A stretch of 64,000 nt of DNA from Fimbriimonadaceae bacterium. GTDB lineage: Bacteria; Armatimonadota; Fimbriimonadia; Fimbriimonadales; Fimbriimonadaceae. Below are positions 1-64,000 of the stretch, piece by piece. The notes beneath the pieces were generated by a model, which was not told where the DNA came from, made no database searches, and saw only the letters and a list, made by a program, of their open reading frames with translations. Numbering within the stretch: position 1 is the stretch's first letter; each line of letters begins with the position of its first letter. The position numbers were made by a program, and so were the translations under genes. The stretch spans positions 372,001 through 436,000 of the forward strand of contig JAHBTD010000002.1 of the NCBI GenBank assembly GCA_019638775.1, given 5' to 3'.

Positions 1-1
1 C

Positions 2-1621
2 AACGGCGTTCTGATTGCGGGAATCAAGCCTCAGATCGTCCTTACCGCTAAGCCAGCCATCATCAACCAGAACCCGTGGGTGCTCGACAAGATCGCAGAG
101 ATGCTCGGCACGTCAAAGACAAAGCTGCAGGATAAGGTTAACGACAACGCATTTCGACCCTATATCGCGGTCCCAATCTTTGTCGGCGTACCGATCGAAC
201 AGGCTACTAAGATCGCCGAGGCTGGTCAGTATCTGCCTGGAGTTGGCGTGGAGTACATCCCCATGCGGACGTACACGGATACGCTGAATTACAGCCATAT
301 CCTCGGCTATGTGTGGACCCCAAGTGAAAAAGATGTCCAGCGGCTTGAAGCTCTTGGCATCAAGACTCCCGATTACGTGGGCAAAAATGGTGTCGAGTAT
401 CAGTATGAAACGGCCTTGATGGGTGTGCCTGGGCTTGAGCGAATGGAGGTTGATGCCCGTCGGAGACCTCAACGAGTCGTCGAGCGAGACAACGCAGTAC
501 CCGGAACAAAACTGATCCTGAGCATCGACGATGAGCTTCAAAAGTACGCCTATGAGCAGTTGCGGGGAAGGAAGGGAGCGGTTGTGGCGCTTGATCCCAA
601 TACCGGCGAAGTGCTTTGTTTGGTGAGCGCACCGACCTTTGACAGCAAACTGTTTGAAGGGGGAATCTCAAAGAAAGACTGGGAGCCACTCATCAACGAC
701 CCGGACAAGCCGCTTTATAACCGGGCTGTTCTTTCCCACTATTCACCCGGCTCGACCTTTAAGATTGTCGACTCCATATCTGCCGCACAAAACGGACTTT
801 TCGATCCACGGCACTACACCGTCTGCAACGGCTACTACAAGGTTGGAAATAGGCTCTCCAAGTGCCTTGGCAACCACGGGGCCGTTAGCTTTGATCGTGC
901 CTTTACGGTTTCCTGCAACACGTACTTTTCCGACCTTGGTATGCGTATCGGGCCTGAAGCGCTCAAGAAGTCCTCTCTGGAGTGCGGACTTGGGCAGGAT
1001 ACGCTCATCGATCTGCCCTCAGAGGATGAGGGAGTTGTCCCAACTCAAGAATGGCTCGAAAAACGAGACCTGAGGTGGTATCCGGGGGATACCGTGAACA
1101 TGTCTATTGGACAGGGCGCTCTTGCGGCGACTCCTCTTCAAATGGCGTGCATCGCTGCGCTTGTGGCAAACAACGGTGTTTCCTATCGTCCGCATTTGGT
1201 GAGAGCGCGGATTCTTCCTGGCCCTGAAAATAAGACAATTGTCCAAAACCCCGAGGTGCTTGCGAAGGTGGATCTGCCAGGTGATTTCTGGCGTCAGCTC
1301 AAAGACGCCATGACTCATGTGATGCAAAGTGGAACGGGGCGCGGCATCCCTCCTATTCCTAATGTGGTCTGGGGCGGAAAGACAGGCAGCACGGAACATG
1401 CGAAGGCTTCACAAACGCACTCATGGTTTGTCGGCATTGCCCCAATCGACCAGCCGAAAATCGTTGTTGCGGTGATCGTCGAAGCTGCAGGACACGGCAG
1501 CAAAGTTGCCGCGCCGGTCGCTCGGAATGTTATTGCAAAGTTCCTTTCGCCCAAGCAAGGTCCGATCATGCCAACGGCAGATGTCGAGACGGAAGTTCGA
1601 GCAATTCCCAACGGCGAGTAG
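2..1621 (+). CDS. mrdA: Penicillin-binding protein 2, 5'-truncated by window edge
   Basis: Class B penicillin-binding protein, a peptidoglycan DD-transpeptidase of the elongation machinery that acts in the periplasm from an inner-membrane anchor. The reading frame is open from base 2, so the N-terminal membrane anchor lies outside the window. The N-terminal pedestal is followed by a transpeptidase domain with all three active-site motifs: STFK (the acylated serine, in SPGSTFKIV), SCN, and KTGS (in GGKTGSTEH). The order and spacing fit PBP2/MrdA better than FtsI, but PBP2 versus another class B enzyme rests on overall resemblance only. kdsB follows within 14 bases, which suggests a cell-envelope operon. 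Confidence 0.9.
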   Translation, partial: NGVLIAGIKPQIVLTAKPAIINQNPWVLDKIAEMLGTSKTKLQDKVNDNAFRPYIAVPIFVGVPIEQATKIAEAGQYLPGVGVEYIPMRTYTDTLNYSHILGYVWTPSEKDVQRLEALGIKTPDYVGKNGVEYQYETALMGVPGLERMEVDARRRPQRVVERDNAVPGTKLILSIDDELQKYAYEQLRGRKGAVVALDPNTGEVLCLVSAPTFDSKLFEGGISKKDWEPLINDPDKPLYNRAVLSHYSPGSTFKIVDSISAAQNGLFDPRHYTVCNGYYKVGNRLSKCLGNHGAVSFDRAFTVSCNTYFSDLGMRIGPEALKKSSLECGLGQDTLIDLPSEDEGVVPTQEWLEKRDLRWYPGDTVNMSIGQGALAATPLQMACIAALVANNGVSYRPHLVRARILPGPENKTIVQNPEVLAKVDLPGDFWRQLKDAMTHVMQSGTGRGIPPIPNVVWGGKTGSTEHAKASQTHSWFVGIAPIDQPKIVVAVIVEAAGHGSKVAAPVARNVIAKFLSPKQGPIMPTADVETEVRAIPNGE

Positions 1622-1634
1622 TATCCTCTTCGTG

Positions 1635-2387
1635 ATGGACTGTGTAATCGTCGTCCCGGCAAGAATGGCAAGCACCCGCTTTCCTGGCAAGCCCCTGGTT
1701 GACCTCTGTGGCAAGCCGATGATTCAGTGGGTCTGTGAGGCTGCAAGTGAATCCGGGATGGCAGACAGGATTATCGTAGCGACTCCCGACCAGGAAATCA
1801 TAGAAGCTTGTGTTGGTTTTGGGACTGAAGCGATGCTTACGTCCTACGATCACCCGAGCGGGACTGACCGCGTTGCAGAGGTCGCCCGTGCGGTGGGAGC
1901 CAACTATTACGTCAACGTCCAGGGAGATGAGCCGCTTATCAATCCCATTACCATTAGGCGGCTTGCTCGCCTTATGGTCGATGACCCCAAGCGCCAAGTT
2001 GCAACATCGTACTGTGAGTGCCCATCTGAGGAAGAGGAAAATCCAGCTGTCGTCAAGGTTGTCACCGATGGCCAGGACAGGGCTTTATATTTCAGCCGGT
2101 ATCCAATCCCGTTCCCCCGCAATCAACGGCGTGCGCCACTTAAGAAACATATCGGGATTTACGCCTACCGACAGCCTGCTTTAGAGCAGTTTACACATTG
2201 GGCAATGGGTGACTTGGAGCAATCTGAGAGTTTAGAGCAACTGCGGTTTCTTGAGAATGGAGTTGGCATCGCCATGTCTGAGGGCATTGAGAGTGAGCTT
2301 GCGGTCGATACCCCTGAGCAGGCCGAAGAAGTGCGGGGAATACTGTCTGCTCGTATGCGACGAACCGACTCACACGCGGATCATTAG
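1635..2387 (+). CDS. kdsB: 3-deoxy-manno-octulosonate cytidylyltransferase
   Basis: Activates KDO with CTP to give CMP-KDO, the donor for the inner core of lipopolysaccharide; cytoplasmic. The ATG at 1635 gives a 250-residue protein, matching the family length of about 248. It opens directly with the nucleotide-binding signature VPARMASTRFPGKPL. NVQGDEPLI, YFSRYPIPFPR and KHIGIYAYR follow in the expected order. The frame is open upstream into the PBP2 gene, but the conserved N-terminus fixes the start. The gene implies that the host makes LPS and is therefore diderm. Confidence 0.95.
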   Translation: MDCVIVVPARMASTRFPGKPLVDLCGKPMIQWVCEAASESGMADRIIVATPDQEIIEACVGFGTEAMLTSYDHPSGTDRVAEVARAVGANYYVNVQGDEPLINPITIRRLARLMVDDPKRQVATSYCECPSEEEENPAVVKVVTDGQDRALYFSRYPIPFPRNQRRAPLKKHIGIYAYRQPALEQFTHWAMGDLEQSESLEQLRFLENGVGIAMSEGIESELAVDTPEQAEEVRGILSARMRRTDSHADH

Positions 2388-2446
2388 CGATATACTGTAG
2401 TACCTTCCGGGCTCAACGCTGAGCCTGAGGAAACCCACGACTTCGT

Positions 2447-4675
2447 ATGTCTGCTGCGCCTTACGACATTAGCCATCAGTGGGAGGAGCCCCAAGACCTG
2501 GTTGAGCTCCTCGATATGGTTCGCGACACTCGGCCTGATGCCAATCTCGCGAAGATTCGCTATGCCTATTACCTTGCCGAGAAGGCGCATGCAGGGCAGC
2601 TGCGCAGCACGGGCGAACCGTATGTGACCCACCCACTGGCTGTCACGATGACGATTGCCGAGCTCAAGATGGATGACGATGCCATCTGCGCCGCGCTTCT
2701 GCACGACGTTCTCGAAGACAATCCCGAATACACAGCAGAGATGCTTGCCGAAACTTTTGGGCAAGATGTCGTTGATATCGTCGAGGGTGTTACCAAGCTC
2801 AAATTCAGCACGATCGAAGGGGCGACAGACACCCAACGCGCGAGGGCAGAAACCCATCGGGCCGCCGAAACTCTGCGCAAGATGCTGCTCGCGATGGCCA
2901 AGGACATCCGCGTCATCATCATCAAGCTTGCTGACCGCCTCCACAACATGACGACGCTTGACGGACTCCCGCCTGAAAAGCGAACTCGAATCGCGAACGA
3001 GACGCTTGACGTCTACGCTCCATTAGCCGCCCGACTTGGGATTTGGCAGATCAAATGGCAGCTCGAGGACCTCTCGTTCCGTCAACTGCATCCGAAGGAG
3101 TTCAAGAAGGTTTCGGAACTCGTTGCTAAGACACGAGGTCAACGCGAGGAGGAACTGCGAACAGCGATTCTGCTGCTGAAAGAACGGCTCGAACAAAAGG
3201 GGATCAAAGGGGCTGAGGTTCAAGGGCGCCCCAAACATCTCTACTCAATTTTCAGCAAGATGGCGAAGCACGGCTTCGACTTTTCAGATATCCACGATCT
3301 GCTCGCCGTTCGTATTGTCGTCGCGGAATCCAATGACTGCTACGTCGCGCTTGGCGTGGTTCATGACTTGTGGATGCCGATTCCCGGCCTGTTCTACGAC
3401 TACATTGCCAAGCCTAAATCAAACGGCTATCAATCGCTGCATACGAAGGTTGTTGGGCCGAGCGGGGAGTCGTTGGAGGTGCAGATTCGCACGCACAAAA
3501 TGCACGAAATTGCCGAGTACGGCGTCGCCGCTCACTGGACCTATAAAGAGGGCAAAGGTTCGGGCTCGGATGCGATTCATTTGCGACAGCTTCGCGAACA
3601 GCTCTTCGACTGGTCGTCCGACGCCCGCATGAGCAGCGATTTCCTGCGGACGATCTCAACCGATCTCTTTAGTGAGCAAGTCTTTGTCTTCACTCCGAAA
3701 GGCGACGTGATCGACCTTCCCAAAGACTCTACTCCTGTCGATTTTGCGTTCCGTGTCCACTCCCAGCTTGGGCTCCAACTCGTCGGTTCACGCGTCAACG
3801 GGGTGATGGTGCCTTTGCACCGCAAGCTCGAAAACGGAGACGTGGTTGAGCTGATTACCCGCTCGAATGCCCAGCCGAGCATGGACTGGCTGGAGTTTGT
3901 GAAGTCTGCCAATGCTCGGAGCAAGCTCAAAACCCACTTCAGAAAGCAGATGAAGACCGTCGATGCCCAGCGTGGCAAAGACGCGCTGGAGAAGGAGCTG
4001 AAGTCCTTGGGGATCGACCCAAAGAAGCTCATTGGCGAGGACAAATTCACACCGATCATGGATCAGTTTGAAGGTTGTGAAAACGCAACCGATGTCTTTG
4101 CAAAAATCGGCTCTGGTCTCATCTCTGTTCAAAGTGTTGCCTCGAAGTTGCGCGGCATCATCCCGGACGAGCGTCAAACCGACGCGATCTCAACTTCCAA
4201 AACAAAAGAGGGTCAACTCACACTCACTCAAGATGGCATCGACACAGTCCTCGTCAAACGGGCCAAGTGCTGTGATCCAGTGCCAGGTGATGACGTGGTG
4301 GGTTACGTTACGCGTGGGCGCGGCATCATGATCCACCGACGAATTTGCCCTAACGCGATGCGGTATCAATCTGTGGAACCTGAGCGGCTGCTGCCGTTGC
4401 GTTGGCCCTCCGACGGTCGGCTCTACTCGGTGGTTTTGCAGATCGTGACGATGAACCGTCAGGGCTTGTTGATGGATATCAGCACAATCTTTGGCGAGTC
4501 GGGTGTTAATGTTTCTGCCGCTCGCATCAAAACTCTCCCCAATCAGACTGCCGAGATCGACATCACCATCGAACTGAGGGACACGGAGCATCTTAGCCAA
4601 GTGATGAACAAGATCGGCAACTTCGCCGACGTGATCAGCATCCTGCGCGTCTTTGGCAGGACGGCCGCAAAGTGA
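2447..4675 (+). CDS. rsh: Bifunctional (p)ppGpp synthetase/hydrolase (RSH)
   Basis: Long RelA/SpoT homologue controlling the stringent response by making and degrading (p)ppGpp. The 742 residues show the full long-RSH order. The HD hydrolase domain has H62 and the H86-D87 pair in [10 protein letters not shown]. The synthetase domain includes RIVV, the [11 protein letters not shown] segment and EVQIRT. A TGS domain begins at [18 protein letters not shown], and the C-terminus is ACT-like ([16 protein letters not shown]). The intact HD motif argues for hydrolase activity, so this is probably the single bifunctional Rel type. A TGAGGAAA stretch lies 14 bases before the ATG, and a small GGCTCA/TGAGCC hairpin (2410-2425) sits in the leader. 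dtd overlaps its stop codon. Confidence 0.95.
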
Positions 4676-5130
4676 AGGCCGTTGTGCAGCGCGTTCTCGA
4701 AGCGCAAGTCGATGTTGAAGGCAAGACGGTTGGTCAGATTGGAAAAGGGCTCCTCGTCCTATGCGCAGCACACGCCAACGATACCGAGCGTGAAGCGAAC
4801 AAGCTGGCTGACAAAGTTAGCGGCTTAAGAATCTTTAATGACGCGGATGGAAAGATGAATCTTGCGCTAAGGGATGTCGGTGAGCCCGTTGGGATTCTGG
4901 CAATCTCCAACTTTACGGTATACGGTGATGCTCGAAAAAGCCGACGCCCGAGCTTTACGGAGGCCGCACCTTATGAGAAGGGTGAACTTCTTTTTGCCAG
5001 GTTTGTCGAGGAGTTAAAGTCTTTGGGGCACCGGGTTGAAACGGGAGTGTTTGGAGCCGATATGAAGGTGAAATTGACCAATGACGGGCCCGTAACTATC
5101 CTGCTAGAGGTGGAGCCGGGTCCTGCTTGA
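4672..5130 (+). CDS. dtd: D-aminoacyl-tRNA deacylase
   Basis: Hydrolyses D-amino acids from mischarged tRNA, a cytoplasmic proofreading activity. The protein has 152 residues, close to the usual 145. The family hallmarks are visible: the N-terminal [10 protein letters not shown] strand, [18 protein letters not shown] (equivalent to the SQFTL...KGRRPSF motif) and the C-terminal [10 protein letters not shown] (NxGPVT motif). It starts at a GTG overlapping the RSH stop codon (GTGA), which suggests translational coupling. rel-dtd adjacency is common across bacteria. The Q in the usual SQFTL motif is N here, a conservative change. Confidence 0.94.
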
Positions 5131-5226
5131 ACCTGGGCAGGGAACCGATCCACGTACAGACTGCGTCCTAAATCACGTATTATCCTAGTGGGACCTTGCG
5201 CGAATGAGCGTAACCGGAGGCTTTCT

Positions 5227-5895
5227 TTGACGTCAGACCAGCAAGAAAAAGATAAGGTGGAAGATCTTGTGACTGGCCTGACTGCAACAGAATACGCACC
5301 AAGAACACATAGCATCGGAATTGACCGCGACAGCGATGAAGGTCTTGTAATGCGTGCCAAGAATGGCGACTTCGATGCGTTTGAGCGACTGTTCGAGCGT
5401 CACCGGACGATGGTCTTCCGTTTTACCTACCAGATGGTGCCCCGGCGCGATGATGCCGAAGATTTAGTACAAGAGGCGTTTGTCAGGGCTTATCAGAACC
5501 TCCCGCGATACCGCGACGAGGCGAAGTTTACGACCTGGCTGCTGCGTATCGTGATGAATCTGTGCACCGATCAGGCACGAATGTCGACCCGACGTCAGGC
5601 TTTGGAGCAGCAGGAGGCTTCAGGAGCGCTCGGATGGATGACACAGAACATCGCCGATGACCCGGTGGACAACCTTGCCGCCGATGAGAGGGTGCTCGCT
5701 TTACGCAAGGCCCTGAACGCCCTTCCGGACCACCACCGGAACGTGATCATTTTACGAGACATACAGGAAAAAGAATATTCGGAGATCGCGGAGATTTTGG
5801 ACTGCACCGTAGGGGGCGCCAAACTTCGCGTTTTACGGGCTCGTCGAGCATTGCGCGACCGTGTTGCGCCTTTGCTCGGGGATGAAAAGCCATGA
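5227..5895 (+). CDS. ECF RNA polymerase sigma factor (RpoE/SigW-like)
   Basis: Extracytoplasmic-function sigma factor that directs RNA polymerase to an envelope-stress or similar regulon. A TTG at 5227, six bases after a strong CGGAGG Shine-Dalgarno (5215-5220), is taken as the start and gives 222 residues. An upstream GTG at 5188 is in frame but has no comparable site. After an unusual N-terminal extension of about 40 residues, region 2 (FERLFERHRTMVFRF, then DAEDLVQEAFVRAYQNL and FTTWLLRIVMNLC) and region 4 (LPDHHRNVIILRD, YSEIAEILDCTVGGAKLRV) are complete. The next gene overlaps by the ATGA arrangement and looks like its anti-sigma factor. Confidence 0.92.
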   Translation: MTSDQQEKDKVEDLVTGLTATEYAPRTHSIGIDRDSDEGLVMRAKNGDFDAFERLFERHRTMVFRFTYQMVPRRDDAEDLVQEAFVRAYQNLPRYRDEAKFTTWLLRIVMNLCTDQARMSTRRQALEQQEASGALGWMTQNIADDPVDNLAADERVLALRKALNALPDHHRNVIILRDIQEKEYSEIAEILDCTVGGAKLRVLRARRALRDRVAPLLGDEKP

Positions 5896-6680
5896 AAAAC
5901 AACAACGAGAGCAAGTGGATTGAATACGCATTCGGAGAACTCGATTCAAGCGAGGCCGAACTGTTGCGCCAAGAGCTTGCCAAGGACACCGAAGCGGAGA
6001 AGTTTGTCTCCGATTTCGAGGCGCTGCGAAGAGACCTCAAGCAGCTTAATGAAGTGCCGGATCACCAGCTTTCTACCGAGCGACTTCGTCACGCCATTCT
6101 CAATAAGGGTTTGAACAGGCCGAAGAAGAAAGCAGGCTGGCTCTCCTGGGTTTGGATGCCCGGCACAGCCGCAGCCCTCACCTTTGCAACACTTTTTGTT
6201 ATGAACCGTGGGGGAGACCCCAATGTGATTCTTCCTTCGGGAGGTTCGCTCGTGGTAAACACACCCGCGCGGTCGTTTGAGCTCCTCAAGGATCCGGCGA
6301 TGTCGGCCCTTCAGGGTATTGCGATGAGTCAGAAGGAGAAGCCAGAAGGCATCATCTCCGAGACAACCATTGCCATGAGAACGCCAGAACAGCCGCAGAG
6401 TAGAGCCCCACGAGGCAAGCGCAACACCAGCAAGAAGGCAACGATCGTCTTGGCAGGAATTGAGAGCGCGATCTTGAATAAGACAGCAACGCTCGATGAG
6501 AGCCCAACGCCAGCGGGCGGTGCAGCCGCTCGTGGCTCACACATGACGACCTTGGTAGAACCGATGCCAATGTCCGCGTCAGAACCGATTATCCTTATCA
6601 CGCCGGAGAACGACTCGAAGACGGGCGCTCGTAAGGCGGTAGAGCAGAGTTCAAGCAGCAATGTTAGCATCAGTGGTTAG
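5892..6680 (+). CDS. Putative membrane anti-sigma factor
   Basis: Probably binds and silences the sigma factor encoded just upstream. The evidence is position (ATGA overlap with the sigma gene) and architecture: an acidic N-terminal domain of about 85 residues (EYAFGELDSSEAELLRQEL is typical of anti-sigma N-termini), one transmembrane segment near residues 95-115 (WVWMPGTAAALTFATLFVM), then a long low-complexity periplasmic tail. The HxxxCxxC zinc motif of ZAS-type anti-sigmas is absent, so it would be a non-zinc type. The exact family is not recognised. The following PDZ protein gene starts inside its last 20 bases, so the three genes form one operon. Confidence 0.72.
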   Translation: MKNNNESKWIEYAFGELDSSEAELLRQELAKDTEAEKFVSDFEALRRDLKQLNEVPDHQLSTERLRHAILNKGLNRPKKKAGWLSWVWMPGTAAALTFATLFVMNRGGDPNVILPSGGSLVVNTPARSFELLKDPAMSALQGIAMSQKEKPEGIISETTIAMRTPEQPQSRAPRGKRNTSKKATIVLAGIESAILNKTATLDESPTPAGGAAARGSHMTTLVEPMPMSASEPIILITPENDSKTGARKAVEQSSSSNVSISG

Positions 6681-7677
6681 TACTTTAATGCTTGCGACGG
6701 CCCTTACAGGGTCGCAAAAGCAGCTCACTCAGGCTGAGCAAAGCGCCTGGAACGTGATCCGTTCATCGACCGTGATGGTCATGGACGGTACGGTTCCGCG
6801 CGGAGTTGCCGCTTGCATCAACGAAGAGGGCTACTTTATCGCCCACCGATCTGCTGTCCGTTTTCCACTCCTTTTTGCCCAAACCAGCGCTGGGGCAAAT
6901 GTGGAGTTGGAAGTGATCTCCGTTGATGAGCCCACACAGCTCGCTCTTCTTGTTTTGAAGCAAAAGGGTGTCGCTGCGGGCTTTAAGCCGGTACGAGCGA
7001 TGGTGGAGGATAAACGAGCAGGAGTCTCTTTGCTTGCCGTTCTCACGTCGGGCCCGGTTCGAGCAGAACTTGTCTCTAAGGAACGAGTTGGGATTATCAA
7101 TCCGACCAGGCGAATGTTCACACTCAGCGAAATTCGGTTTGAGGCTTCCCAGCAGCGGATTGCTGGCGCACTTGTTTTTACATCTGACGCCGAGCTTGTT
7201 GGGGTCGTCGGTGCGACGCTCTCCGATAACGAAGTCATCAACCAGGACAACGCCATCGGGAACGCTTTTGGCGGTGGCGGCGGGGGTACCGGCGTAAACG
7301 TGAAGGGAGTCAGCATCAATCAATACGGTCCGGGCGAACTCACAGTGGCCTACTCTGTGGCGCCAAATATCCTTGAGCGCGTGATTGAAGGGTTCTTGTC
7401 GCCCAGCCACAAGCCCGCTCATCCGGCGATAGGGATTGTCTGCAACAACGCTAAGGACGCGGGTGCGCAGATCACTGAAGTCACGCGTGGATCGGTTGCC
7501 GAAGCAGGTGGCTTGCGCCGTGGCGATATCATTACCGAGATCGGTGGTGAACCGATCAAGGATCAATTTGCCTTTGCAAAGGTGATGCAAAAGCAGGCCG
7601 TTGGCTCAAAGGTGACTTTTAAGATTCGCCGAAGCAACGCCGAATTGAAGCTGGAAATTACAATCGGACAGGGGTAG
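6661..7677 (+). CDS. HtrA/DegP-like PDZ protein lacking the catalytic triad
   Basis: Exported protein of 338 residues with a short signal sequence, a trypsin-like fold region and a C-terminal PDZ domain (about 250-335; the GLRRGDIITEIGGEPIKD signature). The chymotrypsin-fold landmarks can be followed, but they are eroded. The HtrA NNHVV box reads AHRSAV. The DLALLKV box reads TQLALLVLK, without the Asp. The GNSGGPLV serine box reads QRIAGALVF, without the nucleophilic Ser. It is therefore probably not a protease but a ligand- or peptide-sensing pseudo-protease. A Gly-rich loop (FGGGGGGTG) lies about two-thirds along. Its place in the sigma/anti-sigma operon suggests a role in sensing envelope stress. 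Confidence 0.78.
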   Translation: MLASVVSTLMLATALTGSQKQLTQAEQSAWNVIRSSTVMVMDGTVPRGVAACINEEGYFIAHRSAVRFPLLFAQTSAGANVELEVISVDEPTQLALLVLKQKGVAAGFKPVRAMVEDKRAGVSLLAVLTSGPVRAELVSKERVGIINPTRRMFTLSEIRFEASQQRIAGALVFTSDAELVGVVGATLSDNEVINQDNAIGNAFGGGGGGTGVNVKGVSINQYGPGELTVAYSVAPNILERVIEGFLSPSHKPAHPAIGIVCNNAKDAGAQITEVTRGSVAEAGGLRRGDIITEIGGEPIKDQFAFAKVMQKQAVGSKVTFKIRRSNAELKLEITIGQG

Positions 7678-7683
7678 ATGGCT

Positions 7684-7746
7684 GATTGTAGATTGTGGAT
7701 TGTAGATTGTAGATTGTAGATTGTAGATTGGGGATTGGGGATTGGG
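7684..7746. repeat. Degenerate heptanucleotide tandem repeat (GATTGTA type)
   Basis: Nine consecutive 7-base units: six of GATTGTA or GATTGTG followed by three of GATTGGG. They fill most of the 118-base gap between the pseudo-HtrA gene and the convergent recJ gene. The same unit recurs at 32109. Confidence 0.9.
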
Positions 7747-7795
7747 TCGATCTTAGAGGAATCGCAGTAAGCAGCTGCTCACTCTCAGCGATGAG

Positions 7796-9529
7796 CTACG
7801 AGATAATCCGATAATCCCTCAGCTTCCACTTCACTTCCGGCCTTCCGTAGTAAGTGTCCACATAGGGCGAGATCAGCATATCCGCCCAGACACCCTTACC
7901 ATGTCCAGCCATCCGCTCTGCTGAGTTAAAGGCGGTGAACCGAACCATCACTCCGTCCGGCGTGCGCACGGTCAGAAGCATATGCTCGGGCCTCTTCGAT
8001 GGACGCAGTTGCTCGATTGCCACGTTGCGAACGATAAACTGCGGCTCGGGGTTTGAATCGCCAAACGGCTCCAGCAAGGAAAGGGAGTTTACGGCGTCAA
8101 GTTCGATATCTCGCCCCAAGACTTCGTCATCGGCCTTGTAGATCTTCGAGAAGTCGGCTTGTGCCATCTCCACGGCACCATACTTTGCGAGCGCATCTGC
8201 CGCTTCTTCGAGTCGATTAGCATCCACACCAAAGCCAGCTGCCATGGCGTGTCCTCCACCGGATAGGAGGTCGGGGTGTGCCCGAATAGCTTCAGCCAGG
8301 TTAAAGCCCGGAATGGACCTTCCAGACCCCTTTCCGATGCCTTTCTGCGAATCGATCGAGACAACAAACACTGGTCGTCGGAAGTGATCGACAAGCTTGC
8401 CGGCGGCGATCCCGATAATGCCAGGATGCCAGTTTGGGCTGCCCACGACGATCACCGATGCGTCTTGTTTGCCCATGCTATAAACCATCTCTCGGGCTTC
8501 ATCGACAAGGCTTTGCTGATCGTTGCGGCGTTGGTTATTCAGTTCTTCGAGTCTCGCCGCAAGTCCATCAGACTCGCTTTGATCCGTGCTCAATAGCAAA
8601 CGAAGCGAGATGTCGGCATCGTCTATCCGTCCTGCAGCGTTCAATCGGGGCCCAAGCTGGTATCCGATGTGGAAGGTCTTAAGCTTCTCGCCGTTGCTGA
8701 CGTTGATTCTTGATTCGCGCATCAGCGCCTGCAATCCGGGCTTCTTTGTTTCCTTAAGCCGCTCCAGTCCGAACTTGGTGATAATGCGATTCTCGTCAAC
8801 AAGGGGCATCACGTCGGCAACGGTTCCAAGGACGGCCAAGTCCAGATAAGCGCGGTAATACGCTTCCAAAGGGTGTCCAAGCGAGCGTGTGATGCCAGCG
8901 CAAAGCTTAAAAACCACACCTGAGCCGCTCAGATTCTGGAAAGGATATTCGCTATCTTCGCGATGCGGGTTCACGACGGCATGGGCTTCGGGGAGGTCTT
9001 TGCCGACGGTGTGGTGATCGGTAACCACCACCGTCATGCCTTCGCTGCGTGCAGCTTCTACCGCTTCCAATGCTGTAATCCCACAGTCGCACGTGAGAAA
9101 GAGCTTCGCCCCCTCGGCCTTAGCATCGCTTACCGCTGATTCGTGGATGCCGTAGCCTTCTTTGATTCGGTGGGGAACATGGGTCGTGACGTCCGCCCCG
9201 ATCTTTTGGAGGAATCGCGTAAACAACGCGGCGCTGCTTACGCCGTCTACATCGTAGTCGCCATGAACGAAGATCTTCTCTCGGCGTTCGATAGCCCCAA
9301 GGATCGCTGACTCCGCTGCGCTGTAATCGGGAAGCTTTGCCGGGTCGTGTAAGTCGTCAAGTTTGGGATTCAGGAACTTATAGGCAGCTTCGGGATCGGA
9401 AAAGCCGCGATTCACCAGAACATGGGCCAGCAGGGAAGAGATATTCAAAGCTTGGCAAAGCTTGGCTTCGGCGATTTCGTCAGCCTCGGCTACTTCCCAT
9501 ACAGACTCTTGTTCGGTTTGTAGACTCAT
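7796..9529 (-). CDS. recJ: Single-stranded-DNA-specific exonuclease RecJ
   Basis: 5'-3' ssDNA exonuclease of recombination and mismatch repair; cytoplasmic. The 577 residues match the family. The DHH phosphoesterase core shows the metal-binding DYDVDG motif at residues 91-96, CDCGI, and VTDHHT. The DHHA1 region has GSPNWHPGIIGIAAGKL and GKGSGRSIPGFNL, followed by SGGGHAMAAGF. The C-terminal OB-like domain is present. The ATG is at 9529. There is no evident Shine-Dalgarno, because a terminator hairpin for the upstream nusG operon ends only a few bases before the start codon. Confidence 0.96.
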   Translation of the reverse strand: MSLQTEQESVWEVAEADEIAEAKLCQALNISSLLAHVLVNRGFSDPEAAYKFLNPKLDDLHDPAKLPDYSAAESAILGAIERREKIFVHGDYDVDGVSSAALFTRFLQKIGADVTTHVPHRIKEGYGIHESAVSDAKAEGAKLFLTCDCGITALEAVEAARSEGMTVVVTDHHTVGKDLPEAHAVVNPHREDSEYPFQNLSGSGVVFKLCAGITRSLGHPLEAYYRAYLDLAVLGTVADVMPLVDENRIITKFGLERLKETKKPGLQALMRESRINVSNGEKLKTFHIGYQLGPRLNAAGRIDDADISLRLLLSTDQSESDGLAARLEELNNQRRNDQQSLVDEAREMVYSMGKQDASVIVVGSPNWHPGIIGIAAGKLVDHFRRPVFVVSIDSQKGIGKGSGRSIPGFNLAEAIRAHPDLLSGGGHAMAAGFGVDANRLEEAADALAKYGAVEMAQADFSKIYKADDEVLGRDIELDAVNSLSLLEPFGDSNPEPQFIVRNVAIEQLRPSKRPEHMLLTVRTPDGVMVRFTAFNSAERMAGHGKGVWADMLISPYVDTYYGRPEVKWKLRDYRIIS

Positions 9530-9533
9530 CGTA

Positions 9534-9562
9534 ATAAAAATGGCGTCCTACGAAGGGACGCC
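9534..9562 (-). terminator. Rho-independent terminator after nusG
   Basis: Read on the minus strand, a perfect 7-bp stem GGCGTCC/GGACGCC with a 7-base loop is followed by ATTTTTATT. It lies between the nusG stop and the recJ start. A second hairpin (GGGGACG/CGTCCCC, 9569-9591) sits just before it without its own T-tract. Confidence 0.85.
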
Positions 9563-9602
9563 GTAAGGGGGGACGAAATTTTACCGTCCCCAGAAAAAAC
9601 TG

Positions 9603-10130
9603 TTAAAGCTTCTCGACGTTTGTAAAATCCAGCTCGACTGGCGTATCGCGACCGAAGATATTGATAAGTACCTTCAGTTTCTCGCGGTCGGCGTTCACCT
9701 CTTCGATCCTTCCTGTGAACTCGCTGAATGGTCCTTCGACAACTCGAATCGTGTCCCCAACGTGCCAGGCCACCTTGGGTGCCTCTTGGCTCTCCTCAAG
9801 GTTGGTCATGATCCGGCGTACTTCAACCTCTTCGAGAGGGACGGGCTTGTTGCCGCTCTGGACGAATCCTGTAACTCCGCTTGTGGATTTGACGAGCTTA
9901 AAGGCGTCGTCTGTCATCGACATCTGGATCAGTACGTAGCCTGGAAAGACCTTGCGATCACGCACGACGCGCTTACCGCCGCGTGTGGTCTGCTCCTTCT
10001 CTGTCGGGATCAGCACTTCAAAAATGTCAAGGTTCCACAGTCCGGCAACCTGAGCTCTGCGAGTTAAAACGTCTCGAACTCGGTTTTCATGTCCGGCGAT
10101 GGTGTGAACCGCGTACCAAGTCTTAGGCAT
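9603..10130 (-). CDS. nusG: Transcription termination/antitermination protein NusG
   Basis: RNA polymerase-associated elongation factor that links to Rho and to ribosomal protein S10. The start at 10130 gives 175 residues, opening with MPKTWYAVHTIAGHENRV, the typical NGN domain start. RKVFPGYVLIQM is the conserved NGN core, and the C-terminal KOW domain carries GDTIRVVEGPFSEFTGRIEEV. An in-frame upstream extension runs into secE and is discarded. It lies 7 bases after secE, the usual secE-nusG pair. No rplK gene follows; an intrinsic terminator and recJ come next instead. Confidence 0.96.
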   Translation of the reverse strand: MPKTWYAVHTIAGHENRVRDVLTRRAQVAGLWNLDIFEVLIPTEKEQTTRGGKRVVRDRKVFPGYVLIQMSMTDDAFKLVKSTSGVTGFVQSGNKPVPLEEVEVRRIMTNLEESQEAPKVAWHVGDTIRVVEGPFSEFTGRIEEVNADREKLKVLINIFGRDTPVELDFTNVEKL

Positions 10131-10137
10131 CTCTAAA

Positions 10138-10365
10138 CTATCCTGTCGTGATGAAGTGGAAGACGAAGGCAACGATGTTGCTCAAAATGACCAGAAAAGC
10201 CACGATCATTCCACAAACGATAAGAACAACACCCGTGAGACGATTCGTTTCACGATGCGGTGGCCAGTTGACCTTCTTCAGTTCCCTTACAACCTCAACC
10301 CAAAAGGCCTTGAATCCTCGTCGGTGACGAGGCATTGGTATTGATGACGGGCTGTCTTTTGACAT
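10138..10365 (-). CDS. secE: Preprotein translocase subunit SecE
   Basis: Small essential subunit of the SecYEG translocon in the inner membrane. The protein has 75 residues from the ATG at 10365. The amphipathic segment FWVEVVRELKKVNWPPHRE is the SecE signature, and it is followed by a single transmembrane helix (LTGVVLIVCGMIVAFLVIL). The upstream in-frame extension lacks homology and is excluded. It is paired with nusG. The usual rpmG and tRNA-Trp neighbours are not present on the upstream side. Confidence 0.93.
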   Translation of the reverse strand: MSKDSPSSIPMPRHRRGFKAFWVEVVRELKKVNWPPHRETNRLTGVVLIVCGMIVAFLVILSNIVAFVFHFITTG

Positions 10366-10553
10366 GTTGTTACGCTGCTCCAAAGAGGGGAATACGAAAA
10401 TCATACCTCTCTGACACAGCGAATCATAGAATCTTGTGAAAATTGGGACAAAGATTCCAGTTGATCTTCGTTTCTTCAATGAGTTATCCTTTTCAGGTTG
10501 CATAGTTGAAGATTGAAGAAACTCCGGCGCGTGTCGGATTGGGCAAAAGCAAG

Positions 10554-11093
10554 ATGCGAATAGCAGCAAAATGTAGTGAGTTAGAACATCTCGTGTTGGC
10601 AATGATTGCTAACGGAGTCACAAGTGGTTACGCAATGCGTAAGTTTATGGGTCGGATGAGGGGCAGCCAGTGGAGCACCGAAAGCGGCTCAATCTATCGA
10701 GCGTTGAGGCGTTTGGGCACTGCCGGCCTTGTTCGAGAGAGCGGACGAGCGGGATCCCCCAATCGTCAACGAACCGAGTATGAACTCACACCGGATGGCA
10801 AGACCGAAGTTTCCGCTTGGCTAAGTTCCACGCCTCTTTACGACGACTTTGCCGCTCTTCATGATCCTATTCGAGCCAGGACGCAGTTCCTTGGCCTTAT
10901 CGAACGAGAGTCGCGTGCTGTGGTCGTAAAGAGCTGGGTGGCAAGCAGCAAATCGTTTGTCGAAGGATTAAAGCGCGAAGTGCGCACCCCCGCAGATTCG
11001 GAAGACTTTGAACATCTTTCTCTGTTGAATCTGATCGAGTTGGCGGAGGCGCGCCACAACTGGCTGCGTCAACTGTACGCACAGCTTAAATAG
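10554..11093 (+). CDS. PadR-family transcriptional regulator
   Basis: Winged-helix DNA-binding regulator. Residues 8-90 carry the PadR pattern: SELEHLVLAMIANGVTSGYAM, a helix-turn-helix with GSIYRALRRLGTAGLV, and a wing with RTEYELTPDGK. A helical C-terminal dimerisation domain (Vir_C-like) follows. The ATG at 10554 is preferred; an in-frame TTG at 10506 would add 16 residues. The gene is divergent from secE-nusG. No efflux or phenolic-acid gene is adjacent, so its target is unknown. Confidence 0.85.
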   Translation: MRIAAKCSELEHLVLAMIANGVTSGYAMRKFMGRMRGSQWSTESGSIYRALRRLGTAGLVRESGRAGSPNRQRTEYELTPDGKTEVSAWLSSTPLYDDFAALHDPIRARTQFLGLIERESRAVVVKSWVASSKSFVEGLKREVRTPADSEDFEHLSLLNLIELAEARHNWLRQLYAQLK

Positions 11094-11123
11094 AGGCGAA
11101 TTCGACGGCCTGGTGGTCCGCAA

Positions 11124-11648
11124 TTAACGGCTTATTGAAATGACAGAATAAGCTCGTGGGCCGTCAGGCGCTTCAAACTCAATCTTGTCGCCTGGGCGGC
11201 TACCCATGAGCGCAACGCCGAGCGGCGATTCGTTGCTGATGAGATCGGCGTTCGGGTCGGCTTCGTAGATCGTGACTACCCGGACCGTGAACTTCTCGCC
11301 GAAGGCTTCGTCGTTGAGAGAGACTCGCGAACCGATACCAACGTATGAGGTCGGAATGTCGGATGTGCTGAGCTCTTGAGCGTTGCCGAAGATCGTTTTG
11401 AGTTCCTGGATACGGCTTTCAACGATCGCTTGGTCAAACTTAACCTCATCAAGCTCGCTGTTGTCCTCGCTAAACTCTCCATGCTGGAGGCTCTCGCGAA
11501 TGCGATCGGCAATCTCTGGGCGTCGTGTCAGAGTCAAATGCTCTAACTCGTCGCGCAGCCGCTTATATCCCTCTGGGAGAAGGAATATCGTTGAACTCGA
11601 ATCCGAGTCTGTTTCAACTGCTCTCTTGGCTTCGTTAAGGTCGCTCAT
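11124..11648 (-). CDS. greA: Transcription elongation factor GreA
   Basis: Rescues backtracked RNA polymerase by stimulating transcript cleavage. The 174-residue protein has an N-terminal coiled coil (LPEGYKRLRDELEHLTLTR, then EIADRIRESLQHGEFSEDNSE with the acidic D-N-S/E tip) and the C-terminal FKBP-like domain (VGIGSRVSL, NESPLGVALMG, GDKIEFEAP). The start at 11648 leaves about 18 extra N-terminal residues compared with E. coli GreA. The family usually starts near the LPEGYKRL segment, so the true N-terminus could be slightly shorter. Confidence 0.95.
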   Translation of the reverse strand: MSDLNEAKRAVETDSDSSSTIFLLPEGYKRLRDELEHLTLTRRPEIADRIRESLQHGEFSEDNSELDEVKFDQAIVESRIQELKTIFGNAQELSTSDIPTSYVGIGSRVSLNDEAFGEKFTVRVVTIYEADPNADLISNESPLGVALMGSRPGDKIEFEAPDGPRAYSVISISR

Positions 11649-11848
11649 GTTGTTTGTTGAGTCGCAATTATAGCCCGGCAAGCGGGCTTTGCACACGTCT
11701 TTATTGGCCAAAATGCCAATGTTGCCTAGAACCTCATCTTTTTGGGTTCAATCTTCCGTCTTAGACGTAAGATTCCGCATTTCGTTGCATGTTTCTGTTT
11801 CTAAACGTCGAAAGTATCATTTTCGTTTGAAGGGTAGAGTCCAAATAT

Positions 11849-12580
11849 ATGCGCAAGCTTGTTCACCGCACCGTCTTTTTGGCGGCTCTGCTTATGCTGC
11901 TGCAAACGGTGAGGGCGCAGGACCGCGTCCTTAGCGTCGATGCTGGTATCAACGTCGTGGTGACGGAGCATCCGCTTACCGCAGACATGGTTGAGATCAC
12001 GGCTCTGGACCCTAACTACCCGCCGGATCTCCTTCGTCAACAGATCGACACACTCGGACAGCTATTGAAATCAACTCCGAGGGGTCTTACCGTCGGTTAT
12101 GCCGAGATTGACCCGACGAACCCAGCCCTTCGGTTCCTAAAAGCTCGTTTTGCCGTTGACGGTCTGATTGAAAGATCGGTAGGCGAGTTGCGCATCGAAC
12201 CGATCCTGAAGGCTTTTGCCGGAGCCCCAGCCCCGTACACGCTGAAGGGGATTACGATCCTTTTCGACGGTGAGGCTCCGAACGAAAACACGGTGAAACG
12301 ATACGACCTGCCCGACGCCTTCCTTTCTCAAGCGATTATCGTTCCTTCACCATCTCAAGAGGGTGCCCCGGGAATCGAGTATTCGGTCAAGTATCTGACT
12401 CAAGATCCAAACAAGATTACGTATCCGAATCGACGTGTTGAACCAAAGTCGTCTGACACTCCGTCAGAGCCTGCAGGGTTATTGCCAACGTATGTTTGGA
12501 TTGCGATTTTCATGGCCGGTTTATCAGCCGGTGCGTTGGTATACTTAGCTCTTGCAAAGCGGCCGTCCGTTCGTCGGTAG
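11849..12580 (+). CDS. Exported membrane-anchored protein of unknown function
   Basis: Not recognised. The 243 residues show an N-terminal signal peptide (FLAALLMLLQTVRAQ), a periplasmic domain of about 180 residues rich in beta-type segments, and one C-terminal transmembrane helix (YVWIAIFMAGLSAGALVYLAL) with a short basic tail, giving N-out/C-in topology. The gene lies 36 bases upstream of three pilT genes on the same strand, so it may belong to the pilus-retraction operon. That link is by position only. There are no cysteine or metal-binding motifs. Confidence 0.7.
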   Translation: MRKLVHRTVFLAALLMLLQTVRAQDRVLSVDAGINVVVTEHPLTADMVEITALDPNYPPDLLRQQIDTLGQLLKSTPRGLTVGYAEIDPTNPALRFLKARFAVDGLIERSVGELRIEPILKAFAGAPAPYTLKGITILFDGEAPNENTVKRYDLPDAFLSQAIIVPSPSQEGAPGIEYSVKYLTQDPNKITYPNRRVEPKSSDTPSEPAGLLPTYVWIAIFMAGLSAGALVYLALAKRPSVRR

Positions 12581-12616
12581 CGGAGCTTTGTAGATATTGA
12601 CTCCCAGGATAAAGGT

Positions 12617-13696
12617 ATGCGTGACCCGTCAACCATTAATATTCGTGAGCTCGTCGAGGTCGGTTATCACGAGCGTGCTTCCGACGTTTTCGTTCGTGGC
12701 GGCGCTAAGCCAGTAATGAGGCAACACGCCAAGATCAAGCCGTTGCCAGGTGAATGGCCCGTGATCGACGAACAAAATGCGGTTCGGCTGATCTCGGAAC
12801 TGATGACTGAAAAGCAGCTCAAGCAGTTCGACGAGAATCTCGAAATGGACCTTGCGTTTACGGTCGGGACCTACTGTCGCGTTCGTGCCAATATCCACCT
12901 TCAGCGCGGAGTATGGGGCATCGTCTGTCGTGTTATTCCTCTCCAGATTCTTTCCGTCGAAGAGCTTGGACTTCCGCCCGTCGTCAAAGAGTTTTCGAAG
13001 ATCAGACAAGGGCTAGTGCTCTTCACCGGACCGACAGGTTCCGGTAAGACCACTTCGCTTGCGGCGGTTATCGACCAGATTAACGAAACACGTCCGGTCC
13101 ACATCGTCACGGTCGAAGACCCGATTGAATTTGTCCACTCCGACAAGCAGAGCTTTTTAACTCAGAGAGAGATCGGTATCGACACGCACGACTTCCTTCC
13201 CGCGATGCGTGCCGCTCTTCGTGAAGCTCCCGACGTCATCCTCGTCGGTGAAATGCGTGACCTTACGACGTTTAACACGGCTATGCAAGCCGGTGAAACC
13301 GGTCACTTGGTCTTCTCAACCGTTCACACTTCGAGCGCGTATGAGACCATGGACCGTATCGTGAACATGTTCCCGCCGCACGAGCGCGATTACCTCTGCG
13401 AACGACTTTCCGGCTCACTCAAAGCCATCGTTTCGCAAAAGCTTGTACCAAGGGCAGACGGAAACGGACGCGTTTGCGCCACCGAAATCCTTATCATCAA
13501 CCCTACCATTGCAAAGCTGATTGAGGACGGACACTTCAACGATCTTTATCACCACATGAACGAAGGCGAGTTCTGGGGAATGCAGACTATGAACCAAAGT
13601 CTGCTCCGGTATGTCAAAGCAGGTGTGATATCCGAAGAGATGGCGGTGGCTTACGCTGGCGTCGGATCGGAGCTGAAGCAGTTGCTTCGACGATAA
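12617..13696 (+). CDS. pilT: PilT-type retraction ATPase, copy 1 (divergent)
   Basis: Type IV pilus retraction ATPase of the secretion-ATPase superfamily; a cytoplasmic hexamer at the pilus base. It has 359 residues. Walker A is GPTGSGKTTS (about residue 136). The Asp box is IVTVEDPIEF, Walker B is VILVGEMRDL and the His box is GHLVFSTVHT. It is the most divergent of the three tandem copies: the PilT-specific AIRNLIRE region reads TIAKLIED, and Walker B is followed by TTFNTAMQAGETG rather than ETI.LAITAAETG. An AAAGG site precedes the ATG by few bases. It could serve a different substrate or work as a PilU-like accessory motor. Confidence 0.9.
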   Translation: MRDPSTINIRELVEVGYHERASDVFVRGGAKPVMRQHAKIKPLPGEWPVIDEQNAVRLISELMTEKQLKQFDENLEMDLAFTVGTYCRVRANIHLQRGVWGIVCRVIPLQILSVEELGLPPVVKEFSKIRQGLVLFTGPTGSGKTTSLAAVIDQINETRPVHIVTVEDPIEFVHSDKQSFLTQREIGIDTHDFLPAMRAALREAPDVILVGEMRDLTTFNTAMQAGETGHLVFSTVHTSSAYETMDRIVNMFPPHERDYLCERLSGSLKAIVSQKLVPRADGNGRVCATEILIINPTIAKLIEDGHFNDLYHHMNEGEFWGMQTMNQSLLRYVKAGVISEEMAVAYAGVGSELKQLLRR

Positions 13697-13709
13697 AGGA
13701 GCCCTTTGG

Positions 13710-14804
13710 TTGAGTTTGAATATCGATGATCTGCTAAGAGATCTGGTGTCAAAAGAGGCCAGCGACCTCCACATAAAAGCGGGGCATCCCCCGGTGATGC
13801 GCATCCACGGCGATCTTCACAAGGCGGACTATCCCCCCCTGAATGAGGAGGAGACCAAGCAACTCCTGCTTGGAATCCTGAACGAGGAACGAAGGGCGAA
13901 GCTCCATTCTTTTAAGGAGCTTGACCTTTCGTATCACGTGCCGGGTCTGGCTCGCTTTCGCGTCAACATGTTTTGGCAGCGCCACAAAGTTGGCGCTGTC
14001 TTCCGAGTCATCCCTTTTAACATCCGTACAATCGACGAGCTCTTCATGCCGAAGGTTTGTAAAAGCATCGCGATGTTGCCGAGGGGACTCGTCCTTGTTA
14101 CGGGGCCAACAGGCTCAGGAAAGTCAACCTCTTTGGCGGCGATGATCAACGAGATCAACGTCAACAAGCGCCTCCACATCATGACGATTGAGGATCCGAT
14201 TGAGTATGTTCATGCCGATAAACAAAGTATCGTGAACCAGCGAGAGCTTGCAACGGACACACATTCCTTTGCCGGGGCGTTGAAACATGTAATGCGGCAA
14301 AATCCCGACGTGATTTTGGTCGGTGAAATGCGTGACCTGGAAACCATTCAGCTTGCGATCACCGCCGCAGAAACCGGACACCTTGTTTTTTCGACTCTGC
14401 ACACCGTCGACGCTGCTCAAACGATCGACCGCGTTGTCGACGTTTTTTCACCCGAGCAGCAGGCACAAATCCGAACTCAGCTCAGCGTGACCTTGCAGGC
14501 CGTCATCTCTCAAACGCTCTTGCCGACCACCGATGGAAAGGGGCGGGTGGCCGCCTTTGAGGTCATGACCGCCACGCCGTCGATCCGAACGCTGATACGA
14601 GAAGGTAAGACACACCAGCTTTATTTGGACATTCAAACCGGTATCGACTTTGGGATGCAAACGCTCGACGGTTGCTTGCTTGACCTGTTAAAGGATGGGC
14701 AGATTGATTACGAGCATGCTTTAGCAAAGTGCAGCAACCCGTCCGACTTCCAACGTCGGGCGACGAACCTTGGTCTTGTGGAGGTGTCCAGTGCTAGCCA
14801 TTGA
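13710..14804 (+). CDS. pilT: PilT-type retraction ATPase, copy 2
   Basis: Second retraction ATPase, 364 residues. It has Walker A GPTGSGKSTS, the Asp box IMTIEDPIEYVH, Walker B VILVGEMRDLETI, ITAAETGHLVFSTLHT, and an AIRNLIRE-like SIRTLIRE near residue 290. This is the canonical PilT pattern. The start is TTG at 13710 with an AAGGAG Shine-Dalgarno (13696-13701) eight bases upstream. It lies 13 bases after copy 1 and overlaps copy 3, so the three are co-transcribed. No pilB, pilC or pilin gene is visible in the window. Confidence 0.93.
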   Translation: MSLNIDDLLRDLVSKEASDLHIKAGHPPVMRIHGDLHKADYPPLNEEETKQLLLGILNEERRAKLHSFKELDLSYHVPGLARFRVNMFWQRHKVGAVFRVIPFNIRTIDELFMPKVCKSIAMLPRGLVLVTGPTGSGKSTSLAAMINEINVNKRLHIMTIEDPIEYVHADKQSIVNQRELATDTHSFAGALKHVMRQNPDVILVGEMRDLETIQLAITAAETGHLVFSTLHTVDAAQTIDRVVDVFSPEQQAQIRTQLSVTLQAVISQTLLPTTDGKGRVAAFEVMTATPSIRTLIREGKTHQLYLDIQTGIDFGMQTLDGCLLDLLKDGQIDYEHALAKCSNPSDFQRRATNLGLVEVSSASH

Positions 14805-15978
14805 GAACCTCCTGACGCTCTGTGTCGAAAAAGACGGGTCGGACTTGCACTTCAAGACCGATACCGGGAAAGCCTATCTACGGGTTCACGGCGATCTCAT
14901 CGAGATCGAGGATATGCCTCACTACGAACCCGAAGAGTTTCGGCTTGCCGTTTACAAGCTCCTAGACCCACAACAGATCGCCCGATACGAAGCTGAACTT
15001 GAGCTCGACTTTGCGCTGGAGATCAAGGGTCTTTCGAGGTTTCGAGGAAATCTCTACCAGCAACGAGGGGTTGTTCAAGCGGCCTTTCGTGTCATCCCCT
15101 ACGAAATCCAAACGATGGAGACTTTGCAGCTCCCCGCTGCATGCTATGACTTTGTCGAGAGGCCAAGGGGCCTCGTCCTCGTTACGGGACCCGCTGGCTC
15201 TGGCAAGTCCACCACCCAAGCGGCCCTGATCGACCACATCAATCGCAATCATGCCGAGCATATCGTTACGGTTGAGGACCCGATCGAATTCGTTCACGAC
15301 GATCAAGAATCTTTGATCAACCAACGGGAACTGGATGTTGATACGCTTAGCTTTGCCAACGCTCTCAAATACGTCCTGCGCCAAGACCCCGACGTCATTC
15401 TCGTGGGCGAAATGCGTGACCTGGAAACCATTCACCTAGCGATCACAGCCGCCGAAACCGGGCACCTGGTTTTTGGCACCTTGCACACAGTCGATGCCGT
15501 TCAAACGGTGGACCGTATTGTCGACGTTTTTCCTGTTCACCAGCAGCAGCAGATCCGTATGCAGCTGTCAGTGAACTTGGTGGGTGTTGTTTCCCAAACG
15601 CTCGTAAAGCGATCTGATGGACGTGGTCGCGTTGCCGCCTTTGAAGTCCTGGTTGCTTCGCCGGCCGTACGCAACCTCGTTCGTGAAAACAAGACTTACC
15701 AGATCAATTCGATGATCCAAACCGGTTCACGCCAGAAGATGCAAACGCTCGATCAGTCGCTGGCGACTTTGGTGGAGCGTGGATTGGTGAAGCACGACGA
15801 CGCGCGCATGAAGGCCAAAGACCCTGGTGAGTTTGAGCGCTTGGTGGAGCTGCATGTCGGCAAAGCTGCGGCGCAACAGCTTGCAAACGAGAATATCGAC
15901 CTCCAAAAGCCTCTCCATCAGCAGGTCAAGGGCGTGCGCGGTCAGCCCAATCGCCCCGCTTTCAAGCGTGATGGATAG
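14791..15978 (+). CDS. pilT: PilT-type retraction ATPase, copy 3
   Basis: Third tandem retraction ATPase, 395 residues from a GTG at 14791 preceded by GGAGGT (14780-14785) at five bases. The start lies 14 bases inside copy 2. It has Walker A GPAGSGKSTT (Ala for the second Thr), IVTVEDPIEFVHD, VILVGEMRDLETI, GHLVFGTLHT and AVRNLVRE near the C-terminus. A C-terminal extension of about 35 residues beyond copy 2 is rich in Lys, Gln and Pro. Copies 2 and 3 are closer to each other than to copy 1. The extended tail resembles what separates PilU from PilT in proteobacteria, but no orthology is claimed. Confidence 0.92.
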   Translation: MLAIENLLTLCVEKDGSDLHFKTDTGKAYLRVHGDLIEIEDMPHYEPEEFRLAVYKLLDPQQIARYEAELELDFALEIKGLSRFRGNLYQQRGVVQAAFRVIPYEIQTMETLQLPAACYDFVERPRGLVLVTGPAGSGKSTTQAALIDHINRNHAEHIVTVEDPIEFVHDDQESLINQRELDVDTLSFANALKYVLRQDPDVILVGEMRDLETIHLAITAAETGHLVFGTLHTVDAVQTVDRIVDVFPVHQQQQIRMQLSVNLVGVVSQTLVKRSDGRGRVAAFEVLVASPAVRNLVRENKTYQINSMIQTGSRQKMQTLDQSLATLVERGLVKHDDARMKAKDPGEFERLVELHVGKAAAQQLANENIDLQKPLHQQVKGVRGQPNRPAFKRDG

Positions 15979-15984
15979 ATAGTC

Positions 15985-16054
15985 GTGAGTCGTGAATGGT
16001 GAATGGTGAATCGTGAATTGTGAATTGTGAATTGTGAATTGTGAATTGTGAGTC
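15985..16054. repeat. Heptanucleotide tandem repeat (GTGAATT type)
   Basis: Ten consecutive 7-base units (GTGAGTC, GTGAATG twice, GTGAATC, GTGAATT five times, GTGAGTC), starting 7 bases after the third pilT stop. The unit sequence differs from the GATTGTA arrays, but the period and the position after a gene end are the same. Confidence 0.9.
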
Positions 16055-16209
16055 GTGGTAGTTAGGGGCAGTGAGCTAGTCTGAAAGCAGTTCGAAGGAT
16101 TCCACCGCGACCTCTGTCTCACACTTAGCGATTTACAACTGTCTCTTCACCATACGCGGTTCACTTCTCATGACCGCCCGCCCGCCAACCAGCTAAAATA
16201 TCCTCTCAC

Positions 16210-17304
16210 GTGAACATCGATCCCGCACTGTTTCAGGAGAACGAGCGGCTTGCGGCCGTTGCCGACGAGCGTCAGTATGCCGACGTCGGCGCGCTGGACT
16301 GTGAAGCTGGCGGACGCCTTGAGTCCGTTACAGTCGCCTACGAAACGTGGGGAGAGCTTTCTGCAAACAAGGACAACGCTTTCCTCATTTGTCACGCTCT
16401 GTCGGGTGACTCGCATGCTGTGGGTTGGTGGGATCGTTTGGTTGGTCCCGATAAGCCGATCGACACCAACAAATACTTTGTCATCAGCACAAATGCGCTG
16501 GGGGGATGCCAGGGAACCACGGGTCCATCTTCTCTTGCCGCAGATGGAAACCCTTATGGCTCTCGATTCCCAATGATCACCATTGGCGATATGGTTGAGG
16601 TTCAAGCTCGGCTGATGGATCGCCTGGGAATTCAGAGACTTTACGGAGCCGCTGGTGGGTCGATGGGTGGCATGCAAGCTCTGGAATGGGCGCTCAGATT
16701 TCCTGGACGGGTGACGAACGTATGGCTAACTGCCTCCTGTGCCGCGCACAGTGCGATGCAGATCGGCTTCAACGAAGCCGCACGGCAAGCTGTGATGCGT
16801 GATCCCAAGTGGAAGGGCGGCGATTATGCGCCTGACGATCCCCCTGCCGACGGTCTTGCGGTGTCGCGCATGATTGGGCATCTATCGTTTTTGTCGGAGG
16901 CGGCCTTTGATTCTAAGTTTGCCAGACGACTGCAAGACAAGAGTGAGTTTGAATATTCATTCACACCTGAGTTCCAGGTGGAGAGCTATTTGTCCTATCA
17001 AGGTAACAAATTTACAAAAAGATTTGATGCCAATAGTGTGCTATTTTTGACACGGGCAATCGACTACTTTGACCGCCGTAAGTTTGGGCCGTCGGATGCC
17101 CGATTCTTGATTACCAGCTTCAGTAGCGACTGGCTCTACCCACCACACCAGAGCCAGGAATTGCTTGAATTAGCGCAGAATGCGGGGTGCTACGCCGAGT
17201 GGCACAACATTGACCTCCCGTATGGACATGACGCCTTTTTGCTGGACGGCGAACACCAAGGACGGATTCTGCGAGAGTTTCTACGCAGTAAAGAATATGC
17301 ATAA
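16210..17304 (+). CDS. metX: Homoserine O-acetyltransferase
   Basis: Acylates homoserine with acetyl-CoA in the first committed step of methionine synthesis; an alpha/beta-hydrolase-fold enzyme. The 364 residues include the N-terminal VAYETWGELSANKDNAFLICHALSGDSH segment (broken across positions 43-68), GGCQGTTGPSS and the nucleophile elbow GGSMGGMQALEWA with S151. The C-terminal catalytic Asp (SSDWLYPP) and His (YGHDAFLL) are both present. It starts at a GTG. A serine O-acetyl or homoserine O-succinyl specificity cannot be ruled out from sequence alone. No SAM riboswitch is visible upstream. Confidence 0.93.
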   Translation: MNIDPALFQENERLAAVADERQYADVGALDCEAGGRLESVTVAYETWGELSANKDNAFLICHALSGDSHAVGWWDRLVGPDKPIDTNKYFVISTNALGGCQGTTGPSSLAADGNPYGSRFPMITIGDMVEVQARLMDRLGIQRLYGAAGGSMGGMQALEWALRFPGRVTNVWLTASCAAHSAMQIGFNEAARQAVMRDPKWKGGDYAPDDPPADGLAVSRMIGHLSFLSEAAFDSKFARRLQDKSEFEYSFTPEFQVESYLSYQGNKFTKRFDANSVLFLTRAIDYFDRRKFGPSDARFLITSFSSDWLYPPHQSQELLELAQNAGCYAEWHNIDLPYGHDAFLLDGEHQGRILREFLRSKEYA

Positions 17305-17366
17305 AGGTCGCAAAAAGCACTATAGTCTCAGGAGCGTAACACCGCTATAATGGACTTGGTGCGGAA

Positions 17367-17864
17367 ATGGTGACGTTGTCCGCCGAAAGAGACGCCCGAG
17401 AAGAAATGCTGGTACCGCCGAAAAATAAACTGATCCTTCTCATTGAGGATGATGTCGATGACGAACGACTGACTTTGCGCGCCCTGCGCAAGAATAACGT
17501 CGTCAACGAGGTCGTCGTCGCGTGCGATGGGCAAGAGGCGTTGGACTATCTGATGCGCCGTGGAGCCTTTTCACAGCTCCCCCTCGGCAGCATGCCCTCA
17601 TTGATCGTGCTCGACCTCAAACTTCCTAAGCTCAGCGGTCTGGAAGTTCTCCAACGTATTCGTTCTAACAGCGATACGGCGACCATTCCCGTGGTTGTGT
17701 TAACGGCTTCAAACTCTCCAAAGCAGGTGGAGGAGTGTTACGACGCAGGAGCCAACAGCTATATCCTCAAACCGGACACCGCAGCTGAGTTCTCTGAGAC
17801 CATTTTGAACGTCGTGATGTACTGGCTTTTGCTGAACGAAGCCCCCCAGCCAGTAGCGGTGTGA
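17367..17864 (+). CDS. Single-domain response regulator (Rcp1/CheY-like)
   Basis: Stand-alone receiver domain. The acidic pair (LLIEDDVDDE), the phospho-accepting Asp in VLDLKLPKLSGLEVL (about residue 82), the switch Thr in VVLTAS and the conserved Lys in YILKPD are all intact. The long loop before beta3 (MRRGAFSQLPLGSMPSLIVL) and the C-terminal helix with WLLLNE are typical of the family of phytochrome-associated regulators such as Rcp1. There is no output domain and no histidine kinase nearby. An ATG at 17406 is an alternative start; a TATAAT at 17346-17351 would leave it a conventional leader. Confidence 0.88.
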   Translation: MVTLSAERDAREEMLVPPKNKLILLIEDDVDDERLTLRALRKNNVVNEVVVACDGQEALDYLMRRGAFSQLPLGSMPSLIVLDLKLPKLSGLEVLQRIRSNSDTATIPVVVLTASNSPKQVEECYDAGANSYILKPDTAAEFSETILNVVMYWLLLNEAPQPVAV

Positions 17865-17891
17865 AATACGTCCCGAATGGGCCCTTCCCGC

Positions 17892-17922
17892 TTGTGCAAA
17901 TCTTCTTGGGCACTGGTATAAT
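17892..17922 (+). promoter_or_regulatory. Promoter of the tRNA-Asp/tRNA-Phe pair
   Basis: A perfect TATAAT (17917-17922) lies 13 bases before the first mature tRNA base. The best -35 match is TTGTGC (17892-17897), with a rather long 19-base spacer. Confidence 0.65.
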
Positions 17923-17934
17923 CCGATCTCGCGC

Positions 17935-18010
<76 letters not shown>

Positions 18011-18023
18011 TCGAAACAAGGAT

Positions 18024-18099
18024 GCCGCGGTAGCTCAGTTGGTAGAGCAAAGGACTGAAAATCCTTGGGTCGCCGGTTCGAGTCCGGCTTGCGGCACCA
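18024..18099 (+). tRNA. tRNA-Phe (GAA)
   Basis: 76-base cloverleaf. The acceptor stem is GCCGCGG/TTGCGGC. The anticodon loop CTGAAAA has GAA at 18057-18059. The T arm is GCCGG-TTCGAGT-CCGGC. The discriminator is A and CCA is encoded. It follows tRNA-Asp by 13 bases and is probably co-transcribed. Confidence 0.97.
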
Positions 18100-18188
18100 T
18101 CCCCCCTTTTCTCCTGATTCAAGCCCGCTGTGCATACAGTCGCCTGTGCGCGACACGACTGACCGACCATATCCGTTAAAATGTAACT

Positions 18189-19295
18189 GTGCGGCAAATC
18201 TCAATTCTCATAGGACTGCTGTTTTGTCTCGGGCTCGCCGTAGCCCATGAGCCACGTACAGGGTACCGATCCCGTCCGCTCAACGTGGGAGACCGCATCG
18301 AGATTCTCTTGTCAGGAACTGCCCAGCCGCCCTTCGAGGCTTTGGTGACGTCGGATGGTTCCATTCGTATCCCCAATCTCGGTTCCGTGCCCGTGAGTGG
18401 ACTCGGATTAGTGGAGACTCGTACGGCGATCGAAAAGGCCCTCGCTGAACTTGGCAAGCCCTCCGAAGTTCTTGTTCGCCGCATCGTCACAAAAGACCAC
18501 CCCATCAGCTTTACTGGGGCATTCAGAAAGGCTGGCTCTGTCCAGGCCTGGCGTGATGCGACGCTTGGGGATCTCCTAAGCCTTGCCGTGCCCACTGACC
18601 GTGCCGATCTCGAAAATGTAGAGATATGGTCGATTGATGGAAGTCTGCTCTACCTTGATGCGTCGTTATCGGCTTCTGCTGCCCGCAACACGAAGTTAAA
18701 GCCCGGCGACCAGGTGTTTGTCGCCGAACTGAGTTCCGTGCCGCAAATCACCATCCTCGGGGCCGTGAATCGGCCCGGTGTGATCACTTACCGTGCCGGG
18801 ATCACGGCAAAAGAGGCGATTGAATCGGCTGGTGGGTTGATGAATCGTGCGGATGCCGAGAAGATTCGCATCGAAAGGGATGGCAAACCGGTAGACACGA
18901 TCAACTTTGAACTCAACTACAACGCTCCTCTCAAGTCCGGTGATGTGGTCATCGTGCCTCTTAAGCCGGAGCCGCAGTATGTGACCATCAATGGCGGTGT
19001 GAAGAAGCAAGGCTTGCTTGACTTTCGCGAAGGAATGACTCTGTCCGAAGCGATAAAAGCGGCGGGTGGAACAACTGTCCTTGCCGAACTCGGAAAGATA
19101 TCGATCATGCGTAGGGTAAATGGCGCGTTAACGCGCCAGAAGGTAGACCTGAACAAGATTCGAGAGGGTAAACAAGCAGACATCGTGCTGCAAGCCAACG
19201 ACTCTATCGACGTCCCTGTAAAGAAGCCGACCGGACCGGCAACCAATCCTCCCGGCAGTGGTGGTGGCGGTGGAATGCAGGAGCCTCAGAGTTGA
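18189..19295 (+). CDS. Polysaccharide export protein with SLBB domains (Wza-like)
   Basis: Exported protein of 368 residues likely to form or contribute to an outer-membrane polysaccharide export channel. It has a signal peptide (ISILIGLLFCLGLAVAH) and a Poly_export domain (about 30-100; LNVGDRIEILLSG, VTSDGSIRIPNLGSVPVSGL). Two SLBB domains follow, recognisable as ITILGAVNRPGVITYRAG and VTINGGVKKQGLLDF. A Pro/Gly-rich tail ends it. It starts at a GTG. It overlaps the next gene (a VanX-like dipeptidase) by TTGA, suggesting coupling. No polymerase or copolymerase gene is adjacent, but three glycosyltransferase-like genes lie 3 kb downstream. Confidence 0.85.
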   Translation: MRQISILIGLLFCLGLAVAHEPRTGYRSRPLNVGDRIEILLSGTAQPPFEALVTSDGSIRIPNLGSVPVSGLGLVETRTAIEKALAELGKPSEVLVRRIVTKDHPISFTGAFRKAGSVQAWRDATLGDLLSLAVPTDRADLENVEIWSIDGSLLYLDASLSASAARNTKLKPGDQVFVAELSSVPQITILGAVNRPGVITYRAGITAKEAIESAGGLMNRADAEKIRIERDGKPVDTINFELNYNAPLKSGDVVIVPLKPEPQYVTINGGVKKQGLLDFREGMTLSEAIKAAGGTTVLAELGKISIMRRVNGALTRQKVDLNKIREGKQADIVLQANDSIDVPVKKPTGPATNPPGSGGGGGMQEPQS

Positions 19296-20032
19296 CGGTT
19301 CGATGGGACCGCACAAAAGGCCGACCCGAGCCGATCTCCGCACTCAACAAGATTCGTGAAGTCGAGAACGGCGACCCGCTTGTCCCGATTCTGGAATATG
19401 CGCCTGAGGTCGTTATCTTCCGAACAACGGTCATCCCATACTTGCGCAAGGTCGTTTGCGAAATGCTTCACCAGGCAAGTGAAAATCTGCCCGAGGGGAT
19501 GCGACTTGGAGTCATTGACGCATGGCGGCCTTTCGAGCGGCAAGTTCGAATCTATGATTGGATGCTCGCCTGTGCCAAGGTTGCTTATCCTAACCGCGAC
19601 TACGCTCAGCTTCGCCGCACCATCTTGAGGTTTGTGGCTCCCATCGATCAGCCTACTCCGCCTGGGCACTGCACAGGTGCAGCGGTCGATGTTGTTTTGC
19701 TGGACAACGAAGGCGAACAGATCGATGTTTGGGCACCTTACGACAGATTCCGCGCTGCTCCGACCTATTCGTATGGGCTAACACCAGAGGCGACAAAAAT
19801 GCGGATGATCCTCGTGGAAGCCATGCTTAGTGCAGGCTTTTCTAACTGTCGTGACGAATGGTGGCACTACAGCTATGGTGATGCCGGGTGGGCCGTTCGC
19901 ATGGCTCAGGAGAACTGCTTTTACGGCAAAGCCGACCTAGATCCTGAGCTCTACACCGAGCAAGAACGACTCTCGCAGGAGTCGTTCAAAACTCGACCTA
20001 ACCCGTTCATCGAAACGAGCAAGGCTCCTTAG
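19292..20032 (+). CDS. D-alanyl-D-alanine dipeptidase (VanX/DdpX-like, M15D)
   Basis: Zinc peptidase that cleaves D-Ala-D-Ala. Over 246 residues the M15D landmarks are in place: the substrate Arg segment DAWRPFERQ, the SxHxxGxAxD-type zinc motif as GHCTGAAVDV, and ExWH in DEWWHYSYGD. It starts at a TTG overlapping the previous stop. No signal peptide is apparent, so it would act in the cytoplasm, as VanX does. There are no vanA, vanH or vanS genes nearby. A role in cell-wall dipeptide turnover is more likely than glycopeptide resistance. Confidence 0.85.
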   Translation: MTVRWDRTKGRPEPISALNKIREVENGDPLVPILEYAPEVVIFRTTVIPYLRKVVCEMLHQASENLPEGMRLGVIDAWRPFERQVRIYDWMLACAKVAYPNRDYAQLRRTILRFVAPIDQPTPPGHCTGAAVDVVLLDNEGEQIDVWAPYDRFRAAPTYSYGLTPEATKMRMILVEAMLSAGFSNCRDEWWHYSYGDAGWAVRMAQENCFYGKADLDPELYTEQERLSQESFKTRPNPFIETSKAP

Positions 20033-22461
20033 TTCAAGGGCTTATCGGGCGTAGGACCGAACGGAATCGCGTCGGGAATAAACGGCCCTCTCGGCGCGAA
20101 TCCACCTTGGGTGATGAGGATGGCGTCAACCGCCATGTCCACGCCTTCGGGTGCGCGCATCTCAAGGAGCAGCTTATTGACTCCGCGAGCGAGCTTGGTC
20201 GTTCCCATGCGATACCAAATGAATCCGCCGTTGTATGGGCTAAGCCCTTCGTTATGGATTCGTAGTATCTGCCCGCCGACATCGACCGAAAAGTCGCGGC
20301 GATTCTCTCGTGGAATTCTTGCCGACACCCACACATCCACGTCTTCGAGCGACCGTGCTTGCAGGCTGTACTCTGCTGTATACACAGCGTCGGGGCTAAC
20401 GATCTGCGTTTGTAGGCTAAGGGCAAGTCCGTTGCTTGTGCCAGGAATGCTTTTTGCCTCGCTGAAATTCGTCTCTTTGCAGCTTTCTGCTTCGATCCAG
20501 CTGTATCGCGCCAAGCGCAACGAGAGCTTATTGAACTGCTCGCGCATGACAGTGTAGGAACCACCAGGATTCCGATCAACTCCCGAATAGGCATCACGGA
20601 ACAGGAATATGATGTCGTGCACATCGTTGCGCATCCCTTCGGCAAGAGCGGAAAGCTGGCCCATTCTAAAGACGAGCTCGTTCAGAGAGGGCTCGGGAAT
20701 TGGAATCTCGTCTGTGCCTCTGATGAGGATCGGTGTTTCGCCAAGCGTCAACTCAACTGCGTTGCGGTGAATTTTGGGCTTGGGGTCAGAACCGTCGAGC
20801 GTCACGAAAACTGGCTTTTTGGGGTCGAAGAATCGAATTTTGATTCGCTTGGCTCCATTGCGGTTCCAAAGAACATAGAATGCCCCGTCCGGCGCTTCGA
20901 CACGATAGCCCGATATTTCGGACCCGTAGTCAACCCGGTTGCCCGGCAATGGCGCAGGCAGCCACCAATAGCCACCCGGCAATCGCTGCGAAGAGGCCGG
21001 GTAGTGGGCGCTCTCAGGATAATAAAGCGGTTTCGGCGACCATTGCATTACGCTCGCATCGGTTGAGCGTTTAAGCGCTTCCTGTCCGACGGTTTGGATG
21101 ACGCTGAGATTGGAAGATCGAACAAACCAGCCGCATGTTCCCATCGACGCAAGATCGTCGAGGCTTAATCCAAGAGCCGCCGGAGCTTCCTTGTCGATGT
21201 CCAGATTGTAATCGGTGAGCAAGAACATACCCGGCTGTCGCCAGCGCAAGATCGAACTGCTCGCTCCTCCGACCGAGTTTGCCAGTTGGCTGGGGCTCGT
21301 GCCTTCTGCAACGGCACCGATCCCGTCTAGCGCTGGAGCCTGCATCTCATATGCCGGTGCCCATCCTGCCCACTCTTGAATGACCGGAACGTCGGTGACC
21401 TGCTTGATGGCTGTGATCAATCTTTGGAGTCGCCGAGATTGAGAATTGCGCAAGACGGCTTCAATGTCTTCCCAGACAGTCGATTTGCGATTGTCGCACG
21501 CATAAGTGCGATTGCTCACCGTATCCCAAAGCAACCCCACACCGCGATTGCCAGACCAAAGCGGCACGAGGCGCGATAGGTCGTTAAAGGTATCCAGATC
21601 GTGGGTTGAGAGTGACCAGGACCGCACGGCAGTCTGGAAATTCCGATATCGTTCTTGCAGATACTGCGCCAGTTCAAATCGGAAGAGAGGACTGGTTGGA
21701 ACCAACCCACGTTCGGACTTGAGCTTTACGGTTTGCCCCATCGGGTTGATAATCCCTCGAAATCCGATCCCCAGAGGCGTCGTCTTGAGAGCGGTAAGAA
21801 TCCCGTCCCGATGGTTATCCATTCCGCCCCAATAATCGACATAAGCGGCGCTAATGGTTTCGGGATAAACAAGAAGGACGTGGTCGAGGTCGTTGGGAGG
21901 CGTGATCTCTTGATCGAAGTAGCCGTTTTCGATCTTTACGCGCCCGGTCTTTTGAATCTGTCCGTCCGACCGGATCGCGAGGACCATGTAAGCGTACTGG
22001 CAGCCAGGTAGGGGAAATCGTATACGCTTTGTTTCCGTGATCCCAACAAATCGATAGCCCTGGGGCTCCACGACAACGCCAGTCGCTAGCGGTGCGATCG
22101 AAGTGATGGCAATCATGTAGCGCATGCCTGCCCTTTCAAGCCGCGAGATCGTATCTTTCCAGCCTACGCCATTGGCTGGGAGCTCAACAATCACATCGCC
22201 GATTCCTGCGGCCTTGATCGCGTCGAGATTGGCAAGGTCCGGGCCGAGCCGGACACCAACTGGGATGTAAGGCTTGCCGTCCCAGTGCAGACCGTGGTGC
22301 TCGTTGATTGACCAAGCAAGTCCGGCGCTGTTTAAGGGGCGGTAGATGCCTTGACGCGTTTGGGCGACGCTGATAGAGGCGAGTACCGCGCAAGCGGCGA
22401 TAAAGATTGCCTTTCGCACCGGGCTAGGGTACCAGAACGCGTTTTGTGCTGGGATGATCAT
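20029..22461 (-). CDS. Large secreted protein, probable glycosidase-like barrel plus binding domain
   Basis: No confident family assignment. The 810 residues begin with a signal peptide (AIFIAACAVLASISVAQ; a GTG at 22419 is an alternative start just before it). The N-terminal half reads like a TIM-barrel glycoside-hydrolase fold, with HWDGKPYIPVGVRLGP, AGIGDVIVELPANGVGW, VDYWGGMDNHRDG and VIQEWAGWAPAYEMQ. The C-terminal 180 residues (WIEAESC..., VWVSARIPRENRRDFSVDVGG, VNKLLLEMRAPEGVDMAVDAILIT) resemble a carbohydrate-binding beta-sandwich. Possible catalytic acids sit in the barrel but cannot be assigned. The gene is convergent with the VanX-like gene, overlapping it by 4 bases. Confidence 0.6.
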   Translation of the reverse strand: MIIPAQNAFWYPSPVRKAIFIAACAVLASISVAQTRQGIYRPLNSAGLAWSINEHHGLHWDGKPYIPVGVRLGPDLANLDAIKAAGIGDVIVELPANGVGWKDTISRLERAGMRYMIAITSIAPLATGVVVEPQGYRFVGITETKRIRFPLPGCQYAYMVLAIRSDGQIQKTGRVKIENGYFDQEITPPNDLDHVLLVYPETISAAYVDYWGGMDNHRDGILTALKTTPLGIGFRGIINPMGQTVKLKSERGLVPTSPLFRFELAQYLQERYRNFQTAVRSWSLSTHDLDTFNDLSRLVPLWSGNRGVGLLWDTVSNRTYACDNRKSTVWEDIEAVLRNSQSRRLQRLITAIKQVTDVPVIQEWAGWAPAYEMQAPALDGIGAVAEGTSPSQLANSVGGASSSILRWRQPGMFLLTDYNLDIDKEAPAALGLSLDDLASMGTCGWFVRSSNLSVIQTVGQEALKRSTDASVMQWSPKPLYYPESAHYPASSQRLPGGYWWLPAPLPGNRVDYGSEISGYRVEAPDGAFYVLWNRNGAKRIKIRFFDPKKPVFVTLDGSDPKPKIHRNAVELTLGETPILIRGTDEIPIPEPSLNELVFRMGQLSALAEGMRNDVHDIIFLFRDAYSGVDRNPGGSYTVMREQFNKLSLRLARYSWIEAESCKETNFSEAKSIPGTSNGLALSLQTQIVSPDAVYTAEYSLQARSLEDVDVWVSARIPRENRRDFSVDVGGQILRIHNEGLSPYNGGFIWYRMGTTKLARGVNKLLLEMRAPEGVDMAVDAILITQGGFAPRGPFIPDAIPFGPTPDKPLN

Positions 22462-22684
22462 TTTTTTAGGCAGATGGTCGGCAGGTGGTCTGTTGTGGTG
22501 TAGACGCTTCTGGGCTGCCAGGGTGTTCGTGGTTGTTATGGAGGAAGTCCGGCTATTCCTTTGGCAAATTCCGGATTGCTTTTACATTTCACCAACTCAT
22601 GGGCTACTTGCCGCCTACCTGCCAACCCTTTGCTGGCCACTTGTGAACGCTCCCAAAGAGACTCCCGGTAAACTGACGTATCGA

Positions 22685-23560
22685 ATGACGCGGATCGTTT
22701 ACACCGTTGCTCTTGGCAGGAAGCCGTTTGCCGAGATGGCGATGGGGTTGGGGCGCTCTTTGAGCCTCTTTGGCGACACGACGCCTCGGGTCATCATGAC
22801 CGACATCCAGGGCTACGACTGGAGCCGCTACTTCGACAAGGTCATTCAACCGCCCAAAGACCGCGACGGGCTGGAAAAGCTCACGGCCCTTGATCACACC
22901 GACGCCGACGCCGTCCTTGCCATCGACTGCGACATGATCGCCTTCAAGCGCATGGACGACATCTTTGAGTACTGCAAAGGGATGACGCTGGGGGTGCAAG
23001 GGTGGTACGTCAACTCTGACAAGTGGCACGGCGGGGACGTTGTGGAAACCATGCAGCGGTTTGGGAAGGACCGGCTCCCCAAGTTCAACGGAGGATTGAT
23101 CTACTACGAACGCACCCCCGAAGCTCAAGCCCTGATCGCGAAGATGCGCGACATCGCGCTGGATTACGACAAGTACGGCTTTGAGCGGTATCGGCAGGGG
23201 AAGGTTTCGGAAGAGGTCACGATGATGCTGGCGATGATGCAGGACCCAAACTGGTCGCTCATCCCCGAAGAGATGGATTTTCAGAACACGGCGTCCGGGC
23301 TGATCGGATTCCCTCGAATCAGCATCAAGCGCGGGGAGTGCCGGTATCTGGTGCGGTCGAACAAGGTCCGATTCGTCGAGCCGTACCTATTCCACGCCCT
23401 ATCGCTGCGGCATTTTCCGGTGTACTGGCGTCAGCTTGACGCGCTGAAACGTCTCGAACGCTACGAAGACCGCCATCTGCAGGGCTACACACCCTGGTGG
23501 CGGGTACGGGCGAGGCAGGCATTCCGGTTTGTCTATCGCCACATCACCAAGAGGCTGTAA
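22685..23560 (+). CDS. Glycosyltransferase-like protein, tandem copy 1
   Basis: First of three tandem paralogues. From the ATG at 22685 it has 291 residues, opening with TRIVYTVALGRKPFAEMAMGLGRSL, closely matched in the other two. A DxD-type motif (LAIDCDMIAF, about residue 80) preceded by DHTDADAV suggests a GT-A nucleotide-sugar transferase resembling GT8-type enzymes. KFNGGLIYYERTPEA is a second shared block. It is cytoplasmic, with no membrane segment. The in-frame extension upstream to 22454 lacks homology and is excluded. The tandem set lies downstream of the SLBB exporter, so a role in surface polysaccharide or glycoprotein decoration is plausible but unproven. Confidence 0.7.
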   Translation: MTRIVYTVALGRKPFAEMAMGLGRSLSLFGDTTPRVIMTDIQGYDWSRYFDKVIQPPKDRDGLEKLTALDHTDADAVLAIDCDMIAFKRMDDIFEYCKGMTLGVQGWYVNSDKWHGGDVVETMQRFGKDRLPKFNGGLIYYERTPEAQALIAKMRDIALDYDKYGFERYRQGKVSEEVTMMLAMMQDPNWSLIPEEMDFQNTASGLIGFPRISIKRGECRYLVRSNKVRFVEPYLFHALSLRHFPVYWRQLDALKRLERYEDRHLQGYTPWWRVRARQAFRFVYRHITKRL

Positions 23561-24430
23561 TTGAAGAGGGTCATCTACACGGTCGCCACGGGCAAGCCCA
23601 AATTCGCGGAAATGGCGATGGGTTTGGGGCGGTCGCTGGCGCTGATCGGGGACCTCACCCCCCGCGCCGTCGTGACCGATATCGAGGGTTATGACTGGAA
23701 GCGGTACTTCGACTACGTGCTGCCGCCCTTGCGGGGTCGCTCTGCGCTGGACAAGCTGTACGCCTTCGAGCATCTGGACGCCGATCAGGTGCTGAGCATC
23801 GACGGAGACTGTCTCGCCTTTCGCCGGATGGGTCCGATCTTCGACTACGGCGCGGGCCGCGATTTCATGATCCACGGCGATTGGCACAGCGAAGGGAGTT
23901 GGCACGGGGCGGACGTTGCTGAGATTTGCCGGAAGTTCGGGGTTGAGAAAGCCCCTTGGTTCAACGGTGGGATGATCTACTACGAACGAACGCCCGCCTA
24001 TGAAAAGCTCCTCAAGCGGATGCTGGAGATTCAGGAAGACTATCGAAGCACCGGGTTTGAGTTGTTCCGGGGGAATGCCTCGGAAGAGGTTTGCGTGCTG
24101 ATCGCGATGCTGGAGACGGGGATCGGGCACGTCGCTCCGGCGGAACTGAACTTTATGAACACGGCGGTCGGGCTGAAAGGGAAGCTGAAAATGGATGTGA
24201 TGCGAGCTGAGTGCTCCTTCGTCAGCCGGAGCTACCACACCCGTTTCTTCCGACCCCATATCTTCCATGCCTCGCGCTATTCCAACTTCCTGATCTATTG
24301 GCGCGAGCTGGCCAAGCTGAAGAAGCTGGAGAAGATCGAAGACCGGACGGAGTTTGGATTTCTGCGTCCGACCATGAAGCTGCGGCGGTCCATCGACCGC
24401 CGACTCCTCAAGATGGCGGGGAAGCTGTGA
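23561..24430 (+). CDS. Glycosyltransferase-like protein, tandem copy 2
   Basis: Second paralogue, 289 residues, starting at a TTG directly after the stop of copy 1. It shares the N-terminal YTVATGKPKFAEMAMGLGRSL, the TDIEGYDWKRYFDYV block, a DxD-type LSIDGDCLAF and WFNGGMIYYERTPAYEKL. The conserved C-terminal YWRELAKLKKLEKIEDR and RRSIDRRLLK blocks are also shared with copy 3. Codon use is more GC-rich than in the genes around 26-30 kb. Function as for copy 1, with a putative sugar-nucleotide donor and an unknown acceptor. Confidence 0.7.
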   Translation: MKRVIYTVATGKPKFAEMAMGLGRSLALIGDLTPRAVVTDIEGYDWKRYFDYVLPPLRGRSALDKLYAFEHLDADQVLSIDGDCLAFRRMGPIFDYGAGRDFMIHGDWHSEGSWHGADVAEICRKFGVEKAPWFNGGMIYYERTPAYEKLLKRMLEIQEDYRSTGFELFRGNASEEVCVLIAMLETGIGHVAPAELNFMNTAVGLKGKLKMDVMRAECSFVSRSYHTRFFRPHIFHASRYSNFLIYWRELAKLKKLEKIEDRTEFGFLRPTMKLRRSIDRRLLKMAGKL

Positions 24431-25311
24431 GCGAGAAGAAGCGTGTGATCCTCACGCAGGCGATCGGGCATCCGCGCTACGGCGAGATGGCGCTGGGTCT
24501 GGCGCGTTCGCTGGCATTGATCGGTGATCTCACGCCCCGGGCGATCATCACCGACATTGAGGGCGTGGATTGGAAGCGCTATTACGACTATGTGATCCCG
24601 CCGACCAAGCCGATTGAGTACGCCTACTGCACCAAGCTGGACGGACTGGACGTGACCGATGCCGACCAGGTGATCTTTATCGACGCGGATTCCTTGGTCT
24701 TCAAGCGCATGGACCGCGTGTTTGAAGAGTGCGAAGGGAAGGGCTTTGTCGTGCAGGGGCACTGGACGACCGAAGGCTTTTGGTATCGCGACGTGCCGAC
24801 GATGCTCAAGGAGCACAGCATCGAGCGGATCGGGCGCATCAACAGCGGGTTTGTCTATTACGAGCGCACGCCTGAGTGCCTGGATTTTATTGAGAAGGTG
24901 CGTGAGCTGATCCCGCAGTACGACGCGCTTGGCCTCAAGCGCAAGAGCAAGCTTTATCCCGACGAGCCGCTGATCGGCATCACGATGGCGAAGGAGAACT
25001 TCGGCTATCTGGCCCCTGAGGAGAGCGATTATATGAACTCTGGGATTGGGCTGATTGGGAAGCTAAGGTGCAACGTGCTCACCAACGAATGCAACTATGT
25101 GTGCCGACGCCATGCCGTGCGCTATGTAGAGCCGTACATCTTCCACGCTCACTTTTACAGCAAGTTCCTGGTGTACTGGAAGCAGCTGCGGGTCCTGGAA
25201 GCCCTGGAGAAGTATGAGGACACGCACGAGTTCGGCTATATGTCGGCGGGACAAAAAATGCGCCGCTCGATCGAGCGGCGCATTTTGAAGTGGTTTTTAC
25301 GAAAGCTTTAA
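24427..25311 (+). CDS. Glycosyltransferase-like protein, tandem copy 3
   Basis: Third paralogue, 294 residues from a GTG at 24427 that overlaps the stop of copy 2 (GTGA). It has VILTQAIGHPRYGEMALGLARSL, TDIEGVDWKRYYDYVIPP, a DxD-type IFIDADSLVF, and RINSGFVYYERTPECLD. An in-frame extension upstream to 24211 is antiparallel noise inside copy 2. Its last codons, RRSIERRILK, are encoded by a perfect 32-bp palindrome. All three copies keep the DxD aspartates, so all three may be active, presumably with diverged acceptors. Confidence 0.7.
   Translation: MSEKKRVILTQAIGHPRYGEMALGLARSLALIGDLTPRAIITDIEGVDWKRYYDYVIPPTKPIEYAYCTKLDGLDVTDADQVIFIDADSLVFKRMDRVFEECEGKGFVVQGHWTTEGFWYRDVPTMLKEHSIERIGRINSGFVYYERTPECLDFIEKVRELIPQYDALGLKRKSKLYPDEPLIGITMAKENFGYLAPEESDYMNSGIGLIGKLRCNVLTNECNYVCRRHAVRYVEPYIFHAHFYSKFLVYWKQLRVLEALEKYEDTHEFGYMSAGQKMRRSIERRILKWFLRKL
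25255..25286. repeat. Perfect 32-bp palindrome at the end of a coding region
   Basis: Sixteen-base arms with no loop: AAAATGCGCCGCTCGA and its exact complement. They sit in the last codons of the third glycosyltransferase-like gene, 22 bases before its stop codon. The GC core flanked by A4/T4 resembles a bidirectional intrinsic terminator. Confidence 0.9.
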
Positions 25312-25344
25312 GCCTTGGATGCCAGCTGTTAGCGACGAGAATTC

Positions 25345-26013
25345 TTACTCTTCCGAAGCAGAGTCTCCAGAGGCTTCCTCTTCAGCTTCAGGCTGAGTGG
25401 GAGGGGGTGGTGGGATGTTCTTCTTTCGGCTTGCCGGACGCTTCTTGGTCGTCGCGCCCATTTCAACACCAACCGCACCTTCTGTAAAGCTCGCCTTGAT
25501 CTTAATCCGCTTGCTTACCTCGGTGCCGGTGACCGTGCTCCAATTCGCACGCTCAAGCGCCCATTGCCAGCCTACGTCGGTGGGGGAGTAGACAAACTCA
25601 ACGCCAGCCTGGAGAACGTCGCTAAGCGTTGCCTTGAGGTCTTTCCGGTCCAGCAATCTCTCCTCGCCCGCCGTGTAGTTCGGGCTGAGGCCGACGGTAA
25701 CGACAACCGCTTCTTCCTCGACAGCCGTCTTGGTCTTTTTCGGCGGCTCAAGTTCGTCAGAGATGGAGTTGATGTGGCTGACCATCGCTGAGGTGAGCTT
25801 GGTGTAATCGGCGGGCCAGTAGTAGTTCTCGCCTTCGTAGTGGGCGATAGCGTGACGCCCGGTGATGACGAGCGCCGATGCGATCAGCGCAGCGTCGGTC
25901 GGCTTCATCTTCGGATAGGCCTTCTTAATTTGATCGACCGCGGTTTCAAGCTTTGTCAGGTGACAGGTCAACAATACGAAAACTCCTCGTTCGGGCGTAC
26001 GCCGGTGCATCAT
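25345..26013 (-). CDS. Uncharacterised protein with low-complexity acidic tail
   Basis: Not recognised; 222 residues. An N-terminal alpha-helical part (TKLETAVDQIKKAYPKMKPTDAALIASALVITGRHAIAHYEGE) is followed by a mixed region with VGWQWALERANWSTVTG, then a Lys/Arg-rich linker and a Pro/Glu/Ser-rich tail ending EEASGDSASEE. There is no signal peptide or membrane helix, so it is probably cytoplasmic. The start at 26013 (ATG ATG) is the most upstream; the length and composition are coding-like. It is convergent with the glycosyltransferase-like genes and divergent from the BMP lipoprotein gene. Confidence 0.6.
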   Translation of the reverse strand: MMHRRTPERGVFVLLTCHLTKLETAVDQIKKAYPKMKPTDAALIASALVITGRHAIAHYEGENYYWPADYTKLTSAMVSHINSISDELEPPKKTKTAVEEEAVVVTVGLSPNYTAGEERLLDRKDLKATLSDVLQAGVEFVYSPTDVGWQWALERANWSTVTGTEVSKRIKIKASFTEGAVGVEMGATTKKRPASRKKNIPPPPPTQPEAEEEASGDSASEE

Positions 26014-26077
26014 AACACACAGACTGCGCCATACTTGGACAAGATTTTACCTTGCTCGTGAAAGGGTGGCTAGGAAC

Positions 26078-27139
26078 ATGAGACACAACACACAACGATG
26101 GAGTTTGATAGGGCTTGCTGTGCTCACACTGACCGTCTTATGTGCGCTCGGATGCGGAGACAAAGAGGCTCAGAACGGCTCTTCGACCGGCAGCGCCGAA
26201 AAGAAGCTGCTTATCGGGATCGTTTATGACTCCGGTGGCAAGAACGATAAGTCATTCAACGCCAGCGCGGCTCGTGGAATCGATAAGGCGATCAAAGAGC
26301 TTGGTGTCGAGCATAAAGAGATTCAGAGCCAGGGCGAGAAGGATTACGAGACGAACCTTTCCGCACTTGCCGAGGCTCGCTGCGATCTTGTCATCGCCGT
26401 TGGCGTGAATATGGAGACCGCGCTTCGTGCCAGCGCTTCGAAATTTCCCGAGACAAACTTCGCCATCGTTGACGTTCCCGTCGAGCTCCCGAACGTCCGC
26501 TCCCTTATTTTCAATGAGGAGCAGGGAAGCTTTCTTGCCGGCTACCTTGCCGGGCTCATGACCAAGTCGAACAAGCTCGGTTTCGTAGGCGGGCAGAGAA
26601 TCAGTCTGATCGAGAAGTTTTACAGCGGCTACGCTGCCGGGGCGTATTTAGCCAATCCGAGCGTGGAGATGCTCCCCGATAAGTACGCAGATAGCTGGAA
26701 TAATGCCGACCTTGCCAAGATCGCGGCCATCTCGCTCTACACTCAAGGGGCAGACATCGTTTATCACGCCGCAGGCAAAGCCGGGATAGGAGTATTCAAC
26801 GCTGCCCATGAGCGCGGAAGATACGCCATTGGAGTCGATAGCGATCAGGATGAGCTTTATGAGGGCATCATCCTCACCTCTATGATCAAGAACGTCGATG
26901 AGGCTGTTTTCTCAACGATTAAGGACCTCAAAGAAGGGAATTTTTCGCCTGAGATCAAGGTCTATGACCTGGCGAGCGGTGGAGTTGGCCTAAGCCCAAT
27001 GAGGTTTACAAAGGAGATCATCGGCGATGAGAATCTGGCGAAGATCGATGCTGTGGCGGAAAAGGTGAAGTCGGGCGAAATCAAAGTGCCGACGACAAAA
27101 GACGAACTCGCTAAGTTCCGTGCCTCATTGCCCAAGTAA
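26078..27139 (+). CDS. BMP-family substrate-binding lipoprotein (ABC transporter)
   Basis: Periplasmic binding lipoprotein of the basic membrane protein/PnrA family, which usually delivers nucleosides to an ABC importer. The ATG at 26078, preceded by AAAGGGTGG, gives 353 residues; an in-frame GTG at 26066 is less likely. The signal peptide ends in a lipobox (CALGC). Family blocks are IGIVYDSGGKNDKSFNASA, VGVNMETALRASASKFPETNFAIVD, NEEQGSFLAGYLAGLMTKSNKLGFVGG and ADIVYHAAGKAGIGVFNAA. No permease or ATPase gene is adjacent, so its transporter partner is elsewhere or it acts as a sensor. Confidence 0.9.
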   Translation: MRHNTQRWSLIGLAVLTLTVLCALGCGDKEAQNGSSTGSAEKKLLIGIVYDSGGKNDKSFNASAARGIDKAIKELGVEHKEIQSQGEKDYETNLSALAEARCDLVIAVGVNMETALRASASKFPETNFAIVDVPVELPNVRSLIFNEEQGSFLAGYLAGLMTKSNKLGFVGGQRISLIEKFYSGYAAGAYLANPSVEMLPDKYADSWNNADLAKIAAISLYTQGADIVYHAAGKAGIGVFNAAHERGRYAIGVDSDQDELYEGIILTSMIKNVDEAVFSTIKDLKEGNFSPEIKVYDLASGGVGLSPMRFTKEIIGDENLAKIDAVAEKVKSGEIKVPTTKDELAKFRASLPK

Positions 27140-27227
27140 ACGAGATCGCAAGTAGTCTTCCTCACCGATTGCAGACATACAAATCCGGTCGGAAATCGAC
27201 TGTTTCTGGCTTACACTTGACGTAAGC

Positions 27228-29708
27228 ATGAACCGCTACAGATTTAGATTCGCCGCCAAGCTGACGCTTCTCGGAGCGCTGGTTCTGATCTCCGGTCAGG
27301 CGCTCGCCTTTACCCCCCGAGGCCAAGGCGAGAGTTGGGACAAATACAGTCAGCGATTGCGCGGGCTCGCCAACACCTACCAGAAGTGGGGAATCACCCT
27401 CAAAGTCGAACCAAAAGCGTTCACCTCAACCGCCGGACCCCTGCCTTCCTACCTCAAGGTTGTCAGCGGATTTGAATCGGGCGATACGCTTAATGTGAAC
27501 ATTGAGACTGGACTTGGAAAGAATGAAAGCACCGCTGTCGCGATCGCGGGCGAGTTCAAATACGGCCCCGACGGGAAGAAGGTATCCGGCAACGGTGTGA
27601 TCTATCTCAAGGGAACGGGTGTTGGTGGCAAGTTCAAATACGACAACGTCAAGGGGCTCCAACTTGAAACCGGTTTGGAGGAGACGTTCTACTCGATCGG
27701 CATCAACATTGGAAACGATGAGAAGGGACCGGTCGGAATTGGATTGAAACTCGGCCCCGCAAAGATCGAGATCGACCTCGTAAAGTGGGGCAAACGCTGC
27801 AAAGAGGTCGCGCCCTACGCAAGCAAGGTCGCTGCGGAGAAAGTCGGTGGAGTCATGGTTCGTGCGGATGTTCCCGACCTTGCCGCTGCCATCGCCAAAG
27901 CCCCAGAACCGAACGCCGACAGACTCACTTCATTTGCTGTGGTATCGATCAAGAAGCTCGCGAGAGGGGAACAACTGAACCGCTTGACCGACATTCATGG
28001 CGTCGCAGTCGATAAGGTGAGCCGGGATGTGCTTCTCATCGGGTCCATTGTCTCTGGGCATACTCCCATCGATCCTGATAATCTCATCGCACTGTGCGCC
28101 TCCATCGGCAAGTTGGGAACGACGCCGTACGTGAGCATTGATCCCGACCCATTTGACTTCACGCAACCGCACAGGGGGCGTATCGGCGGTCTCCCGGATT
28201 CCTTTCAAGACACGCTCCTATCGCTAAGACTGCTTGAGATCGACTACGCCCTCAAAGGTGTGATAATGGGCCACCTGCGCACCCAAGGCGTAAAAAGCCT
28301 GCCCGATCTGCTCAGCGAGGCAGTTGGACCGGTCGGTGGTTTCGCGGCGCGGTTTTGGTTCGTGCCGAAAGAGCTGTTTCCGGCGGATATCGAGGTCGAG
28401 CGAGGCGATGGTCTTTCGATCTATTGGTTCGCTGCGGAGCCCGTGGTACGAACTGAGCCGATGTCAATCGGCGGCACAGGAGCTTCATCAGGACCTGGAC
28501 GGGGCATGATGGAGAGCCTCGCGTCAAATGTCACACGCCACTTGGCAAGAATCCAGGAAGAGCATCCCGAAATCCAGCTTAATAAACTGCGGCAAATCTT
28601 TGGACTGGCAACAGCTCTCGCGATCTTAAAGCAAGATCCCAGTCAGGACATTGTCCAAGAAGTGGTGGACAATATTGCTCCACTCTCTGTGCAGCATTAC
28701 GACTTTAAAAGAACCTTTACGCCCATCGGGCAGCGGATCGTCAAGGATGGAGGGATGCGAGAGGTCAATGTTTGGGGCGGTATCTTTTCCAGCGCGACCC
28801 TCTACGGTCAAGCGGGTTCGGCGAAAGTGGTTTCCGCAGCCCGCGCTAAAGGTGTTCGCAGTGCAGCTGGAAGCAAGACGGGCAAGATTTCGTCTGGCGG
28901 ACCTGCCGCGTTTGTAAACGGAGACAAGATTGCCAATGGCGAGATCATATCAGGACGCTATGGCACCATCGCTTTCCTGCTATCCAAGAAAGATTACAAA
29001 GGGGCGGCTGCCGAAGTTGAGAGAATCCTCAAGCGGAACCCTACAGCAAGTGATGTCCTCCTGCTCAAAATGCGCGCCACGCTCTACCAAGAGGATTGGA
29101 AGACCATGCTCACTGATGCCCAGCGCTACGTCAAGGCCAAGCCCAAAGACGCGCGCGGCTACTACTGGCAGGGGGTTGCCCAGGGGTCGCTTGGCTACTT
29201 GAAAGAAGCCCGGGCATCGGCGGACAAAGGGATTCAGCTGGCCCCCAAGAGCCCCGAATCCTATCTCCTGCGCTCAAATCTTCGACTCGATACCGACCCG
29301 GAAGGGGCGGTAGCCGACGCAACCAAGGGTGTGCAATACAGTCCCGAAAGCGCATTCGCCTACTCCATTCGAGGGCAGGCATACGCGAGTATGCGTCGGT
29401 TCGCCGAGGCCATCGACGACTACGAAAAATCGGTGTCCATGAACCCGATGGTAGCGAATTATTGGCAGTATCTCGGGTTGTACCGAATGCAGCTTGACCG
29501 AACCGCTGGCGCGGTAGATGCCTTCACTTATGCTATCGGACTCGACCCATACGACCCTTACACCTACTTCGCAAGGGGTGATGTCCTATTAAAGCAGGGG
29601 AACTACGCGACTGCATTGGAGGATTTCCGCAGGTCGATGGCTCTTGATCCACTCCTGCGCGAGCGGGTCCAGCCCAAGATCGACGAGTGTCTTCGGAAAA
29701 TCGGATAA
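27228..29708 (+). CDS. Secreted protein with C-terminal TPR repeats
   Basis: 826 residues. A signal peptide (LTLLGALVLISGQALAF) is followed by a beta-rich region (about 30-190). A middle domain (about 230-520) contains IHGVAVDKVSRDVLLIGS and TPYVSIDPDPFDF, and resembles DUF1598-type domains described from Planctomycetes; that match is from memory and uncertain. At least five TPR units occupy about 590-820 (for example AFAYSIRGQAYASMRRFAEAIDDYEKSV, split over positions 707-734). Probably a periplasmic scaffold. No enzymatic motif is evident. It stands alone between the BMP lipoprotein and a convergent FmdB-type gene. Confidence 0.75.
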   Translation: MNRYRFRFAAKLTLLGALVLISGQALAFTPRGQGESWDKYSQRLRGLANTYQKWGITLKVEPKAFTSTAGPLPSYLKVVSGFESGDTLNVNIETGLGKNESTAVAIAGEFKYGPDGKKVSGNGVIYLKGTGVGGKFKYDNVKGLQLETGLEETFYSIGINIGNDEKGPVGIGLKLGPAKIEIDLVKWGKRCKEVAPYASKVAAEKVGGVMVRADVPDLAAAIAKAPEPNADRLTSFAVVSIKKLARGEQLNRLTDIHGVAVDKVSRDVLLIGSIVSGHTPIDPDNLIALCASIGKLGTTPYVSIDPDPFDFTQPHRGRIGGLPDSFQDTLLSLRLLEIDYALKGVIMGHLRTQGVKSLPDLLSEAVGPVGGFAARFWFVPKELFPADIEVERGDGLSIYWFAAEPVVRTEPMSIGGTGASSGPGRGMMESLASNVTRHLARIQEEHPEIQLNKLRQIFGLATALAILKQDPSQDIVQEVVDNIAPLSVQHYDFKRTFTPIGQRIVKDGGMREVNVWGGIFSSATLYGQAGSAKVVSAARAKGVRSAAGSKTGKISSGGPAAFVNGDKIANGEIISGRYGTIAFLLSKKDYKGAAAEVERILKRNPTASDVLLLKMRATLYQEDWKTMLTDAQRYVKAKPKDARGYYWQGVAQGSLGYLKEARASADKGIQLAPKSPESYLLRSNLRLDTDPEGAVADATKGVQYSPESAFAYSIRGQAYASMRRFAEAIDDYEKSVSMNPMVANYWQYLGLYRMQLDRTAGAVDAFTYAIGLDPYDPYTYFARGDVLLKQGNYATALEDFRRSMALDPLLRERVQPKIDECLRKIG

Positions 29709-29738
29709 ACGAATCCGCCAGGATCGAGCCGAAACAGG

Positions 29739-30056
29739 CTACTTATCCTTTGCTGGGGCAGTTGTGTCGCTGGAAGTTGAAGTTGGCGTGGCGTCGGCCT
29801 TGGGCGTTTCTTTAGCCTCCGCTTTTGCTGATTTTGTTTCGGCGGCAGGAGCGTCCGAGGGAGCGGTCGGGGTTTTTGAAGACCCATCGTTTACATAAAA
29901 TCCCCCGCCTTTGAAAGCGATGCCCACAGGTTGGATGATTCTCTTCACCGTGCCTGAGCTTCCACAATGGCAATCGGTCAGAGCGTCTTCCGTGATTCTT
30001 TGTTCGACCTCATAAGTTTCATTACATGATGAGCATTCGTAAACGTACGTAGGCAT
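29739..30056 (-). CDS. FmdB-type zinc ribbon protein
   Basis: Small putative regulatory protein, 105 residues from the ATG at 30056. The N-terminal 45 residues form the FmdB zinc ribbon: MPTYVYECSSCNETYEVEQ with CxxC, then CHCGSSGTVKRII supplying the second cysteine pair. The remaining half is a low-complexity Ala/Pro/Ser/Lys tail. FmdB-domain proteins are widespread and their function is poorly defined. The gene ends 30 bases from the convergent TPR gene. Confidence 0.88.
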   Translation of the reverse strand: MPTYVYECSSCNETYEVEQRITEDALTDCHCGSSGTVKRIIQPVGIAFKGGGFYVNDGSSKTPTAPSDAPAAETKSAKAEAKETPKADATPTSTSSDTTAPAKDK

Positions 30057-30157
30057 AAGTATCCTCAATATGGGGCTTGATCCATCAACCGGCGGAATTG
30101 TGGCAGAATGTCAGCCATTACGGGCCGAATTCGTCGGTTTCGTGAGTCTGTATTCCC

Positions 30158-30943
30158 ATGTTTAACCAGGTCTTTGAGACGTCGGACTTAGGAAAGGTTG
30201 CCTTTCTGATCCTGCTTGAGGCGCTTCTCTCGGCGGATAACGCACTCATCCTGGCGATTATCGTCCGTCATCTCCCAAAGCCACTTCAACGCAAAGCGCT
30301 TTTTTATGGCATGGCGGGCGCGTTCACCTTCCGCTTGGGAGCCATCCTCGCTGCTAACCTCATCATCAGCTTATGGTGGGTTCAGCTCATCGGTGCGGCC
30401 TACTTGATCTTTTTGATGGTCAAGCACTTCTGGAACACAAATGGCGGTGGTGCAAAGGCGAAAGGGCTTGCAGGGGCGAGCTTTTGGGTGACAGTCCTCT
30501 ACGCGGAGCTTGCTGATCTCGCGTTCGCGATCGACAGCATCCTCGTCGCCGTTGCCATAGAGCCCCATCGCGATAAGATTTGGGTCGTTTACTGCGGCGC
30601 AGTGCTTGGCATCGTCTTGCTGAGATTTATCGCAAACGTGTTTCTCCGACTCTTGGAGAAGTACCCCATGCTCGACCATGTGGCGTACATCCTTGTGGGC
30701 TGGGCGGGCATAAAACTACTGTTCCTGGGCGGACACACCTGCGTTCGGTGGTTCAACGAGCGTAACCCGCTGAACCCGCTGGGCTTTACGATTCCCGAAA
30801 TGAAGCCGCTGGTTTTCTGGACGGGGCTTGCCCTGATCGCTATCATTGGCGGCTGGCTTGCCTTCCGTCAAGGACCCCAACCACTGCCCGACGACGAGCC
30901 TGGAGAGTCGGGTCAAGAAGCTGCCACCGAACCCACAAACTAG
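30158..30943 (+). CDS. TerC-family integral membrane protein (putative metal exporter)
   Basis: Inner-membrane protein of 261 residues with about seven transmembrane helices. TerC/Alx signatures are present: EALLSADNALILAIIV in helix 1 and ELADLAFAIDSILVAVA in a later helix, each with the conserved acidic residue in the membrane. Family members are linked to manganese efflux during exoenzyme metalation and to tellurite resistance. The hydrophilic tail (PDDEPGESGQEAATEPTN) is cytoplasmic or periplasmic, undecided. No yybP-ykoY-like riboswitch is recognisable in the 101 bases upstream. Confidence 0.88.
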   Translation: MFNQVFETSDLGKVAFLILLEALLSADNALILAIIVRHLPKPLQRKALFYGMAGAFTFRLGAILAANLIISLWWVQLIGAAYLIFLMVKHFWNTNGGGAKAKGLAGASFWVTVLYAELADLAFAIDSILVAVAIEPHRDKIWVVYCGAVLGIVLLRFIANVFLRLLEKYPMLDHVAYILVGWAGIKLLFLGGHTCVRWFNERNPLNPLGFTIPEMKPLVFWTGLALIAIIGGWLAFRQGPQPLPDDEPGESGQEAATEPTN

Positions 30944-31036
30944 CTTGATGGATTCTCCGTTGAATCATGTCATTCCCAGAGTTCCTTTCGAGTATTCTCT
31001 GCGTTCGGAGCCCCTCATACGCGGGTTGATTTATTC

Positions 31037-32110
31037 ATGTCCAAGAAGCTGAAAATCGGAATTATTGGGAGTGGCGGAATCGCCCAAGGATGCCACATGC
31101 CAGGCTATGCAAGCATGCCTGACCTTTGTGAAATGACATGGGTCTGTGATGTGAACCCAGACACTGCCAAGGCTGCCGCAGAGAAGTTTAACGTTCCTAA
31201 CGTCACCACCGACTATCGCAAGATGCTGGCTGAAGGCGAACTTGATGCTGTTTCAGTTGCCACGCCAAACGCTTACCATGTCGATCCAACAGTCGATGCG
31301 GTGAATGCGGGTGTCCACGTGCTTTGCGAAAAGCCCCTTGCCATGAACTCCGATGAAGCGCGCCGGATGTGCCGTGCTGCCAAGGACAACAACAAGATTC
31401 TGATGGTCGGGCTCCAATCTCGATTTGGCGGTCCAGCAAGGTTTATGAGGGAGTACATCGACGCGGGGCACATGGGAGACATTTATTACGCGCGGGCTTG
31501 GGCGCTTCGTCGGCGTGGTGTTCCGGGTTGGGGCGTCTTCATCGACAAGGAGAAGCAGGGCGGAGGTCCGCTCATCGACATTGGCGTACACATCCTTGAT
31601 CTGACTTTGTATCTGATGGGCTATCCCAAACCCGTGTCGGCGTTTGGTAAGACTTGGGACGTGCTCGGCACAAACCCCGACCTCTTTAACAACTGGGGCG
31701 ATTACGACCGGACGAAGTACACCGTAGAGGACTTTGCGGTTGGGCTCATCAAGTTCGACAACGGCGCGGTCGTGAATCTGGAGAGTTCGTTTATGGCGAA
31801 CCTCGATGGAGATCCGTTCCGAACTCACCTCTTTGGGACAAAGTCAGGAGCGACTGTCAACCCTTACGGGGAAAATCCCATTGAGCTTTATACTGAGCAG
31901 AATAAGCAGCTTTTCAATCTGAAACCGATCAATGTCCCGCGAGTGGAATCTTCACACACTGCCGAGGTTCAGGCCTTCGTCAACGCTATTCTGGAGAACA
32001 AGCCCTCACCTGTTCCGGGAGAGAATGGGCTCATCCTCAATGCGATCTTCGATGCCTTGTACAAGAGTTCAGAAACGGGCAGGGAAGAGATGATCGACAC
32101 GAGTTTTTGA
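31037..32110 (+). CDS. Gfo/Idh/MocA-family oxidoreductase
   Basis: NAD(P)-dependent sugar or inositol dehydrogenase-like enzyme, 357 residues. The N-terminal Rossmann fold is IGIIGSGGIAQGCHMPGY, followed by VCDVNPDTAKAAAEKF. The catalytic-lysine motif is intact in VLCEKPLAMN (EKP). The C-terminal alpha/beta domain contains GGGPLIDIGVHILDLTLYLMG, where the family's D-x3-H pair (DIGVH) occurs. The substrate cannot be told from sequence. It is a single gene with a heptamer repeat overlapping its TGA stop codon, and a bidirectional terminator separates it from glnA. Confidence 0.9.
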   Translation: MSKKLKIGIIGSGGIAQGCHMPGYASMPDLCEMTWVCDVNPDTAKAAAEKFNVPNVTTDYRKMLAEGELDAVSVATPNAYHVDPTVDAVNAGVHVLCEKPLAMNSDEARRMCRAAKDNNKILMVGLQSRFGGPARFMREYIDAGHMGDIYYARAWALRRRGVPGWGVFIDKEKQGGGPLIDIGVHILDLTLYLMGYPKPVSAFGKTWDVLGTNPDLFNNWGDYDRTKYTVEDFAVGLIKFDNGAVVNLESSFMANLDGDPFRTHLFGTKSGATVNPYGENPIELYTEQNKQLFNLKPINVPRVESSHTAEVQAFVNAILENKPSPVPGENGLILNAIFDALYKSSETGREEMIDTSF

Positions 32111-32181
32111 TTGTAGATTGTAGATTGGAGATTGGAGATTGGAGATCTTCCCCCTTACTCCTTACAATCCTTACCCTTTAC
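32109..32181. repeat. Heptanucleotide repeats (GATTGTA/GATTGGA and CCTTACN types)
   Basis: Five heptads (GATTGTA twice, GATTGGA three times, 32109-32143) begin inside the TGA stop codon of the oxidoreductase. A second, degenerate CTTACTC/CCTTACA type (32152-32181) follows. It is the complement of the GTAAGGA units seen at 45414 and 56080. Confidence 0.85.
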
Positions 32182-32224
32182 AAAAGAATGCGCCGGATGA
32201 ATAAGCATCCAGCGCATTCTTTTT
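32182..32224. terminator. Bidirectional intrinsic terminator
   Basis: Long hairpin between two convergent genes: AAAAGAATGCGC-C-GGATG pairs with CATCC-A-GCGCATTCTTTT across a 6-base loop, with A-rich and T-rich flanks on both sides. It can end transcripts from the oxidoreductase and from glnA. Confidence 0.9.
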
Positions 32225-32237
32225 CGCAGCACGGCTC

Positions 32238-33647
32238 TTAAATGTCGCCGTACAGGAAGAACTCGTACGGGTGCGGGCGCAATGCAATCGCGTCGCACTC
32301 GTGCTTCAGTTTGTACTCAACATAGGTCTCAACGAGGTCCTTTGTGAACACGTCGCCCTTTAGCAAGAACTCGTGATCGCTGGCAAGCGCCTCAAGCGTC
32401 GCTCGGAGCGAACCTGGCGTTTGCGGAATTCCTGCGCGCTCTTCGGCGGGCAGTTCGTAGAGATCCTTGTCAAGCGGCTTTGGCGGCTCAATCCGGTTTT
32501 GAATACCGTCCAGGCCAGCCATGATGATCGCCGGAAAGGCGAGATATGGGTTGGCGCTGGGGTCCGGCGCTCTGAACTCAACTCGCTTAGCCTTAGGCGA
32601 CTTGCTGTACATCGGGATACGAACACAAGCCGAGCGGTTTCGCTGTGAGTACAGCAAGTTGATCGGGGCTTCATAGCCCGGAACAAGTCGTCGGTAGGAG
32701 TTCGTTGTCGGCGCACAGAAGGCCAAAAGCGCTGCAGCATGCTTGAGCAAACCACCTACAAAGAAGCGAGCCGTGTCCGAAAGTCCGGCATAGCCCGTCT
32801 CGTCATACATCATCGACTCGCCGTTCTTCCAGAGTGAAACGTGAACGTGCATGCCGCTACCGTTGTCGCCATAGAGCGGCTTTGGCATAAAGCAGGCGAT
32901 CAAACCGTTTCGGTAGGCCGTGTTGCGCACGACGTACTTGTACTTCTGGATGTTGTCAGCCATTTCCAAGAGCGGCTTAAAGCGGAGGTCGATTTCACAC
33001 TGGCCGGCGCTGGCAACTTCGTGGTGATGGACCTCAACATCCAAACCTGTTTGGATCATTGTCGCCATCATCTCGCTGCGGACGTCTTGCAGCTTATCCA
33101 CCGGCGGGCAGGGGAAGTACCCACCCTTGGGTCGAATCGTGAAACCTGCCGAACCTTCGTCCGCGCTCGTCCAGTGCGCCTCGTGGCTTCCGATCTTAAA
33201 GCCCATCTCGTGCGGATTGGCGTTGTAGAGCAACTGGTCGAACAGGAAGAACTCTGCTTCCGGTCCAACAAAAGCCGTGTCGGCAATGCCGGACGACTTG
33301 AGGTAAGCCTCGGCCTTTTTGGCCACATAGCGTGGATCGCGAGAATAGGGTTGCCGAGTCATCGGGTCTTCGATGTTGCACATCACGACCGCGGTCGGTA
33401 GCTCGGTATACGGGTCCATGAAGATGGTGGCAGGGTCGGGAACCAGGAGCATGTCGGACTCGTTGATGCTCTGGAAGCCACGAATGGATGAGCCATCAAA
33501 GCCCAAACCATCCTCAAAAATGTCTTCGCTGAAGTGGCCCGCATTCATTGAGAAGTGGTGCCACATTCCAAAAAGGTCGGTGAAGCGAATGTCTACGAAT
33601 TGCGCTTCGTTATCAAGAACGAATTGTACGGCCTCTCTTGGTGTCAT
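32238..33647 (-). CDS. glnA: Type I glutamine synthetase
   Basis: Condenses ammonia and glutamate to glutamine with ATP. The ATG at 33647 gives 469 residues, the same as the E. coli enzyme. An in-frame TTG at 33689 would add 14 residues without homology. Signatures are FDGSSIRGF, the catalytic PEAEFFLFD, the ATP-binding MPKPLYGDNGSGMHVH and the substrate-site RVEFRAPDPSANPY. The LYELP segment corresponds to the adenylylated-tyrosine loop of GSI-beta. Regulation by adenylylation is therefore possible but no glnE is in view. A hairpin and an inverted repeat occupy the long leader. Confidence 0.96.
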   Translation of the reverse strand: MTPREAVQFVLDNEAQFVDIRFTDLFGMWHHFSMNAGHFSEDIFEDGLGFDGSSIRGFQSINESDMLLVPDPATIFMDPYTELPTAVVMCNIEDPMTRQPYSRDPRYVAKKAEAYLKSSGIADTAFVGPEAEFFLFDQLLYNANPHEMGFKIGSHEAHWTSADEGSAGFTIRPKGGYFPCPPVDKLQDVRSEMMATMIQTGLDVEVHHHEVASAGQCEIDLRFKPLLEMADNIQKYKYVVRNTAYRNGLIACFMPKPLYGDNGSGMHVHVSLWKNGESMMYDETGYAGLSDTARFFVGGLLKHAAALLAFCAPTTNSYRRLVPGYEAPINLLYSQRNRSACVRIPMYSKSPKAKRVEFRAPDPSANPYLAFPAIIMAGLDGIQNRIEPPKPLDKDLYELPAEERAGIPQTPGSLRATLEALASDHEFLLKGDVFTKDLVETYVEYKLKHECDAIALRPHPYEFFLYGDI

Positions 33648-33953
33648 GATTTTGCTCGGTACCCAGAAGTCAATATCCCGAAATTGCAACTTTCCTCGCG
33701 GCGGGGAAGCGAGGTTTTTGGAGTGCTTGTAACAGTCCCCAGAACGTTACATTTAAGCTTCGGCGACGCTGCCAACTCTGTGACGAATTATCCCCTAAAA
33801 AAGCTTCGCGACAGCAGAATGTTTCTCGGCCCGATGAACTCTAGGATACCAGACTGGGCCCTTTAGGAGACGTTCGCTGAGGCATACCGCCCAGCCATTA
33901 GCAAGGCCCGGTGAGCTTCAAATTGACTCTTAAAGGCAGCTCGAAGACTCCGT
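33648..33953 (-). other. glnA upstream region without a gene
   Basis: 306 bases between glnA and the NHL-protein gene. It contains a CCTCGC/GCGAGG hairpin (33694-33714) and an inverted repeat TGTAAC-N12-GTTACA (33728-33751). A GATAAT hexamer suitable as a glnA -10 box lies farther upstream on the minus strand. No ORF in it looks coding. Confidence 0.5.
33728..33751 (-). promoter_or_regulatory. Inverted repeat upstream of glnA, possible operator
   Basis: Perfect 6-bp arms TGTAAC/GTTACA separated by 12 bases, about 80 bases before the glnA start. It is not an obvious match to GlnR, TnrA or NtcA sites. A nitrogen-responsive regulator is only a guess from the position. Confidence 0.35.
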
Positions 33954-34976
33954 CTAGCTGAAGATGCGACGTAGTAGGGTAACCCTCCCGATCGGCACCC
34001 ATTCCGCCACCAAGATATCGCCGTTGCGCAGGAACATCGCATCGTGTGGATGGATAAACTTTCCGGGGATGAATTCCGCCCTTGGCTTGTCTCGCAGGCC
34101 GCTCGGCGCGCCGTCGCCAAGATGCACGATGGGTTTGTTCTGCGGGTCTAAAAGGGTAATGACGCTTTCAAGGTCGGGAACCAGCATCACTCCATCACGG
34201 ATGGAGAAATGACAGGGCAGCCGCATGCCTGCAGTGCTGAAAGAGTGGTGCTCTCCATCAAGCGAGAAGTATTGAATCCTACGGTTTCCACGATCGGCAA
34301 CCGCAAGCAGAGGCTCTCGCCCGCGATTGTCGAGCCACAGGCCATGAGGTTGGGCTACCCGCCCAGGAGCGTTGCCGCGCCCTCCAAACGATTTTAGGTA
34401 GTTGGCACTTCGGTCGTAGTGGTGAATCCAGTTCGACCCATATCCGTCGGCGACATAAAAATCTCCGTTCGGGGAGAAGGCAACGTTGGTCGGGATGAAG
34501 GCTTCGCCTTGGGCGTACTTGTCCGATTCTTTGGGTGCGTCTATCTCCCAAATGACCGTCCCGTCAAGCGTTGTCTTCGAAAACTTGCGGTGTGCGACAT
34601 CACAATGATAGATGAACTCCTCTGTCCCTTCCCGTCGGATATCGAGGCCGTGGGCACCACCCTTGAACTGCGAACCCCAAGAGCGAAGGAATTTCCCTTT
34701 CTCCGTGTAGACACAGATCGCATCGGAGCTCTTGCTGCTGCCATGAACGGTATGAGCGACGTAAATCCGCCCCTGACTGTCTTGGGCCACCCCATGTGTA
34801 TCGCCAAAAGCCATTCCTGGCGGAGGAGTGAGCCAATCGTGAACGCACTCGTAGCGGAACTCACCGCTTCCAAGAACAAGCCCCGACCCGCCTTGGGCAA
34901 GTGCGCGGGCCATCGGAGAAGCTGCGAGAGTGGTTGCAGCAGAAGCTTTTAGAAAGTCGCGACGAGTCATGCGCAT
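33954..34976 (-). CDS. Tat-exported NHL-repeat protein
   Basis: 340 residues. The N-terminus MRMTRRDFLKASAATTLAASP is a classic twin-arginine signal ending near ALA-Q, so the protein is exported folded. The rest is a six-bladed beta-propeller of NHL repeats: DTHGVAQDSQGRIYVAHT, GGAHGLDIRREG, PTNVAFSPNGDFYVADGYGSN, QPHGLWLDNRGREPLLAVADRGNRRIQYF and HPHDAMFLRNGDILVAEW. The pattern matches 6-bladed propeller proteins related to peptidylamidoglycolate lyase, which are common in Planctomycetes and Armatimonadetes. Enzymatic activity is not evident. Confidence 0.85.
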   Translation of the reverse strand: MRMTRRDFLKASAATTLAASPMARALAQGGSGLVLGSGEFRYECVHDWLTPPPGMAFGDTHGVAQDSQGRIYVAHTVHGSSKSSDAICVYTEKGKFLRSWGSQFKGGAHGLDIRREGTEEFIYHCDVAHRKFSKTTLDGTVIWEIDAPKESDKYAQGEAFIPTNVAFSPNGDFYVADGYGSNWIHHYDRSANYLKSFGGRGNAPGRVAQPHGLWLDNRGREPLLAVADRGNRRIQYFSLDGEHHSFSTAGMRLPCHFSIRDGVMLVPDLESVITLLDPQNKPIVHLGDGAPSGLRDKPRAEFIPGKFIHPHDAMFLRNGDILVAEWVPIGRVTLLRRIFS

Positions 34977-35086
34977 GGCTAAACACCCTCAGAAGAGGTG
35001 GCTTAATAATAGCGCGAATGAGTCGCGGCAGGCCATCAACTATGGCGGAATTTGAGGTTGGAGATCGCGGATCTAAAAGGGCGATC

Positions 35087-35120
35087 GTCAATTGTAAATG
35101 TCAATCGTAAATCGTGATTC
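35087..35120. repeat. Short degenerate AT-rich heptamer-like repeat
   Basis: Loose units TCAATTG, TAAATG, TCAATCG, TAAATCG and TGATTC in the gap between two minus-strand genes. It resembles eroded versions of the heptamer arrays at 7684 and 15985. Confidence 0.5.
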
Positions 35121-35129
35121 AGAGTCTTC

Positions 35130-35858
35130 TCACTTCCCGTACTGTTGATGCGTCTCTTTGGCAATCGCTAGCATTTGTGTGGCGGTGCGGCTCACAAGCC
35201 CGGCTGGAATATATCGAGGCTGTCCAATGCCGTCCAAGAGCCAGTAATAGATCACTCCGCTGGCTAGGTAAGCGCCGAGCGGGGAAGAGTGATTACCGTC
35301 CTGTAGCCACAAATCAAGATTCGGATTCTTCTTAAGGGCAATGTCCCACGCCCGACAAACCGGAATGACCTTGACGCCTGACGCCTGTGCGACCTGTTGG
35401 TAAACCCCAAGAATGTACTCCGTCTCGTCCCAACCCTTTCGCGGCCATTCGGCAAAGAGGTAAGTCTTCGCTCCGGTATCCGCAGCCAGCTTGGCAATCT
35501 TAATCGCCCCGTCGTGTGGGTAAGAATACTGGTGCGAGGAGCTGAGCTTGACGGCCTGGCAGATGACAATGTCCCACTTTCCGTTCTTGATGCGATTCTG
35601 CGTTTGAACGTTCTGACCTGCGTCCTCTAAGAAAGCCGTGAAAATCGATTCGGTGTAAACCGGTGTCCCCGTCCCGTCCGACTCCATCATTTGCCTCACC
35701 ATACCGGGGACATCGCAGTTCCCTGTGTGGCTGTTGCCAATAAAGAGGATGCGGACACTTTTTGCCTGTGTGCCCGGTTTCTGCTCCAGTTTGTCTGGCC
35801 GGTGTGAACAAGAAAGTAGAGGCAGTAGGGCGACGAGTGTAAGGGACACGAATTTCAT
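35130..35858 (-). CDS. SGNH/GDSL-type hydrolase lipoprotein
   Basis: 242 residues from the ATG at 35858. The signal peptide ends in a lipobox (LLPLLSC), so it is probably a lipoprotein. The SGNH fold is shown by block I RILFIGNSHTGN, with Ser in GNSHT in the nucleophile position. Block III is less clear (DIVICQAVKLSSS). Block V is DGNHSSPLGAYLAS, with the Asp-x-x-His pair. This fits a periplasmic or outer-membrane esterase, lipase or carbohydrate deacetylase; the substrate is unknown. Confidence 0.8.
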   Translation of the reverse strand: MKFVSLTLVALLPLLSCSHRPDKLEQKPGTQAKSVRILFIGNSHTGNCDVPGMVRQMMESDGTGTPVYTESIFTAFLEDAGQNVQTQNRIKNGKWDIVICQAVKLSSSHQYSYPHDGAIKIAKLAADTGAKTYLFAEWPRKGWDETEYILGVYQQVAQASGVKVIPVCRAWDIALKKNPNLDLWLQDGNHSSPLGAYLASGVIYYWLLDGIGQPRYIPAGLVSRTATQMLAIAKETHQQYGK

Positions 35859-36063
35859 GCTGATACAGGATGCAATCACGGCGATTGAATTGCCTTGTAC
35901 CGAATTGTCTAAACCTTGTAACGGCGTGACTCAATGGGCACGCAGAGTTTTGGATTGGCAGCAAGTTGCAGGAGACAGTTCCCAAGCGCTTCAGCTTTTC
36001 AGTGGCCTCGGCGTCGCTGCTTTCCTGTAGAATTGAATTGCGGAACTGAATATCGGAGGGATT

Positions 36064-37701
36064 ATGAGCTTGCTGACGTCTCTTGTTGCAATCCTTGGTT
36101 TAGGTGCACCCATTGCGGCACCAACTCAATCGTTGGAGCCGTTGTTCGAAGGGCTGGGTGGCTTCCACCGCAAAGTCCAGACAACGAGTCCAGATGCGCA
36201 GAAGTATGTGGATCAGGGGCTCGCATTTCTGTTCGCTTTCAACCACGACGAAGCCACGCGCTCTTTTCAGCAGGCCACGCATCTCGACCCCTCCTGCGCC
36301 ATGGCTTGGTGGGGAATAGCGACGGCAAACGGCCCGCACATCAACAACCCAATGGTGGACCCTGCCAACGCCATGACCGCATGGAATGCTCTCCAAAAAG
36401 CCAACGCTTTAGCTCCAAAAGCTCCCAAGGTCGAGCGAGACCTCATAGGCGCGGCGATGAAGCGTTTTTCGTCCAACCCCTCCGCTGACCGTGGCCCCCT
36501 CGACAAGGCCTATGCCGCTGCGATGAGAACAGTCTGGCGAGCCCACCCCAAAGACGCCGATGTCGGAGCGCTTTTCGCCGAGTCGATGATGGATCTTCGG
36601 CCCTGGGATTTGTGGAAGCCGGACGGCAGCCCACAACCGGGGACTAGCGAAATACGGAGAACCCTTGAAGCGGTGATGAAGCTGAACCCGAAGCAGCCCC
36701 TAGCCAACCACCTCTACATCCACACAATGGAGGCCTCCCCTAATCCAGAGAAGGCGATTGGGGCAGCCGACCGGCTTCGGTTCCTGCAACCCGGGCTTGG
36801 GCACATGGTCCACATGCCTTCGCATATCGATGTCCGCACGGGACGTTGGGCAGAAGCCGTTGCCGCGAATCTACGTGCAATCGAGGCCGATAAGAGTTAC
36901 CGCGCTAAGTCTCAGCGTCAGGGCTTCTATCGAGTCTATATGGCGCACAACCATCACATGCTCGCTTTTGCTGCGATGATGACTGGCCAAAGTGAACTTT
37001 CCATCAAGGCGATGGATGACGTGATCACGATCTTCCCCGACGAAGTCTTGAAGGAGATGGCTCCGCTCGTCGATGGCTTCATGGCATCGCCATTCGAGGG
37101 TCGCGTTCGATTTGGCAAGTGGGAAGAGATTGTTGCGATGCCGCTCGTTCCTGATTACTTTCCGCTTGCGAGGTCACTACAGCATGAGGCTCGAAGCGTG
37201 TCCTACGCTGCAATGGGAATGGTTGAAGCGGCAAGAGCTGAGCAGTCGATGTTCTATGCGGCACGTAAGAAAGTGCCCAAGGATGCGGCCTTTGGAAACA
37301 ATGCGGCGGCGGATATCCTCACCGTTGCGACACATCTAATGAACGGGGAAATCCTGCTTGCCGAGGGCAAAATACAGGCCAGCATTGCCGAGTTGAAAAA
37401 GGGCGTAAAAGCTGAAGACCAGCTTCGGTACGACGAACCACCCGACTGGATTCAGCCCGTTCGGCATACTCTTGGAGCGGTGCTTTTGAAGGCTGGACGA
37501 CATGCCGAAGCCGAGCAGGTCTATCGAGATGACCTAAAACGGCTCCCTGGGAATGGCTGGTCGCTTTTTGGTCTTGGGCAAGCGTTGCGAGCCCAAGGAA
37601 AGGCCGAAGCCGCGGCAACGGCAGAATCACACTTCGCCAAAGTTTGGGCAAAAGCGGACATGAGCATCCAATCTTCTTGCCTCTGCGTTCAAGGCAAGTA
37701 G
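36064..37701 (+). CDS. TPR-repeat protein, exported
   Basis: 545 residues with a GGAGG Shine-Dalgarno a few bases before the ATG. A short hydrophobic N-terminus (LLTSLVAILGLGAPIAAP) is a likely signal peptide. The rest consists of tetratricopeptide units: AQKYVDQGLAFLFAFNHDEATRSFQQA (split over residues 45-71), MAWWGIATANGPHINNP, and later HTLGAVLLKAGRHAEAEQVYRDDL and LFGLGQALRAQGKAEAA. Blocks such as LYIHTMEASPNPEKA and HMVHMPSHIDVRTGRW recur in a family of uncharacterised TPR proteins, where they may bind metal because of the His content. Function is unknown. Confidence 0.8.
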   Translation: MSLLTSLVAILGLGAPIAAPTQSLEPLFEGLGGFHRKVQTTSPDAQKYVDQGLAFLFAFNHDEATRSFQQATHLDPSCAMAWWGIATANGPHINNPMVDPANAMTAWNALQKANALAPKAPKVERDLIGAAMKRFSSNPSADRGPLDKAYAAAMRTVWRAHPKDADVGALFAESMMDLRPWDLWKPDGSPQPGTSEIRRTLEAVMKLNPKQPLANHLYIHTMEASPNPEKAIGAADRLRFLQPGLGHMVHMPSHIDVRTGRWAEAVAANLRAIEADKSYRAKSQRQGFYRVYMAHNHHMLAFAAMMTGQSELSIKAMDDVITIFPDEVLKEMAPLVDGFMASPFEGRVRFGKWEEIVAMPLVPDYFPLARSLQHEARSVSYAAMGMVEAARAEQSMFYAARKKVPKDAAFGNNAAADILTVATHLMNGEILLAEGKIQASIAELKKGVKAEDQLRYDEPPDWIQPVRHTLGAVLLKAGRHAEAEQVYRDDLKRLPGNGWSLFGLGQALRAQGKAEAAATAESHFAKVWAKADMSIQSSCLCVQGK

Positions 37702-37741
37702 CCTGAAAACTTGGATAGGTGAAAGGACACGCAAACGAGCA

Positions 37742-38251
37742 TCAGAGAATGCTTTTTACGTCAATACCGCGTGATCGCGTGACCTCAAGGCGATACACAA
37801 ACACATGCTCTTGCGGGAAGGCCTTAAGGGTTCCTCGCAAGATCTCCTCTGTGTCGAGTTCTTGCTGTTTCCTGATCCTTTCCGCGTTGTATGTGGAGTA
37901 CACACGCTTATAGTCGGCACAGATCGCTTCATCAGGGCCATCCTCGGCTGGCCCATGGAACATCAAAACGACTTCCTCTATCTCATGCGCCTTCAACAAG
38001 AAGAGGAATTCATCTTTGATGCGTGAAGACCGTGTGAACTGCCCCCCGGCCTGCACGAGCGCACCCGGTCCGCCCGGCAAGTACAAACGATCGTAGTGGG
38101 CGATGCCAAACCTCTCGTTGAGAAGTTCGTCGGTGGCCTCCTGCAGACGCCCGTCGGAACATGCAACGACGAGGATATGCGGGCGAACATGATTCCAGGG
38201 GCGAGATGTTGAGAAAGGCTGGCGCTTCGGCATGATCTTGGCTGCGACCAT
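37742..38251 (-). CDS. Beta-carbonic-anhydrase-like protein with incomplete zinc site
   Basis: 169 residues (an ATG at 38233 is an alternative start). The segment ILVVACSDGRLQEATDELL matches the CxDxR motif of beta-carbonic anhydrases. The second half of the zinc site (HxxC) is replaced by FHGPAEDGPDEAICADYKR, so the histidine is present but the following cysteine is missing. AICADY is a possible alternative ligand. It therefore belongs to a carbonic-anhydrase-like group whose activity is uncertain. No bicarbonate-related neighbours are present. Confidence 0.72.
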   Translation of the reverse strand: MVAAKIMPKRQPFSTSRPWNHVRPHILVVACSDGRLQEATDELLNERFGIAHYDRLYLPGGPGALVQAGGQFTRSSRIKDEFLFLLKAHEIEEVVLMFHGPAEDGPDEAICADYKRVYSTYNAERIRKQQELDTEEILRGTLKAFPQEHVFVYRLEVTRSRGIDVKSIL

Positions 38252-38484
38252 TTTACAACGGTTGGTCAGGCCTTTTCTAACTTGCCAGAGGAACTTGGAC
38301 TAAATCGTGGATTCCGATAGCCACCCCCACATTCACCAAGAGAAGAAGACCTCGGAGGTCTGAGCTTGAAGAATGAAGTCAACCGGTTGCTTCCGCAGTG
38401 CCATTAGTTGTTCCAATTACTTAGCAACTAGAAGGCACACATTAATGGTTTTTCCACATTTTTGAATAGTGGAGCAAATTTGAT

Positions 38485-38513
38485 TTGAAAAATGACGCTA
38501 TCGGTTTTATAAT
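38485..38513 (+). promoter_or_regulatory. Consensus-like sigma-70 promoter
   Basis: TTGAAA (38485-38490), a 17-base spacer and a perfect TATAAT (38508-38513) lie in an AT-rich 280-base gap. It is followed after 7 bases by GGGAGG and the GTG start at 38532. The leader is very short, about 10 bases. Confidence 0.8.
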
Positions 38514-38531
38514 CCATGCAGGGAGGTTAAT

Positions 38532-39935
38532 GTGAGACATAAACTTCAGTCCATTACTTGTTTCTTAATAACAAGTTTGCTTATCTTAGCGATAACAAGG
38601 TCCTCCGCTGACACCTATGGTGAAAACATAGTGGTAGTTGGCAACATTAAGTGTTGGGCTTTGGTATCCATCCCCGGCGTTACTGCCGCGGGCAAGCCTA
38701 TCTCGGGAACGTTTGTTCCTGTCGGGGCGGGCGCTGGCGCACGTTTGAACGGTGCCTATGTGGGCGACCCACCCTTTGACAATGCCCTATTCTTCCGAGC
38801 GACACTGAAGATTGGCGGCGTCGAGATTTATGACAAGACGTACCCCCTTGGGGGAACGACAGGAGGAACTGGAACCACAGGAGGTACCGGCGGTACGGGT
38901 GGCACAGGCGGCGGTGTTGGCGATCCTCCGGGGGGAGGAGCTGGCGCTGGGCTTTATGCCTTTGCACCAACGGACGACTTCAACTTTGCTGATTTGTTTG
39001 CTCAGGTTCCAGAAGACCCTGAGTTAGTCCAGTTGTACGGTCCGCCTCCGGCAAGGTTTGCGAGCAACCACTTTTCGCACAATGCCGATGTTCCGGTTGT
39101 TTTGAAGTGCTATTACGCGCTCTTCAAGAACCAGCAGTGGATCGCTTCGACTGTGTGCGAAACGCAGATCGACCCGAAGGCATACAATAGGCTGGCGTCT
39201 TGGAAGACGATAGTTACGGTAAATGGAGGGTCTTGGCCTCCAAATCTTCAAGCAAGGATTGACGGCTTAGTAAACACAGGCCGATCAAACTTTTCGTCCG
39301 CGAATTACCTGGTCTCTGGAGGACCATTGATGAACAAAGCCCAGGCGTTAGCCGAGCTCGGAGAATCTACTGGGGTCTTTGTGAATACGCACGGAGCTGG
39401 TGGAGGACTCTTCGACTCCTACGGTCACTGGGATCCTGTTACTGGGCTTATCATCCCAAGCGGCTTTTTGCCATGGAATGAGATAGGGACTGCAACAGGC
39501 GCATTCAATCCGAATGAGGCGACACCTCAACACAGCTGGATTATCGTCTATGGTTGTGACACTTTAGGCGGTGGCGCTGACCCCTCTTGGGCTTTCCGGC
39601 GTCGACCAGTCGATGGTGTGTATCTCGGTTTCGAGGGAATTCTTACGACAGATTGTAAGGATGTCGTAACAGGAGCTACTGTGAGCTTTGAAAATCATGC
39701 CACGACGCTGTTCAGCATGTTGAATCAAGGCCACGCCGCTGAGGGTGCGCGTGTTAGAGCGAATGCGCTCTATCTTCCGCTAGACGTGAACAATTTTCCA
39801 TTGCCCATGCAACTTCGTGGCGATACCCTTACAACTTGGAAATCAGTCTATCTTCATGCAGCCGAAAGAGTTGCACCGAGAGTGGACTCACAGGGGAGGT
39901 TTACAGAATGGTACATCTGGTTCGATTCACCATAA
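38532..39935 (+). CDS. Secreted protein with putative His/Cys dyad (clan CD peptidase-like)
   Basis: 467 residues from a GTG with GGGAGG immediately upstream. A signal peptide (CFLITSLLILAITRSSA) is followed by a beta-type domain and a Gly/Thr-rich linker (about 107-140). The C-terminal domain contains VFVNTHGAGGG (H287-G288) and SWIIVYGCDTLGG (C342). Hydrophobic strand-HG and strand-C pairs at such spacing are the hallmark of caspase/gingipain-type (clan CD) cysteine peptidases. No confident family match is claimed. It overlaps the next gene by 28 bases, so the pair is one transcription unit. Confidence 0.6.
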   Translation: MRHKLQSITCFLITSLLILAITRSSADTYGENIVVVGNIKCWALVSIPGVTAAGKPISGTFVPVGAGAGARLNGAYVGDPPFDNALFFRATLKIGGVEIYDKTYPLGGTTGGTGTTGGTGGTGGTGGGVGDPPGGGAGAGLYAFAPTDDFNFADLFAQVPEDPELVQLYGPPPARFASNHFSHNADVPVVLKCYYALFKNQQWIASTVCETQIDPKAYNRLASWKTIVTVNGGSWPPNLQARIDGLVNTGRSNFSSANYLVSGGPLMNKAQALAELGESTGVFVNTHGAGGGLFDSYGHWDPVTGLIIPSGFLPWNEIGTATGAFNPNEATPQHSWIIVYGCDTLGGGADPSWAFRRRPVDGVYLGFEGILTTDCKDVVTGATVSFENHATTLFSMLNQGHAAEGARVRANALYLPLDVNNFPLPMQLRGDTLTTWKSVYLHAAERVAPRVDSQGRFTEWYIWFDSP

Positions 39936-41071
39936 CTCTATCAATTGTCCTGATCATTGCCTGCTCAGCAGGAATTGCTCAGACGAGGGGACAAGAGTCG
40001 TTGTCTGATCGGCTCAAAACAAGAGCGCTTGAAGTCAGCAAGACTGCGGTTCAGTTCAACGCTGCAAAGGGAGTTGATCTGCGTTCAGCTACGCTGCTTA
40101 AGCAGAACAAGGCATCCGTGGTAGTAGAAGCAAACACAACCACAGTCTGGCTAGGGGATGCGTCGGTAACGATATTCAATCGGGATGGCCGTCTCCTTTC
40201 TTATCGATCTGATGAGAAACGTGCTCTATACGATCTCCTTACAGAAGAGCAGTGCGAAAAGATTGCTACTGATTTTCTGGCTGAGATCGGTATGAAAGCG
40301 GATGGCTATGACACTGAGGTTCACAACGGTGATCATACTTTCAGGTTCAATGTTCAAGCACAGTACGGCAAGTTTTTGTCGACTCAGTTGATTTCAATTG
40401 AGGTCAGCCGGTCTACAGGAGCTGTAAAAGAAGCGTATCTTGGACCTTGGATGGACCACAGCAAACTTGCATTAAGTAAGTTAGCTACGGCTGAAGATTG
40501 CGTTGATGCCGCCAAGAATGCTTACTCGCGCTTCGAGCCCTTTCCCATTGGCAAGGTCGTACAGACTCAGCTGATGCTTGGAATGCCAAACTGGGGACCA
40601 CAGGTCGCGAACGAGTTGCTGCCAGATCACCTCACGCTGATTGACCAACGGATCGCTCAGCCGATTCTAAGGGTGACTATCGCTGATCAGACATTCGATG
40701 ATGGGCGCGTCACGCAAATCATTGATGTGGATGCTCGTAGTGGCAGAGTTCTCTCAATTCTGCCTAAGCACATTCTTGGAGGACGTGTCACCGCAGTCAA
40801 GAGATCGATCCCTCAGGGAAAACTTTCTCTTGTCGGCACAAGTACCGCTGGAGTTGTCCGATCAACCGGCGTGGCTGGTAAGCCGAGTTCCAAGGGTGTC
40901 CCGATCACGTTCGAAAGTGATACGACACTCGTGACACTTCTATGGGTGAAGAGCAGCGGAGATTTGTGGCTGTTTAATGGGGCAAGTTGGGAGACTTGCC
41001 ATCCAGACAGCACGCTCGCTTCCGAGCTCAAGAACTACAAGTCACCTTCAAAATTCGGCAAGACCAAATAG
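39908..41071 (+). CDS. Secreted protein of unknown function, partner of the preceding gene
   Basis: 387 residues from the ATG at 39908, preceded by GGGGAGG. The start lies inside the previous gene. A signal peptide (FTITLSIVLIIACSAGIAQ) may end as a lipobox-like sequence (IACSAG). The body carries two similar segments that resemble PepSY-type domains (ASVTIFNRDGRLLSYRSDEK with EEQCEKIATDFLAEIG; TQLISIEVSRSTGAVKEAYLG with AEDCVDAAKNAYSRF). PepSY domains often act as inhibitors or propeptides of peptidases. This would fit the upstream peptidase-like protein, but the assignment is tentative. Confidence 0.55.
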   Translation: MVHLVRFTITLSIVLIIACSAGIAQTRGQESLSDRLKTRALEVSKTAVQFNAAKGVDLRSATLLKQNKASVVVEANTTTVWLGDASVTIFNRDGRLLSYRSDEKRALYDLLTEEQCEKIATDFLAEIGMKADGYDTEVHNGDHTFRFNVQAQYGKFLSTQLISIEVSRSTGAVKEAYLGPWMDHSKLALSKLATAEDCVDAAKNAYSRFEPFPIGKVVQTQLMLGMPNWGPQVANELLPDHLTLIDQRIAQPILRVTIADQTFDDGRVTQIIDVDARSGRVLSILPKHILGGRVTAVKRSIPQGKLSLVGTSTAGVVRSTGVAGKPSSKGVPITFESDTTLVTLLWVKSSGDLWLFNGASWETCHPDSTLASELKNYKSPSKFGKTK

Positions 41072-41101
41072 AGCGGGCGTATCAAGCGCTCTCAACTAAA
41101 G

Positions 41102-41135
41102 GGGCTGGCAGAACTTGTCAGCCCTCTTGCCTTTA
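41102..41135 (+). terminator. Probable intrinsic terminator
   Basis: Stem GGGCTGGCA/TGTCAGCCC (one G-U pair) with loop GAACT, followed by TCTTGCCTTTATT. It lies 31 bases after the stop of the secreted protein gene. The T-tract is weak. Confidence 0.55.
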
Positions 41136-41209
41136 TTGCAGACAAGACCGTATACGAGAGTGCGCTTCGCCCCAACGTCAGGCGGCCTGTCCCCGGTACC
41201 ATATTCAGC

Positions 41210-42502
41210 ATGAATTTCGACCTGACGCCCGAACACGAGCTCATCCGCGAGACCGCCTATAAATTTGGCCAAAACGAAGTCCTTCCTGGCCTCACCGAGC
41301 GCGACCGCAACCACACTTCCGATCGCGAAAGCCTCACCAAGATGGGCAAAGCGGGTCTGCTGGGCGTCAGTATTCCGGTAAAGTACGGCGGGTCCGATAC
41401 CGACTACATCAGCCTCGGCATCGTTTGTGAGGAGCTTGAGCGGGCCGACACCAGCGCCCGAGTGGTCATGTCGGTCCATAGCGGCCTACACTGCCTTACG
41501 CTTCTTCAATGGGGCACCGAAGAGCAAAAGCAGCGCTGGCTGCCCAAGCTGGCGACCGGTGAACTGGTTGGGGGATTTGGCTTGACCGAGCCGAACGCAG
41601 GTTCCGACGCGGCGAACCTACAAACAACCTCCCGCCGAGACGGTGACGAGTACGTCATCAACGGTGAGAAGACCTGGATCTCCCTTTCCGACTATGCGGA
41701 CCAGTTCTTGGTGATTACCAAGCTTGTGGATTCCGGACACCCTTCCCCCTCTAGCCAAGCGCAGGGGGAAGGGGTAGGGGATGGGACGTCCACCTCGAAC
41801 CCCCACCCCCTGCCCTCTCCCCCTAGTCCAGGGGGAGGGGAGAGGAAGAGGTATGCCGCCTTCATCGTAGAGCGCACCCGCACCGGATTCTCCAGCCGCC
41901 CAATTAAGGGCAAGCTCGGCGTTCGCGCGGGCAACACCGGACAGATCTTCTTCGACAACCTTCGCGTGCCGAAGGAGAACATGATCGGGCAAGAGGGCGA
42001 CGGCTTCAAGGTCGCGATGTCGGCCCTCGATCACGGCCGTTACACGGTCGCTTCAGGCGCGGTGGGCATCATCACGGCCTGTCTGGATGCCTGCGTGAAG
42101 TATGCCAACGAACGCACGGTCGGCGGGGAAGCCATCGGCAAGAAGCAGCTCGTGCAGCAGATGATCGCCTCGATGGTGCAGGGAAGGGAGATCGGACGGC
42201 TGCTGTATTACAAGGTTGGCTGGATGAAGAACGAGGGTCTGCGGCACACCCGCGAATGCAGCATGGCGAAGTGGACCAACTGCGCGGCGGCGTTCGACGC
42301 GGCGAACAAGGCCATTGAGATTCATGGGGCATATGGGTTCTCCGACGAATTCCCGGTTGAGCGCTACTTCCGCAACTCCCGAGGCGCGATCATCTACGAA
42401 GGCACCCACGAGATTCACACGCTGATGCAAGCGGAATATGAGCTGGGCTATCGGTCGGATAAGCCATTGGCGCATGTGCTGCCCAAATGGCCGGTGAAGT
42501 AG
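41210..42502 (+). CDS. Acyl-CoA dehydrogenase with in-frame repeat insertion
   Basis: FAD-dependent beta-oxidation enzyme, 430 residues. It shows the N-terminal helical domain (LTPEHELIRETAYKF), the FAD-binding FGLTEPNAGSDAANLQT and WISLSDYADQFLV. In the C-terminal helical domain, IEIHGAYGFSDEFPVERYFRNSR and IIYEGTHEI supply the catalytic-base Glu region (YEGT). Residues about 178-212 (HPSPSS...PSPGGG) are a Pro/Gly/Ser insert encoded by a GC-rich palindromic element. It lies where homologues go straight from the FLVITK strand to the AAFIVE strand. The frame is kept, so the protein is probably made with an extra surface loop. Confidence 0.93.
   Translation: MNFDLTPEHELIRETAYKFGQNEVLPGLTERDRNHTSDRESLTKMGKAGLLGVSIPVKYGGSDTDYISLGIVCEELERADTSARVVMSVHSGLHCLTLLQWGTEEQKQRWLPKLATGELVGGFGLTEPNAGSDAANLQTTSRRDGDEYVINGEKTWISLSDYADQFLVITKLVDSGHPSPSSQAQGEGVGDGTSTSNPHPLPSPPSPGGGERKRYAAFIVERTRTGFSSRPIKGKLGVRAGNTGQIFFDNLRVPKENMIGQEGDGFKVAMSALDHGRYTVASGAVGIITACLDACVKYANERTVGGEAIGKKQLVQQMIASMVQGREIGRLLYYKVGWMKNEGLRHTRECSMAKWTNCAAAFDAANKAIEIHGAYGFSDEFPVERYFRNSRGAIIYEGTHEIHTLMQAEYELGYRSDKPLAHVLPKWPVK
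41741..41850. repeat. GC-rich palindromic element inside the acyl-CoA dehydrogenase gene
   Basis: Two hairpins (TTCCCCCT/AGGGGGAA at 41743-41770, and a CTCTCCCCCT/AGGGGGAGGGGAGAG-type stem around 41814-41846) flank GGGGTAGGGG and ACCCCCTGCCC blocks. The layout is the same as in the intergenic copies at 42511 and 43390 but with a shorter middle part. It is read in frame. Confidence 0.75.
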
Positions 42503-42510
42503 TTTTGGCA

Positions 42511-42706
42511 TTCCCCTCCCTCCATCTTGGCGGAGCCGAAATGGAGGGAGGGGTTAGGGGAGGGAGGTCCGATCCCTCCGCAGACAGAAGCCCCTGCCAC
42601 GGTCAGCCGATCAGGCTTTGCGTCTTTGCGAGAGAACAAGATCGGATTCTCTCCACCCCCTGCCCCTCCTCACCAAGTCTGCGACGTTGGCAAGGAGGGG
42701 GTCTGC
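42511..42706. repeat. Dispersed GC-rich palindromic repeat, copy 1
   Basis: Begins 9 bases after the acyl-CoA dehydrogenase stop. A long-arm hairpin (CCCCTCCCTCCAT, 42513-42525, with its complement at 42541-42553) is followed by a core shared almost base for base with copy 2 (from TTAGGGGAGGGAGGTCC through the GCAGACAG and GCGAGAGAACAAGATC blocks). A second hairpin with CCCCCTGCCCCTCC and GGAGGGGG closes it. Confidence 0.85.
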
Positions 42707-42780
42707 AACCTCAACACGCAAGCGTGCTGAGGCATGGGCGCTGAAAACGCAAACCCGCAAGTTTGCCAGGCGATAGGATA

Positions 42781-42808
42781 TTGCACTTTAACTCCAAAGT
42801 GATACAAT
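42781..42808 (+). promoter_or_regulatory. Probable promoter of the PEP-CTERM gene
   Basis: TTGCAC (42781-42786), a 16-base spacer and TACAAT (42803-42808), 29 bases before the ATG at 42838. Confidence 0.6.
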
Positions 42809-42837
42809 TTTTGGAGTTTTCGGAGGTTAGAGGGATT

Positions 42838-43368
42838 ATGCGAGCAAGACTTTTCCCATTCGTCGTCGCGATGATGCTGTCGGCAGGCGCGCAAGCCGCC
42901 TTCACCATCACACTTGACCAGCCTAACCTGGTTGCTCCTTTGCCCGGTTCGGACACTGTCTATTACTTCACCGGAACGGCAACTCGGGATGTCGGGGGTA
43001 CAGAGAGCTGGAGCTACACCATGTACAGCGCCATGCTGCCGAATGTCACCGACCCGATCGACGGCGCCTTTCTGCCGACGCCGTTCATGGATTGGATCGC
43101 CTCCGGCAGCCTGAACTATGCAGGCGACATCTTTGGCGTCACCATCAAACCCACGAACCAGATCGGGATGCACGACTTCAACCCCGACACGGACCCGAGC
43201 CCGCGTGTGCTCTATGGGTTCATGGACGAGTCGGAGAACTGGCATGAGTCGAATCCGCTTTACTTCACGGTGAACGTGACGGAGCCGGTGCCAGAGCCTG
43301 CCAGCGCGGCCGTGCTGGGTCTTGGCCTGCTTCCGTTCTTGCGCCGACGTCGGCTGAAGAAGGCGTAG
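42838..43368 (+). CDS. PEP-CTERM sorting-domain protein
   Basis: Secreted protein of 176 residues from the ATG at 42838 (AGAGGG just upstream). A signal peptide (LFPFVVAMMLSAGAQA) is followed by a beta-rich body and a C-terminal PEP-CTERM tag: VPEPASAAVLG, a hydrophobic stretch GLGLLPFL and a basic end RRRRLKK. Such tags are processed by exosortase/EpsH and link to exopolysaccharide. No exosortase is in the window. The gene is bracketed by two copies of the same repeat. Confidence 0.85.
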   Translation: MRARLFPFVVAMMLSAGAQAAFTITLDQPNLVAPLPGSDTVYYFTGTATRDVGGTESWSYTMYSAMLPNVTDPIDGAFLPTPFMDWIASGSLNYAGDIFGVTIKPTNQIGMHDFNPDTDPSPRVLYGFMDESENWHESNPLYFTVNVTEPVPEPASAAVLGLGLLPFLRRRRLKKA

Positions 43369-43389
43369 AAGAAGACAGCGAGATTCTGC

Positions 43390-43575
43390 TCCCCTAGCCT
43401 GCCCGACGAATCGGGGTTAGGGGAGGGAGGTCCGATCCCTCCGCAGACAGATCCACTGCCACAGTCAGCCGATCTGGCTTTGCGTCTTGGCGACTTTGCG
43501 AGAGAACAAGATCGGATTCTCTCCACCCCCTGCCCCCTCCTCATGAAGGCTTCGTCGTTTACGAGAAGGGGGTTC
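43390..43575. repeat. Dispersed GC-rich palindromic repeat, copy 2
   Basis: Same orientation as copy 1 with a near-identical core (TTAGGGGAGGGAGGTCCGAT onward) and diverged terminal hairpins (CCCGAC/GTCGGG-like left end, CCCCCTCCTC...GAGAAGGGGG right end). It starts 22 bases after the PEP-CTERM gene stop, so the gene sits between direct repeats. Confidence 0.85.
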
Positions 43576-43710
43576 TGTAGCGTTATGCCACCAGAATCGG
43601 GTGATTCACACAACAGGCAGTGGAGTCGTTGGTTTTAGCCTCAGGGCTGCATGTTGAGGCAGAAAAAAATGATTATGTGTGCGCACCCTGAGGCATCTAA
43701 AACTATGTTG

Positions 43711-43770
43711 TTCCCCTCCTTCCATTTTTCCGGAACTGGAGGGAGGGGATAAAGGGGTGGGAGGTCCCCA
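43711..43770. repeat. Partial copy 3 of the palindromic repeat
   Basis: CCCCTCCTTCCA and TGGAGGGAGGGG arms followed by ATAAAGGGGTGGGAGGTCC. This is the left hairpin plus the start of the core only; the rest is absent. It abuts the end of the DUF5615-type toxin gene. Confidence 0.75.
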
Positions 43771-43787
43771 CGATAGAGCCACTCCGT

Positions 43788-44132
43788 TCAAACAGGCCCG
43801 ATCTCTACCAAGGATTCACCCTGTTTTAAAAGTTCAATGGCCTGATGCAGAGTTGCCTTGAAAATCACCTTTAGCGCTTCGTTAGAGGTGTTGCCGCAGG
43901 TGATCCAAAGGAGTTGTGGTGGCGAGCCAAGTCTAATTACCAAATCCACGAAGTCAGAATCTTTGCTGACGACTACGACGGTGTTTTCTGCAATCTTTGC
44001 CTGATTATATATCTCAATATCAGATGCGTCACGCAAGGCTAAGTCCCTGATGGCAACGCATTTACACTCAAAGTTGGCGTCGATCCAAGGGGCCAATGCA
44101 GGCGACAGATGCGCATCAAGCCAAAGAGTCAT
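43788..44132 (-). CDS. DUF5615-type PIN-like toxin candidate
   Basis: 114 residues from the ATG at 44132, which overlaps the stop of the upstream antitoxin gene by 4 bases (ATGA). It has the LWLDAHLSPALAPW start with an acidic residue and TVVVVSKDSDFVDLV with an Asp pair, as in the DUF5615/Mut7-C-like PIN group. These acidic residues would form a nuclease site. The pairing with a DUF433 gene is the standard arrangement of this predicted toxin-antitoxin system. A longer in-frame start is excluded because of the overlap logic. Confidence 0.85.
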   Translation of the reverse strand: MTLWLDAHLSPALAPWIDANFECKCVAIRDLALRDASDIEIYNQAKIAENTVVVVSKDSDFVDLVIRLGSPPQLLWITCGNTSNEALKVIFKATLHQAIELLKQGESLVEIGPV

Positions 44133-44353
44133 GCGACAAGTACCGGATGATTCATTCGGCGGGCCGCAAAAGCGATGCAAGCACGGATGTCCTCAGACTC
44201 CAAGTCAGGAAGCTCCTCAAGAACCTGCTCTTCCTTCAGGCCATTCGCCAGAAGTTCCAGCACATCTACCACACGGATGCGCATTCCACGCACACACGGG
44301 CGCCCACCGCATTGGGCAGGGTTGACGGTGATTCGCTTGAGCAAGTCTTCCAT
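44129..44353 (-). CDS. DUF433 antitoxin-type DNA-binding protein
   Basis: 74 residues. DUF433 proteins carry a short winged helix-turn-helix and act as predicted antitoxins to DUF5615. The family block is clear: ITVNPAQCGGRPCVRGMRIRVVDVLELLANGLKEEQVLEELPDL (read as ITVNP..., GGRPCVRGMRI, and an HTH), ending in the ARRM segment. It is translationally coupled to the toxin gene. The pair is probably autoregulated. Confidence 0.88.
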   Translation of the reverse strand: MEDLLKRITVNPAQCGGRPCVRGMRIRVVDVLELLANGLKEEQVLEELPDLESEDIRACIAFAARRMNHPVLVA

Positions 44354-44487
44354 TTCGTCCCTTTAGTTTAGATCATGTTTTGTACTCCAGAGTGTCTTCT
44401 CTTGCTGACTTGCCCAGTAACATCCAAAGTGATAGGTTTTTTAAACCACCGTACCCTTTCCCACACCAAAACCCGTTTAGCCTTCCG

Positions 44488-45417
44488 ATGATGGACACCG
44501 CACCCGACGAACTGAAAGCCCTGCGCAAGGCGATCTACGAGCAGAAAAGGGCGTTTGACGCCCATATCGCCCCGCTGCGCCCGGACCTCTGGCGGTTCTG
44601 CCGCCGGCTCACCGGGTCGATCTGGGACGGGGAAGACTTGGTGCAGGAGACCCTGCTGCGGGCGTTCGGCGCGCTGGCCCGGGTGTGGTCGCCGACCAAC
44701 CCCAAGGCCTACCTCTTTCGCATCGCCAGCCGAATCTGGATCGACCAGCTGCGGCCCGACCAGGCTCCTCCGCACGAAGACGATGCCGCCGAAACGATGG
44801 ACGAAGGGCTGAGCGCCGAGGGCCACGCCGCGATGGAGCTGATGGTGGCGACCCTGCCCCCGCGACAGAGGGTCGTCTTTCTGCTCACTCAGGCGTTCGA
44901 GTTTACGGCAAAGGAGGCCGCCGAAATGCTTGAGATGACCGAAGGGGCCGTGAAGGCGGCGCTGCACCGGGCGCGGCAGTCGCTCGCCTCCGCACCGCCC
45001 GAAAGCCTCCCAGGCAAAGAGGATGTTCCGGAGGTCGTGCAGAAGTTTGTGGACGCCTTTAACCGCCGCGATCTGGACGGCCTTTGCGCGCTGTTGCACG
45101 AAGACGTCCGGGTGAACATCGTCGGCATCGCCGAAGAGCGTGGGCGCAACGAGGCCAAGGGCTCCAGCATGAAGCACACGATTGAGGACGAAGACGCCAG
45201 CGAGGCCGTCGTCTTTTGGCATGGCGGCGAGCCGCTGGCGCTCTATCTCAAGCATCTGGAGGACGGTAGCAAGGCGGTTTCCGAGGTCACCCGGCTGACG
45301 GTCCGGGATGGGGAAGTGACCGAGCTGCGGACGTACTACTTCTGCCCGGAGACGCTGGAGGCGGTTGCCGAGGCGTTTGGGCTCCCGGCCTATGGGCATG
45401 GAAGGGAAGTTTCGTAA
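44488..45417 (+). CDS. ECF sigma factor with C-terminal SnoaL-like domain
   Basis: 309 residues from the ATG at 44488 (ATG ATG; an upstream in-frame extension lacks sigma homology). Region 2 is WRFCRRLTGSIWDGEDLVQETLLRAFGAL, broken as usual into core and DLVQE motifs. Region 4 is LPPRQRVVFLLTQAF, then FTAKEAAEMLEMTEGAVKAALHRAR. The C-terminal 110 residues (VVQKFVDAFNRRDLDGLCALLHEDVRV...) form a SnoaL/NTF2-like domain, as in ECF41/SigJ-type factors, where it modulates activity in place of a separate anti-sigma. Its TAA stop lies inside a GTAAGGG heptad. Confidence 0.88.
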   Translation: MMDTAPDELKALRKAIYEQKRAFDAHIAPLRPDLWRFCRRLTGSIWDGEDLVQETLLRAFGALARVWSPTNPKAYLFRIASRIWIDQLRPDQAPPHEDDAAETMDEGLSAEGHAAMELMVATLPPRQRVVFLLTQAFEFTAKEAAEMLEMTEGAVKAALHRARQSLASAPPESLPGKEDVPEVVQKFVDAFNRRDLDGLCALLHEDVRVNIVGIAEERGRNEAKGSSMKHTIEDEDASEAVVFWHGGEPLALYLKHLEDGSKAVSEVTRLTVRDGEVTELRTYYFCPETLEAVAEAFGLPAYGHGREVS

Positions 45418-45434
45418 GGGGTAAGGGGTAAGGA
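45414..45434. repeat. GTAAGGR heptamer repeat overlapping a stop codon
   Basis: Three units (GTAAGGG, GTAAGGG, GTAAGGA). The first supplies the TAA stop of the sigma factor gene. Confidence 0.75.
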
Positions 45435-45521
45435 GTGGGATAAGAATCACCCGGCAAGAACGTCAACTTTCGATCTTGATCACCCTTTTTACGACCTTTA
45501 CGCCTTACCCATTCCGAGTCT

Positions 45522-46799
45522 TTAAGTTGACCCTTGAATCTTGCGCACCAGCACTGTGCTCAAGAAGAACGCCCCGGCCGCGATCAGGTACAAAACCGTA
45601 TAGCCCATCCCGGCGCTCCAGTTATTCCCCCACATAATCAGAACGCCGGTGATGCCGGTAAAGATCTGCACCACCGAGTTGCTCATCTGCCAAACGCCCA
45701 TATCCTTGCCCATCGCCTCTTTATTTGGCAGGATGTCGGCAACCAATGCCCAGTCTGCGGAAAGGAACATTCCGTAGCCAAGACCAAAGAAGACCGACAG
45801 AACCCAGATCAGGGCAAAATTCGGGAAGAGTGCAAACGGCACGATCATCGCCGACATGATCGACCCGCCGATATAGATGATCCGCTTGCGGCCGACCACG
45901 TCCGCAGCCTTGGTCGCATAGATGGAACCGATAATCGCCATCAACGAGATCGTGAGCGCGATGATGATCGGCACTATATCCTCGCTGAAAGTGAACCCGA
46001 ATGCTCTGGCCTTCCGATCCGCATCAAGGACGCGGTCGCCAAGATAGAATTTGAAATAGTTTTGGACCAGGTAAAAGCCCAGCGCATTCAAGAACCGCGT
46101 GAACCACGCCCAAAAGAAATCGCGATGCTTCCAAGGCTCGATCCACCCCTTCAGAAATCCATTCAACGTAGCTCGTTCTCGTGCCGGTGGCTCCTCGGCT
46201 GACTCGTGGCGAATAGGCTCAGCCCCTCGGATGGTGTAGATGGTCCACACCGCGCAGATCACGTTCACCACACCGACGCCGATGTAGATAAGCATCGCAT
46301 CGCCCAGAGCAATACCGGCGAGCGCCGAGGCGATCTGCCCAAAAGCCTGGAGCATCCCCATCATTCCGCTGGCTCTGCCACGCCGATGCTCGGGCACAAG
46401 CTCGGGGATAAGCGCGCTGTAGGGGCCGGTGCCCACGTCGTCGGCCACTTGAAGCAGCAGGTAGCCAAGTGTTAGCGCAAGAATGCTCTTGGCGTCGGCA
46501 AGGAATCCGAGCGCTATCAGCGTCATTCCGCAGCCGACGGCGATATACATCTTCCTCGCGCCGAATCCAACCTTGGCGCGGTCGCTCAAAAAGCCAAAAA
46601 TGGACGGTCCGACACATGCCCAAATCGCCCCAACCGCAAAGATCATCCCCCAATAGGCGCTCTTTTCTCCGCCGGGGACGATCTTCTCGACTTGGCCCGG
46701 CAACACCAGCAGCAGCAGAATGAACCACTTGTAGCTGGTAGCGAACCAGTAGGACGAGAGTCCGAGATACCAAGAAGCTTTGTCGCGATAGGCTGGCAT
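45522..46799 (-). CDS. Major facilitator superfamily transporter
   Basis: 425 residues with about twelve transmembrane helices. After helix 2 the cytoplasmic loop has FGFLSDRAKVGFGARK, the MFS motif-A position (GxxxDrxGrr). GPYSALIPELVPEHRRGRASGMMG is a conserved loop of the GPH/sugar-transporter-like branch. The second half repeats the pattern (TKAADVVGRKRIIY). The substrate is unknown. The small membrane-protein gene upstream on the same strand is 12 bases away and likely co-transcribed. Confidence 0.9.
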   Translation of the reverse strand: MPAYRDKASWYLGLSSYWFATSYKWFILLLLVLPGQVEKIVPGGEKSAYWGMIFAVGAIWACVGPSIFGFLSDRAKVGFGARKMYIAVGCGMTLIALGFLADAKSILALTLGYLLLQVADDVGTGPYSALIPELVPEHRRGRASGMMGMLQAFGQIASALAGIALGDAMLIYIGVGVVNVICAVWTIYTIRGAEPIRHESAEEPPARERATLNGFLKGWIEPWKHRDFFWAWFTRFLNALGFYLVQNYFKFYLGDRVLDADRKARAFGFTFSEDIVPIIIALTISLMAIIGSIYATKAADVVGRKRIIYIGGSIMSAMIVPFALFPNFALIWVLSVFFGLGYGMFLSADWALVADILPNKEAMGKDMGVWQMSNSVVQIFTGITGVLIMWGNNWSAGMGYTVLYLIAAGAFFLSTVLVRKIQGST

Positions 46800-46811
46800 G
46801 AGTGGCTCTGT

Positions 46812-47201
46812 TTAGGGACGAAGCGCGGCGGCTTTACGGCGGCGACTGTCCCGAATGTTTAACGAAACTGAGGCGATAAGACTGATTAGGAAGACCCCTG
46901 CAGAAAGCCAGTAGACGAACTCGGTGCTGGGGTTGAACCCGGTGGCCTTGCGGATGAGAAGCCCAACGTAGGTCGGGGGATCGTCGGTGATGCCCATCTG
47001 CCGGCGGATGTTGCTGTGGACGTCGGTGCAGAGGCAGTAGCCGATCCCCTTAAAAGCGCCCATCCCCACCCACGAACCCAGCGTCAATCCCAGCGTAACT
47101 AGGTTCCATCGGCGCGTGCGCTCCCACATCCAGCCAAAGACGTTGAACGCCACCAGCCCGGTGTGCAGAATCCAAAACAGAATGTTGAGTGTCGCGAGCA
47201 C
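46812..47201 (-). CDS. Small membrane protein, DUF2784-like
   Basis: 129 residues with about three transmembrane helices (LNILFWILHTGLVAFNVFGW, LVTLGLTLGSWVGMGAF, FVYWLSAGVFLISLIASVSL). The block ending GIGYCLCTDVHSNIRRQMG, with CxC, resembles the cysteine-containing loop of DUF2784 proteins (CPLTxxE). This match is tentative. It precedes the MFS gene on the same strand. Confidence 0.6.
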   Translation of the reverse strand: MLATLNILFWILHTGLVAFNVFGWMWERTRRWNLVTLGLTLGSWVGMGAFKGIGYCLCTDVHSNIRRQMGITDDPPTYVGLLIRKATGFNPSTEFVYWLSAGVFLISLIASVSLNIRDSRRRKAAALRP

Positions 47202-47266
47202 TGAGGATATTCTCCGCTATTCCCGGAATTGACGTGAAGAGTGTGCCTAGGAAATTGGTGCTTGGG

Positions 47267-47728
47267 TTAACGTAGGTCGGGGAGGAACGGCAGTGTCTTG
47301 GCCTTGAACTCGTTTGCCAAAAAAGCCCGCTCGGCACGGTTCTTGGGTTGTATTGCAAAAGTACACATCGTTGGCAAAAGCAAAGCAGCAATCGCCATGA
47401 AAAGTGACAAGGTAACCAACATTCCTTTTAGGTTAATTGGCGGAAACGGAGCGCCCACTTCACGAAGATGTCTCATCGTGTCGAGGACCCGACGGTATGA
47501 CTTCACCCAAAACCAAGACCATAAAGCGACAACGCAAGCATAGAAATATACGATCCAGCCACTCGGTGCGATCAACAGGGAAGCCAACAGTAGCCAGGTT
47601 GCAACGGTGGATAACGCTGCCATTGGCAATGATGCTGCAAGTCCAATCCAGAATCTCGGTTGGGAAAATGGCCCCCTTAAGTTCGCCCAATCTTGTCTAC
47701 CGGACGGTCGAAAAAGCCGATTCTTCAT
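47267..47728 (-). CDS. Small multi-pass membrane protein of unknown function
   Basis: 153 residues with probably three transmembrane helices: two in a hairpin (IGLAASLPMAALSTVATWLLLASLL, IVYFYACVVALWSWFWVKSY) and one near the end (LVTLSLFMAIAALLLPTMC). No family is recognised. Basic residues flank the helices. It is separated by 65 bases from the DUF2784-like gene and may share its transcript. Confidence 0.55.
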   Translation of the reverse strand: MKNRLFRPSGRQDWANLRGPFSQPRFWIGLAASLPMAALSTVATWLLLASLLIAPSGWIVYFYACVVALWSWFWVKSYRRVLDTMRHLREVGAPFPPINLKGMLVTLSLFMAIAALLLPTMCTFAIQPKNRAERAFLANEFKAKTLPFLPDLR

Positions 47729-47814
47729 ACCGCACTCCTTGCTAAGTATCTAGTTGCACTATAGCTGAAGTCGGTTGAATGATGACGGTGAACCGGTGTT
47801 GTCTGCCAACTAGG

Positions 47815-48123
47815 TCATCCCGCCAAAATTGCCGCAACGTCCATAGCTCCGTGAAACACCCGATATATCCCAAGCGGTCTTGAGTCGGGATGATAGACGA
47901 TGAGATAACTATAAACGCTCCAGAAGCGAAACGGCTTTGCTGTGAGGTCCTCACGCAGATGCCCGGCTCCGGGGTTCTCGCTGAGAAAGTCAAGTTCTGA
48001 AAGAATAGATCTGACCAAACGATCGGCGATGTCCAGATTTCCGCTCTGCAGAGCAGCGCTCTCCCAGATCGCGTCCAGGTCCTCAATTGCTGCATCCGAA
48101 AGCTGATAACGATTAGCCGGCAT
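47815..48123 (-). CDS. ParE/RelE-family toxin
   Basis: 102 residues from the ATG at 48123. ParE-fold signature: YQLSDAAIEDLDAIWESA at the start, FLSENPGAGHLREDL in the middle, and YLIVYHPDSRPLGIYRVFHGAMDV near the end, which is the RVxHGxRD-type C-terminal strand. The start lies inside the antitoxin gene by 11 bases. It would target gyrase or mRNA. A second toxin-antitoxin module lies 4 kb away. Confidence 0.9.
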   Translation of the reverse strand: MPANRYQLSDAAIEDLDAIWESAALQSGNLDIADRLVRSILSELDFLSENPGAGHLREDLTAKPFRFWSVYSYLIVYHPDSRPLGIYRVFHGAMDVAAILAG

Positions 48124-48403
48124 TACGCTTGTTATCTGCGGCATTGAGACGCTTTCGTCCGCGTTGCGAGATTAATTCAGCAAGCTCTTCTGCAGACGCT
48201 TCAACAAAACGCCCAGCGTCCAGATCGTCTACGCCTCGCTGAATCTCGTTTCGCAATTTGTCCAGTCTAATCCGTTTCACTTCGTCATTTTCTTGATGCA
48301 ACCTCAACGCCTCACGCACGACTTCGCTCGCGGAGTTGTACCGTCCGGTCTTCACCTTCTGAAGGACATATTCATCAAGTTCGGGAGTTAGAGATACGTG
48401 CAT
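48113..48403 (-). CDS. ParD-type antitoxin
   Basis: 96 residues. The N-terminal ribbon-helix-helix is MHVSLTPELDEYVLQKVKTG followed by YNSASEVVREALRLHQ, the standard ParD/CopG fold. The C-terminal part is an acidic helix that would wrap ParE (VDDLDAGRFVEASAEELAELI). The next gene, parE, overlaps its end. Autoregulation of the pair is usual. Confidence 0.9.
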   Translation of the reverse strand: MHVSLTPELDEYVLQKVKTGRYNSASEVVREALRLHQENDEVKRIRLDKLRNEIQRGVDDLDAGRFVEASAEELAELISQRGRKRLNAADNKRNAG

Positions 48404-48501
48404 GATTCTTCCTACGTCTATTATGCCGTGAATGTCAATCTATGACAATCTTTCTCATTATGTTCGTATGATGCACTATCAGCCACAATCTCCATACAGC
48501 C

Positions 48502-49815
48502 ATGCCCAGCCTCACCGACACCATCATCGCCCCGATCACCGGCAGCCAGCCCGCCGCGGTGGCGATCGTGCGCCTATCCGGTCCTCTGGCCTGGGAGATC
48601 GGCAGCCGGGTGTTCGAGCCTTGGCCCAAGCAGGTCGAGGAAAGGAGGGCGGTCTACGGGAAGGTGTCCACCGGTGACGACGGCCTCATGCTTCCCTTTG
48701 CTGAAGGGAAGAGCTATACCGGGGAGCAGAGCGTCGAGCTGCAGATTCATGGCTCGCTAGCGTCGGTGCAAAGCCTGGTCGGAGCCTGCATCGGTCAAGG
48801 AGCGCGCATGGCCGATCCTGGCGAGTTCACTCAGCGGGCGTTTCTCAACGGTCGCATCGACCTCACCCAGGCCGAAGCTGTCAAAGACCTGATCGAAGCG
48901 CGGTCGGAAGCTCAGCTGCGCCATGCGGCTTTGATCCGGGATGGTGCGCTGCTGGAAGCCGTCACCAAGCTCTCCCGCGAGGTCATCGGCGTCCTTGCCG
49001 CCGTCGAAGCCAGCGTCGATTTCAGCGAAGAGGTCGGGCCGCTCAACCGCACCGAAGCCTCCTTCAAGCTGGTTCACGTGCGAAGCAGCATCGACAGGCT
49101 GCTGGATACCGCTCATTTCGGACGCATTCTTCGCCAAGGCCTGCGCATCGCCATCGTTGGACCGCCGAACGCGGGCAAGTCTTCTTTGCTGAATGCGCTG
49201 GTCGGGGCGGATCGCGCCATCGTCACCGACATCCCTGGCACCACGCGCGACTATGTGGAGGAAGAGGTCGTTCTGGGCGGTTTGCCGTGTGTTCTGATCG
49301 ACACTGCCGGACTGCGTGAAACGAACGAACAGGTGGAGAAAATCGGTGTCGAGCGAAGCCTAAAGCTCTCCGAGAACGCCGATTATGTGTGGTATGTGTA
49401 CGACGCGAGCATAGGATTGGAGCAGCTCGACCGCGATTTCCTCGCTAAGCTCACACGCCCGCACATCCTCATCGCCAACAAATCCGATTTGGAGCCGATG
49501 ATTGAGGAGGGGATTGCTCTCTCTGCAACTGAGCAGTTGGGGTTGGAACAGCTCAGCGGCTGGGCGCGGGGTCTCCAAACCAACGCGGAACAGCATTCTC
49601 ACATCTTTATCAATCCACGCCACGAGATTCATCTCGAACGCGCCCGCGCCGCAATCACCACTGCACTTGACACGCTTGATGCAGAGGAGATCCCGGATGA
49701 TCTTGTCGCGGTCGGCTTGCAGGATGCCATTCAAGCGCTTGGCGAGATTACAGGCGAGACAGCCGGAGAGGACATGATCGACCGGATCTTTAAGGACTTT
49801 TGTATTGGGAAGTAG
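48502..49815 (+). CDS. mnmE: tRNA-5-carboxymethylaminomethyl-2-thiouridine GTPase MnmE
   Basis: Wobble-uridine tRNA modification GTPase that acts with MnmG. 437 residues in three parts. The N-terminal folate-binding domain has TIIAPITGSQPAAVAIVRLSG and PGEFTQRAFLNGRIDLTQAEAV. The G domain has GPPNAGKSSLLNAL (G1), TTRDYVEEE (G2), DTAGLR (G3) and NKSD (G4). The helical domain ends in the hallmark FCIGK. It is somewhat short (about 450 is usual) but complete. It is divergent from the parDE locus. No mnmG is adjacent. Confidence 0.96.
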   Translation: MPSLTDTIIAPITGSQPAAVAIVRLSGPLAWEIGSRVFEPWPKQVEERRAVYGKVSTGDDGLMLPFAEGKSYTGEQSVELQIHGSLASVQSLVGACIGQGARMADPGEFTQRAFLNGRIDLTQAEAVKDLIEARSEAQLRHAALIRDGALLEAVTKLSREVIGVLAAVEASVDFSEEVGPLNRTEASFKLVHVRSSIDRLLDTAHFGRILRQGLRIAIVGPPNAGKSSLLNALVGADRAIVTDIPGTTRDYVEEEVVLGGLPCVLIDTAGLRETNEQVEKIGVERSLKLSENADYVWYVYDASIGLEQLDRDFLAKLTRPHILIANKSDLEPMIEEGIALSATEQLGLEQLSGWARGLQTNAEQHSHIFINPRHEIHLERARAAITTALDTLDAEEIPDDLVAVGLQDAIQALGEITGETAGEDMIDRIFKDFCIGK

Positions 49816-49905
49816 TGAGTAGCATTCTGCGGAAGCAAGCGGCTCAGGAATTGAGATTACTTGCGAGAGTGTGGCGTTTTAGAGAATTTCAGATTGGATC
49901 AAGTG

Positions 49906-50892
49906 TTAAAGCACCGAGATAATCTTGCTTCGAGTTGACATCGCAGTTTCATACTCTTTAACACGGCGGAAAAACGTTACTGTTGGGTCATTGTGATAAA
50001 CACCACGCCAGGTGAGTTGCCTGCTCTTCTCGTCGTAAGTGATCTCCAAGACATCGTCTAACAAGACTACATCTCGATGCCATACAAGGGTGTCTTCATC
50101 CAAAATCTCTTCACGAAGATCATCTTCTACAACGCGTCGAGAGGTCCAAGGACCACAAGCTGCTCGATACGCTTCTGCATATTTTGGATCTTGTATATCC
50201 TTGTCCATCTTTTCGGACTCTTCCCTAGTAAGAACAAAAATTCTGTAGGCAACATTGGGCTGCTGCAAATGAGCAATGCTGCCTAACTCGGACAAGAAGT
50301 TGATGCCAGATTTATCAAAAAACCAGCTTAAGGAGTTCTTTTGAATCGTTCTGTATGAGGTGCAACCCTCGGCTAGCTCCTTCAGAATGCGTAAATACAC
50401 ATCGGGGGGCACATCGGATACGACGTGTTCGCTTCCGAAAAACAGTTCGACGACCTTGGTTCTGAATTCAGAATCCTTGCTTCTCATCGTCTTGTGTAAA
50501 AGCGTCCCGAACCCGCCGGACATGTTGTGTTCGAGAACGTTGCTAAGAATCGTAAGACTTCGCTCCATCGATGCAGCATCCTGACCTCCTTCCTGTATGC
50601 CCAGTCGAGATGTGATTCTTTCCACCTTGTAGGAAGTCGCGTCAAGTTTCTTCTTTAGAGCAGTTGTGGTTCCAACAAACCGCTCAAGGTAGTAGATGAT
50701 AGTCAAGGGGATAAGGCCAATGACAACGGTCATCAAATGAATGATGAGCTCTTTCGTCTGCTCTTGTCCTGGCTGATTCGCCTTAAAGAGAGCGCTCGTC
50801 AGAAGAACGAATAAACCAATAGCAGCAAGTACCAAAGCGGTCGCCAAATGCGTCTTCAGTAAATGCATGAACTTGTTGTCTACTTGACTCAC
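49906..50892 (-). CDS. Membrane protein of unknown function with C-terminal cytosolic domain
   Basis: Not recognised; 328 residues. Two N-terminal transmembrane helices (ATALVLAAIGLFVLLTSALF and IHLMTVVIGLIPLTIIYYL) precede a coiled-coil-like stretch (about 75-115). A soluble domain of about 200 residues follows (SEHVVSDVPPDVYLRILKELAEG..., RIFVLTREESEKM, VVLLDDVLEITYDEKSRQLTW). Base composition is AT-richer than mnmE. Together with the two membrane paralogues downstream it forms a block of unknown minus-strand genes. Confidence 0.55.
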   Translation of the reverse strand: MSQVDNKFMHLLKTHLATALVLAAIGLFVLLTSALFKANQPGQEQTKELIIHLMTVVIGLIPLTIIYYLERFVGTTTALKKKLDATSYKVERITSRLGIQEGGQDAASMERSLTILSNVLEHNMSGGFGTLLHKTMRSKDSEFRTKVVELFFGSEHVVSDVPPDVYLRILKELAEGCTSYRTIQKNSLSWFFDKSGINFLSELGSIAHLQQPNVAYRIFVLTREESEKMDKDIQDPKYAEAYRAACGPWTSRRVVEDDLREEILDEDTLVWHRDVVLLDDVLEITYDEKSRQLTWRGVYHNDPTVTFFRRVKEYETAMSTRSKIISVL

Positions 50893-51072
50893 GACGAGAT
50901 AATACTTGAAACAGAATGTAAATCACAGAGTAAATGTGGAACTGTTTTTGTCAACGAGCAAGCTTGTTGACTGGGCGTGTGAGGTATCCATAGCGTTCTG
51001 TATTGGTAAGGTGATTGACAAGCTTGTGGTTAGAGGCTGGACAAACAATCTGATTCATAGTATCGCTGCGGC

Positions 51073-51966
51073 TCAAACCGACGACAGGTTTAAGCCTAGT
51101 TTGCGAAATACACGCATGGCCTTTGCTTTGACCACTGCATCCCAGCAAATGAACGTCATCGCCAGGAACGATAAGACTCCCCACAAAATGAGGAAGTATC
51201 TCCAAAGCTCCGATTGGGAAGTTGCAAGGTCTGCTGCAGTAACGTATGCCGAAGCACCAAGCAAAGCGACCGCGACCACGCTAACCCACAAGCACCGCAG
51301 CTTGTCTTCCCGCCCGAGCCAGTATCGCCTCTGCACTTCACGAGGAAATCTCGAGCGAGCGAGCGTTGTGTGTCCTTGTCTCGACCAGTTCTGCAAATCT
51401 GAGACAAGGCCCGGATATCGATAGCTTTCGTCGTACTCGCCAATTTCGATGAGTTCAATCTTGAATTCGACTCCAGGCTCCTTCAAGGAAAGAAGCATGT
51501 GCTTCGAATGCTTTGCCTCTTTTAGCTGAACCTCGTTCACATCCTTGCTGGCAAGGTTCAAGTCGCTGACCAGACCCGCAAAACGGAAAACAGACGATTC
51601 CAGCCACATCCATCCTTTGTCTGTGCCGGTCTGCCTCCCGCCCTGCCAGATTTCGATGTTGACGCAAGCGAGAGCCGAAAGATCGTCCGCTGGCTTTTTT
51701 TGCAGGATGTCCTCTTCCTCGCTTTCATACGGAGGATTCCTAAGAAGAAAGCCGGAGGCAAAGGCGAACATCAAGAGAAAGATGGCGTAAGTCAGCCCAT
51801 AACGTATCCAGTCGTCTGCCTCAAGAATATTCCCAACTCCCAGACTCAGAAACCCTACCGGAAACGTAAGAAAGACAACGCTTCGAGCCAGTCTGCATCG
51901 CGACTCCCATCGCTTCCGCTCCTCTCGATCCGGCCTCCATTCTGACGATGCTACCGCACGGTCCAT
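51073..51966 (-). CDS. Four-helix membrane protein, paralogue A
   Basis: Not recognised; 297 residues. Two N-terminal transmembrane helices (SVVFLTFPVGFLSLGVGNIL, YGLTYAIFLLMFAFASGFLL) and two C-terminal ones (LWVSVVAVALLGASAYVTAA, YFLILWGVLSFLAMTFICW) flank a soluble domain with VNIEIWQGGRQTGTDKGWMWL. This block is shared with the neighbouring gene (RIVQGGVVTGQDRGWLAM), so the two are tandem paralogues. The shared soluble block begins with IEIWQGG and a T-G-x-D-K/R-G-W motif. It may be a ligand-sensing domain. Confidence 0.6.
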   Translation of the reverse strand: MDRAVASSEWRPDREERKRWESRCRLARSVVFLTFPVGFLSLGVGNILEADDWIRYGLTYAIFLLMFAFASGFLLRNPPYESEEEDILQKKPADDLSALACVNIEIWQGGRQTGTDKGWMWLESSVFRFAGLVSDLNLASKDVNEVQLKEAKHSKHMLLSLKEPGVEFKIELIEIGEYDESYRYPGLVSDLQNWSRQGHTTLARSRFPREVQRRYWLGREDKLRCLWVSVVAVALLGASAYVTAADLATSQSELWRYFLILWGVLSFLAMTFICWDAVVKAKAMRVFRKLGLNLSSV

Positions 51967-51968
51967 AG

Positions 51969-52850
51969 CTACACCTGGACTCCGGCCCGCCGTAGCCGCC
52001 AGGTTCGCACCAGCGCGATCATTGTGTGGCTGCTCGTCAGCATGGTGCCCACCAGACAGGCTGTAACCAAAAGCGGTACGGAATCTGCCGATTCCAAGGG
52101 CTTCCTACCCACCGCTCCCAGAATCGCGAGCAGCCAATAGGCAGCTCCCAGCACAACGCCGGCGGCAATCTCGTTTGCTAGAAAGAACGGCTTGAACAAA
52201 CGCTCCTCCTGCACCTTTAGCGGAAGCTCGAACGGCTCGTACTCTTCCGGCACAAAGTCATCCATCAGCGGTTTCACAGACTTGATATCCCTAAGGGCTG
52301 TATCCTCTCCAAAACGGTCACCCATGAAATCCACCAGCACCCGCTGACCCCTCCTCACTGGACCGTTAAGCTCAAGCCGCAGGCGGTCGACCAGCAGACC
52401 GCGCTTGAATTTGCTCGACTTGATGTAGGAGCGCGAGACCGCAGCCCTTGTACGCAGTCCCACAAAGATGAAACCTTCATGATTCATCGCGAGCCAACCC
52501 CTGTCTTGGCCCGTCACCACACCTCCTTGCACAATCCTGAGTTCGACACGCACCGCCTTGCGCCCTCTCAGCTCCTTCTTCAATTCAGGCAGCCTGAGGT
52601 AGCTGACGCTGTTCACGATAGCGGCTTTGAGCGTCTGCTTTACGAAGCCGCTGGCAAGGAATGCGACGCCAAAGACCACCACTGGGCTGAACGTCGGAAG
52701 CCCTATCCGAGCGGGGTTCGAGGCAAGATATCCGCAGAAGCAAAGGAGCAAAATGAAGAGCGTAAGATCCCAGCGCTCAAAAACTTCGCGCCTGATGATA
52801 TGGCGCGGCGCTCTTGCCCAGCTGTCAGCAGTCGCTTCCCCGATTTTCAT
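51969..52850 (-). CDS. Four-helix membrane protein, paralogue B
   Basis: Not recognised; 293 residues from the ATG at 52850 (an earlier ATG at 52952 is possible but adds unrelated sequence). It has the same topology as paralogue A, two bases downstream: helices LTLFILLLCFCGYLASNPA and VVVFGVAFLASGFV, a soluble domain with VRVELRIVQGGVVTGQDRGW, then helices near residues 230-290. The gene is divergent from clpB, with the clpB promoter between them. The pairing of two adjacent homologues with conserved WQGG/VQGG-TGxDxGW blocks suggests a hetero-oligomer. Confidence 0.6.
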   Translation of the reverse strand: MKIGEATADSWARAPRHIIRREVFERWDLTLFILLLCFCGYLASNPARIGLPTFSPVVVFGVAFLASGFVKQTLKAAIVNSVSYLRLPELKKELRGRKAVRVELRIVQGGVVTGQDRGWLAMNHEGFIFVGLRTRAAVSRSYIKSSKFKRGLLVDRLRLELNGPVRRGQRVLVDFMGDRFGEDTALRDIKSVKPLMDDFVPEEYEPFELPLKVQEERLFKPFFLANEIAAGVVLGAAYWLLAILGAVGRKPLESADSVPLLVTACLVGTMLTSSHTMIALVRTWRLRRAGVQV

Positions 52851-53003
52851 TCTCAATATATTAGAACGGATTTGGCTTGGTTTAGGTTGAATAATAGTTG
52901 CACAGCCACAGTCCGTGGCATGGTTGCTTTCATTCAGTTTCCCAAGCCCCAAAATTCCCCAGGACTAACCCACTCTGCCGGAACTTCCGAAAATAGAAAG
53001 CGT

Positions 53004-53046
53004 TATAATAGATATCATAAGATAACTTGAGTCTTATAGACTCATG
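53004..53046 (+). promoter_or_regulatory. clpB promoter with HAIR-like (HspR) operator
   Basis: A TATAAT (53004-53009) is followed by CTTGAGT-N7-ACTCATG (53026-53046). The HAIR consensus is CTTGAGT-N7-ACTCAAG; only the second-to-last base of the second arm differs. The site lies between the -10 box and the clpB ATG at 53061, where a repressor would block initiation. The -35 region is weak. Confidence 0.75.
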
Positions 53047-53060
53047 TATACAGAACCGAG

Positions 53061-55673
53061 ATGAGATTCGACAAACTCACCATCAAAGCGCAGGAAGCCA
53101 TCCAGGGAGCTCAGCAGCTAGCCTCCGACCTCCAGCATTCGACCATCGACGTCGAACATCTGCTGGCATCGATGATCCGGCAGGAGGGCGGCGTGGTCCG
53201 TTCCCTGCTTGAAAAGCTGAGCGTCGACGCCGACACCGTTCTTTCCGAGACGCAGAAAGAGCTGGACCAGATCGCCAAGGTCAGCGGCAGCGGGGCGGCT
53301 TACGGCTCGTCCATGTCCAGTCGCATCAGCCAGCTCTTCAACGAGGCTTTCAAGCTCGCCGACGCCAACGAAGACGAGTACGTCTCCACCGAGCACTTCC
53401 TTCTGGCGATGGCAGGCGACACCGGCCCGGCAGGAAAGATCCTAAAGCGGTTGGGGGTGACCGCCAAGGAGCTGGAAGCCGCGATCGAAGACCTGCGCGG
53501 AGGGCGCAAGGCCAATGATCCCAACGCAGAAGACCGCTACAAGGCCCTGGAAAAGTACGGCATCGACCTGACCGCCAAAGCCCGCCAAGGCAAGCTGGAC
53601 CCGGTGATCGGGCGCGACGAGGAGATTCGCCGCGTCATCCAGGTGCTCAGCCGCCGCACCAAGAACAACCCGGTGCTGATCGGTGAGCCGGGCGTCGGCA
53701 AGACCGCCGTTGTGGAGGGGCTTGCCCAGCGCATCGTCGCCGGGGACGTGCCGGAGAGCCTGCGCAACAAGTCGATCATCTCGCTCGATCTGGGCGCGAT
53801 GGTGGCGGGTGCGAAGTATCGCGGCGAGTTTGAAGATCGCCTCAAGGCGGTGCTCGACGACATCAAGCATGCCGAAGGCCGCGTGGTCCTTTTCATCGAC
53901 GAGCTGCATACGCTCGTGGGTGCGGGCAAGGCCGAGGGCTCATTAGACGCCAGCAACATGATGAAACCGATGCTTGCGCGAGGAGAGCTGCGGTGCGTGG
54001 GCGCGACCACGCTGAACGAATACCGCCAGTACGTCGAGAAGGACAAGGCTTTGGAGCGGCGCTTCCAAAGCGTCTACGTGGGCGAGCCGAGCGTCGAGGA
54101 GACGATTTCGATCCTGCGCGGGCTCAAAGAGCGCTATGAGATTCATCACGGAGTGCGCATCACCGACTCCGCGCTCGTCGCCGCCGCAACCCTCTCCCAC
54201 CGCTACATCTCTGACCGCCTCCTGCCCGACAAGGCCATCGACCTCGTCGACGAGTCGGCTTCGCGGCTGAAGATGGAGATCGACTCCGTTCCGCAAGAGA
54301 TCGACGAAGTGGAGCGGCAGCTGGTGCAGCTGGAGATCGACCGCGAGGCCCTTCGCAAGGAAGAGGACGAGCCCAGCAAAGAGCGCCTGAAGACCACCGA
54401 AAAGAAGCTCGCCGAGCTGCAGGAAAAGGCAGTCGGCATGCGTGCGGAATGGCAGAAGGAAAAGGAGCAGATCGACGCCGTTCAGAAGATCAAGCAGGAG
54501 ATCGACACCCTCCGGCTGGAGCTTCAGAAGGCCGAGCGAGATTCCGACTGGGCCAAGGCCGCCGAGATTCAGCATGGGCGCATTCCGACCCTCCAAAAGC
54601 AGCTCGAAGACGAAACGAAACTGCTGGAGAAGGTTCAGGCAGGCGGCAAGATGCTGAAGGAGGAGGTGGACAGCGAAGACATCGCCGAAGTGGTGAGCCG
54701 CTGGACCGGCGTCCCCGTCAGCAAACTCCTTCAAGGCGAGATGCAGAAGCTCCTCACCATGGAAGACTTCCTGCGCAAGCGCGTGGTCGGGCAGGATGAG
54801 GCTTTGCAGATCGTCAGCGACGCGATCCGCCGCTCGCGCAGCGGCATCGCCGACCCGAACCGCCCTATCGGCAGCTTCCTGTTCTTGGGCCCCACCGGCG
54901 TGGGCAAGACCGAAACCGCCAAGGCCCTCGCCGAGTTTATGTTCAACGACGAGCGCAGCATCGTGCGCATCGACATGAGCGAGTACGGCGAGAAGCATTC
55001 GGTGGCCCGGCTCATAGGTGCGCCTCCGGGATACGTGGGCTATGAAGAGGGGGGCCAGCTGACCGAGGCCATCCGCCGAAGGCCGTACAGCATCGTCCTG
55101 CTGGACGAGGTGGAGAAGGCGCACCCCGAGGTCTTCAACGTCCTGCTGCAGCTGCTCGACGACGGTCGGCTCACCGACGGTCAGGGCCGCACGGTGGACT
55201 TCAAGAACACCATCGTCATCATGACCAGCAACTTAGGATCGCACCATTACAGCGACCCGGTGAGCGCAGACGCAGGCTTCTCCGAGATCAAGCAGAGGAT
55301 TCTGGACGAGGTGCGGCTGGCGTTCCGGCCCGAGTTCGTCAACCGTCTCGACGACCTGATCGTCTTCCGACCGCTGGGCGTGAACGAGATCAAGCAGATC
55401 GTGAAGATTCAGCTTGGCCTGCTGGCAGAGCGGCTGCGCGACCGACGCATCGAGCTGACGCTGACGGATGCGGCAGCGGCGGAGATCGCGGTGGTCGGGT
55501 ACGACCCGGTCTATGGCGCGCGCCCGCTGAAGCGAGCGATCCAGACGGAGATCATGAACCCGCTCGCGCAGAAGCTGCTCTCGGGAGAAATCCAAGACGG
55601 CACATCGCTAAGCGTTGACTTTGCCGATGGCAGCTTCGAGTTCACATCGGGCGACCCTGTCACCAAGGGTTAA
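53061..55673 (+). CDS. clpB: ATP-dependent chaperone ClpB
   Basis: Hexameric AAA+ disaggregase working with DnaK to resolubilise proteins after heat stress. 870 residues. It has an N domain ([28 protein letters not shown], split over two helices) and NBD1 with Walker [18 protein letters not shown] and GYVGR-like loops ([12 protein letters not shown]). A long coiled-coil middle domain (about 400-530, rich in Glu/Lys/Leu) follows. NBD2 has Walker [18 protein letters not shown] and pore-loop [11 protein letters not shown]. Complete and standard. A HAIR-like box in its promoter suggests HspR control, but no dnaK or hspR gene is in the window. Confidence 0.97.
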
Positions 55674-55689
55674 ACGGCCGGTACCAGGC

Positions 55690-56040
55690 TCAAGATCGCT
55701 TTTTGGGCCTGGTCATTGCCACGACCAATAGCGTGACGAACAGCACCACGAACAGCGTGCCCAATCCCAGCAGAGCGATCTTCGTCCCTCGTGCCGACAT
55801 CGTGCCGAGCGCGTGCTCAGGCGACTGCCAAGTTGTGAAAGCAGCCCAGCCTAGCAGCCCGAAGAGGCCAATCGTTGCCCAACCGCGCATGCCTTTGCTC
55901 TTGGACTGCCACGCGTCTGGGATGGCGATGAGCCCGAAGAAACCCAACGCCGAAAAAGGAACGTTCGCAAACGCAACTCCCGCCGCCAAGAACGCCAAAA
56001 ACTCGAGTTTGAGCAGCAGAATAGCGAAGGAGCGGAGCAC
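55690..56040 (-). CDS. Small multi-pass membrane protein of unknown function
   Basis: 116 residues, probably four transmembrane helices (FAILLLKLEFLAFLAAGVAFA, FSALGFFGLIAIPDAWQ, ATIGLFGLLGWAAFTTW, KIALLGLGTLFVVLFVTLLVVAM) with a basic C-terminus. No family is recognised. It is convergent with clpB, its stop lying 16 bases after the clpB stop. Coding character is supported by the regular helix pattern. Confidence 0.55.
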   Translation of the reverse strand: MLRSFAILLLKLEFLAFLAAGVAFANVPFSALGFFGLIAIPDAWQSKSKGMRGWATIGLFGLLGWAAFTTWQSPEHALGTMSARGTKIALLGLGTLFVVLFVTLLVVAMTRPKKRS

Positions 56041-56079
56041 TCTCGAATTATGAAACGTCGGTTAGTGAAGATGTGACCG

Positions 56080-56207
56080 GTAAGGATCGTAAGGAGTAAG
56101 GATTGTAAAGATTAGGTCTCGAAAACCAAAATTCCGAGACTAGAGTTTCGTTGCTCGGGCGGCCAATTGGCAATTATCCTTACGATCCTTACTCCTTACA
56201 ACCCTTA
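56080..56207. repeat. Inverted pair of GTAAGGA heptamer tracts
   Basis: The first tract (56080-56110) reads GTAAGGATC, GTAAGGA, GTAAGGA, TTGTAA. The second (56172-56207) is its approximate reverse complement (TCCTTAC, GATCCTTAC, TCCTTAC, AACCCTTAC). The arms could fold into a long hairpin upstream of yjbQ. Confidence 0.75.
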
Positions 56208-56238
56208 CACTGCAATTCCCCCGAGTATCCTCAACTCC

Positions 56239-56649
56239 GTGAAAGCCCACACGGAATACCTCTGGTTTCAGACCCAAAAGCAGGAAGAGTTCGTCTGCAT
56301 CACCGACGAGATCGCCAAGATCGTGATGGAGTCTGGCGTGCAGGAGGGGATGGTCCTTGTCTCCGCCATGCACATCACCGCTGCTGTCTACGTGAACGAC
56401 CTTGAATATGGCCTGATTGAGGACATCAAGGACTGGCTAAACGGGTTGTGCCCCAAAGCAAACTATCGGCACCACCAGACTGGAGAAGATAACGGAGAAG
56501 CCCATCTCAAGAACCTTATCATGCACCACCAAGTGATCCTGCCCATCACCAACGGCGGACTGGACCTTGGTCCCTGGCAGCAGGTGTTCTACGCCGAGTT
56601 TGACGGGCAAAGGCGAAAGCGAGTCGTTGTCAAAGTGATGGGAGAATAA
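56239..56649 (+). CDS. yjbQ: YjbQ family protein (UPF0047)
   Basis: 136 residues from a GTG at 56239, matching the usual length of about 138. The family blocks are clear: [35 protein letters not shown], and the metal-site region [15 protein letters not shown] with [14 protein letters not shown] near the end. YjbQ proteins form trimers, and some have thiamine-phosphate synthase side activity; the physiological role is open. The upstream in-frame extension arises from the repeat and is excluded. The neighbouring genes give no functional clue. Confidence 0.92.
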
Positions 56650-56840
56650 TTGATGAAGGCACGGTTGCAGGCCAGTACCGGCAGGTATGCCTGATGCTCA
56701 CCTGCGAGTGAGATGCAAACCGGGAGAGATGATGGTGGAGGCTGTGCGATAGTTAGGAAGGCCCATTGAAGAGCAAAAGAAGTCGATGTCCAATTCGATC
56801 TTGAGGAAGGAATTCTAGCTCGCGAATTTTCTCTCTTTGC

Positions 56841-57165
56841 AGGGAGGACTTCTCATCATTGTCGCGGTCGCTTGCTTGGTTTGGCTCCTGATGCAACCCA
56901 AAGAGAAGGCTCGGGACATGGCTCTTCGAGAGATCGTCTGGGGACCGCTGTTGAAGGCCTGCGTTTTCAGGATGAGAACTACTTCTCCCAGAGGAGTACT
57001 CAAGGCGAAGGCTACAACATCGAGGGAGCCTATGCGCAGCAGGGGATGCAGGACGGCTCTAGCATCGCTGGTGCAACGTAGCCCAATGGCATCGATATGC
57101 TGGGTGCTGCTGAGATTATGACCATGGACGGAATGAGCAGCATGACGATTGCCGTTTATCGGTAG
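56841..57165 (+). pseudogene. Possible decayed ORF with hydrophobic N-terminus
   Basis: In the 625-base gap between yjbQ and the TIR gene. A hydrophobic start (LLIIVAVACLVWLLM, followed by a KEKARDMALREIVWG segment) is in one frame. Then a Gln/Gly-rich frame (DENYFSQRSTQGEGYNIEGAYAQ...) runs to a TAG at 57079 and continues in the same frame after it (PNGIDMLGAAEIMTMDG) to 57165. This pattern fits a frameshifted and stop-interrupted gene, but no family is recognised, so noise cannot be excluded. Nothing else is seen in the gap. Confidence 0.35.
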
Positions 57166-57274
57166 GCTTGATGAATGGGCTTTGGTAGCGCAGGAAGAGC
57201 AAGTGAAAATACTTTTCATTTGAGTTGAATGCCAGCAGGTTTACTTTTCCGATTTTTTTCGACAGAATTGGAAA

Positions 57275-58180
57275 ATGAAGTTATTTCTTAGCTGGTCAGG
57301 CGATAGAAGTAAGGCCCTGGCGGAAGCATTTGACAAGTGGATTCAAAGCGTCGTACAAGCAGTCACTCCTTTTTTCTCTCCAGACGACATTGAAAAGGGA
57401 AGCTTTTGGTTTCAAGAAATTAATGAAAATCTCAAGGAAGCCAAGACGGGCATTATGTTCATAACGCAAGAGAATCGCGATCGACCTTGGATGCTCTTTG
57501 AAGCGGGAGCACTTGCTACAAAAATAGGAAAGCCACGTTTAATTCCTCTACTTTTTGATATGCAGCCATCTGAATTGACAGGTCCTTTAGCTAACCTAAA
57601 TGTTGCAGTATTCAATAAAGATGAAATCAAGAAAGTTGTAATGACAATAAATGGGCAAGTTGAAGAACAAAGGCTGGATCCAGCTGTTCTTGACAGTGTA
57701 TTTGAAAAGTGGTGGCCTGACTTGGATGACGCTGTAGCTACCATCTTGTCGCAGGAAGATCATAAGATAAGTCCCTCCAGACCTACAGAGGACATATTGG
57801 AAGAATTGCTTGCACTAGGTAGATTAACGCGCGAGTATCTATACTCGATAGAGCAACAATGGGAATTATTGGCAGAAGACCGGGAAGCACCCTTTGTTCA
57901 TAAACTCCACTATCGTTATCCAAAGCACATTGTTCATCAAGCGCTCGGTAGTATTCCAATGAAGTACAGAGAGCCAGTAATTTTATTGGATTTCGAGGCA
58001 GTTACAATGAAAGCTGCTTCCGAATTGATACAAGCGTCTCCAGCAACAGTGCGTTCGAGAGCGAGCATAGGGCGGCAAATGCTTAAAGAGTCTTTACTGG
58101 AACTGAAGATGAATGTTAATAGAGAAAGGTTAGCCGTATCTGCAAATGAAGACTCCCAGACCTCTGACGAGGAAGAGTGA
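57275..58180 (+). CDS. TIR-domain protein with C-terminal sigma-70 region-4-like HTH
   Basis: 301 residues. The N-terminus (1-125) is a TIR-fold domain of the bacterial type: MKLFLSWSGDRSKALAEAF, FFSPDDIEKGSFWFQEINE, KTGIMFITQENRDRPWMLF and FEAGALA, which supplies the catalytic-position E76. Such domains usually cleave NAD+ in antiphage or signalling systems. After a linker and a helical region, residues about 219-277 read QALGSIPMKYREPVILLDF, then TMKAASELIQASPATVRSR and IGRQMLKESLLEL. This is the pattern of sigma-70 region 4 with its helix-turn-helix (LP.k.R.v..L...), and the fusion is unusual. The gene is clearly AT-richer than its neighbours and stands alone, suggesting horizontal transfer. 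DNA binding and NADase activity are predictions. Confidence 0.8.
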   Translation: MKLFLSWSGDRSKALAEAFDKWIQSVVQAVTPFFSPDDIEKGSFWFQEINENLKEAKTGIMFITQENRDRPWMLFEAGALATKIGKPRLIPLLFDMQPSELTGPLANLNVAVFNKDEIKKVVMTINGQVEEQRLDPAVLDSVFEKWWPDLDDAVATILSQEDHKISPSRPTEDILEELLALGRLTREYLYSIEQQWELLAEDREAPFVHKLHYRYPKHIVHQALGSIPMKYREPVILLDFEAVTMKAASELIQASPATVRSRASIGRQMLKESLLELKMNVNRERLAVSANEDSQTSDEEE

Positions 58181-58374
58181 GGCGTACTATATGACAGCGT
58201 TTATGGTGCAATCTAAGCTTGCCCGTATTATCCACTGAAGTCAGTGTTAAGTTGATGTTGAATGATGTATGACATGCGTTATGAAACAAAAGAGAACAAT
58301 CAGATAGTAGAGCCGCAAAAGTGATACACCCAAAGATGAGACTTATTCCAAGCCGTTGGTGCTTGTGTACCGAT

Positions 58375-59895
58375 TCACCCACGGAGTTCTTTCGGCAACA
58401 ACTCTCTCGGGAAGTTCTGATAGCAAACCGGCCTCAGCCAGCGGTCAATCGCTCTTCCCCCGACCGATGTGGACTGCCCATCGGTCGTTGCCGGGAACGG
58501 TCCGCCATGCACCATTGCTTGGCATACCTCAACCCCAGTTGGGAACTGGTTTAAGATCACGCGACCCGCTATTCGTGTGAGTACATTCAGAATTGGCGCA
58601 GCGTGGGCAAGGTCAGTGGGAGTCGCATGGATCGTGCCCGTAAGCTGTCCTTCCATGACCGCAATGGCTTGGGCTGCTTCTTCGATGGAGTCACAAATCA
58701 CGAGCAGCGTTTCCGGTCCAAACACCTCATCGCGCACCTCGCTTTCGTGCATGAACGTAGCTGCCGAAACCTCGAACACAGACGTTTCCCCCGGCTTGTC
58801 CGCCGATACAATCGGCGTCACTCCTTTTAAGCCGGAGATCCGCCGAACCATCCTCAAATAGTGCTCGCCGATCCCTTCTGTCAACATCGTTCCACAAGGT
58901 GTCTCGCTCATCAGTTGGGCAAATCTGGACTTAAACGCTTCAAGCCCCTCCATGCCAACGATGAACGCCACTCCAGGATTCGTGCAGAACTGCCCAACTC
59001 CAAGTGTTACGCTGGCATGAAGTCCCGTCGCGAAACCCTCGGGGTCGGTTGCGAGCTTGTCGGGCATTACCACCACGGGGTTGATGCTGCTCATCTCGGC
59101 ATAAACCGGGATCGGGGTTGGGCGTGATTGGGCGAGCTTCTGGATAGCGAGTCCACCTGACCGCGATCCTGTAAACCCAACGCCTTTGATAGATTCGTGC
59201 TGCACCAACACCTGGCCGATCTCGTACCTCTCGTCAAAGAGCATCGAAAACACACCCTCGGGCATGCCGGTTTCCTGGGCCGCAGCAACAATCGCGTTCG
59301 CGACGAGTTCCGAAGTACCAGGATGTGCGGGGTGAGCCTTGACAACGACTGGGCACCCAGCTGCCAAAGCGGATGCCGAATCTCCTCCGGCGACCGCAAA
59401 CGCGAGAGGAAAGTTCGATGCGCCAAAGACGGCGACAGGACCGATCGGTTGCTTCATAGATCGGACGTCGGGCTTGGGGAGAGGCTGACGGTCGGGGTCT
59501 GCGTGGTCAATGCGCACGTCTTGGTAGCTTCCGCCTTCGAGGATCGCGGCGAAGAATCGCAATTGCCCACAGGTCCGCCCAATCTCACCCATGATGCGGC
59601 CTTCTGGCAAGGCTGTTTCATGCGTTGCTCGCTGGATGATGGCCTCCTTTCCGGCCTCGATCTGCGTCGCAATTGCACGGAGAAACTCCGCTCTCTTCAA
59701 CCTGCCTGCCGCTGCAAAAGTAGGGAAGGCTTTGCCTGCAAGAGTCGCCGCGTCATCGACCTCAGTTTGCAGGGCAGTGTGGAACTCTCCAGATAGGCTC
59801 TCCCCAGTAAGGCGGCTCTTGACCGTGAAGCGCTGGCCCCCGGCTGACCCGCGGCTGATTCCGATGAATGAAAGTCCTTTTAGCATGCTCTTCAT
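58375..59895 (-). CDS. Aldehyde dehydrogenase, probable 2-oxoglutarate semialdehyde dehydrogenase
   Basis: 506 residues, the NAD(P)-dependent ALDH fold. The cofactor region has VAVFGASNFPLAFAVAGGDSASALAAGCPVVVK. The catalytic Cys is in VGQFCTNPG and the general-base Glu in YAEMSSINPV. The short GFTGSRSGG loop matches the 2-oxoglutarate-semialdehyde dehydrogenase group rather than betaine- or succinate-semialdehyde types. It is last in a four-gene minus-strand cluster with a hydroxyproline epimerase, a D-amino-acid oxidoreductase and a DapA-type deaminase. In that pathway it would convert 2,5-dioxopentanoate to 2-oxoglutarate. The ATG at 59886 is an alternative start. Confidence 0.88.
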   Translation of the reverse strand: MKSMLKGLSFIGISRGSAGGQRFTVKSRLTGESLSGEFHTALQTEVDDAATLAGKAFPTFAAAGRLKRAEFLRAIATQIEAGKEAIIQRATHETALPEGRIMGEIGRTCGQLRFFAAILEGGSYQDVRIDHADPDRQPLPKPDVRSMKQPIGPVAVFGASNFPLAFAVAGGDSASALAAGCPVVVKAHPAHPGTSELVANAIVAAAQETGMPEGVFSMLFDERYEIGQVLVQHESIKGVGFTGSRSGGLAIQKLAQSRPTPIPVYAEMSSINPVVVMPDKLATDPEGFATGLHASVTLGVGQFCTNPGVAFIVGMEGLEAFKSRFAQLMSETPCGTMLTEGIGEHYLRMVRRISGLKGVTPIVSADKPGETSVFEVSAATFMHESEVRDEVFGPETLLVICDSIEEAAQAIAVMEGQLTGTIHATPTDLAHAAPILNVLTRIAGRVILNQFPTGVEVCQAMVHGGPFPATTDGQSTSVGGRAIDRWLRPVCYQNFPRELLPKELRG

Positions 59896-59896
59896 A

Positions 59897-60014
59897 GCAT
59901 GGGCGTCTCGCCCATGTTTCCCACGGTCGTCTCGACCATGGCCTTGTGCTCAGGCAAATTACCTGTCACATTATTCTGTCACGGTTCGAGTGCATGGGCG
60001 AGACGCCCATGGGA
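59897..60014. repeat. Pair of CATGGGCG palindromes
   Basis: CATGGGCG-TCT-CGCCCATG (59899-59917) and, 76 bases later, CATGGGCG-AGA-CGCCCATG (59994-60012). These are exact reverse complements of each other, so they also form an inverted pair. A related ACGGTCGTCTCGACCATGG lies between. The pair fills the gap between two cluster genes. Confidence 0.85.
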
Positions 60015-60059
60015 CGCACGCCTGAGACGGACGTGCCACGTGACTGGACCATCCCCTCA

Positions 60060-60956
60060 TTAGACCATTGGCCTGGTCTTCAACGCCTCATTGATCACCG
60101 CTCTCGCTTCCGCAAGCTCCGCACCCGTCAACTCCAATCTGGGCGGGCGTACCGTTACGGACCCCCATCCAACCATCTCTTGCACGAGTTTGATGAGTTG
60201 GACAAACTTAGGAACTGTATCAAGCCTGAGCAAAGGCAAGAACCACTTATACAGCTCATCGGTCTCTTTATCCTTGCCATCCAGAGTCCACCGCCAGAGA
60301 GCCACCGACTCCTTCGGGAACGCGCTGACCAGACCCGCGACCCAGCCCGTCGCTCCGGCCCTGATGCCCTCCACGATCACGTCGTCCACACCAACCATTA
60401 GCGTGATCTTGTCGCCAATCAACGCCTTAATGGCGGTGACCCGGCGCACATCCGTGCTGGACTCCTTCACCGCTTTCATGTTCGGATTTGCTGCCGCAAG
60501 CTCAGCGACCTGTTCAGGCACGAAATCTGTTTTGTACGCGACGGGGTTGTTGTAGAGGATGCAGGGAAGATCGGTCGCCCGCATCACGATCTCCACATGA
60601 GTTCGCATTTCGCGCCAATCGGTGCTGTAGGCATATGGCGGCAAGACCATCGCGCCTTTGCATCCAATCTTGGCGGCGTCCTCGATCAGGCTGCAGGCTT
60701 CGGCGGTGCTGAGTCCGGCGATGCCCGGGACGATGGGTGAATCCGGCAGGGCCTCGACGCAGGCCTTGAGGATATCGCGCTTTTCCTGGTGTGTTAGAGT
60801 CGCGCCCTCCCCGAGAGAACCGAGGGGGACTATGCCGTGGTTGCCCTCTTCGATAAGCCAGCGGACGTGCTTTTGGAGGAAATCGTAGTCGACCGAACCG
60901 TCGGATTTGAATGGGGTTGTGATGGCGGGAAAAACGCCGGAAAAGTTAACCTGCAT
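60060..60956 (-). CDS. DapA-family deaminase/aldolase, probable pyrroline-4-hydroxy-2-carboxylate deaminase
   Basis: 298 residues, (beta/alpha)8 Schiff-base enzyme of the DHDPS/NAL family. Tyr135 (ILYNNPVAY) and the Schiff-base Lys164 (MKAVKESSTD) are in place. GSLGEGATLT (residues 42-51) corresponds to the family GTTGE motif. Within this cluster the likely reaction is deamination of cis-4-hydroxy-pyrroline-2-carboxylate to 2,5-dioxopentanoate, as in hydroxyproline catabolism. Genome context supports this over dihydrodipicolinate synthase, since no lysine-pathway genes are nearby. Specificity cannot be read from the sequence alone. Confidence 0.85.
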   Translation of the reverse strand: MQVNFSGVFPAITTPFKSDGSVDYDFLQKHVRWLIEEGNHGIVPLGSLGEGATLTHQEKRDILKACVEALPDSPIVPGIAGLSTAEACSLIEDAAKIGCKGAMVLPPYAYSTDWREMRTHVEIVMRATDLPCILYNNPVAYKTDFVPEQVAELAAANPNMKAVKESSTDVRRVTAIKALIGDKITLMVGVDDVIVEGIRAGATGWVAGLVSAFPKESVALWRWTLDGKDKETDELYKWFLPLLRLDTVPKFVQLIKLVQEMVGWGSVTVRPPRLELTGAELAEARAVINEALKTRPMV

Positions 60957-61090
60957 GGAGGGCTAAAGATTACCTTTTGAGGTTCCTTCTGAGTGCGGCA
61001 GTTTAGCACGGCTTTACCAGTCCGAGATCGCTTGGTTCTATTACTTGAAGCTCTTAACGGGGCCGTAACTCCTTGTTTGATTGATGCGCC

Positions 61091-62338
61091 TCAATACCTC
61101 TCTGGTTTTAACAAACTAATCTCAATCTCACTTTGTTTCTCCGTCGCTATCTCAGATACGATTTTCCCTGTGATCGGCCCCATACTCATCCCCATCATCG
61201 AATGCCCGGAGGCGAAGATGAGATTCGGGATTCTCGCGGTACGGCCAAGATAGGGAAGACCATCGGGAGAGCAAGGCCGCAGCCCTGCCCATACCTTGCC
61301 ACCAAAGTCCGCCTGCTTGAACTTTGGATAGTAGCGCGGGATGTTCTCTTTCAATCCTTGTATGCGAGTGGAGTTGATGCTGAGGTCGAGTCCGGCTATC
61401 TCCATCGTTCCGCCAAACCTTAACTGCCCACCCATCGGCGTGACAGCGATCCTGGCTTCGACCAAGATTGCGCAAACCTGGGGAAGCTCAACCGGATGCT
61501 CGACCATAAAGCTGTAGCCCTTGCCTGCCTGCATCGGGATCGTCAAGTCCAATCCCCGCGCAAGCTGCCCCGACCATGCGCCTGCTGCCAGCACCACCAG
61601 ATCGGCATCGTAAGAGTTCTTGGTCGTTTTCACAACCGAGATTCGCCCATTTGCTCGTTCAAATCCGGCAACAGCCTCACCGCTAACGAACTTTATAGAG
61701 TCCGCCATCTGACCACGCAGCCAAGTCATGAACTGGTGGGGCGAGATGTGCGCATCGTCACGAAAATGCACTCCCCCGGCTACGTCCATCGTGATATTCG
61801 GGTCAGCTTGCTTCAGCTCATCGGGACTCAAAGCGACTGCATCCAATCCTAAATCTTGCGCCCTTTTAGCGATCTCCGTCTCGTGCTTAAAAGTCGCCGC
61901 CTCCTTGCAGAGCGAGAACAACCCTTTTGGAGTGAAGCCCCAACTTTCTGCACCGGGCATCTTGGCAAACTCTTCGTAGAGCTTCTTACTCGCCGCATTA
62001 AGCTCAAGGATGACGCCCATTGAGCGATCCACATGCGCTTGGTTCGCCGAACGCATGAACTTCCACGCCCACCCAATCAGCTCGGGGTTCAGGCTCGGCT
62101 TGATGCGAAAAGGGCCTTTGGGATTGAGCATCATCTTGAGCCCGAGGCGCACCATTCCCGGCGCGGCAAGCGGAGTGAAGTGGCTGGGCACGATCATGCC
62201 ACCATTGCCGTAGCTACAGTTCTCCGTTCCCGGTGGATTCTGGTCAAGGACTATGACCTCAAAGCCCTCTTTCGCCAAAAAGTAAGCTGACGATAAGCCA
62301 ACCACCCCCGCCCCAATCACCACCACGCGGTCCGCCAT
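61091..62338 (-). CDS. FAD-dependent D-amino-acid dehydrogenase, probable D-hydroxyproline dehydrogenase
   Basis: 415 residues of the DadA/DAO family. The N-terminal FAD-binding VVVIGAGVVGLSSAYFLAKEGFEVIVLD carries the GxGxxG pattern and the terminal acidic residue. NGGMIVPSHFTPLAAPG and the C-terminal GLRPCSPDGLPYLGRT with FASGHSMMGMSMGP are DadA-type blocks. The start overlaps the epimerase stop by one base (TGATG), so the two are coupled. In the cluster it would oxidise cis-4-hydroxy-D-proline to the pyrroline. A general D-amino-acid role is an alternative. Confidence 0.88.
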   Translation of the reverse strand: MADRVVVIGAGVVGLSSAYFLAKEGFEVIVLDQNPPGTENCSYGNGGMIVPSHFTPLAAPGMVRLGLKMMLNPKGPFRIKPSLNPELIGWAWKFMRSANQAHVDRSMGVILELNAASKKLYEEFAKMPGAESWGFTPKGLFSLCKEAATFKHETEIAKRAQDLGLDAVALSPDELKQADPNITMDVAGGVHFRDDAHISPHQFMTWLRGQMADSIKFVSGEAVAGFERANGRISVVKTTKNSYDADLVVLAAGAWSGQLARGLDLTIPMQAGKGYSFMVEHPVELPQVCAILVEARIAVTPMGGQLRFGGTMEIAGLDLSINSTRIQGLKENIPRYYPKFKQADFGGKVWAGLRPCSPDGLPYLGRTARIPNLIFASGHSMMGMSMGPITGKIVSEIATEKQSEIEISLLKPERY

Positions 62339-63279
62339 CAGCGGAATCCCCAGTGGTAGGGATCGTCAGGATTCAGGATCAATGTTGCCTCGCCCGTGAT
62401 AAAGGCGCGGCCCCGAATAGTGGGGATTACCATGCCACCATCGCCCGAGTAGCTGCCCTCAAAAATGCTCCCTATGATGCTCTCTTGTCGCCAAATCTCG
62501 CCCGGTTGCAGCTTGCCATCGGCGGCGAGGCAAGCCATCTTAGCGCTCGTTCCCGTACCGCACGGTGAACGGTCGTAGGCTTTGCCAGGGCACAAGACGA
62601 AGTTCTTGGAATCGGCGACTTTTGAAGGTCCGAAGAGCTCGATGTGGTCGATCCGCGCCCGATCTTTGCCGTAGATGCCGTGTCTATCAAGCGCACGGAG
62701 CACCTGCCACGACCATTCTGTCAGGCGCTCAACGTTGCCCAAACACAAATCTTGCCCATGATCGGAAACCAAAAAGAACCAGTTGCCGCCGTAGGCAATA
62801 TCCCCCACGACCTTCCCAATCTCCGGCACGTTCACAGTCACATCTTTCTTAAAGCGGTAGGCGGGCACGTTTTGGACGGACACATGCCCATCCTTCTCAA
62901 GGGTCGCCTCTACGATCCCGACCGGAGTCTCAATCGTGTGTATCCCTTCGTGAATCCAGTCCAAATGGCGTAGCGTTTCGATCAGTCCGATCGTCCCGTG
63001 CCCGCACATCCCCAGATATCCCGCGTTGTTGAAGAATATCACCGCAGCCGTGTGGTTCGAGTTCTCCGGCTCCAAGAGCAGCGCCCCCACAAGCACATCC
63101 GAACCTCGAGGCTCCTCGATGACGGCAGCCCGGTAACGATCATAGTCGAACCGTAGGGTCTCTACCTTGGCCTTAAGCGGCAAATCTCCAAGGTCGGGGA
63201 AGCCGCCAATGACCACCCGCGTAGGTTCTCCGCCGGTATGAGAGTCGATAACCTGGATGCGGTGGGGCGATTCGGGCAT
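62338..63279 (-). CDS. 4-hydroxyproline 2-epimerase (proline racemase family)
   Basis: 313 residues from the ATG at 63279, the family length. Both catalytic cysteines are present: MCGHGTIG (first half) and [10 protein letters not shown] (second half), the acid/base pair needed for C-alpha epimerisation. The start [18 protein letters not shown] is typical. Having Cys in both motifs separates it from the dehydratase subgroup (one Cys to Thr). It is likely to convert trans-4-hydroxy-L-proline to cis-4-hydroxy-D-proline as the first cluster step. Proline racemase activity is an alternative. An upstream in-frame extension is not homologous and is omitted. Confidence 0.9.
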
Positions 63280-63457
63280 GGCTGGTTCGGAAGATACCCC
63301 GCTCAAGCGGTTCACGCTTGCTGCTGGCTCTTTCCAACTGTCGGAAGGCAAACAAACCTCCAAAACGGTTCCATTATCCGTCCAATATCTGCGAACATAA
63401 GGGAAAAGCAGAGGCGCTCAACGACGAGGGATCTCCGCCTGCCCGAGGACGCCTTTC

Positions 63458-64000
63458 ATGTTGAGAAAGATTACGACCAGGAGCATCGCTGCTAAAGTCT
63501 TGCCTGCATTGGCTTCGCTAGGGGCTGTCTGTTTTGCCCTGCTCCCTGCCGATGCCCAAAAGCAGCCCGAACCGAAAAAGCTCCGCACCAAGATCGACTA
63601 CAACCGCGACATCCGCCCGATCCTTTCCGACAAGTGCTTCACATGCCACGGCAGCGACCCCGGTTCGCTCATGGCTGGGTTGCGACTGGACACGCGCGAG
63701 AGCGCTACCGCACTTCGCGGAAACGGCCAGCATGCCATCGTCCCCGGCAAGCCCGATAAGAGTCTTATCCTCACTCGGATCAATGCCGATGCCCCCTTCC
63801 AAATGCCTCCGCCCAGTAGCAAGAAAACACTTTCTGCCGAGGAGAAAGCGTTGCTCAAGCAATGGATTGCCGAGGGCGCAGAATACAAACAACATTGGGC
63901 GTTTGTGGCCCCCGTTAAGCCGCCCCTGCCAACCGTAAAAGACAAAGCATGGCCCAAAAAGCCGCTCGACTACTTCATCCTCGCCGAACTGGAGAGAAAG
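63458..64000 (+). CDS. Planctomycete-type cytochrome c (PSD1)/DUF1549 protein, 3'-truncated
   Basis: Open from the ATG at 63458 to the window end, at least 181 residues. A signal peptide (LPALASLGAVCFALLPADA) is followed by a PSD1 cytochrome domain: YNRDIRPILSDKCFTCHGSDPG, with the haem-binding CxxCH. LRGNGQHAIVPGKPDKS, FQMPPPSSKKTLSAEE and LLKQWIAEGAEYKQHWAF are the usual flanking blocks. The final PLDYFILAELERK is the beginning of DUF1549. These large periplasmic proteins are abundant in Planctomycetes, Verrucomicrobia and Armatimonadetes, often paired with a DUF1501 gene that would lie beyond the window. Confidence 0.9.
   Translation, partial: MLRKITTRSIAAKVLPALASLGAVCFALLPADAQKQPEPKKLRTKIDYNRDIRPILSDKCFTCHGSDPGSLMAGLRLDTRESATALRGNGQHAIVPGKPDKSLILTRINADAPFQMPPPSSKKTLSAEEKALLKQWIAEGAEYKQHWAFVAPVKPPLPTVKDKAWPKKPLDYFILAELERK

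Follow-up and report, generated by a model that had tools for sequence, protein, structure and literature searches.

The acyl-CoA dehydrogenase (ACAD) gene at positions 41210 to 42502 (+) of the window, by which we mean the whole 64,000-nucleotide stretch of Fimbriimonadaceae DNA analyzed here, carries a REP-like inverted doublet that most likely inserted in a tolerant loop and survives as in-frame selfish or neutral DNA, a reading that we place at a probability of about 0.85. The genome containing the window, G000, is a MAG-like assembly of 126 contigs, and its main counterpart below, G007 (CP075364.1), is a single contig from another genus in the same family. The gene encodes 430 amino acids with the N, M, and C domains of ACADs (Pfam PF02771, PF02770, and PF00441) and is the sole match within its own genome at an E value of ≤1e-40. 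The translated insert, about 35 to 39 codons long (41735 to 41850, +), is delimited by orthologues that lack it and by modeled disorder. Rich in Pro, Gly, and Ser, GHPSPSSQAQGEGVGDGTSTSNPHPLPSPPSPGGGERKR sits between FLVITKLVDS and YAAFIVE in the middle domain. The earlier note had proposed that this stretch interrupts an enzyme that is continuous in homologues, and the domain, PDB, and orthologue evidence agree with it: PDB homologues align on both flanks and skip the insert, and same-family orthologues mostly have 5 to 10 residues at this position (e.g., VDSDAKAPYAAFIVE). All but one (G007) of the orthologues read lack a 34-residue insert, relatives' ACADs and alanyl-tRNA synthetases (AlaRSs) without a retrieved locus being assessed by match coordinates only. 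The note's suggestion that an allele without the insert should exist in related genomes was borne out by the sister lineage, whose ACAD has 396 amino acids, a difference of 34 amino acids or 102 nucleotides (nt) net gain in G000. Among these homologues, none was found to carry the same loop in unrelated DNA; the only other long loop is that of G007, which consists of that genome's own palindrome.

The reading frame is open across the insert, without a stop codon, as had been claimed, and the insert DNA has a predicted folding energy of -73 kcal/mol. An AlphaFold2 model of the G000 protein, built from a 27-sequence alignment, reached a pTM of 0.86 and matched solved ACADs with TM-scores of up to 0.95 (normalized by target length). 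In this model, residues 176 to 210 have pLDDT values below 50 and lie between strands 165 to 172 and 214 to 221, while the fold is otherwise intact. Given the low pLDDT and the intact fold, the insert is best seen as a predicted disordered surface loop that links two beta strands in the middle domain, as the earlier note had anticipated, and the loop-bearing enzyme is predicted to be active.

At the DNA level, the insert (41740 to 41846) comprises two inverted REP-like units whose heads face inward across a short core. Unit scans and the genome-wide pattern place unit 1 at 41740 to 41785 (-), with head CCCATCCCCTA and hairpin CCCCTTCCCCC...GGGGGAAGGG, and unit 2 at 41802 to 41846 (+), with head CCCACCCCCTG and hairpin CTCTCCCCC TAGTCCA GGGGGAGGGGAG; the 16 nt between them (41786 to 41801) form the core. 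Repeat searches and folding also recovered a pair of intergenic doublets, which lie downstream of the insert at distances of 0.7 and 1.5 kb. The first, at 42510 to 42704, likewise has its heads inward, and its scores place it in another subfamily than the insert; the second, at 43387 to 43576, is 90 to 100% identical to the first in most segments. The hairpin-core-hairpin layout that the insert was said to share with these two repeats is thus present in all three, but the cores differ (16 nt versus roughly 90 nt), as do the subfamilies. Nor are the nearby doublets the source copies, as had been supposed of repeats within 2 kb: the insert arms align to copies elsewhere in the genome with local scores of 46 to 64, versus 18 to 40 for the doublets. 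A lone intergenic unit found by the same scan and pattern lies at 43711 to 43763 (-). Two other features of this neighborhood are an open reading frame between the long doublets (42763 to 43368, +) whose product bears a PEP-CTERM-like sorting signal, VPEPASAAVLGLGLLPFLRRRR, at its C terminus, and two small adjoining open reading frames at 43788 to 44353 (-) that resemble a toxin of the PIN/DUF5615 type and an antitoxin of the DUF433 type.

The units belong to a dispersed family with a recurring architecture of about 45 nt, in which a C-rich head (CCCAYCCC) is followed by a short linker and a hairpin with one pyrimidine and one purine arm. Pattern scans for unit copies returned at least 78 raw matches in G000, versus 1 for a reversed control, and at least 168 in G007, versus 0; overlapping matches were counted separately, and copy counts are lower bounds. 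The distribution is patchy, and the unit is missing from most relatives. We classified the clusters around retrieved copies (at least 52 in G000 and at least 65 in G007) using a codon model and family profiles. The search for copies inside open reading frames that the earlier note had called for found at least 16 in-frame clusters in 11 genes of G000, which encode ACAD, AlaRS, LeuRS, CarB, TrmFO, MiaB, a UbiD-type decarboxylase, GlcD, ribonucleotide reductase, a rhamnosidase-like protein, and a DUF2961 protein. G007 has at least 4 such clusters in 4 genes, encoding ACAD, homoserine dehydrogenase, SufD, and an Eco57I-type methylase. No frame-breaking cluster with same-strand coding flanks was seen among the clusters classified, in a test of incomplete sensitivity. 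Units are translated in all three phases and in both orientations. Stop-free frames averaged 4.63 of six per unit in G000, against a comparison value of 3.82, and were no more frequent in G007 units than in shuffled sequence; since the excess is modest in one genome and nil in the other, a scarcity of stop codons does not by itself explain survival. Repeats of other classes, with IQNPKSKIQN-like and QLSAISDQ/AIGDQ-like translations, adjoin palindromes in several G000 genes (L250, L252, L255, L248, L242, and L232), so that many inserts combine several classes of repeat. Translated repeats that look like the palindromic inserts are probably frequent among the annotated proteins of numerous bacteria.

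The loop occupied in the G000 ACAD is also occupied in G007, by a different palindrome. There, two tandem 51-nt units of G007's own repeat are read in frame (ASNESPSPVHGGGVGVG twice), and over 127 nt the insert duplicates, in inverted orientation and at 85% identity, an array 0.85 kb away. This array (L211:6328-6465) consists of three tandem 17-codon units and itself lies in frame in a homoserine dehydrogenase gene, in the region encoding the C-terminal part. In the ACAD tree, whose bootstrap was not fully settled, G000 groups with G002 (94/92) and G007 with G010 (100/96), and neither G002 nor G010 has the insert. Forcing the G000 and G007 sequences into one clade cost 73.5 log units (p-AU of 2.35e-5 in the AU test), and the AlaRS tree likewise separates the two genomes. 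A single shared ancestral insertion is rejected by the ACAD tree and the AU test. Because both trees and the AU test separate the carriers, we conclude that the ACAD insertions of G000 and G007 occurred independently. AlaRS, which is single copy in G000, has two inserts there, of about 90 and 75 residues; in G006 and G022, among other relatives, the segments flanking them abut, and most relatives have neither insert. The first of these AlaRS loops holds palindrome-derived residues in G000, G013, and G004.

In our reading, a REP-like element of this GC-rich palindrome family entered the surface loop of ACAD as an inverted doublet. Because the added length is divisible by three and the frame in use has no stop, the gene still encodes the full enzyme, now with an extra, predicted disordered loop of Pro, Gly, and Ser. 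Such selfish or neutral DNA would persist only where the frame is kept and the loop is tolerant, a filter that would cause the same loops to be struck repeatedly in separate lineages. Recurrence in one loop (two hits in ACAD, three in AlaRS) might alternatively suggest that the insert is kept as a useful loop, for example for docking a partner, under positive selection on the peptide. The recurrent peptides differ, however, the G000 insert is predicted to be disordered, and units are read in all phases and both orientations, which fits tolerance and not a selected peptide; we consider such selection very unlikely and rejected it on the reading of units in every phase. It is scarcely credible that the stretch is an old, ordinary Pro/Gly/Ser-rich feature of the protein, with the palindrome a coincidence of codon usage. 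Loop length does vary naturally in this family, G010 and L096 having between a few and about 10 additional residues, yet the DNA belongs to a dispersed family, sister lineages lack the insert, and the one other long loop is built from a different, 51-nt tandem unit. Repeats can cause misassembly, and in a MAG-like assembly of many contigs an assembly chimera at a repeat, or a dying pseudogene, might be suspected. Against this, across the two genomes 15 genes keep the frame on both sides of their inserts, the single-copy AlaRS among them, the open reading frames are full length with conserved domains, and the second ACAD case lies in a one-contig chromosome, leaving an artifact or decayed gene only a very slim chance.

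As to what might move the units, we found palindromes concentrated around genes for DUF559, a Vsr-like domain of the PD-(D/E)XK nuclease type. Within the order, a pyrimidine/purine-armed hairpin lies within 300 bp of 42 of 54 DUF559 genes, and on both sides of 27 of the 54, with a density of 2.96 hairpins per kb near the genes versus 0.34 further out. Only 1 of 24 control Y1 transposase genes has such a hairpin within 300 bp (Fisher P = 4.6e-10 versus DUF559, a value that ignores relatedness), and 3 of 53 unrelated control genes have such hairpins nearby. A phylum-wide sample of 21 complete DUF559 loci, mostly from other families yet with G118 (L411) representing the family of the window itself, has hairpins at 16 loci and 3.1 versus 0.08 hairpins per kb. 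Hairpins also accompany 10 of 10 DUF559 loci on plasmids of Alphaproteobacteria, Deinococcota, and Cyanobacteriota, which were picked by hand from the hit list with an arm length of 7 and serve as an illustration, not a rate. Units bracket DUF559 genes with their heads inward: the nearest scorable units face the gene in 31 of 38 cases, with nine R/F pairs and zero F/R pairs, and this geometry is common to DUF559-flanking units and the ACAD doublet. On plasmids of three Deinococcus species (L414, L415, and L418), a DUF559 gene with close hairpins occupies different places of the hpa gene cluster, as if gene and hairpins had moved as a unit. Across genomes, palindrome counts correlate with DUF559 gene number at a rho of 0.27 and with Y1 transposases at 0.36. 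Since the genome-level correlation is weak, and no better than for Y1, the DUF559 link is one of proximity, and mobilization by DUF559 is put forward as a hypothesis.

In this hypothesis, copies may be moved in trans by DUF559, the Vsr-like nuclease with inverted heads-in units on both sides of its genes, a step to which we give roughly even odds. Mobilization by a RAYT (TnpA_REP, a Y1 transposase), as for classical REPs, is an unlikely alternative for these genomes. It is favored by the two Y1_Tnp genes in each of G000 and G007 and by the weak correlation of Y1 genes with unit counts, and disfavored by the rarity of hairpins at Y1 loci given above and by the units listed, none of which has GT[AG]G as a foot 5' to its hairpin. 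We rejected RAYT as the mover on the lack of a local link; the genome-level counts do not discriminate. At one locus (L264; G000:C4:147000-150300), about 0.6 kb separates a Y1 transposase gene from the in-frame palindrome in the ribonucleotide reductase gene, and this is the shortest distance from a Y1_Tnp gene to any unit in G000, the others being kilobases away. Somewhat more plausible, though still improbable, is that local duplication or template switching from neighboring copies, rather than transposition, brought the palindrome into the ACAD gene. The inverted copy of the homoserine dehydrogenase array in the G007 ACAD is what such a process would leave behind, but in G000 the nearest copies match poorly and better ones are dispersed. 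Of the two features that define a MITE, terminal inverted repeats and a target-site duplication, inverted arms are present, and no clear duplication was seen by eye at the insert junctions. Returning to DUF559, we regard it as about an even bet that these nucleases are dedicated partners, probably mobilizers, of very widespread, unnamed GC-rich REP-like palindromes of the CCCTCTCCC...GGGAGAGGG type, as a non-HuH counterpart of RAYT/REP, and that some bacteria, such as this one, allow these palindromes to enter core enzymes, in frame, at tolerant loops that are struck repeatedly. In the literature searched, where DUF559 papers were represented mostly by titles and abstracts, no link between DUF559 and palindromic repeats was found, and the linkage looks unreported there.

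In-frame palindromes have precedents in Rickettsia and in a few REP-rich bacteria; here, two genera were struck independently in one ACAD loop, and three in one loop of AlaRS. Acting through a filter of tolerance, this recurrence amounts to a natural experiment, run in replicate, on the sites at which proteins accept about 35 to 90 additional residues. At about 110 residues, DUF559 also offers a concrete candidate enzyme for a class of palindromes without a known mover.

The closest precedents differ from the present family in different ways. The palindromic elements of Rickettsia (RPEs) are dispersed both between genes and in frame inside conserved enzymes, and one RPE-bearing enzyme, Gmk, is active (PMC2229807). 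The G000 palindromes resemble them in behavior, being dispersed, intergenic, and in frame in conserved enzymes whose open reading frames are kept, so that the precedent invoked by the earlier note holds for in-frame behavior but not for membership: RPEs are by description a Rickettsia-specific family of 105 to 146 bp, whereas the G000 repeat is a head of the type above plus a GC-rich pyrimidine/purine hairpin of about 45 nt in all, often in doublets, in Armatimonadota, and linked to DUF559. GTAG and CGTC REPs are, in the portion of the source consulted, translated in frame as single units, dimers, and clusters, including in tRNA synthetase and repair genes; recB of two Xanthomonas species was struck at about the same site, one earlier case of recurrence, and CGTC repeats have no dedicated transposase (PMC3733652). 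The in-frame units and the recurrent site are shared with G000, whose units lack the GTAG/CGTC foot, and that portion of the source holds no DUF559 link. A classical GTAG-type REP has GT[AG]G 5' of its stem-loop, where the G000 units have a CCCACCCC-type head instead, and it flanks a tnpA_REP/RAYT gene, a setting that the Y1 loci surveyed do not reproduce. Like BIMEs and REPINs, the ACAD insert does consist of two inverted REP units, on the minus and plus strands. In REPtrons, REP units bracket the TnpA_REP gene (PMC6006769); DUF559 loci are similar in having a nuclease gene bracketed by units, and they differ in the enzyme, PD-(D/E)XK rather than HuH Y1, and in the foot. VsrA of Caulobacter, which has the same DUF559 domain as the hairpin-flanked genes, is described as a predicted mismatch-repair endonuclease in a report from which the word stem palindrom is absent (PMC12907096). 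Set beside these systems, the ACAD insert is genuine and belongs to a known kind, and what is new is recurrence at one loop together with the linkage to DUF559.

Follow-up and report, generated by a model that had tools for sequence, protein, structure and literature searches.

Why should a bacterial TIR protein end in a piece of a sigma factor? A gene in the window (the whole stretch of DNA analysed here, 64,000 nucleotides) raises this question. A first reading, made from the sequence alone, saw in its product, P0001, a TIR domain with E76 in the catalytic position and, at about residues 219-277, a sigma region 4, and proposed that the protein is a self-contained switch. The gene is a single uninterrupted ORF with an ATG start, and the features of its product are collected in Table 1.

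Table 1. Features of P0001 and of its gene, in window coordinates.
Feature	Position	Strand	Evidence
TIR-sigma4 fusion protein P0001, 301 aa	57275..58180	+	ORF and profile matches
TIR domain, residues 4-115	57284..57619	+	Pfam TIR_2 E 4.7e-8; Foldseek
WMLFE (W72-E76), WxxxE catalytic motif	57488..57502	+	alignment of 62 relatives
FEKWWPDL family signature, residues 143-150, C-terminal to the TIR domain	57701..57724	+	family alignments
Linker helix, residues 171-201, with the LEEILxLxR family motif	57785..57877	+	alignments, model
ECF-type sigma-70 region 4 module, residues 219-276	57929..58102	+	profiles, AlphaFold, Foldseek, phmmer
Recognition helix and lead-in, residues 256-274	58040..58096	+	alignment to host ECF sigma factors
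Long terminal helix and acidic tail, residues 277-301, low confidence	58103..58177	+	AlphaFold models

A TIR domain fused to an ECF-type sigma region 4

The claim for the C-terminus, which the sequence-only reading had staked on a sigma4-type match, was borne out by profile and structure searches. The Pfam model Sigma70_r4_2 matched residues 219-274 with 23.6 bits (E 3.9e-5), narrowly missing its curated cut-off of 25.7, and in a genome-wide search P0001 scored 27.1 bits, above the cut-off. More than 20 NCBIfam sigma models matched the same stretch, the best being SigM (E 1.4e-8), and a phmmer search of the PDB with P0001 returned almost exclusively ECF sigma factors. The TIR half and the sigma4 half were modelled separately with AlphaFold. 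In the model of residues 181-301, pLDDT was 96-98 across the sigma4 domain and the Foldseek matches were nearly all sigma factors: region 4 of SigR matched the module with a TMt of 0.87 (rmsd 1.4 Å, 63 columns), and region 4 of sigma-E on its -35 DNA with a TMt of 0.76. In the full-length model the sigma4 part was modelled without an alignment, at a pLDDT of 41-80, and the arrangement of the domains cannot be read off it. From the Pfam and NCBIfam matches, the PDB searches and the AlphaFold superposition, P0001 is therefore confirmed as a genuine fusion of a TIR domain with an ECF-type sigma region 4. Neither Pfam nor NCBIfam gave a match to sigma region 2 in P0001 and, because that region is absent, the protein is not expected to work as a sigma factor.

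The gene looks acquired. As first described, it is AT-rich, with a GC content of 0.42 and 0.44 across its two halves versus 0.55 for the window; GC3 is 0.38 and 0.40 in the two halves and 0.84 and 0.72 in the two upstream genes. The two halves are alike in their low GC and GC3, a likeness that speaks against a chimeric assembly joint. The contig measures 1.16 Mb, in an assembly with a completeness of 99.9% and a contamination of 4%. P0001 gives the only TIR_2 match in this genome, and the neighbours of its gene are ordinary metabolic or housekeeping genes (UPF0047, ClpB and an aldehyde-dehydrogenase-type gene). The description of the gene as solitary and next to decayed sequence also held: no intact gene was found between the end of the UPF0047 gene (56649) and 57275, the interrupted ORFs upstream gave no Pfam match to any family, no operon partner was seen among the neighbouring ORFs, and no same-strand small TM gene was found beside it among these neighbours. 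No direct repeats that would mark the borders of a mobile element were detected in 56000-59000. The stretch 56080-56208, which surrounds the UPF0047 start, contains an inverted repeat of 33 nt, 88% paired, with 63 nt between its arms and composed of GTAAGGAT-like units.

These features of the gene bear on one alternative, in which the host itself, by way of an anti-sigma factor or a stress response, and not a phage, controls the TIR domain via the sigma4 module. This genome contains 33 region-4 matches, hence many sigma/anti-sigma pairs, and the closest of its own sequences to the module is one ECF sigma factor (L151, E 6e-10), to which the front half of the module (VHQAL..P..YREP), its better kept half, is near. 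However, the gene is AT-rich and apparently acquired, and relatives of P0001 from unrelated phyla swap in unrelated modules, and we consider host control very unlikely.

A second TIR-ECF-sigma4 fusion was found neither in 291 genomes of the phylum nor in the scan of the genome collection, viral contigs, plasmids or phages, so that in the collections searched the ECF-type fusion occurs in one genome only. The initial statement that known TIR effectors lack a sigma-like unit thus stands for this exact fusion as searched; it did not take into account that the TIR family itself is already listed, as TIR-TM in PADLOC.

The TIR family and its exchangeable C-termini

The match of TIR_2 to P0001 exceeds the Pfam cut-off, and the nearest Foldseek neighbours of the TIR model are SPARTA TIR-APAZ and plant TIR domains and receptors. 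Across 62 aligned relatives E76 is invariant, as are W7, S8, G42, N67 and G78, and W72 is conserved in at least 90% of them; E76 is the predicted NAD-cleaving glutamate, in agreement with the catalytic position first assigned to it. The family-conserved part of P0001 ends near residue 195. The PADLOC TIR-TM model PDLC03016 matches P0001 over residues 1-195 (1-201 of the 293 positions of the model, E 1.9e-59), and it matches the product of the TIR gene of phage P2-AC1 (L096) over residues 1-295, almost its full length (E 2.7e-118). This phage gene adjoins genes that match PADLOC 2TM-TIR and 1TM-TIR. As reported by Rousset and colleagues, AC1 lysogeny shields E. coli C from lambda and LF82_P8, and the cloned three-gene AC1 locus gives the same protection as lysogeny and is also active against P2 (PMC9122126). 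To this extent the family is already known: it has its entry in PADLOC, and one member's locus has been put to the test.

Family TIR genes are found on prophages and plasmids. In two lambdoid prophages (L095 and L098) the TIR gene occupies, on the opposite strand, the interval from Q to the holin gene, which is a typical site for extra prophage genes. A megablast search for the mEp390 gene found no copies in E. coli. In three loci (L008, L075 and L127) the family TIR gene adjoins a 2TM-macro ThsA-type gene, that of L075 matching PADLOC ThsA with E 3e-119, and L008 and L075 have a small second TIR-like protein adjacent as well; the three are macro-Thoeris-like loci. Because some members adjoin such a gene, the family TIR of these three loci can probably play the part of ThsB, the sensor that makes the nucleotide signal; TIR sensors are known to produce signals (PMC11204291). 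The ThsB model itself matches P0001 with an E of 0.018 only. One member, L058, has a transposase fragment upstream and a second TIR-type defence protein, PDC-S35, downstream. From these settings (the AC1 locus, the ThsA-type and PDC-S35 neighbours, the prophages and the plasmids) we therefore conclude that the TIR family of P0001 is a mobile defence TIR, sometimes partnered and often alone. A survey of homologues, as the first reading had advised, found defence genes beside some of them, but not the same fusion.

We compared the C-termini of 60 non-redundant family proteins in which this end is complete, P0001 counted in; L065 was left out of the sixty, its contig being masked downstream. The TIR domain is common to all 60, and a FEKWWPDLE-like signature and the LEEILxLxR linker helix are present in most of them, with divergence beyond. 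The relatives retain the region equivalent to residues 1-195 of P0001 and exchange the C-terminal remainder. Most of the 60 C-termini contain no recognisable known domain, and among the recognisable ones parts of host hubs are the majority. Two proteins end in an alpha-CTD of RNA polymerase: L004 (PF03118, E 1.1e-8; best PDB match, E 2.9e-23) and L058 (E 1.5e-18). Another two carry region 4 of a primary sigma factor, namely L065, whose region 4 matches RpoD (E 4.4e-6), and the similar L014, which taken by itself gives only a weak Pfam match (E 0.02).

A third kind of ending is that of SSB, whose tail is the docking site of many replication and repair proteins. Six of the 60 (L003, L007, L011, L012, L013 and L097) have SSB-type tails of the DDDIPF, DDDMPF or DDLPF kinds, and a more distant family member on an Enterococcus plasmid (L100) ends in DDDLPF. 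As a background we took the ORFs of the retrieved loci, setting aside the SSB genes that had been retrieved on purpose and one SSB-like phage ORF. About 1 in 660 background ORFs has an SSB-type ending versus 6 in 60 relatives (Fisher P 2e-6); the enrichment gives a P of 0.002 if four tails that belong to one shared middle domain are counted once. Where the SSB of the host was retrieved, its tail and that of the family protein are of one kind: L013 ends in DLPF and the SSB of its host in DDDLPF, the leucine being common to both, while L003, L011 and L012 end in DDDIPF and the SSBs of their hosts in ADDIPF or DDDIPF.

Other arrangements were seen as well. One family member (L063:1375-2055) carries a C-terminal CxxC...CxxC zinc-ribbon-like module in place of the helical tail. 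In a viral contig, L079, a separate ORF of 281 aa adjoining the family TIR gene ends in VDFDEIPF, which is SSB-tail-like, and an ORF of another viral contig (L121:4001-4205) has a leucine-rich-repeat-like sequence with an alpha-CTD-like module at its end.

The range of C-termini has a bearing on whether P0001 arose by accident, from a TIR gene joined to an ECF fragment, and has persisted through drift with no sensing role. Such an origin would agree with a fusion that was seen once and lies next to decayed upstream sequence. We regard it as most improbable, however: the frame is intact, the fold is confident, and the same TIR family has separately gained a primary-sigma region 4 and an alpha-CTD.

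What the sigma4 module may sense

The modules were compared at the residues that contact DNA. The alpha-CTD of L004 shares a stretch of 14 residues, ENIYYIGDLIQRTE, without any change with the alpha of the host that carries it, and has asparagine at R265, G296, K298 and S299, which are DNA-reading positions of alpha-CTD; L058 retains most of the alpha-CTD contacts. L065 and L014 retain none of the five residues R584, E585, R586, R588 and Q589 of the sigma-70 recognition helix. To the eye, the main DNA-reading residues are clearly gone in L004, L065 and L014 with the fold retained, and the copy in P0001 is partly degraded there. Its HTH half shows Y245M, E247A, L263A and R265I at residues that are near-constant in 12 host ECF sigma factors, and H/F264S in the recognition helix; it keeps T258-V259-R260-S261-R262 (TVRSR), the start of that helix, and R267. 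In a position-sampling test the loss of contact residues gave P values of 0.11 for L004, 0.23 for L065 and 0.27 for L014 and, because none of them is significant, this loss is an impression from a small set and not proof.

These residues bear on the idea, already put forward in the sequence-only reading, that the module is a DNA-binding unit. The TIR protein would then be parked on its own promoter, repressing itself, or on -35-like sites, and on infection the loss of contact with the DNA would free or activate the enzyme. The fold is indeed the -35-binding fold and matches sigma-E region 4 solved on DNA, P0001 retains TVRSR and R267, and mobile defence genes often repress themselves through an HTH. 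Against this stand the four near-constant residues replaced in P0001, the loss of the main DNA-reading residues in three relatives, and the SSB-tail members, which are without any such module. In addition, weak scans of the + strand upstream of the gene found no promoter-like or operator-like repeat; the promoter scan at the gene gave a single weak match, on the minus strand, scoring under the shuffled mean. DNA binding and self-repression have thus come out weakened, and we rate them as unlikely, if still a serious candidate. Given the loss of DNA-reading residues with the fold kept in L004, L065 and L014, and its partial form in P0001, a bait for hub-binding phage proteins seems, by sequence comparison, more likely than DNA binding, though unproven.

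A different alternative has the module dock on the host RNA polymerase, sigma4 on the beta-flap and alpha-CTD on activators, the TIR domain sensing a polymerase that has been seized or stalled. Sigma4 and alpha-CTD are both parts of the polymerase surface, and the front half of the P0001 module is the better kept. However, a sigma4 that lacks sigma2 should have only weak affinity for the core, and docking on polymerase is not expected of an SSB tail. Although host transcription shutoff is described as a known immune trigger in a review (PMC12409349), we find this explanation distinctly unlikely.

The explanation that we prefer, and to which we give somewhat less than an even chance, is that P0001 is a one-gene immune switch whose sigma region 4 serves as bait for phage or mobile-element proteins that grip sigma. 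It is the simplest account because one TIR enzyme bears copies of the hub modules that phages seize: an immune enzyme and a copy of what pathogens are known to target are joined in P0001, with its sigma4, and in the relatives with alpha-CTD, primary-sigma or SSB-tail endings. In phage T4, AsiA attaches to region 4 of sigma-70 and reshapes it, while Alt and ModA act on alpha by ADP-ribosylation of Arg265, a DNA-reading position (PMC2988021). The targets described there are sigma-70 and alpha-CTD, not ECF sigma factors, and to suppose that a bait in P0001 is aimed at some phage binder of ECF-type region 4 is to extrapolate from sigma-70. Counting against a bait, alpha-CTD modules also travel outside TIR proteins and immunity, as in the L121 ORF. 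The same holds for the contacts kept in L058, the TVRSR kept in P0001, the contact loss that fell short of significance, the single genome with an ECF-type fusion and the many relatives whose C-termini show no module that can be recognised.

The enzymatic activity, bait function, trigger and assembly that we infer for P0001 would fit together as follows. The TIR domain would be a killing or signalling enzyme, which cleaves NAD+ or synthesises an NAD-derived messenger, and the linker would hold it inactive. The C-terminal sigma region 4 would mimic the surface of host ECF sigma factors to which anti-sigma and sigma-hijacking proteins bind. A phage or mobile-element protein gripping sigma region 4 would then also grip the copy in P0001, whereupon TIR domains would assemble and NAD+ would be consumed before the phage finishes. 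Of the mechanisms first suggested, the sensing of a phage sigma binder fits a family in which one TIR has been fitted with alpha-CTD, with sigma-70 region 4 and with SSB tails, and a TIR switch that is complete in itself and has a sigma-like sensor is favoured by the domain evidence, the absence of partner genes and the relative in an antiphage locus.

More tentatively, the whole TIR family may be a rack of decoys, in which a conserved enzyme and linker carry swapped host modules and the hijack of a hub would lead to cell suicide. The other pieces of transcription machinery in the relatives suggest that bacteria bait cell-suicide proteins with copies of phage targets.

Comparison with known systems

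Little is known of the way in which bacterial TIR proteins encoded by single genes recognise phages. Should the C-terminal modules be baits, sequence would allow the trigger to be predicted, as binders of sigma region 4, of alpha-CTD or of SSB tails, and the decoy reading, if proved, would amount to more than a variant of a known TIR family. Neither a sigma4 fusion nor recurring C-termini from transcription or replication hubs were found in the literature searched, which was mostly open-access and is weak evidence in this respect. Where a 2025 review of effector-triggered immunity discusses decoys or RNA polymerase, those parts name no such polymerase decoy (PMC12409349).

With the PADLOC TIR-TM system P0001 shares its TIR domain, which falls in the PDLC03016 family, and the AC1 locus of this family is experimentally antiphage. 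The AC1 TIR, however, has a helical C-terminus and acts beside 1TM and 2TM genes, whereas the match of P0001 stops at residue 195, sigma4 follows, and adjacent 1TM-TIR and 2TM-TIR genes are absent. The likeness to Thoeris with a TM-macro ThsA lies in the three family members that adjoin a 2TM-macro ThsA-type gene; in P0001 the sensor part is replaced by sigma4, and no ThsA was seen among the neighbouring ORFs. In sequence and fold, residues 219-276 are the region 4 of an ECF sigma factor, but P0001 is without region 2, the part for core binding and -10 recognition. Finally, plant TIR-NLR receptors can contain an integrated decoy, in which a TIR cell-death protein is joined to a copy of something that the pathogen targets. 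The likeness is in logic only: P0001 has neither NBD nor LRR, and we claim common ancestry for the TIR fold only. If the bait explanation is true, P0001 would be a bacterial counterpart to these integrated decoys of plants.
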